Assembly: GCA_023512255.1 (NCBI GenBank)
Contig: JAILZY010000062.1
Location: 1 to 20,893, forward strand
DNA: 20,893 nucleotides
Origin: a bacterium
Lineage (GTDB): Bacteria; SZUA-182; DTGQ01
Direction: 5' to 3'
Numbering within the stretch: the stretch's first letter is position 1; each line of letters begins with the position of its first letter. Under the pieces are notes generated by a model. That model saw nothing but the letters and a program-made list of their open reading frames with translations, ran no database searches and was not told the origin of the DNA. Below are positions 1 through 20,893 of this stretch, one piece after another. The translations under genes and the position numbers were made by a program.

Positions 1-74
1 ACTTTCTTCTCTCTTTATTTTCTCTCCTCCCCTTTATATTTTCAACATTATTTTTTCAACATGGGGAACATCTG
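1..74. repeat. Left arm of 74-bp terminal inverted repeat
   Basis: This segment is the exact reverse complement of 20819-20892. It is pyrimidine-rich on this strand (runs of ctttctctcc type) and contains the last nine codons and the stop of the gene ending at 48. Matching stops abruptly inside the window (next base c here, non-matching at the other end). It could be one end of a longer dispersed repeat at which an assembly broke, or a true terminal inverted repeat. Confidence 0.9.
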
Positions 75-842
75 CTTGAAGGGCATAATCCTTCTTATTC
101 CTATCAGGGTCAATAATCCGATGAGGAAAAGCAGACCAGTAGCCGGAATCGGGGTGGCTGGTGAGGGCTGAGGATTGCCCACAGGGGGCAGTGGCTGAAT
201 ATTGCCAGCAGCAGGATTAGTCTGGCTGCCACCAGAGGTTATCGACTGATGGGTATCAGAGTTAAATGAGAAATTCGCAGTCGCAAGCTCACCTTCCCCT
301 GCTACTCTCTTACTGATTACGCCGCCGTAGGCATGATGGAGAGCCCGATAGCGAATGTCGCCAGGGAGAGGGTCAAATATCGAATCGAGAACAAGATCTT
401 GCCCCTGCTGGTCGATGTCGGAAATAGCTTGCCCCTGCTTATCACTGAAAATGTTCTCCCCTTGCTCATGAGCAAAGAAAAAATCATCGCCTTCAAAATC
501 AGGGAGAATGAGCGTATCTTCAGCAGCGGCCAAAAGAGTTTTAACCTCATTTATTGCTGGTCTCACATCCTGCGGCATATAAATCTGATCAGCAGAAGAG
601 AAGGAGAGTTTTTCTGCCTTCCCTGCCGCGGCTGAGCTTAAAATACCACGGCCGCCCCCGGTAGCCTCAGAGTATCTGGTTTCATTCGGCTGAGGCTGGC
701 AGCTAATCATGCTGGCATTTTCTAGCTGCTTCTGGTGGCCAAAGGCTTTTCTTCCGACACCAACTTTTGTTGGGATACAGGCGATATTAATCGAGATTCC
801 TATGATAAATACGATAAAGCTAAATAGCTTAAATTGACTCAT
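48..842 (-). CDS. Exported protein with C-terminal sorting-like tail, function unknown
   Basis: 264 residues. The N terminus has a hydrophobic export segment (about residues 5-22) ending in IAC, which resembles a lipobox but has N at -3, so lipidation is doubtful. The middle (about 60-210) is low-complexity, acidic and Gln/Gly-rich with no family I recognise. A Pro-rich linker (about 215-232) leads into PIPATG, a hydrophobic stretch (LLFLIGLLTLIGI) and a basic IRR, the three-part layout of PEP-CTERM/VPLPA-type or LPXTG-type surface-sorting signals. Unusually, a further 12 residues follow the basic cluster, and the last nine codons lie in the 74-bp terminal repeat, so the original C terminus may have been altered. 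The start is supported by AGGAG seven bases upstream. Surface attachment is inferred; no sorting enzyme is in the window. Confidence 0.7.
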   Translation of the reverse strand: MSQFKLFSFIVFIIGISINIACIPTKVGVGRKAFGHQKQLENASMISCQPQPNETRYSEATGGGRGILSSAAAGKAEKLSFSSADQIYMPQDVRPAINEVKTLLAAAEDTLILPDFEGDDFFFAHEQGENIFSDKQGQAISDIDQQGQDLVLDSIFDPLPGDIRYRALHHAYGGVISKRVAGEGELATANFSFNSDTHQSITSGGSQTNPAAGNIQPLPPVGNPQPSPATPIPATGLLFLIGLLTLIGIRRIMPFKQMFPMLKK

Positions 843-891
843 ATAATTTCTCCTGCCTTTTTATCTTTCCTGTGGATGCTTGTGGATGTTT

Positions 892-927
892 ATAGTTATT
901 CAACATAAATAATACTATAATAACTAT
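892..927. promoter_or_regulatory. 9-bp inverted repeat in the promoter region of the 48-842 gene
   Basis: ATAGTTATT at 892-900 is matched by AATAACTAT at 919-927, about 50 bases upstream of the start codon in an AT-rich stretch. It could be an operator. A poor sigma-54-like match (GGAAT-N5-TTGCA, minus strand, 927-941) overlaps its outer edge. Confidence 0.35.
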
Positions 928-1528
928 GCAATTTTCATTCCCTTTTCATTCCCTGCCAAATAGCCTATCCCAAATTCTGCCAAGGAGGCTATCCCACAAA
1001 TCCAAAGTGAGCGAGCACAATTTGCTTGGGGAGGATTTTTACTAAATCTCCCCACCACTTCCAGTTGGGGAACCTTATTGGGGGGAACATTATCTCTGTT
1101 TAATTTTTTAACACTCCCTTATTAGCCCCGCAAAGAAGGCGGCTGCGAAAAAAACATCATGATAGCTGTTAAAAAATGCCGCGATAAAAAATTCGCGATA
1201 AAAAATTTTGTAGTGATCAGCTCACCTTTTCACCGATTAGTAAGGCAAGATCCCAGGCAGTTCAAATCTCTGTTTTCTGGCGATCTTCAAAGAGCTGCAG
1301 GTTATGGGTAACTTTCTGGCTGCTTCCTAACTAGAAGCGGCCAGAAAGACGATCTGTGAAAGCGGCTGACCCACAAGAAGTGGGTAATTTGGAGGTCGCG
1401 ACAAAAGCAGGGAAAAGATGGATTGCCTGGGGTCTCATCCTCGGTTGTTTTTATCGAAACAGGAGCGAGCTTGTGTTAAGGAGGGAGAAAGTAGAAGAGA
1501 GTAAGGAGAGAAAGGGATAATTTCGGAT

Positions 1529-1592
1529 ACCCCCTCACCATCGACTCTATCTTCTTAAAGAGAGAAGAGAGATGGTGGATTGGTGAGGGGGT
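1529..1592 (-). terminator. Hairpin downstream of serC
   Basis: Perfect 12-bp arms ACCCCCTCACCA (1529-1540) and TGGTGAGGGGGT (1581-1592), only 11 bases beyond the serC stop, with further purine/pyrimidine pairing inside. No U-tract follows on the minus strand, so it may stabilise the 3' end rather than act as an intrinsic terminator. Confidence 0.5.
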
Positions 1593-1603
1593 AAGATGAG
1601 CGG

Positions 1604-2686
1604 CTAGCTATTTCTGGCCTCAAAATCTCGCATAAAATCACAAAGCGCTACCACGCCCTCATAAGGCATGGCGTTGTAAATCGAGGCTCTCATGCCTCCG
1701 ACCGAGCGGTGTCCTTTTAGCTGGACCAGCCCATGCTCCTTAGCCTCTTTCAGGAACTGCTCATCCAATTCCGGCTTTTTCAGAGTAAAGGGCACATTCA
1801 TCCGAGACCGACACTCTTTGGCTACCGGCGACTGATAAAGCGAGCTGGCCTCAATTAGATCATAGAGTAGCTTTGCTTTGCGGATATTTCTTTGCTCAAT
1901 CGCCTCCAGGCCGCCCTCTTTTTTCAGCCACTGAAATACCAGCCCGGCAATGTAGATGGCATAGGTTGGAGGAGTATTATACATTGAATCGTTCTCGGCT
2001 TGGATCTTATAGTCAAAAATAGTTGGTGTGCCAGGCAGAGCATCTCCCATCAGGTCTTCCCGAACAATAACCACGGTCAGCCCTGCCGGTCCAATGTTTT
2101 TCTGAGCACCGGCGTAGATAAGGCCAAACTTTGACACATCAATTGGTCGGGAGAGGATATTTGAGGACATATCGCAGACCAGCGGCACATCGCTTACCTC
2201 TGGCACCCAGTTGAACTCAACCCCGCCGATGGTCTCATTCGAGGTGTAGTGCACATAGGCAGCATTTTTGCTCAACTGCCACGTATCGAGCGGAGGCACA
2301 GAGGTGAATTTAGTCTGCTCACTGCTGGCCACAACAGTTACTTCACAGTATTTTTTGGCCTCAGCGATGGCCTTCTTCGACCATTGGCCGGTGTTGACGT
2401 AATCAGCTTTTTTTTTGCCCCGCAAAAGATTCATCGGCACAGCCGCAAACTGACCAGTTGCTCCTCCCTGGAGGAAGAGGATCTTGTAATTGGCCGGAAC
2501 ATTCATCAGACTGCGAAGATCGGCTTCTGCCTGAGCGGCGATGCTGATGAATTCCTTGCCTCGGTGGCTCATCTCCATGACTGACATCCCACTGCCATGC
2601 CAGTCGAGAGCTTCCTCACCCGCCTTCTTTAAAACTTCCTCCGGCAGTATCGCCGGACCAGCGCTGAAATTGTAGATTCGGCTCAT
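1604..2686 (-). CDS. serC: Phosphoserine aminotransferase
   Basis: 360 residues, the usual SerC length. It is a PLP-dependent enzyme that converts 3-phosphohydroxypyruvate plus glutamate to O-phosphoserine in cytosolic serine synthesis; many SerC proteins also serve in the PLP pathway. Family landmarks are visible: N-terminal [15 protein letters not shown], the [10 protein letters not shown] segment (33-42), [11 protein letters not shown] (about 70-80), [13 protein letters not shown] (146-158), and the PLP-lysine motif [12 protein letters not shown] with K196. The C-terminal [17 protein letters not shown] segment is also typical. The start is supported by GGGAG five bases upstream. It appears monocistronic. 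Its leader of roughly 230 bases contains a mobile-type inverted-repeat element (2728-2853) between the predicted promoter and the gene. No defects seen. Confidence 0.97.
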
Positions 2687-2727
2687 GATTACTCCCTTTT
2701 TCCTGCAAAAATAATTTAGCCTTGCCT

Positions 2728-2853
2728 AATTTAGTGGTTCTTTCGCTAAGTGCGTAACACAAGTAGGCGGCGGATCAATTACGCACGCTATCAATTGTAG
2801 GGGCGAACATTGTGCCTGCCGCAGCTTGTGCGCACTTTGTTAGCAAAAAGACC
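2728..2853 (-). mobile_element. MITE-like element, family 1 copy A
   Basis: Related in reverse orientation to 6998-7140 and 7273-7406. One end reads TTAGTGGTTCTTTCGCTAA (from 2731); the other is a degenerate inverted copy (gttagcaaaaagacc). The shared core contains CGCCCCTACAATTGATAGCGT (minus strand), GTGCGTAA and GTGCGC words. It encodes no protein. A 14-bp direct repeat ATTTAGCCTTGCCT flanks it exactly (2714-2727 and 2854-2867), consistent with a target duplication. It sits in the serC leader. Confidence 0.75.
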
Positions 2854-2925
2854 ATTTAGCCTTGCCTTTAGATGAGAAATGATGATAAGTCAAAATCATA
2901 GTTTGATATTTCTGGGGAATATAAA

Positions 2926-2968
2926 ACTATATCGTAGACAGCCTTAAATTGTCAAGAAATCTTGACAA
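2926..2968 (-). promoter_or_regulatory. Predicted serC promoter overlapped by a palindrome
   Basis: On the minus strand TTGACA (2950-2955) is followed after 18 bases by TATAGT (2926-2931), a good housekeeping-type promoter reading toward serC. The -35 lies in a perfect palindrome, TTGTCAAG-AAAT-CTTGACAA (2949-2968), which could be an operator. Function is inferred. Confidence 0.55.
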
Positions 2969-3339
2969 ATATTTTTCCGAACAGCAAGCCTTTGGTTTCG
3001 ACATCTCCCCCAATTATAGCCGCAAGCATCAATAATCCCGTAACTAAGTATCAATAATCCCGTAATAAGGCCTTATACATAGCCGTCTTAAAAATAGAAG
3101 TCTAAATTCCAAGGCCGACCTGCTAATCAGCAAGATGCCGATGATATCTACAACATCCCCACCCTATTCCTCGAAGAGAATCTTGTCTGATTTTCCCCCC
3201 ACAGGAAGGCACAAGTTAAGGAGGTGATGTGCACAGTATTGTCCAGGGCGATTTTGTTTTTGGCTAGCCTGGGATAATCTATTTTCTTATTAACAAAAGA
3301 GCATTATTAGCATTATTAAGATCTAAAGGGGGTTAGATT
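2969..3339. other. Intergenic region upstream of the exported-protein operon
   Basis: Contains a 16-bp direct repeat ATCAATAATCCCGTAA (about 3028-3066) with a 22-bp period. Near 3219 a strong AAGGAGGTGATGTG resembles a ribosome binding site but leads only into very short frames. A convincing promoter for the downstream operon was not found. Confidence 0.5.
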
Positions 3340-3954
3340 ATGCTGAGCATATCAAGAGAAAAAATCGGAGAAAGAGCAAGGCAGCTGACAGCATTGCTGG
3401 CTGTGGTATTTTGTAGTGCTATGATGATGCTTTGGGCACCCAGATCATCTCTGGCTGGCGGCCATGGCGGCATGGGAGGTGGCTGCGGATGTGGGAGCGA
3501 TTATTATAATTATTATTATAACTATAATAGCTTGTATCCCTGGTATAACCAGGCTGGACGGACTGGAGCCGTATTAGGAACCTATCCGAACTATTATGCG
3601 TATTCTCCACTCTATTCTTATCCGTATTCATCGCTGTTGCCTTCCACCTATTCTAATCTGTATAATTTTTATCAGCCATACGGATACAATCCTATACTAG
3701 GAAATAGCCTATTATATCCTTACGGACAGGTCAATAGCAAGGAATATGCTGTCGAGCAGAGCAAAACCGTTTATGTGCCTGGCGGTGAAGTTACCACCAC
3801 AGTTTCGGAAAGTAGCGAGGTAAGCACACTACCTCAGTATACGCCTTATATGCTGTATAATTTCCCATACGGCTATTCGTATGGTTATAGCCCATATACG
3901 CTTGGGGCGGGTAATTACTGGGCAAATCTTGCTGGGCTTGGATGGTATTATTAA
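3340..3954 (+). CDS. Tyrosine-rich exported protein
   Basis: 204 residues, unknown function. A long N-terminal signal peptide (basic to residue 14, hydrophobic core about 17-33, cleavage likely near SSLAGG) is followed by a Gly/Cys patch (GGMGGGCGCGS) and then a mature region dominated by Tyr, Pro, Asn and Ser in SPLYSYPYSS- and YNYYYNYN-like runs. A more ordinary central part (about 130-165, with VYVPGGEVTTTVSESSEV) may be a short beta-structured segment. The start is supported by AGGGGG seven bases upstream. It ends 46 bases before the propeller protein, whose N-terminal region has similar aromatic/Gly/Ser composition, so the two likely form one transcription unit. A structural or surface role is inference. 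Confidence 0.8.
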   Translation: MLSISREKIGERARQLTALLAVVFCSAMMMLWAPRSSLAGGHGGMGGGCGCGSDYYNYYYNYNSLYPWYNQAGRTGAVLGTYPNYYAYSPLYSYPYSSLLPSTYSNLYNFYQPYGYNPILGNSLLYPYGQVNSKEYAVEQSKTVYVPGGEVTTTVSESSEVSTLPQYTPYMLYNFPYGYSYGYSPYTLGAGNYWANLAGLGWYY

Positions 3955-4000
3955 TGCTAGATAAATTATTATCCAATTCTTATCCAAGGAGGAGAGAGAG

Positions 4001-6901
4001 ATGAAAAGAGGGAGTTTCTTTGCACGAGCATCGGTAGTCATTTCGGTAGTCATTATGGTATTGATGGTAGGTTTTGGGCTGTTTCCAGATAATCTTGCGG
4101 CCCAGCTTTTTCAGACACCGAGCTATCAAACCCCAAGCTTTCTTTCTTATACCCCGGGCTATAATGCCCTGGGAGCCTATAGTACTTTTAGTAACAATAC
4201 CTTTGGCTCAAGTTGGCTAGCCAGCAGTGGCTGGTCAAACAATTGGTCTGCCTCCCCAGCCGCGGGCGCAGGGTTATCATCTATGTTTTCTCCTCTATAC
4301 GCAGGCTCAGGCCCCTTCTGGGGCTATAATCCGCTAAGCTCATGGCTAGCCCTACCTGGTAGCAGCAGCCTCAATCTTTCCTGGGCTTATCCTTCGGCCG
4401 CTTTTTCTTTCCCCTATTCGGCGGTGCAATCTCCCGCCAATCAGCTTTTCCTTAGCAGCAATCAGTTTATTCCCTGGTATCAGACCACGCCTTCGCTGAT
4501 CATGCCAGGATGGGGTAATAATCCCTGGTTTTCCTTAATCCAGCCAGTTAAGCTGGACTACAAGGTCAAAACCGACCAAACCGAATATAGCCCAGGAGAG
4601 CCAGTCGAGATTACCTTTACGGTAACCAATGTGGATAATGTGCCCCTGACTCTCAATTTCACTTCTGGCCAACAGTTTGATGTTATTGTGACCGGCAGCG
4701 GCAAATCTAAGGTTTGGCAGATGTCCTCGCACATGTTCTATACTATGGCCTTGACTACTCTGCGTCTGGCTAAAGGAGAGAGCAAAGAATTTCGCGCTCA
4801 GTGGGATCAGAAGGATGAGCAGGGTCAGCTAGTGCCTAGCGGTACCTATACGGTCGAGGCCTTCCTGACTCCTACTGACGGGAATTATAGCCAGCGCGCA
4901 TCCTGTCGGATTACCATTTTGCCGGAAGCATTAGCCGGAGGAAGGTTACCTCGATTCTCCAACTGCCAAAAATTGCGGGAAAAACTGGATGAGATAGCCA
5001 ATACTGCCAAGAGCGGATCAGACTATGGAATATTTGCTTTCGCCTTGACCGCCGCGGCTCCTGTCGATGGAGTCAGGGTAGCTGCCTCGACTGAGGCGGG
5101 GGCAGCAAGTGATTATTCGACCACCAATATCCAGGTAGCTGGAGTGGATGAGTCGGATCAGATAAAGAATGATGGCTCTTATATCTACATGATCAAGGGA
5201 AAGAGTGTCAGGATTATCAGGGCCTATCCTGCGACCAATATGAAGGAGCTACCCAAGATCGACTATGCAAACTCTACCTTCAGTCCTGAGCAGTTGTTCG
5301 TCGATGGAAATACCCTGATCGTCATTGGTCGAGATTATGCTCCCACTAAGAGCAGCTCTCCAGAGGTTGGGATCATGACCACATCAGCTATTCGGGCTCC
5401 GGCTATTTATCCTTACTATATCCGAACCAGTTCGCTGACTAGGGTAATTATCTACGACATAACCGACCGAAGCAGGGTGATAGAGCGCCGTAATATAAAA
5501 TTCGAGGCTACGTATCTGCAATCGAGAAGGGTGGATGACACCCTCTATCTGGTCATGAATCAGTATCCCCAGTATATCGTTCCGCTAGATACGAAACAAG
5601 CAGCCGATACTCCCCAGACCCTGCTTCCCAAGTACGCGGATTCTACCGAAGCTCCCAATGATCAGGCTATCTGTGATTGCGATGAAGTCTCATATTTTCC
5701 CGGCTCCTCAGAATCCCGTTACCTGATTGTAGCCGCTATCCCGATCAACGACCCTGAGGCTGAGATCGGCAAGGAGGTCATTTTAGGATCAAGCGAGAAC
5801 ATTTATTCATCAATAAGTAATTTATACGTGGCTCAAACCAGCTATACCGATTCAGAAAGCAAAGAATCTGCTATCCGCTATTCATATAACCCCGATACCT
5901 TGATTTACAAATTCAACTTCGACAAGGCCAAGATCAGCTATGCAGGCCGAGGTAAGGTGCCGGGCACCATTCTCAATCAGTTTTCTATGGATGAATATGA
6001 CGGCTATTTCAGGATAGCCACCACCAAGGGGCAGACCTGGGATATGGAGAATCTTTCCAGCAACAATCTATATGTTCTTGACAAGGAGATGAAAGTGGTT
6101 GGGAGAATCGAAGGGATTGCCCGCGGAGAGAGTATTAAATCGGTCCGATTCATGGGCGATCGGGCCTATATGGTAACCTTCGTTCAGGTTGATCCCCTGT
6201 TTGTCATCTCACTGAAAGATCCTGAAAATCCCACTATCCTAGGTGAGTTGAAGATCCCTGGCTACAGTGAATACCTGCATCCCTACGATGAGAATCATCT
6301 GATCGGCTTTGGCCGTGAGGTTGACGCTAGCATTGATGCTGACAAGGTGCATACCCCCGGCGCGGTCTACTATACGGCCCTTCTGGGGATGAAGCTATCC
6401 CTGTTTGATGTGTCTGATGTGGCTCACCCCAGGGAATTGCATAAGGAAGTTATCGGCTTCCGTTATACTGACTCTGAACTGTTGAGGGACCATAAGGCCC
6501 TGTTATTTAACAAGGCTAAAAATTTCATGGCCTTCCCTATTACAGTTACAGAAAAGGTTGAAGATGCAGCAAATACCTACGACAACTATAGATATACCTT
6601 CCAGGGAGCATACTTTTATACCATTGACCTAGATCACGGCTTTGAGAGAAAGGCCGCCATCACCCATTACGATAATCAGGAGGAATTTACTAAGGCAGGC
6701 TACTACTTCTACGGTGGCGAAGATGACATTAGGAGAATCATCTACATCGGCGATCATTTCTACACTATCTCGGGAAGCAAGATCAAGGCTATTGATATGC
6801 AGACCTACAAGGAAGATAATATCCTTCTCCTTGAGAAGGATGCCGGCGACTCATCGAGCGGCGGATATGAGGATGGGATTATATACTTCAAAGGAGAATG
6901 A
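4001..6901 (+). CDS. Large exported protein: aromatic low-complexity region, BsuPI-like domain, beta-propeller
   Basis: 966 residues. Signal peptide about 1-34. Residues about 35-180 are a Ser/Gly/Trp/Tyr/Phe-rich low-complexity segment. Residues about 184-307 resemble the BsuPI proteinase-inhibitor fold: VEITFTVTN, SGQQFDVIV, VWQMSS, LAKGESKEFRAQW, and PSGTYTVEAFL. A charged linker (about 318-338) leads to the secreted beta-propeller family (about 372-966), starting with the characteristic STTNIQVAGVDESDQIKNDG and IYMIKGKSVRIIRAYP. No catalytic motif is apparent; propellers of this family are usually seen as secreted or cell-surface proteins of unknown ligand. AAGGAGG precedes the ATG. It is the second gene of a two-gene unit and is followed by a strong terminator. 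No frameshift seen. Confidence 0.9.
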   Translation: MKRGSFFARASVVISVVIMVLMVGFGLFPDNLAAQLFQTPSYQTPSFLSYTPGYNALGAYSTFSNNTFGSSWLASSGWSNNWSASPAAGAGLSSMFSPLYAGSGPFWGYNPLSSWLALPGSSSLNLSWAYPSAAFSFPYSAVQSPANQLFLSSNQFIPWYQTTPSLIMPGWGNNPWFSLIQPVKLDYKVKTDQTEYSPGEPVEITFTVTNVDNVPLTLNFTSGQQFDVIVTGSGKSKVWQMSSHMFYTMALTTLRLAKGESKEFRAQWDQKDEQGQLVPSGTYTVEAFLTPTDGNYSQRASCRITILPEALAGGRLPRFSNCQKLREKLDEIANTAKSGSDYGIFAFALTAAAPVDGVRVAASTEAGAASDYSTTNIQVAGVDESDQIKNDGSYIYMIKGKSVRIIRAYPATNMKELPKIDYANSTFSPEQLFVDGNTLIVIGRDYAPTKSSSPEVGIMTTSAIRAPAIYPYYIRTSSLTRVIIYDITDRSRVIERRNIKFEATYLQSRRVDDTLYLVMNQYPQYIVPLDTKQAADTPQTLLPKYADSTEAPNDQAICDCDEVSYFPGSSESRYLIVAAIPINDPEAEIGKEVILGSSENIYSSISNLYVAQTSYTDSESKESAIRYSYNPDTLIYKFNFDKAKISYAGRGKVPGTILNQFSMDEYDGYFRIATTKGQTWDMENLSSNNLYVLDKEMKVVGRIEGIARGESIKSVRFMGDRAYMVTFVQVDPLFVISLKDPENPTILGELKIPGYSEYLHPYDENHLIGFGREVDASIDADKVHTPGAVYYTALLGMKLSLFDVSDVAHPRELHKEVIGFRYTDSELLRDHKALLFNKAKNFMAFPITVTEKVEDAANTYDNYRYTFQGAYFYTIDLDHGFERKAAITHYDNQEEFTKAGYYFYGGEDDIRRIIYIGDHFYTISGSKIKAIDMQTYKEDNILLLEKDAGDSSSGGYEDGIIYFKGE

Positions 6902-6940
6902 TGAGAGTAGAGGAGAATCTTTCATCATCATGAGAGCTGA

Positions 6941-6975
6941 GCGGCACAAGGGCTCTTCCCTTGTGCCGCTTTTTT
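6941..6975 (+). terminator. Rho-independent terminator of the 3340-6901 unit
   Basis: Perfect 12-bp stem GCGGCACAAGGG (6941-6952) and CCCTTGTGCCGC (6958-6969) with a five-base loop, followed directly by six T. It lies 40 bases past the stop codon of the propeller gene. Confidence 0.95.
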
Positions 6976-6997
6976 GCGTGCCAGTACGGGATGAATC

Positions 6998-7140
6998 TTA
7001 GTGGTCTTTTCGCTAATAAAGTGCGCAAGCTGGGCAATAAAGTGCGCAAGCTGAGCGGGCATAAGGTCCGCCCCTACAATTGATAGCGTAATTGGATCTG
7101 CTGCGCACTTGTATTACGCACTTAGCGAAAGAACCACTAA
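6998..7140 (+). mobile_element. MITE-like element, family 1 copy B
   Basis: The best-preserved copy. Ends TTAGTGGTCTTTTCGCTAA (6998-7016) and TTAGCGAAAGAACCACTAA (7122-7140) are inverted, with two mismatches in 19. Inside, AATAAAGTGCGCAAGCTG is present twice in tandem, followed by the family core CGCCCCTACAATTGATAGCG. No open frame. It inserts just after the propeller terminator. Confidence 0.8.
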
Positions 7141-7171
7141 GTTCCTGTGCAGGGGGCGGGGCGACAGGAAC
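7141..7171. repeat. Small inverted repeat between the two elements
   Basis: GTTCCTGT and ACAGGAAC flank a G-rich loop (gcagggggcggggcg). It directly abuts element copy B. Function unknown. Confidence 0.5.
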
Positions 7172-7208
7172 TACTAGCGCCAATTAAGATTATAGCGCTG
7201 ATTAAGAA

Positions 7209-7236
7209 TTGACTTTTTTGAAATAAGTAATACAAT
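7209..7236 (+). promoter_or_regulatory. Predicted promoter for the toxin-antitoxin pair
   Basis: TTGACT (7209-7214), 16-base spacer, TACAAT (7231-7236). The -10 lies in a tandem direct repeat of about 19 bp beginning AAGTAATAC (three starts, about 7224-7272), a layout that could provide operators for the AbrB-type antitoxin. Element copy C separates it from the genes, giving a leader of about 190 bases. Confidence 0.45.
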
Positions 7237-7272
7237 ATAATTCAAGTAATACTCTATAATCTAAGTAATACT

Positions 7273-7406
7273 TTAGTGGTTCTTTCGCTAACAAAGTGCG
7301 CAAGCTGGGGGCGAACCCCAAGGTCTGTCCCTACAATTAGCTTATCCGCCCCTACAATTGATAGCGTAATTGATCCGCTGCCCACTTGTGTTACGCACTT
7401 AGCGAT
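7273..7406 (+). mobile_element. MITE-like element, family 1 copy C, right end degraded
   Basis: Starts with TTAGTGGTTCTTTCGCTAA (7273-7291) and carries the same core (CGCCCCTACAATTGATAGCG, GTGTTACGCACTTAGCGA). After that the right arm departs from the family and continues as a tandem TTAGCGATAAGG repeat, reaching almost to the antitoxin start codon. It lies in the same orientation as copy B, about 130 bases away. Confidence 0.7.
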
Positions 7407-7434
7407 AAGGTTTAGCGATAAGGTAAGTTACCCC

Positions 7435-7692
7435 ATGACAAACACGAACAAAACAATAATTACCCAAAAGGGGCAAGTTACAATCCCTAAACACATAAGG
7501 GATTATTTAGGGCTGAAAATCAAAACCAAGGTAGAATTCCTGATTGAAAAGGGAAAAGTAATAATCCAACCCGCCACTTCACTGGAAGCAAACTTTGGCA
7601 AAATAAGGGCAAAAAAGAAACCAGAGGATTTTAAAGCCGCAAGACTTTCTTTTGAAAAAGCCGTAGCCAAAGAAGCGAGCGAAGAAAAATAA
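7435..7692 (+). CDS. AbrB/SpoVT-type antitoxin
   Basis: 85 residues from the ATG at 7435. The swapped-hairpin AbrB DNA-binding domain fills the N-terminal half: TIITQKGQVTIPKHIRDYLGLK, then VEFLIEKGKVIIQP. The charged C-terminal helix (about 50-85) is the expected toxin-binding part. A longer in-frame extension back to 7276 exists but would be translated from the mobile element, so I reject it. AAGG stands about 11 bases upstream of the chosen start. The stop is four bases from the PIN toxin, a classic toxin-antitoxin pairing; the antitoxin normally represses its own promoter. Confidence 0.88.
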   Translation: MTNTNKTIITQKGQVTIPKHIRDYLGLKIKTKVEFLIEKGKVIIQPATSLEANFGKIRAKKKPEDFKAARLSFEKAVAKEASEEK

Positions 7693-7696
7693 CCTT

Positions 7697-8101
7697 ATGC
7701 GGTTTATAGACACAAACCTATTCCTGCGCTACCTTACCCGTGATGAGGAAGAAAAGGCGCAAAAAATTTTAGAGCTACTCAAAAGGGTAGAGAAAAGAGA
7801 AGAAAAAATAATTACTTCCTCTCTTGTTATGTTCGAGGTAATTTTTACTTTAGAGAAGTATTATAAAGTCTCAAGAGAAGAGATAAAGAAACTTTTATCC
7901 CCTCTTCTTGATTTAAGGGGGCTTAAACTCTCAGATAAAGAAGTGTTCAAAGATGCACTTGTCCTCTTCGCGCAAAAAAAGAGTCTCCCTTTTGTAGATG
8001 CCTTTAATGCCGCCTGGGCCATTAAGAATGGCATTAAAGAGATTTATAGCTATGACACTGACTTTGATAAGGTGGAAGGGATTAAAAGAGTAGAGCCTTA
8101 G
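7697..8101 (+). CDS. vapC: PIN-domain toxin (VapC-like ribonuclease)
   Basis: 134 residues, full PIN-domain length. Acidic metal-binding residues expected for the family are present: D5 (RFIDTNLFLRYL), E47 (SSLVMFEVIFTL), D101 (PFVDAFNAAWA) and D120/D122 (YSYDTDFDKV). VapC-type PIN toxins cleave tRNA or rRNA when freed from their antitoxin; the exact target here cannot be read from sequence. It follows the AbrB antitoxin by four bases, so they are cotranscribed. No truncation seen. Confidence 0.88.
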   Translation: MRFIDTNLFLRYLTRDEEEKAQKILELLKRVEKREEKIITSSLVMFEVIFTLEKYYKVSREEIKKLLSPLLDLRGLKLSDKEVFKDALVLFAQKKSLPFVDAFNAAWAIKNGIKEIYSYDTDFDKVEGIKRVEP

Positions 8102-8169
8102 GTAAAAAAATTCGTGCCCCAGGCAGGTCTCTAGTAGTTAAAAAAAAAGCAAATAGGAGGTGAAATCTC

Positions 8170-8640
8170 ATCAGCCTTGATGAATACCGGAAAAAAAGGT
8201 TTTTTTCAGCCACACCGGAACCTGAGGGCAGCAGCAGCCAGGAGCCGGAAGTTGATCAGTCAGCCACTGCTACCTCGGGCACGCGCTTTGTGGTCCAAAA
8301 GCATCAGGCCACACATCTTCACTATGATTTTCGGCTAGAGATGGATGGTGTCCTAAAAAGCTGGGCTGTTCCTAAAGGTGTGCCAGAAGTACCTAAAATC
8401 AAACGATTAGCTGTCGAAACCGAGGATCACCCCTTGGACTACATCTCTTTTGAAGGCATCATTCCTGAAGGCAATTATGGAGCAGGCCAGGTCGAAATCT
8501 GGGATCAGGGAGAATATCGGCTCAAAGAGCGGACAGAGAAAAAGATCGTTTTCGAGCTGATCGGCCGGCGCCTTGTAGGCAGATACGCCCTGATCCACAC
8601 TGCGGATAAGAATTGGATAATAATGAAGATGGCAAGCTAA
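8170..8640 (+). CDS. Stand-alone LigD-type 3'-phosphoesterase, apparent AUC start
   Basis: 156 residues if started at ATC 8170. This is the phosphoesterase domain of bacterial NHEJ ligase LigD: VVQKHQATHLHYDFRLEMDG, LKSWAVPKG, HPLDYISFEGIIPEGNYGAG, IWDQGEY, GRYALIHT and NWIIMK. The domain trims 3' phosphate/ribonucleotide ends at DNA breaks; conserved His/Asp positions (HYDFRLEMDG) are intact. Upstream in frame, SLDEYRKKRFFSATPEPEG is the usual family N terminus, preceded by AGGAGG (8155-8160) nine bases before ATC. There is no ATG, GTG or TTG between the in-frame stop at 8161 and GTG 8290, which is already inside the conserved domain. Either AUC initiates, or an ATG has mutated or been misread. 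No ligase or Ku gene is nearby. Confidence 0.85.
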   Translation: MSLDEYRKKRFFSATPEPEGSSSQEPEVDQSATATSGTRFVVQKHQATHLHYDFRLEMDGVLKSWAVPKGVPEVPKIKRLAVETEDHPLDYISFEGIIPEGNYGAGQVEIWDQGEYRLKERTEKKIVFELIGRRLVGRYALIHTADKNWIIMKMAS

Positions 8641-8669
8641 AAAGAGATCTGCTCCGGTAAGCTTAGTGA

Positions 8670-8698
8670 TTGACACAGAAAAGAGAATGTGTTAAAAG
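8670..8698 (+). promoter_or_regulatory. Promoter of the tRNA-Arg gene
   Basis: TTGACA (8670-8675), 17-base spacer, TAAAAG (8693-8698), placing the start just before the tRNA at 8715. The -10 is imperfect. Confidence 0.6.
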
Positions 8699-8714
8699 GT
8701 ATTGTTTATTTTAT

Positions 8715-8790
8715 GCGCCCGTAGCTCAGTAACGGATAGAGCAAGGGATTCCTAATCCCTGTGTCGGAGGTTCGAGTCCTCTCGGGCGCA
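8715..8790 (+). tRNA. tRNA-Arg (anticodon CCU)
   Basis: 76 bases fold as a complete cloverleaf: acceptor GCGCCCG/CGGGCGC with discriminator A, D stem GCTC/GAGC, anticodon stem AGGGA/TCCCT with loop TTCCTAA, variable GTGTC, T arm GGAGG-TTCGAGT-CCTCT. The anticodon CCT reads AGG arginine codons. No CCA is encoded. It converges with rlmN. Confidence 0.97.
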
Positions 8791-8829
8791 TTATTATTAC
8801 GCATTATTATTAAATTTTCTTCAGCCAGG

Positions 8830-9903
8830 CTAAGCCGATTTTGTAGCCGAGTGGGTCAACTCCGCTTGCCGCATTCGGTAGCGGACATAGCCCAGCTGTC
8901 CGCAAGCTGCACCAATATCCCGGCCACGGCTTCTTCTGACCGTAGCGGTCAGATGATGCTGAATCAGAATCTGCTGGAACTGCTCTAGGCTCTTTTCGGT
9001 GCATTCCCGAAAGTTAAGAAAGGGATTAGGATTGTAGGGAATCAGATTGATCTTGCAGGGAATGCCCCGCAGCAGCCGACACAGCTGCCGCGCCGCTTCA
9101 GGTGAGTCATTCACCCCACCGATTAGGATATACTCGATGGTAAATCTTTGCCGAGCAGGCAAGGGGAAATCCCTAAGGGCCTTGAGGAGATATTCCAGGC
9201 TGTATCGCCGATTGACCGGCATCAGCCAGCTGCGCAGATCTTCAAAAGGGGCATTGATTGATACAGCTAGGTTAATGCCCAGCTTCTCTTGCCGCAGCCG
9301 ATACAGCTCCTCTACTAAGCCAGCCGTAGACAGGGTGATATGCCGAGGCGAGATGTTCAGCCCTAGGGGAGAGGTCATAAGGCGGATGGCTGATATGGTC
9401 TGCTGATAGTTGTCCAGCGGCTCTCCCATACCCATGAGCACAATGTTGAGGGTTGTTTTCTCCTCTGGAAGGCGTTTTTTTACCTGAATAACCTGATCGC
9501 AAATCTCATGGGCCAGGAGATTACGGATAAATCCCATGCGGCTGGTGAGACAAAAGCGGCACCCCTGCCTACATCCGAGCTGGGTAGAAATGCACAGGGT
9601 CAGACGCCCCTGGTCTGGAATCAGCACGCTCTCGATATCAAACCCTTCCGGCAGACGAAACACGTACTTAGAGCAGCCATCCTCTCCTGTCCTGACTTCG
9701 ACCAGGGGGATCTCACTTATATAATAGCCTTCGTCCAGTTTGCGGCGTAAGGATTGAGAAATATCCGTCATGGCCGCAAAATCAGCCACACCACGCTGAT
9801 ACAGCCATCGGCTGATCTGCCGGGCGTGATAGGTTTTTTCTCCCATCTCGGCCAAAATCAGCTCAAGTTCATGAAAAGAGAGAGTTTTTAAGTTACATTT
9901 CAT
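8830..9903 (-). CDS. rlmN: Dual-specificity 23S rRNA/tRNA adenine-C2 methyltransferase
   Basis: 357 residues, normal length. This radical-SAM enzyme methylates A2503 of 23S rRNA and A37 of some tRNAs. The iron-sulfur motif CRQGCRFC supplies C111, C115 and C118; the methyl-carrying cysteine pair corresponds to C104 (TLCISTQLGC) and C334 (GAACGQL). Other landmarks are VLMGMGEPLDNY, ITLSTAGL and NLIPYNPNP. Upstream on the minus strand, TTGCCT-N17-TATTAT (9934-9939, 9911-9916) ends only seven bases before the ATG and no Shine-Dalgarno is visible, so the transcript may be nearly leaderless. A composite palindromic repeat separates it from the protease gene. Confidence 0.97.
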   Translation of the reverse strand: MKCNLKTLSFHELELILAEMGEKTYHARQISRWLYQRGVADFAAMTDISQSLRRKLDEGYYISEIPLVEVRTGEDGCSKYVFRLPEGFDIESVLIPDQGRLTLCISTQLGCRQGCRFCLTSRMGFIRNLLAHEICDQVIQVKKRLPEEKTTLNIVLMGMGEPLDNYQQTISAIRLMTSPLGLNISPRHITLSTAGLVEELYRLRQEKLGINLAVSINAPFEDLRSWLMPVNRRYSLEYLLKALRDFPLPARQRFTIEYILIGGVNDSPEAARQLCRLLRGIPCKINLIPYNPNPFLNFRECTEKSLEQFQQILIQHHLTATVRRSRGRDIGAACGQLGYVRYRMRQAELTHSATKSA

Positions 9904-9910
9904 ACTCTGT

Positions 9911-9939
9911 ATAATAGCATTTTCTCACTCACTAGGCAA
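9911..9939 (-). promoter_or_regulatory. rlmN promoter, very close to the start codon
   Basis: -35 TTGCCT (9934-9939, complement), 17-base spacer, -10 TATTAT (9911-9916, complement). Transcription would begin at or beside the ATG at 9903. Confidence 0.6.
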
Positions 9940-9952
9940 CCCCAGGTAATAG

Positions 9953-10082
9953 AGGGGAAAACCCTTTTGAAAAAGGGTTTTCCCCTTTAACCCTTTTCCT
10001 AAAACTTTAATAACTTATAGCTATTAAAGTTTTAGGAGGATGGTTTGGAAGGAACCCTTATTGAATAAGGGTTCCTTCCAAA
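9953..10082. repeat. Composite palindromic repeat of three hairpins
   Basis: Three hairpins in a row. 9953-9986: 16-bp perfect arms AGGGGAAAACCCTTTT/AAAAGGGTTTTCCCCT. 9998-10036: 15-bp arms CCTAAAACTTTAATA/TATTAAAGTTTTAGG. 10044-10082: 19-bp perfect arms around one base, TTTGGAAGGAACCCTTATT/AATAAGGGTTCCTTCCAAA. The outer two are diverged inverted copies about the middle one, so the whole block is one large nested palindrome. The right part is coding for the last residues of the protease gene. Confidence 0.85.
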
Positions 10083-11852
10083 ATCTACACCTGGATACCC
10101 GCCGAGCAGCCAAAGCCAAGGAGAAAACGCGCTCACTTCTGCTTGCAGCGGAGCGGCCATAAGTGGAAAAAGCCAATCCGAAAGACCCATGATCTGGGCC
10201 ACAGGGAGCGAAGGGGAGGAAGTTTCTCCTGCCGCTAAGATCGAGACAGGTACACTTTGTTGGCTGCTCCTGATACCTGGGGCAATCCACCTTAGAGCTC
10301 TTATCTGTCCAAGCCCCGTCACCTGAGGCTGGCTCAACTGCATGAGCAGCCCTAGCTGGGTCTGCTGCTGCTGCCAAAGCCACCAGGTGGGGCTTGCCCC
10401 CTGGAGGCTGATTTTTGGTACCGCGGCCACACTCTGCGGGGCAAAAGGAACCCTCACCCCAAGCACCGTCGCTGCCGAGGCTGCTGCCGCCGCAGTTGCC
10501 GCATAGGCATCCACAAGCCCCCAGCCAAAATATTCATCCCAGCCAGGGGCTCCAAGGTCCCGCGCCGTAGTTTCCAGAATCGACCTCACCCCAGCCGAAT
10601 CAAGTGCTCCGGCGCTGGCTGAGATGACCAGAGCAGCCACACCACTGACACAGGCCGCAGCCCATGAGGTTCCCCGGCCCATGTAAAAACCAAAGTTTTT
10701 GAAATTGGCTCCATCATGGGTCTGTTGCAGGATCCCATCTGGATAGCCGTCCAGGTTCTGATCTAAGGTTAAATCTCCTCCCGGTGCACACAGGTCGATA
10801 TCCGGCCCGTAATTAGAATAGCTACCCAGGGTAAGGTCGTAGCGGACCCCGCTGACTGAAATACAAACTGGATATGAGGCTGGATAGTTCGGGGTATTGA
10901 TTCCAGAGTTTCCAGCCGAGCAAACCAATAGGCAGCCGCTGCTTGAGGCATAATTTACCGCATCTTCCAGGGCCAGGGTAGGATTGTTTCCAAATCCAAG
11001 GCTCATATTGATAATCTTAGCTCCATTATTGGCCGCATAGTAGATCCCATCAACGATATCAGTCAAAGTGCCGCTTCCGGTGTTGTCCATGACCTTAACC
11101 GGCATGATACTGACCCCAAAAGCCACTCCGGCACACCCAAGGCCGTTATTGGTCGTTTGAGCTATGGTGCCGGCGATGTGGGTTCCATGTCCTTCATCAT
11201 CATCCGGGTTAGGATCGTCATTGACAAAATCATAACCAGGCACAAAGCTGGTTCCAGCAAGATCTGGAGCCAGGGCATAGATATCGAAATTTTCAAAAGC
11301 TACCCCAGTATCCAGCACAGCCACAACTACCCCGGCGCCGGTGCTGATATCCCAAGCTAGATTGGCGTTGATCAGTGGCAGGTGCCACTGATAGGGTAGA
11401 AAGGGATCGTTGGGAATGAAGTGAGAATATCCCACCCAGTTTGGTTCTGCATATAGGATGGCAGGCTCGGCTTGTAGAAAACTGATCGCCTGGTTGATCA
11501 GGATCTGAGCAGGGAGGAGGCATTTTCTGATTCCTGAATAGGGGCTGAAGGCAACCTCTCTAAGCTGATAGCGGCTTAAGATGGCCAGAATTTGACTGTT
11601 GTTTACCCCTGGCCTGAATTTTATCAAAACCTCCTGGGGCATAATCGCCGGTCGAGGGGTATTAACTGTATAGCGAAGAGGCAGGATTTGAATACCTAAG
11701 GGATAGACAAGCCCTGCTGCTTGACCTTGATCTTTGGCCGCAAGCAGCAGCAGCGGGATGGTCAGGAGAAGGAGAGTAAGTGGCCTGATCGCTGGCGAGC
11801 TATAGGTACGGGCAGCAGCGAGTGCTGAGGTGAGTATCTTTTTTCTGATCAT
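10032..11852 (-). CDS. Secreted subtilisin-like serine protease (S8)
   Basis: 606 residues from the ATG at 11852, chosen because AAGGAG lies ten bases upstream; an upstream in-frame ATG at 11900 has a poorer site. Signal segment about 20-47 (LTLLLLTIPLLLLAA). An inhibitor-I9-like propeptide region follows (PQEVLIKFRPGV to ILYAEPNWVGY). The catalytic domain carries the triad D181 (AVLDTGV), H222 (GHGTHIAGTIAQ) and S396 (GRGTSWAAACVSG), with oxyanion N315 (CSAGNSG). The usual GTSMAAPHV is here GTSWAAACV. After about residue 455 come an Ala-rich stretch and a Trp/Gln/Leu-rich tail of about 150 residues that I do not recognise. The final codons fall in a palindromic repeat, so the original C terminus may have been replaced. 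It is likely exported and autoprocessed. Confidence 0.92.
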   Translation of the reverse strand: MIRKKILTSALAAARTYSSPAIRPLTLLLLTIPLLLLAAKDQGQAAGLVYPLGIQILPLRYTVNTPRPAIMPQEVLIKFRPGVNNSQILAILSRYQLREVAFSPYSGIRKCLLPAQILINQAISFLQAEPAILYAEPNWVGYSHFIPNDPFLPYQWHLPLINANLAWDISTGAGVVVAVLDTGVAFENFDIYALAPDLAGTSFVPGYDFVNDDPNPDDDEGHGTHIAGTIAQTTNNGLGCAGVAFGVSIMPVKVMDNTGSGTLTDIVDGIYYAANNGAKIINMSLGFGNNPTLALEDAVNYASSSGCLLVCSAGNSGINTPNYPASYPVCISVSGVRYDLTLGSYSNYGPDIDLCAPGGDLTLDQNLDGYPDGILQQTHDGANFKNFGFYMGRGTSWAAACVSGVAALVISASAGALDSAGVRSILETTARDLGAPGWDEYFGWGLVDAYAATAAAAASAATVLGVRVPFAPQSVAAVPKISLQGASPTWWLWQQQQTQLGLLMQLSQPQVTGLGQIRALRWIAPGIRSSQQSVPVSILAAGETSSPSLPVAQIMGLSDWLFPLMAAPLQAEVSAFSPWLWLLGGYPGVDFGRNPYSIRVPSKPSS

Positions 11853-12069
11853 AGATTCTCTTCTCCTTAAAAACAAACTGGCATATTTTTGAGCATTCAA
11901 GAGGCTTCTTTTTACAGCCTTCTTGTTTAGCTTCTTGGATAATGATTTTTTCAGAGAATCTCTTCAATAACCTTGCGCCCATCTAACCCACCTGAAATTT
12001 TGCGCCCGTCTAGCTTCACTTGAGTTGAAAGACCTTGAGACGATTTTATCTTTTAGGGGAAAAGAAAAT

Positions 12070-12085
12070 GCAATTGGAATGCCTG
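12070..12085 (-). promoter_or_regulatory. Possible sigma-54 promoter of the protease gene
   Basis: Minus strand AGGCAT-TCCAA-TTGCA: GG and GC at the required 10-base spacing, but first and sixth positions of the -24 box differ from TGGCAC. About 205 bases upstream of the start codon. Confidence 0.4.
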
Positions 12086-12149
12086 ATTGACGGAAAAATT
12101 TGCAGAAAAAGTATGTAGCTTTATATGAAAAATACTCCCCTTTTAAGCC

Positions 12150-12188
12150 GATGCTCTCCTTACCGTGAATATCGGTAAGGAGAGCATC
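12150..12188. terminator. Strong hairpin after the 12252 gene
   Basis: Perfect 16-bp arms GATGCTCTCCTTACCG (12150-12165) and CGGTAAGGAGAGCATC (12173-12188), seven-base loop, about 64 bases past the stop of the minus-strand gene. No U-tract on that strand, so termination is only probable. Confidence 0.5.
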
Positions 12189-12251
12189 TTTCGATAGAGA
12201 CCGGATTGTGTTCATTAGAGTGGATTAATTACTATTCTCACCCCTATGAAC

Positions 12252-12773
12252 CTATTTAGAGCTGGCAGTAGTCGCACCAGAAGAAGATAGCTGCTTCAGC
12301 AAAGAGGTCCAGCCCAGTAAGTCAGATTGCCCTTGCAGTATGGAAAGCCTTTGCAGTTCGTATAATCCGCCCAGTCCGTAGAGTCCGCCGAGTCCATACA
12401 GTCCGCCCAATCCGAAAAGTCCGCTCAAGCCGTAGAGTCCGCCAAGTCCGTAGTACCATTCACCCAATCCGTACAGTGAGCCCAGTCCGAAAAGTCCGCC
12501 ATAGAGTCCGCCATATAAACTGCCTAACCCATACAATCCGGATAATCCATAAAGTCCTAAATCGTATCCTCCATACCACCAGTCGGGGAATAAGCTGCCT
12601 AAACCATACCAACCACTTCCATAATATCCTGTATATCCTGTCCCATAAAGGCCACCTATCCCATAAAGGCCATATGAGCAATTCCCCAAGGTGGGAAAAG
12701 CAAGTGCCAGCATTGCTGGTATTATAAGAAAAGCCAATGCACCTTTTAGAGTTTTTTTACCGAAGATCAGCAT
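12252..12773 (-). CDS. Exported Gly/Leu/Tyr-repeat protein
   Basis: 173 residues from the ATG at 12773, which has AAGGAG seven bases upstream; an ATG ten codons earlier (12803) lacks such a site. Signal peptide about 1-33 (LKGALAFLIIPAMLALAFP). The mature part, about 36-143, is a repeat with a six-residue period of the type GLYGLG (18-bp DNA period) with W/Y-rich interruptions such as DWWYGGYDLG. A short ordinary tail ends in LSSSGATTASSK. Unknown function. Its neighbour 13184-13819 has the same layout, so they look like diverged relatives. Such repeats suggest a structural, self-associating extracellular protein, which is inference. Confidence 0.8.
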   Translation of the reverse strand: MLIFGKKTLKGALAFLIIPAMLALAFPTLGNCSYGLYGIGGLYGTGYTGYYGSGWYGLGSLFPDWWYGGYDLGLYGLSGLYGLGSLYGGLYGGLFGLGSLYGLGEWYYGLGGLYGLSGLFGLGGLYGLGGLYGLGGLYELQRLSILQGQSDLLGWTSLLKQLSSSGATTASSK

Positions 12774-13183
12774 CGAAGCTCTCCTTGAAACATAACCCTG
12801 CACTGCCTGCTGTTGAGATTTTTCCTGTAACCATTAATGTCTTCCAGGATATGTTATGTTCTTAAGCCTCTTTGATCTTCACCTAACCATCCCACACGAG
12901 CCTTGTTTTTAGGAGGGATTGCACCCGGCTGCTCAAGCTAAGATGCCAAAACCTGGATGCAACCCCTCCCGGTATCAGGAACCGGTTGGGGGGGAGTTAC
13001 ATACCGATCCCTGACCCTAACTTAAGAGTATTTTATTCACCCCTAACAGCATTATCTTGTATCTTTATCTTTCTTAACCAAAAATTCCCCCCTCATCCCC
13101 CCAAAAAACCTTATTCCCCAAAGCCGCTGCTTTTTCCCATAGCCTGGGGTAAATTCTCTCCCTCCTGGCTCTCTGAAGTGTGA
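12774..13183. other. Intergenic region between the two repeat-protein genes
   Basis: About 410 bases. It holds an imperfect 15-bp inverted repeat (GGAGGGATTGCACCC 12912-12926, GGATGCAACCCCTCC 12955-12969) with a long loop, and a C-rich stretch around 13080-13120. No promoter or gene could be supported. Confidence 0.5.
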
Positions 13184-13819
13184 TCATGGGACTAGGCTAA
13201 CCGCGTTGGCAGTAGCGGCACCTGCCGCTGTAGTGGCTGCCGTCACCTGGCTGCTCTGTGAGAGCGGAGAAGAGAAGATAGCTGCCAGCAGAAGAGGCTG
13301 CCATGCCGGATTCCCCAATCCTCCACTTATCAGAAGCTGAAGCCCCAAAGAACGCAGGCTGCTCAATCCATAAGATCCGAAAATATTTGCAGATCCGAAA
13401 AGATAGGCCAGGTTTTCTAAACCATCCTCTTTCCCAAGACCTGAGAGCCAAAGATTGCCTAGACCGTATAATCCTAAGCCATACCAGGTCGGCCCGTATA
13501 ATCCCAGGCCGTACAATCCACCGTACAATCCAAGACTGGAGAGTCCTAACCCTAGGCTGCCAAAAAGCCCTCCCGTTAAACCAGCAGACAGAGCGTATAA
13601 TCCAGGGTAATACGGTGGCACTCCTACCATCGGCAGGCCTGTGTAGCCTCCTGTCATCCCCACCAGGCTAGCAGCAGATAAAGAGGGATAAGCATAGCTT
13701 TGGTATGGCGAAGCATAGCTGGCGTAGCCCCCGTAAAGCCCGTAATAGGCTAGGCTGCCTCTCGGCCAGATAGCCACCATAATGCCAAAAGCCAAAGCCA
13801 ACCGGTGAGCTGTTTTCAT
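13184..13819 (-). CDS. Exported Gly/Leu/Tyr-rich repeat protein, predicted sigma-54 controlled
   Basis: 211 residues. Signal peptide about 1-24 (LALAFGIMVAIWPRGSLA, cleavage before YYG). The mature N-terminal part is Tyr/Ser/Ala-rich (YGGYASYASPYQSYAYPSL); about 80-135 is GLYGGLYGLGLYG-type repeat; about 150-175 is Leu-rich; the tail is Ala/Thr-rich (TAATTAAGAATANA). Unknown function. GGGGGGAGG directly precedes the ATG. A nearly perfect sigma-54 promoter lies about 110 bases upstream, and paired TTAACYGCA words are further up, so expression should need an activator such as the one at 15654-16703. Confidence 0.8.
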   Translation of the reverse strand: MKTAHRLALAFGIMVAIWPRGSLAYYGLYGGYASYASPYQSYAYPSLSAASLVGMTGGYTGLPMVGVPPYYPGLYALSAGLTGGLFGSLGLGLSSLGLYGGLYGLGLYGPTWYGLGLYGLGNLWLSGLGKEDGLENLAYLFGSANIFGSYGLSSLRSLGLQLLISGGLGNPAWQPLLLAAIFSSPLSQSSQVTAATTAAGAATANAVSLVP

Positions 13820-13926
13820 CCTCCCCCCTCGAATCGATCATATCATCAATTCGTCGATCATGTTTTCCAGAGAATTTCAGTTGAGCTTGTTTTCTTCCTG
13901 CTCTTTTTATTTTCCCTTATAAGAAA

Positions 13927-13942
13927 TGCAAGGTATGTGCCA
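13927..13942 (-). promoter_or_regulatory. Sigma-54 promoter of the 13184-13819 gene
   Basis: Minus strand TGGCAC-ATACC-TTGCA, an exact match to the -24/-12 consensus (GG-N10-GC). It reads toward the repeat-protein gene. Confidence 0.85.
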
Positions 13943-14011
13943 TTATGCGAGCTAGCTTAATAAGTGCTTTAAAATCTGCTTAAAGCAGGGTAATCTTGAG
14001 AACTACCATAA

Positions 14012-14043
14012 AACTGATTAACTGCAAAAACTGATTAACCGCA
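14012..14043 (-). promoter_or_regulatory. Candidate activator sites upstream of the sigma-54 promoter
   Basis: Two direct copies of ACTGATTAACYGCA with a 17-bp period (TTAACTGCA 14018-14026, TTAACCGCA 14035-14043), roughly 80-100 bases upstream of the -24 box, where enhancer-binding proteins usually bind. Confidence 0.5.
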
Positions 14044-14319
14044 CAGAGTATATGAAAGGAAGCAAAAAGCAGAGGATAAACGTATTGGAAAATAGGGACC
14101 TAATTGGCATAGAGTCTATTCCTCCTTGGGCAATAAAATTTATGCTGTCAGCACCGTTTTTAGCGAATCGCTCTTCTGACTTGATCAGAAAAAGGGGAAG
14201 GGGAAAGGGGCTTGTTCTGAAGGCGGGAAAAACTGCTACTGTGGCATCGGCATCTTGCCAGTGGACGGGGTTATCCTGAAGGCGCGGGGGCAAGAACTGA
14301 AGAAGATGGTAAGAATTTT

Positions 14320-14447
14320 CGCTCTTTTATTTATTAGCTACCATTGAGAGACATAACCCTAATAAGAGCTAAGCCCCTTCGAGGATTTATGGTTGTTCTG
14401 ATATAGGGTTTATGGTGTCTGATAATGGTGTCTGATATATAAGAGCG
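14320..14447. mobile_element. MITE, family 2 copy 1, with 8-bp target duplication
   Basis: 128 bp bounded by inverted ends CGCTCTT.../...AAGAGCG and flanked by exact 8-bp duplications AGAATTTT (14312-14319 and 14448-14455). It is nearly identical in reverse to 20134-20246, differing mainly by an internal 13-bp duplication (ATGGTGTCTGATA twice) and a 2-bp difference near one end. No coding capacity. Confidence 0.92.
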
Positions 14448-14480
14448 AGAATTTTTTAACAAATTATTGATTTGAATAAA

Positions 14481-15239
14481 TTAGTGAATTGTGGGTTTTC
14501 GGAAAGCCAGGTTGATATAATCAGTGATCCGGTGTAGGTCTTCGGTTTTAATGTTAAAAAATTTCACCCCTACATCTTTCCAAGGGAAGCGCAAATGCTC
14601 TCTAGCCCATTTAATCTCTCCCAGGATATGGATTGGGTCTGCAGAGAAGGGAAGCAGAATGTTTAGCGTAACATAAGGAAGTATCCTGGTTGAGTCGCTG
14701 ACCACAAGCTTAATGCCATCTTTGCTTAAATCCATCCCCTTGGAAATCATCTCTTCCTGAAAGCTGTCATACATGTCACTGAAGTGATACTTAACTAAAA
14801 TCTTAGTCGATGCCCTGATCTCCTTCCTTCGATCATGGGGCATGGTATTTGGTGGCATTGGTTCGGTTTCAAACTCTTTGGCAAGTTGAATTTCTTTTAT
14901 TATTACTGGTAGATATTCCAAGATCAACGATTTTATTGGGCAGGCGTACGGTTTTTCCTGTTGAGAGATTTCTATGGCTTGTTGAGTCAGTAGGCGACAG
15001 AGGAAGAGAAGTCTGAGTGAGGGATCGAGTTTATGCATCTGTCTGCTGATGGCTATCTCTTCTTCTTTGGTGACATTGGAACTTATGATGAGAAGATCGT
15101 ATTTGCGGACCTGAACCATGAATTTGGCCGCTTCGATATTCTCAACCGTATCGACGTAATGCCCATCCATGAGCAGATAGTTGCAAATGTAATCTGCAAA
15201 GGAATCTTTACTTATCAATAAAATTAACAAATCCCCCAT
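14481..15239 (-). CDS. Pseudo-receiver/PilZ protein, predicted c-di-GMP sensor
   Basis: 252 residues. About 1-120 has receiver-like alternation (LLILLISKDSF, KYDLLIISSN, CPIKSL), but the phospho-acceptor position after the third strand is Ser (IISSN) and the acidic pair is poor, so phosphorylation is unlikely. About 136-245 is a PilZ domain with both c-di-GMP motifs: R138-KEI-R142 and D170-LSKD-G175. PilZ proteins change conformation on binding c-di-GMP and act on motility, secretion or exopolysaccharide machinery. AGGAGG lies 11 bases upstream. A sigma-54-like promoter and a large hairpin precede it, and the gene encoding a sigma-54 activator lies immediately upstream on the same strand. Confidence 0.88.
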   Translation of the reverse strand: MGDLLILLISKDSFADYICNYLLMDGHYVDTVENIEAAKFMVQVRKYDLLIISSNVTKEEEIAISRQMHKLDPSLRLLFLCRLLTQQAIEISQQEKPYACPIKSLILEYLPVIIKEIQLAKEFETEPMPPNTMPHDRRKEIRASTKILVKYHFSDMYDSFQEEMISKGMDLSKDGIKLVVSDSTRILPYVTLNILLPFSADPIHILGEIKWAREHLRFPWKDVGVKFFNIKTEDLHRITDYINLAFRKPTIH

Positions 15240-15274
15240 TTATAAATCATCCTCCTAACTTTTTATATAACGGG

Positions 15275-15334
15275 CAATGGGTAGGAGCGGCCCTTTTGGC
15301 CGCTTTTTCCGACAAGATGCCGGCCTACCCATTG
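15275..15334. repeat. Nested hairpin in the leader of the PilZ gene
   Basis: Outer arms CAATGGGTAGG (15275-15285) and CCTACCCATTG (15324-15334); inner stem AGCGGCC/GGCCGCT (15286-15292, 15298-15304) followed by T5 on the plus strand. The GTAGG-GCGGCC...GGCCGC style is like common short dispersed repeats. On the plus strand it could also terminate readthrough. Confidence 0.65.
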
Positions 15335-15424
15335 GGGGGATGTTAATAACTAAGGTTATTAAATGCCTTCCTCAGAAATACCCCTGCTTATTGACCATAC
15401 ATTTTTGTTTTGCCTCTTCTTTTG

Positions 15425-15440
15425 TGCAAAAGAGATACCA
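15425..15440 (-). promoter_or_regulatory. Probable sigma-54 promoter of the PilZ gene
   Basis: Minus strand TGGTAT-CTCTT-TTGCA: invariant GG and GC at 10-base spacing, with pyrimidine substitutions in the -24 box that are common. About 185 bases upstream of the PilZ start. Confidence 0.6.
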
Positions 15441-15653
15441 ATTTATTTTTCTCCGCAGATAAGCGAAATAACTTATTGTAATCAAACACCTTAATAAAAA
15501 AGCTAGGCTATTTTTAGGCTATTTTATATAAAGACAGAGGAAAGCTTCGAGCCGCTATTTATTATTTTTATGGCTTAAAAAACCATCTGCCAGCGGTTGG
15601 TAAGCTAACTTACTGTGTAAAAAAGGTTTTTCCCTTTTCGGTATTTTTATGAA

Positions 15654-16703
15654 TCACTTCATAGAATCTATGGAAGAAGAGCTGCTTAGGCTTCCTCTGG
15701 CTCGCCTTCTTTCTTCCGGATCCAGAATATGGTGTTTTTTGATAAAGTAGCTGAGGTTACGCTGATCAATACCCAGCAGTTTGGAGGCTCTGGTTTTCAC
15801 CCAGTTAGCTTTATTTAGTGCCTTGAGAATAAGCTGGCGCTCATAAGTTTTTAACTGCATTTTTAAATTGAATTCATGTTCAGGAGGTATCGTTTTCTGG
15901 CGATTTTCCGTAAGTAGATAGTGAGGCAAGGATGAGACTTGAATAGTGTCGGTACTTTCCATAATGACGGCGTTTTCGATTACATTCTTCAACTCACGGA
16001 TATTCCCCGGCCAGTTATAGGATACCAGAATATCCATAGCCTCATTAGAAACCTTCTTGATTTTTCGATTTGCTCGGCAATTATCCAATTGAATGAACCG
16101 ATTTACTAGGATCGGTATATCCTCTTTCCGCTCACGGAGTGGAGGCAAAAAGATGGTAACTACACTCAGCCGATAGTAAAGATCTTCACGAAACGCCCCG
16201 TTTTCCGAAGCCTTTTTCAGCATGACGTTAGTTGTGGCAATTACCCGCACATCTACTTTGATCGGAGTGGACACACCAACAGGGACAATTTCATCCTCTT
16301 GCAGGACCCGCAACAGCTTGGCCTGACCTGGGAAGGACATGTTTCCGATTTCATCCAGAAGAATAGTTCCGCCGTCAGCTAGTTCAAATCTGCCCTTTCG
16401 ACTCTCAAAAGCGCCGGTAAAAGACCCCTTCCGGTGGCCGAAAAGCTCGCTTTCTAGTAGGGTATCGCTTAGAGCCGCGCAATTCACCTTGATGAATGGC
16501 TTGTTGGCCCGCAGACTGTGAGCGTGGATGGCGTTAGCTACTAATTCCTTTCCCGTTCCACTCTCTCCTTGTACTAAAACTGTAGCCTTGGTTTTAGCTA
16601 CCACCCCGATCAGCCGACAAATCTCCCGAATTTTCTCACTCTTTCCCAGGATATTGGAAACTTCATCACACTGATACTGAATCGCCATGCCCTCATCCCT
16701 CAT
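15654..16703 (-). CDS. Sigma-54 activator with AAA+ and Fis-type HTH domains, no sensor domain (PspF-like)
   Basis: 349 residues. Only about 18 residues precede the AAA+ domain, so there is no receiver, PAS or GAF part; control must come from partners, expression or ligand binding to AAA+. Motifs: Walker A GESGTGKE (46-53), sigma-54 contact loop GSFTGA (93-98, Ser in place of the usual first Ala), Walker B ILLDEIG (114-120), and REDLYYRL (172-179). WPGNIRELKNVIENAVI follows, then a Fis-type HTH (about 290-326: ILKALNKANWVKTRASKLLGI...NLSYFIKKHHI). It hydrolyses ATP to open sigma-54 promoter complexes. A sigma-54 promoter lies just upstream, suggesting autoregulation, and the PilZ gene lies immediately downstream on the same strand. 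Confidence 0.95.
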   Translation of the reverse strand: MRDEGMAIQYQCDEVSNILGKSEKIREICRLIGVVAKTKATVLVQGESGTGKELVANAIHAHSLRANKPFIKVNCAALSDTLLESELFGHRKGSFTGAFESRKGRFELADGGTILLDEIGNMSFPGQAKLLRVLQEDEIVPVGVSTPIKVDVRVIATTNVMLKKASENGAFREDLYYRLSVVTIFLPPLRERKEDIPILVNRFIQLDNCRANRKIKKVSNEAMDILVSYNWPGNIRELKNVIENAVIMESTDTIQVSSLPHYLLTENRQKTIPPEHEFNLKMQLKTYERQLILKALNKANWVKTRASKLLGIDQRNLSYFIKKHHILDPEERRRARGSLSSSSSIDSMK

Positions 16704-16705
16704 AT

Positions 16706-16749
16706 TGCAGTTTCCTCAATCTTGTGCAGTTTCCTTAAATATTGCAGTT
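16706..16749 (-). promoter_or_regulatory. Triple AACTGCA repeat in the activator leader
   Basis: Three copies of AACTGCA on the minus strand (complement at 16706-16712, 16725-16731, 16743-16749) at 19- and 18-base spacing, between the predicted sigma-54 promoter and the ATG. The word matches the TTAACTGCA/TTAACCGCA pair upstream of 13184-13819, so these could be sites for the activator. Confidence 0.45.
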
Positions 16750-16780
16750 TTATCATAAAAATTTACACTTTATTATTAAA

Positions 16781-16796
16781 AGCAAGGTTTATGCCA
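16781..16796 (-). promoter_or_regulatory. Sigma-54 promoter of the activator gene
   Basis: Minus strand TGGCAT-AAACC-TTGCT, one base from the -24/-12 consensus, about 80 bases upstream of the activator start codon. It implies the activator drives its own gene. Confidence 0.75.
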
Positions 16797-16944
16797 TAGG
16801 GCTGGGGGAGCCAAAAAGACAGGAGAAGATGAGGAGAAAGAGGTGCCGGCAAAGTGGGGGTTGCCTGCTGATCAGTGGTTGGGGAAGGGGGCAGGGGGCT
16901 TTGAGACCGCAGCAAAGGGGTGGTTTAACTTTTTGCTCGTGTTC

Positions 16945-17844
16945 TTATTTGCTGGCTAACAAGCCAGATTGATGGTTAATAAACCAGATTCCAACCCATT
17001 CTTTATGCGGATCGTTTTGAATTTCCTGAAGCTGAAGATCCGAGTACTGATCGAGAATCTCCTTTTGATTTCCGTATCCAATGCCTGTCAGGACAAGTGA
17101 GGCACCAGGGCTGAGGAGCGATTTCAGCTCCTGGCTGGCTTGCAGCAGTAAAGAGGTGTGAAGATTGGCCACTACAGCATCAAAACTCACCTTTAAGGGG
17201 AGGGATAAGCAGTCGGCAGTGATGAGGAAAATTTTATCCTGGACCTGATTGAGCTCCATACAAGCTTTGGCCGCCTTAGTGGCTGCAAAATCATGGTCCA
17301 GAGCCACAACCCGTTTTACTCCAAGCACCAAGGCGGCAGCGGCCAGGATTCCCGATCCACACCCAATATCGACCAGGCTGCTAAGCCGCTCTCTGTGCTT
17401 GCAGATCCACTGGAGGCAAAATCGGGTCGTGAAGTGCTGCCCGGTACCAAAAGCCATCCCTGGATCGATTATGACCCTCTTTTCTCCTGCCTTAGCATGG
17501 CCCTGGTCCCAGATCGGTTCAATGACCAGGGTGTTAGCCAAATGAATTGGCTTGAAAAATTCCTTCCATTGAGAAAGATATTTCTCCTCGTCGATTTCCT
17601 GAAGGGTAAGCTCAGGTGAGGGAATTTCAAACCCTAGCTCTTGCAAGGAGGATAAATAGATTCGCATAGATTGCTCAATCCATGAGCGATCAGCCTTAAG
17701 GGGAAATATGCCGTGCAGCAGAATTCGTGAGCTGTCTGGGGAAGAATCGACAAACACTGCCGTAGCCCCAAGGTCCTGAACCTGGCTAACACAAGCATCT
17801 TCAATCTGTGGAGAAATGGCAATAGTTAGCTGCAACCATTTCAT
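16945..17844 (-). CDS. prmA: Ribosomal protein L11 methyltransferase
   Basis: 299 residues, typical length. PrmA trimethylates Lys and N-terminal amines of ribosomal protein L11 using SAM. Landmarks: WKEFFKPI (about 93-100), the PrmA signature IIDPGMAFGTGQHFTT (125-140), the SAM-binding motif LVDIGCGSGILAAAAL (157-172), acidic ALDHD (181-185), and VANLHTSLLL (225-234). It starts three bases after the PIN gene stop, so the two are likely cotranscribed. No defects seen. Confidence 0.95.
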   Translation of the reverse strand: MKWLQLTIAISPQIEDACVSQVQDLGATAVFVDSSPDSSRILLHGIFPLKADRSWIEQSMRIYLSSLQELGFEIPSPELTLQEIDEEKYLSQWKEFFKPIHLANTLVIEPIWDQGHAKAGEKRVIIDPGMAFGTGQHFTTRFCLQWICKHRERLSSLVDIGCGSGILAAAALVLGVKRVVALDHDFAATKAAKACMELNQVQDKIFLITADCLSLPLKVSFDAVVANLHTSLLLQASQELKSLLSPGASLVLTGIGYGNQKEILDQYSDLQLQEIQNDPHKEWVGIWFINHQSGLLASK

Positions 17845-17847
17845 AGG

Positions 17848-18369
17848 TTATCCAATTTTGGCTATTTCCTTAGTATACTGAACAATCCATCCCTCATACC
17901 TGCCGATCTGGCAGATTTTTTCAATTAATCGGTCAACTTCATCCGGGCCGCTGAGCAGATGGCTACGCTGAAGCAGAGCCGGTACCAGGATGGCGCACAG
18001 GAAAGGAATCCGGCGCCTTTTGCAGAGCTTGATCCCTTTACGGTCATCAATCATGACCGCATCTGCTTTCAGCAGATAATAAAGCTCAATGGTGCTCTTC
18101 TCCCCTGCCCCTAAATGCGGCAGCACCACCTGATCGGCTTCGGGAACTGGACAGATGGCTAGCCTCTTTTCCTGAACAAGATCTTGAATCTGACGGGCAT
18201 CATCTGACCATGGACGCCGCATACACTCCTCGTAAACCTGGGGAGAGATGATCAGACGAACAACTTGAGCATAGGGGCGCAGCAGGGACACCTTACTCAG
18301 GTAGATCAGAGAAGAGCTATCTCCGATAATGGTCTGCAATTTGCCCACCACCCACCTTGAATTGATCAC
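17848..18369 (-). CDS. PIN-domain protein of the DUF3368 type
   Basis: 173 residues as drawn from a GTG at 18369. PIN-fold features: IIGDSSSLIYLSKVSLL with the first metal-binding Asp, ISPQVYEEC with an acidic residue, then LGAGEKSTIELYYLLKADAVMIDDRKG, the GE...DD pattern of this family, and an AILVPALLQ segment. A TTG at 18339, just before TIIGDSS, follows AAGGTGG and would match the family start better, so the true protein may be 163 residues. Members are predicted RNases, often toxins, but no antitoxin-like gene is adjacent; it is instead coupled to prmA. Activity is inferred. Confidence 0.8.
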   Translation of the reverse strand: MINSRWVVGKLQTIIGDSSSLIYLSKVSLLRPYAQVVRLIISPQVYEECMRRPWSDDARQIQDLVQEKRLAICPVPEADQVVLPHLGAGEKSTIELYYLLKADAVMIDDRKGIKLCKRRRIPFLCAILVPALLQRSHLLSGPDEVDRLIEKICQIGRYEGWIVQYTKEIAKIG

Positions 18370-18439
18370 TTCCGATCATTGTTTTTAGTCTAACAAGATA
18401 TTGTCTCATCTGATCAGATAGTTTATGATATGAATAGCT

Positions 18440-18455
18440 TATAATATGATATACT
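18440..18455 (+). promoter_or_regulatory. Probable -10 region for the trmJ-rsmE unit
   Basis: TATAAT (18440-18445) and TATACT (18450-18455) lie 30-45 bases before the ATG; -35 boxes are weak. A 12-bp palindrome ATCTGATCAGAT (18408-18419) in the divergent region could be an operator. Confidence 0.4.
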
Positions 18456-18485
18456 ATAACGCAGGATTGGGAAAGGATATTTTTT

Positions 18486-19304
18486 ATGCCTGCACAAATT
18501 TTTCCCCCCGCGGCCAGTGGTGGCTGGGGCATACGAGCTGAGAATATCGTCTTTGTGCTGGTTTCACCAAAAAATGCGGGCAATATCGGAGCCGTGGCCA
18601 GGGCGATGAAAAACATGGGGTTTGAGAATTTGCGGCTGGTCAATCCTCAGCCCTCAAGCTGGCTTAGTGCAATTCAGATGGCCTGTGGAGCAGAAGATCT
18701 GCTAGAGCGGGCAGTGGTGGAAACAAGCCTTGAGAAGGCCTTGGCTGATATCAATTGGATTGTCGGCACTACCGCCCGAAGCAGGAGGCGCTATCACAAA
18801 AGCATTTCCTCTCCCCAGCAGATCGCCCAGGCCGCCACGTCTATAAGTCAGGAGAACAAGATAGCGTTTCTTTTTGGCTCAGAAAAATGTGGCCTGACCA
18901 CAGAGGAAATTAGCCTTTGCCACGCTGTGGTTACTATCCCCACGCGGCAGGATTTTTGCTCCCTGAATCTTTCTCAGGCAGTCATGGTTGTGGCCTGGGA
19001 GCTGTCTAAGCTGCGTGGAGGCGATGAGAGCCATAAGCCCAATGAGCAGCAGCAGCATCACCATGAGCAGCCGTATCAGCCGAGAATGGCTTCCCAGGAG
19101 GAGCTTCAAAGCCTTTTTCTTCATCTTGAGCAGGTCCTGATGGAGATTGAATTTATTACTCCGGAAAATTCCAGACACATGATACTGTCGATCAAAGAGC
19201 TGATTCGCCGCAAGGCTCTAACCAGCAGGGAGGTGAAAATCCTGCGGGGAATCCTCCATAAGGTTCAGATGCATAAGAATCGTGTTGTTCCCCCTCTGCC
19301 ATGA
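18486..19304 (+). CDS. trmJ: SpoU-family RNA methyltransferase, TrmJ type
   Basis: 272 residues. TrmJ 2'-O-methylates position 32 of tRNA anticodon loops; related proteins may have other targets. Trefoil-knot SPOUT motifs: VSPKNAGNIGAVARAMKNMGF (27-46), FLFGSEKCGLTTEE (128-141) and IPTRQDFCSLNLSQAVMVVAWEL (about 151-173). Between the catalytic domain and the C-terminal helical part there is a hydrophilic Gln/His-rich stretch (EQQQQHHHEQPYQ-like, about 186-198) that looks like an insertion. AAAGGA lies eight bases upstream. The stop overlaps the rsmE start by four bases (ATGA). Confidence 0.88.
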   Translation: MPAQIFPPAASGGWGIRAENIVFVLVSPKNAGNIGAVARAMKNMGFENLRLVNPQPSSWLSAIQMACGAEDLLERAVVETSLEKALADINWIVGTTARSRRRYHKSISSPQQIAQAATSISQENKIAFLFGSEKCGLTTEEISLCHAVVTIPTRQDFCSLNLSQAVMVVAWELSKLRGGDESHKPNEQQQHHHEQPYQPRMASQEELQSLFLHLEQVLMEIEFITPENSRHMILSIKELIRRKALTSREVKILRGILHKVQMHKNRVVPPLP

Positions 19305-20089
19305 GTGAGCAAAAGCCGGGGCTAGCTATGGACATACCACAATCAAGAATCATTTTGGCCGAGACTGCTTTAGTGGATCATGACTACGAATTGTCTGGCC
19401 CTTCACGACAGGCTCTTGAGAGATGGGATCCGCGGCCTGGGGAAATAATCACGGTTTTGGATGAGAGCCGGCAGAGTTTTCGCGGCCGGATTGTTGAGCT
19501 ATCAGAGGATGCAGCCAAAATCCATATCTTTGCCAAAGCTGATGGCCCAGGCAACAGCGCCGAGCGGGAGATCATTCTCCATCAGGCGCTGCCTGAGAGA
19601 GAGAGGATGGAATTGATTATTCAGAAAGCCACCGAGCTTGGGGTCTGGGCCATTATTCCGTTCAAATCAGCTAGATCCATCTCCCTGCAAGAGCGGGAGC
19701 ATAAGCAGAAAAAGGCTCACTGCTGGCCCAGGATCGCCCTGCGGGCTGCCAAGCAGTGCCGCCGGCCTGATATTCCTCACCTCTTCCCTTTCTGTACCTT
19801 TCAAGAATCGCTGTCCCTGGCCCGGCAAAGCGGGCTTCGGATTATCCTTTGGGAGAAACAGCAAGGGGGGATATCTTTGGCCGATCTTGTGCATCGGCAA
19901 GCTGACTTTAAAAGGATCTCGGTCATGGTCGGTCCTGAAGGTGGATTTACCAAGGATGAGGTTACTGTGGCCAGACAGGAGGGATTTGAACCCTTTCGTC
20001 TCGGCCCCCGTATATTGAGAACAGAAACAGCCTCTCTGGCCATTCTCAGTATCCTTCAATTTATGATTGGTGATTTGGGTAAAAACTAA
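19301..20089 (+). CDS. rsmE: 16S rRNA m3U1498 methyltransferase
   Basis: 262 residues. RsmE methylates U1498 of 16S rRNA. Landmarks: an N-terminal PUA-like region, ERMELIIQKATELGVWAIIPF (101-121) and RAAKQCRRPDIP (148-159). The SPOUT core is VMVGPEGGFTKDEV (208-221) and FRLGPRILRTETASLAIL (232-249). The start overlaps the trmJ stop, giving translational coupling of two rRNA/tRNA methylases. An ATG nine codons later is a possible alternative start. MITE family 2 copy 2 inserts 44 bases after the stop. Confidence 0.95.
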   Translation: MSEQKPGLAMDIPQSRIILAETALVDHDYELSGPSRQALERWDPRPGEIITVLDESRQSFRGRIVELSEDAAKIHIFAKADGPGNSAEREIILHQALPERERMELIIQKATELGVWAIIPFKSARSISLQEREHKQKKAHCWPRIALRAAKQCRRPDIPHLFPFCTFQESLSLARQSGLRIILWEKQQGGISLADLVHRQADFKRISVMVGPEGGFTKDEVTVARQEGFEPFRLGPRILRTETASLAILSILQFMIGDLGKN

Positions 20090-20133
20090 GGCAAGCGGTT
20101 TTCCCAAACTTTTCATGGGATAGATACAATCCT

Positions 20134-20246
20134 CGCTCTTATATATCAGACACCATAAACCCTATATCAGAACAACAATAAACCCTCGAAGAGGCTTAGC
20201 TCTTATTAGGGTTATGTCTCTCAATGGTAGCTAATAAATAAGAGCA
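20134..20246. mobile_element. MITE, family 2 copy 2, with 8-bp target duplication
   Basis: 113 bp, inverted ends CGCTCTTATATA and (complement) TGCTCTTATTTA, flanked by exact 8-bp duplications ACAATCCT (20126-20133 and 20247-20254). It is the reverse of 14320-14447 with few differences. The right duplication overlaps the last base of the stop codon of the 20254 gene, so the insertion landed exactly at the gene's end. Confidence 0.92.
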
Positions 20247-20253
20247 ACAATCC

Positions 20254-20496
20254 TTACACCATCTTGAAAAGAGGACGAATCACCTTTTTCACCACCCAAT
20301 CGTAGTCTGGAGGAGTATCTGAGTGAGCTATCTCTCCCATGACATAGACCGATTCTCCTTGACAATATTTGTGCAATCGCTCAAGAAGGTTCAATGATCG
20401 TTCCTGAAACTCCTGATCAGTAAGATTTTCGTTGTAGCGGTTGAGAAAGTATTCCCGACAGAAGTTCAAAAGGGTGTTGATTTCTGGATATCCCAT
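20254..20496 (-). CDS. Small unknown protein, predicted sigma-54 controlled
   Basis: 80 residues, soluble and mixed-charge, with no signal peptide. It starts MGYPEINTLLNFCREYFLNRY, followed by a charged helix (LTDQEFQERSLNLLERLHKYC) and SDTPPDYDWVVKKVIRPLFKM. I do not recognise the family. It is credible as a gene because AAGGAGG stands nine bases before the ATG, and a sigma-54 promoter with recurring upstream words precedes it. A MITE abuts its stop codon without changing the protein. Confidence 0.7.
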   Translation of the reverse strand: MGYPEINTLLNFCREYFLNRYNENLTDQEFQERSLNLLERLHKYCQGESVYVMGEIAHSDTPPDYDWVVKKVIRPLFKMV

Positions 20497-20568
20497 GCCA
20501 AACAGCCTCCTTGAAGAGAACTTGATTTAGGTTTTTAATTTGTGTTAAATTTTTTGGTTATTTTAGCA

Positions 20569-20584
20569 AGCAATTTTTATGCCA
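20569..20584 (-). promoter_or_regulatory. Sigma-54 promoter of the 20254 gene
   Basis: Minus strand TGGCAT-AAAAA-TTGCT, one base from consensus and almost the same as the activator's own promoter. About 73 bases before the start codon. Confidence 0.75.
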
Positions 20585-20609
20585 AATTTGATAAATTTAG
20601 TCCATAGGA

Positions 20610-20697
20610 TTAACCGCACAAAATATCAAATCATAAGTATATATGGATCATAAGGATATACACCTAGTATAGACTTATGGAATTTAGCCAGCGGTTA
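20610..20697 (-). promoter_or_regulatory. Candidate activator sites upstream of the 20254 gene
   Basis: TTAACCGCA at 20610-20618 and, in opposite orientation, GCCAGCGGTTA at 20687-20697, roughly 30 and 110 bases upstream of the -24 box. The same words recur upstream of the PilZ gene (15589-15598) and the 13184 gene (14035-14043). Confidence 0.45.
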
Positions 20698-20818
20698 TTC
20701 TCTGTTTAATTTTTGGCCAGCACGATAAAACTTTTGGTAAAAAACTGCCGAAAGACTTCGGCCATATTGCTTGCACTGCCTGAGAAGGTATATAAAAATT
20801 ATGCTGTTGGTCTGTTTC

Positions 20819-20892
20819 CAGATGTTCCCCATGTTGAAAAAATAATGTTGAAAATATAAAGGGGAGGAGAGAAAATAAAGAGAGAAGAAAGT
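20819..20892. repeat. Right arm of 74-bp terminal inverted repeat
   Basis: Exact reverse complement of 1-74. Read on the plus strand it carries the same final codons (QMFPMLKK-stop) as the left-end gene, but the upstream sequence here is not that gene, so only the repeat is shared. Confidence 0.9.
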
Positions 20893-20893
20893 T

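Follow-up and report, generated by a model that had tools for sequence, protein, structure and literature searches.

Where does translation of a gene begin when its conserved N terminus offers none of the standard initiation codons? The question was raised by a LigD-type 3'-phosphoesterase gene in a 20,893-nt stretch of bacterial DNA (contig JAILZY010000062.1 of GCA_023512255.1, a draft MAG assembly of 172 contigs; hereafter, the window), at whose expected start position stands an ATC. AUC is a very rare start codon compared with AUG. To our knowledge, few documented bacterial genes start with codons other than AUG, GUG, or UUG, and gene finders ignore such starts; annotation restricted to ATG, GTG, and TTG would begin this gene at the GTG at 8290 and cut 40 residues. 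The original prediction, made from the sequence alone, had left three options, namely genuine but weak (perhaps regulated) initiation at AUC, a base error, and an ATG recently mutated to ATC, and had proposed that the codon be compared in close relatives.

Read from the ATC, the protein (156 aa; 8170-8640, plus strand) matched PF13298 (E 5e-41) and TIGR02777 (E 4e-54; 182.7 bits, above the cut-off of 144), the latter over profile positions 1-153 of 156 and from protein residue 3. The solved chains 3p43 and 2lj6 also align with the protein from residue 3 onward, and its QKHQATHLHYDFR and EDHPLDY stretches align gap-free with the 2lj6 chain. The likeness to the LigD 3'-phosphoesterase domain in stand-alone form (TIGR02777, PF13298; PDB 3p43, 3p4h) extends over the whole domain, including the N-terminal arm, and over the active-site His/Asp/Arg motifs. 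By alignment, equivalents of Pseudomonas aeruginosa His42, His48, Asp50, Arg52, His84, and Tyr88, which we take to be the catalytic residues, all appear to be present. Roles for some P. aeruginosa LigD catalytic residues are given in a review (PMC8656161), which also lists N-terminal residues 14, 15, and 21 as needed for part of the activity (residue 15 is printed there as Arg). In 2lj6 numbering these are Arg14, Asp15, and Glu21, and they correspond to Arg10, Phe11, and Glu17 of the protein described here; the Asp15-equivalent position (8200-8202) is Phe in the window and Asn in the congeneric genome G001, while the neighboring Arg and Glu are kept. A start at GTG 8290 would delete all three positions along with the rest of the N-terminal arm (SLDEYRKKR..TPEPEG) and the linker (8173-8289), a part supported by its codon changes relative to G001 and by alignment with P. 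aeruginosa LigD. The ORF, present in one copy in the window's genome (G000), is predicted to encode a complete LigD-type 3'-phosphoesterase with an N terminus typical of the family.

Direct reading of the start region placed an extended Shine-Dalgarno (SD) sequence, AGGAGGTGA, at 8155-8163 of the plus strand. Its first six bases (8155-8160) are AGGAGG, and its core, AGGAGGTG, is that of Streptomyces sigR (PMC5472188). From 8155 onward the bases read AGGAGGTGAAATCTC-ATC-AGC-CTT-GAT-GAA-TAC, with the ATC at 8170-8172 and a spacer of 9 nt between AGGAGG and this codon, as had been predicted. Translation likewise bore out the claim that the frame is closed upstream by a TGA (8161-8163, inside the SD) and that its first standard start is the GTG at 8290-8292, with a loss of 40 codons; no in-frame ATG, GTG, or TTG lies between the TGA and this GTG, which is codon 41. 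From the ATC the ORF continues uninterrupted for 156 codons to the TAA at 8638-8640. The arrangement is that of a non-canonical-start gene: the conserved N terminus lacks a standard initiation codon, and a near-cognate codon follows a strong SD. RNA around the start folded no better than shuffled sequences in the window (z -0.57) or in G001 (z 0.49), and we therefore claim no structural switch there. Pairing of the G001 SD with the sequence surrounding its ATC is possible (GGAGGUGA-GGC-UUAUCUCC; L002, minus strand, about 1935-1956); it is neither conserved in the window nor better than in shuffles. A promoter and terminator search gave no informative match.

Nine genomes of the phylum were compared, and a close relative of the gene was found in G001 and a short, distant one in G002. 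Since G001 is the only congener among them, the within-genus comparison comprises two species. The G001 homologue has 82% protein identity, and its start region reads AGGAGGTGA-GGCTT-ATC-TCC-CTG-GAT-GAA-TAC. The SD (all 9 nt) and the ATC are identical in both genomes, while the spacer has a changed sequence and a 1-nt indel, and the upstream neighbor differs as well (a metF-like gene, named from its sequence, in G001; a MazE/PIN pair in the window). Because of the indel and the TGA at 8161 in the window, only the ATC or the codon preceding it (CTC/CTT) could, at this site, start both genes in frame, and retention of the ATC and SD across the indel implies that the two genes have no shared in-frame start further upstream. 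It is the ATC, not CTC/CTT, that coincides with the family Met, and it is found in both genus members examined (n = 2).

Codon comparison of the two genes gave a dN of 0.119 and a dS of 0.910 (dN/dS about 0.13). This distance bears on whether the ATC arose as an artifact of sequencing or assembly, or by an ATG-to-ATC change so recent that only this genome has it. The family norm of ATG at this position and the draft state of the window's assembly would agree with either; however, G001, assembled separately and at a dS of about 0.9, shares both the codon and the SD in front of it, and the same base is unlikely to have been miscalled twice independently. We consider this explanation highly improbable, and the ATC site is probably a genuine, low-output start. 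Thus, two of the options originally offered, the base error and the recent mutation, appear unlikely, and the comparison with a close relative leaves a true, weak AUC start as the best supported of the three.

The same alignment speaks to initiation at GTG 8290, which would yield a 116-aa core enzyme and leave the upstream part untranslated. Some relatives (L013 and L017, M-P-R-F-V-I-H-K-H) do have a naturally short protein that starts immediately ahead of the core, but GTG 8290 lies four residues later than their start, is preceded by no SD, and would leave the strong SD at 8155 standing idle. Moreover, the first 19 aligned codons after the ATC had a dN of 0.15 and a dS of 0.93 (dN/dS about 0.16), with seven synonymous and three non-synonymous codon changes, including a serine AGC/TCC exchange; the linker, at about codons 21-38, varies between the two species. 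Since codon changes in the N-terminal region are mostly synonymous, these codons appear to be translated as protein. Lacking an SD and with constrained codons upstream, GTG 8290 was rejected as the main start, to which we give a very small probability; its earlier dismissal is upheld by the synonymous-biased change upstream and by the family N terminus.

Two further routes to a standard start were weighed. G001 has an in-frame GTG three codons before its ATC (GTG AGG CTT ATC), overlapping the SD; it is poorly placed, yet translation could start there. An ancestral GTG of this kind might have been lost from the window by a 1-nt insertion, leaving expression impaired, and the window's spacer is indeed one base longer. 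However, the GTG sits inside the SD with no spacing, and the window's ORF shows no decay at the low dN/dS of the pair, so we regard such a loss as unlikely. Alternatively, ribosomes could start out of frame at ATG 8180 or TTG 8177 and then shift by -1 on the A7 run at 8191-8197, ATG 8180 being in the frame from which a slip at GGA AAA AAA G enters that of the enzyme. This ATG is 19 nt from the SD, which is too long a distance, and is a by-product of conserved Asp-Glu codons; the slippery run is not conserved (G001 has CGAAAGAAAAGG), and the conserved SLDEY would be discarded. With the run absent in G001 and the SD too distant, we rejected the frameshift, which has the lowest probability of all the alternatives.

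To place the AUC start in context, we considered the family and the genome background. Of 64 alignable N termini of the family, 36 carry ATG at the start position, a single one carries GTG, and only the two from this genus carry ATC; most of the remainder start a few codons away at a standard codon. The motif AGGAGGTG-N4-8-ATC occurs at 25 sites in the whole genome, only one of which, the window's, opens an ORF of more than 50 aa without a nearby standard start. This singularity, the match to the family's start position, and the sharing with G001 speak against a chance occurrence. In a 1.22-Mb sample of the genome, GGAGG was followed at 5-10 nt by the standard start of 208 ORFs; there were few other near-cognate matches and no second convincing ATC start after GGAGG. 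The MAG yielded no 16S rRNA from which to read the anti-SD. A search of viral contigs returned only two distant relatives.

Precedents exist for such a start. In Streptomyces, sigR has a GTC start behind AGGAGGTG and is repressed by IF3; according to the authors, the initiation complex, although mispaired, may be stabilized by the long SD (PMC5472188). The infC gene, autoregulated from an AUU start in E. coli, has ATC as its start codon in Streptomyces (PMC5472188). Like sigR, the gene described here is a non-infC gene whose start, preceded by the extended SD AGGAGGTG, is non-canonical and conserved within the genus, while outside relatives have standard starts. It differs from sigR in its codon (AUC, not GUC), in its product (a repair enzyme here, a sigma factor there), and in that control by IF3 is putative. 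With infC it shares a near-cognate start with a strong SD, AUC being a documented start codon, but its product is not an initiation factor and hence a direct feedback loop is lacking. In this lineage, infC, the classical case, itself seems to be translated from a near-cognate codon preceded by an extended SD, since it apparently starts at ATA behind GGAGGTGAT(A) in G000, G001, and G003. The three genes (L090, at about 20700 of G000:C14, L091, and L093) have no standard start at the N terminus; that of G000 is intact, and its next in-frame ATG is about 30 nt from the SD. In G002, the start position of infC (L095) reads ATA ATA.

Considering these observations together, we infer initiation at the AUC, its weakness, and its control by IF3, with different degrees of confidence. 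It is likely that a complete, stand-alone LigD-type 3'-phosphoesterase is translated from the AUC at 8170 by weak, SD-driven initiation. The strong extended SD would hold the 30S subunit in place, giving time for the initiator fMet-tRNA to be accepted on the mispaired AUC codon; IF3, which rejects such codons, would keep output low, and the enzyme level would rise where IF3 is limiting. By analogy, the AUC start is probably IF3-sensitive, and regulated translation is plausible given the sigR and infC precedents. More tentatively, and with considerable doubt, the AUC start may be under selection and may put a stand-alone end-healing enzyme under the control of IF3 levels, which would make it another, independent case of the sigR type in a lineage without NHEJ. 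If so, end repair would rise as the fidelity of initiation drops, e.g., under stress or slow growth. That an ordinary enzyme gene has a conserved AUC start and a sigR-like extended SD suggests a recurring design, in which the extended SD is combined with a near-cognate codon and which could be found by comparative genomics.

As for the enzyme's function, PF02735, TIGR02778, and PF01068 had no match in G000 or G001. Ku had no match in the genomes examined across the whole phylum, and the LigD polymerase and ATP-dependent ligase had none in G000, G001, and two more genomes; controls were positive in all of these searches. The gene differs from the known LigD 3'-phosphoesterase domain in its start codon, in the Phe (Asn in G001) that replaces P. 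aeruginosa Asp15, and in a genome in which Ku, the LigD polymerase, and an ATP-dependent ligase, the components of a bacterial NHEJ system, were not detected. Because none of the three was found, the enzyme appears to be an orphan outside classical NHEJ. Presumably it cleans 3' ends in another setting, and a low enzyme dose would fit the weak start. The gene lies between a pair encoding a MazE-like antitoxin and a PIN-domain toxin, directly upstream (7276-8101), and a tRNA-Arg (CCT) directly downstream (8714-8791). Elsewhere in the window, three ORFs (3340-3954, 12252-12803, and 13184-13819) are very rich in Gly, Tyr, Ser, and Leu and have signal-like N-terminal stretches, and one of them contains repeated GLYGLGGLYGL-type units.

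Follow-up and report, generated by a model that had tools for sequence, protein, structure and literature searches.

Conserved sigma-54 promoters around a sensor-less activator gene, probable members of a genome-wide exported-protein programme in an uncultured bacterial family

Background

Sigma-54 promoters are preferentially located before genes for cell surface and secreted material (Francke et al. 2011, PMC3162934). The genome analysed here shares this theme of a bacterial exterior under sigma-54, with the difference that the genes in that report concern mostly the biosynthesis and transport of surface precursors, whereas here exported proteins themselves, including a family with Gly/Leu/Tyr repeats, are among the targets. 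The sigma-54 regulome of Desulfovibrio vulgaris (PMC4641369) is similar in comprising dozens of promoters, many activators and upstream enhancer motifs, as well as a few sensor-less activators and a GSFTGA variant. One of its sensor-less activators was proposed to be autoregulated, and control of such proteins by cascade or feedback was discussed in the same report. The present genome differs in its targets, in that exactly its two sensor-less activators carry sigma-54 sites of their own upstream, and in that one dyad precedes about 26 of its promoters.

Two other described systems are close to the locus. In the RpoN/PrsK-PrsR system of PEP-CTERM proteins (PMC9850573, PMC1569441), scattered genes for exported proteins also have sigma-54 promoters and a predicted upstream enhancer. 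PspF, the phage-shock activator, is likewise an AAA+ sigma-54 activator with a helix-turn-helix (HTH) and no sensor domain.

The locus lies on the minus strand of a 20,893-nucleotide stretch (hereafter the window), which is the whole of contig C58 of a 3.83-Mb genome assembled in 172 contigs. The only Rfam match in the window was a tRNA.

Results and discussion

Four promoters and their conservation

A scan with the pattern TGGYAY-N5-TTGCW gave four exact matches in the window, all on the minus strand, at the positions reported by a first-pass annotation. They precede a gene for an 80-residue protein (TGGCATAAAAATTGCT, 20569-20584), the activator gene (TGGCATAAACCTTGCT, 16781-16796), the gene of a PilZ domain protein (TGGTATCTCTTTTGCA, 15425-15440) and that of a Gly/Tyr-rich exported protein (TGGCACATACCTTGCA, 13927-13942). 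All are intergenic and oriented toward their gene, 73-186 bp before the start codon (about 73, 78, 186 and 108 bp, respectively, from the 3' end of the site), and all have their GG and GC dinucleotides 10 bp apart, as expected of sigma-54 -24/-12 elements. Their rarity by chance, also claimed at the outset, was confirmed with 100 dinucleotide shuffles of the window, in which 0.10 sites were expected, the maximum was 1 and none reached the 4 observed. An rpoN gene is present in the genome, with an intact frame of 495 residues (PF04552, E 3e-60).

The proposed comparison with the genomic background gave 93 exact sites genome-wide against 2 for the reversed pattern. Site density in the window is about 8-fold that of the genome as a whole (Poisson P = 0.002 for this window); clustering is nevertheless only modest, because four sites within some 6.7-kb stretch anywhere in the genome have P = 0.05, about 5% of random placements of the 93 sites producing such a group. 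This figure is what a chance cluster of a degenerate motif has in its favor; the 0.10 sites expected in the window, the 93 sites against 2 genome-wide and a conservation across genomes that is specific to the promoter core make this reading extremely improbable, and the conservation pattern already refutes it. What is exceptional is the genuineness of the four sites, not their clustering.

This conservation was assessed in orthologous regions from the genomes nearest to our own (G000), namely one of the same genus (G001), one of another genus of the same family (G002), one more of the same family (G003) and one of the same order (G004). The promoters of the PilZ and Gly/Tyr genes are conserved in all four. 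All four sites are present in G001, and in G003 the sites of these two genes are exact and those of the activator and the 80-residue protein are CGGCAT variants. The activator promoter reads TGGCATAAACATTGCT in G001 and CGGCATGAACTTTGCA in G003; that of the 80-residue protein is identical over all 16 bases in G002. Over 13 orthologous promoters, with eight fixed core bases and five spacer bases counted in each, 2 of 104 core bases had changed against 25 of 65 spacer bases (Fisher 2.5e-10). A core that is held while the spacer drifts is the signature of selected promoters and, as judged from these alignments, the four window sites are genuine, evolutionarily conserved sigma-54 promoters.

A fifth, looser site had been proposed before the protease gene, a subtilase. 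This sequence (AGGCATTCCAATTGCA, minus strand) lies at 12069-12084, one base from the position first given, and carries AGGCAT where TGGCAT is expected. It was not counted, because the window has six sites with a single mismatch, this one included, of which four fall inside coding sequence, and because the protease orthologue in G003 has no equivalent site before it; the proposal is thus left unsupported.

The 80-residue protein (20254-20496, minus strand) is restricted to the family: it has no Pfam or NCBIfam match and its orthologues, 78-86% identical, were found only in the four same-family genomes. Upstream of its promoter, comparison with G001 revealed a conserved block (GGCCGAAGTCTTTCGGCAGTTTTTTACC.., 20722-20763, minus strand), a candidate enhancer that was not recognisable in G002 or G003 and was not common to the other window promoters. 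The PilZ domain protein (14481-15239, minus strand; 252 residues; PilZ Pfam E 3e-5) has a receiver-like N-terminus with a weak CpdR receiver match, and inspection showed RKEIR and DLSKDG, putative c-di-GMP signature motifs; orthologues exist in G001 to G004. The fourth gene (13184-13819, minus strand) encodes, by its translation, an exported Gly/Leu/Tyr-repeat protein of 211 residues.

An activator lacking a sensor domain

The activator gene (15654-16703, minus strand) encodes a 349-residue protein with Pfam domains Sigma54_activat, AAA_lid_14 and HTH_8. Its sigma-54 activation AAA+ domain starts at residue 18 of 349 with no domain ahead of it, the HTH is of the Fis type, and the GAFTGA loop reads GSFTGA, which is listed among the variants compatible with activity (PMC4641369). 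It is therefore an enhancer-binding protein without an N-terminal sensor domain, as first described. Its description as PspF-like held for this domain layout only: PspA was absent from the genome in a PF04012 search that gave matches in control genomes, the targets are different, and scores were far below the cut-offs of the PspF models (275.7 against 443.6 bits for TIGR02974, and 250.6 against 529 for the other), so identity with PspF was rejected. Identity with PrsR was rejected too: PrsR is a response regulator, whereas the window activator has no receiver domain and scores 315.8 bits with TIGR02915, below the cut-off of 502.6. Inspection of the Gly/Tyr proteins showed no PEP-CTERM tail, which also sets them apart from the PEP-CTERM proteins.

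Among 25 strong activator matches in the genome only two are sensor-less, the window activator and a paralogue on contig C114 that is 71% identical and has a closely similar HTH in the alignment; orthologues of the window activator are 97% (G001) and 83% (G003) identical. These two are also the only ones of the 25 with a same-strand sigma-54 site 122-129 bp before the AAA+ domain, and the site of the C114 paralogue is conserved in G001, G002, G003 and G004. The conserved sigma-54 site directly upstream of the window activator is the part of the earlier claim that stands. Its autoregulation is at most plausible: no enhancer common to its own and the other promoters was found, and orthologue comparison and motif searches disclosed none before its own promoter.

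The first-pass annotation had placed the local promoters under this activator. Dependence on it is not supported, as other genomes keep the locus without the gene. In G002 the order 80-residue protein, prmA, PilZ, Gly/Tyr gene, protease, rlmN is preserved and three of the sites are exact, yet prmA and PilZ have no activator gene between them, nor did tblastn detect a remnant. No orthologue was found elsewhere in G002, where a C114-type paralogue is present; as this assembly is 95% complete, a gap is possible elsewhere, but not at the prmA-PilZ locus. In G004 the PilZ gene and the following gene have exact sites and are followed by the protease, and the activator gene is again absent. The promoters of the PilZ and Gly/Tyr genes, and in G002 that of the 80-residue protein, therefore persist without the activator gene.

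It is still conceivable, though we regard it as unlikely, that the window activator binds upstream of all four local promoters, its own included, and so governs a local autoregulated surface regulon. It lies between these promoters, both relatives that have it (G001 and G003) conserve its own site together with the other sigma-54 sites, and its HTH resembles that of a paralogue whose promoter carries a dyad, UAS1, with a half-site similar to that found before the PilZ gene (see below). Besides the persistence of the promoters in G002 and G004, the lack of any motif common to all four speaks against such a regulon: expectation maximisation (EM) on the window promoters and their orthologues, palindromic and not, yielded no motif that stood out clearly from shuffles. 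Real as they are, the four promoters do not make up a single private circuit.

A genome-wide programme and two upstream dyads

A simple codon-based gene caller placed 84 of the 93 exact sites in intergenic DNA. The genes behind the 93 sites, named by inspection of their translations, include GlnB, pilins, response regulators and many exported proteins. A hydrophobic N-terminus was found in 39 of 66 targets against 34 of 121 other genes in the same stretches (P = 4e-5), in support of the earlier proposal that surface or exported products are under sigma-54 control. Coding places with LYGxLYG repeats number about 18 among the matches listed, and 9 of these have an exact sigma-54 site upstream (P about 1e-10, a value that rests on an estimate of some 3,300 other genes); most of the listed repeat genes that lack an exact site also lack a near match. 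Taken with the conservation, these counts suggest that the window sites probably belong to a genome-wide sigma-54 programme for exported or surface proteins in this uncultured bacterial family.

Upstream of the sigma-54 sites, an unbiased search for inverted repeats yielded TATGAAA-N4-TTTCATA, and EM converged on the same motif. This enhancer-like dyad found de novo, written TATGMAA-N4-TTKCATA and named UAS1, occurs, if up to one mismatch is allowed, in 14 of the 81 upstream regions (0.02 in shuffles), roughly 100-240 bp upstream and often as pairs about 20 bp apart. It scores at least 14 at about 26 promoters, including that of the sensor-less activator on C114, where it is found in each of the four family genomes and, in a weaker copy, also in G004. 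Copy numbers are 22, 10, 11 and 9 in G000 to G003, 1 in G004 and 0-1 in all other genomes searched. Of 28 copies in the relatives, 15 are located 60-300 bp before an exact site, which holds for 12% of positions drawn at random from the same stretches. The C114 protein may bind UAS1 and be autoregulated, as the association of motif and gene suggests, although another activator could be the one that binds it. The C114 paralogue is the better-supported case of feedback, because the UAS1 of its presumed regulon precedes its own promoter. Motif scoring placed UAS1 before none of the four window promoters, and UAS1 was rejected as the enhancer of the window, where its best score was 9.4 of 23.5.

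A second dyad, CATAR-N3-YTATG (UAS2), precedes the PilZ gene and other genes for Gly/Tyr-rich exported proteins. The copy before the PilZ gene (CATAGATTCTATG, CATAG-N3-CTATG, 15660-15672, minus strand) lies 232 bp upstream of the promoter and overlaps the end of the activator gene. In G001 it is exact, in G003 it has diverged and is still palindromic, and in G002, where the activator gene is missing, there are two copies 21 bp apart. Pattern matching placed a UAS2-like dyad with one mismatch (AATAGACTCTATG, 14108-14120, minus strand) 178 bp upstream of the Gly/Tyr promoter, and the G003 orthologue has an exact one (CATAGGTTCTATG) at -117. UAS2 was taken from the PilZ alignment, after inspection of the PilZ and Gly/Tyr promoters, and counts then served to test it. 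Its genome-wide excess is modest (36 copies against 10 of the reversed pattern). In the stretches upstream of the 84 intergenic sites it was counted 6 times against 0.19 expected and 0 in mirrored downstream stretches, and without PilZ, from which the motif was derived, 5 remained (P about 2e-6). The other five genes look exported and three of them are Gly/Tyr- or Ser/Tyr-rich; with one mismatch, or with a near-consensus site, UAS2 also precedes the window Gly/Tyr gene and repeat genes on contigs C26 and C12. UAS1 is the stronger motif of the two, because UAS2 was not recovered by an unbiased EM on promoters without UAS1, which gave nothing convincing. Both dyads lie at a typical enhancer distance, about 100-240 bp upstream of promoters, and their half-sites are alike (TATGRA in UAS2, TATGMAA in UAS1).

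The distribution of UAS2 also bears on the extent of the regulon, which had been taken as local. The window sites are 4 of 93 in the genome, and the PilZ and Gly/Tyr genes share UAS2 with distant genes for Gly/Tyr-rich exported proteins, so a local regulon is not supported; within the window, neither the activator gene nor that of the 80-residue protein has UAS2 before it. The lack of UAS2 before its own promoter also fits another reading, in which the window activator is a downstream amplifier that another activator (a sensing two-component protein or the C114 paralogue) switches on and that drives distant rather than local genes. A cascade would agree with sensor-less activators being made from sigma-54 promoters, as raised for Desulfovibrio (PMC4641369), and 25 activators are available in the genome; no target set was identified for the window activator and UAS1 was not found before it, and we consider this amplifier role possible but rather doubtful.

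Possible regulatory scheme

Within the genome-wide programme favored here, sigma-54 polymerase would wait at the promoters until opened by an ATP-driven activator bound at an upstream dyad. The PilZ and Gly/Tyr genes would fall in a sub-regulon marked by UAS2, together with other Gly/Tyr-rich exported proteins. As the window activator is itself sensor-less and made from a sigma-54 promoter, its level, rather than a sensor domain, is probably what is regulated, and it would either be switched on, in a cascade, by a sensing activator or feed back on itself. More generally, a sigma-54 promoter before the gene of a sensor-less activator points to control by amount, through cascade or feedback. A more speculative scheme, to which we give little credence at present, would have the two sensor-less paralogues, each from its own sigma-54 promoter, read the same TATG-type half-site facing (UAS1) or back-to-back (UAS2), and so split one surface programme into two feedback-amplified branches, one of them coupling a c-di-GMP-type PilZ protein to Gly/Leu/Tyr-repeat exported proteins.

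Conclusion

An activator gene that lies among its apparent targets need not regulate them, as sister genomes with the same locus and no activator illustrate. The regulon is ordinary in kind, yet unusually clear for an uncultured lineage. For a lineage represented here by metagenome assemblies alone, it provides a concrete, testable map of the promoters and putative enhancers of its surface programme, and the family of Gly/Leu/Tyr-repeat exported proteins thereby gains a predicted class of regulator.

Repeats and other local features

The leader of the PilZ gene contains a stable hairpin (window 15271-15338, minus strand; -37.3 kcal/mol, z -5.2), the arms of which, CAATGGGTAGG/CCTACCCATTG, were kept in both a same-genus (G001) and a same-family (G003) relative, with a variable interior; no match to this hairpin was found in Rfam. 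Two elements of about 120 bp each, in opposite orientation at 14324-14453 and 20128-20244, were 96% alike and displayed terminal inverted repeats (GCTCTTAT..ATAAGAGC) as well as apparent target duplications of 8-9 bp, and this inverted pair can be described as MITE-like. Additionally, a dispersed repeat family (TTCTTTCGCTAAGTGCGTAACAC) was present in inverted copies at 2728-2854, 7055-7143 and 7277-7405. Both contig ends (1-74 and 20819-20892) were perfect reverse complements over 74 bases, and the assembly break therefore probably falls inside a repeat.

The exported protein encoded at 48-842 (minus strand) carries a PEP-CTERM-like C-terminal tail (PATGLLFLIGLLTLIGIRR) and was without match in Pfam and NCBIfam. 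Outside the window, the enhancer-like dyad UAS1 and a sigma-54 promoter precede the gene of a 57-residue peptide (..YEPPRMISYSEEELIEEMEGMAIQACSGF..) at L004, on another contig of the same genome (C8:45066), and at L247 in G001; this peptide looks like a RiPP precursor.
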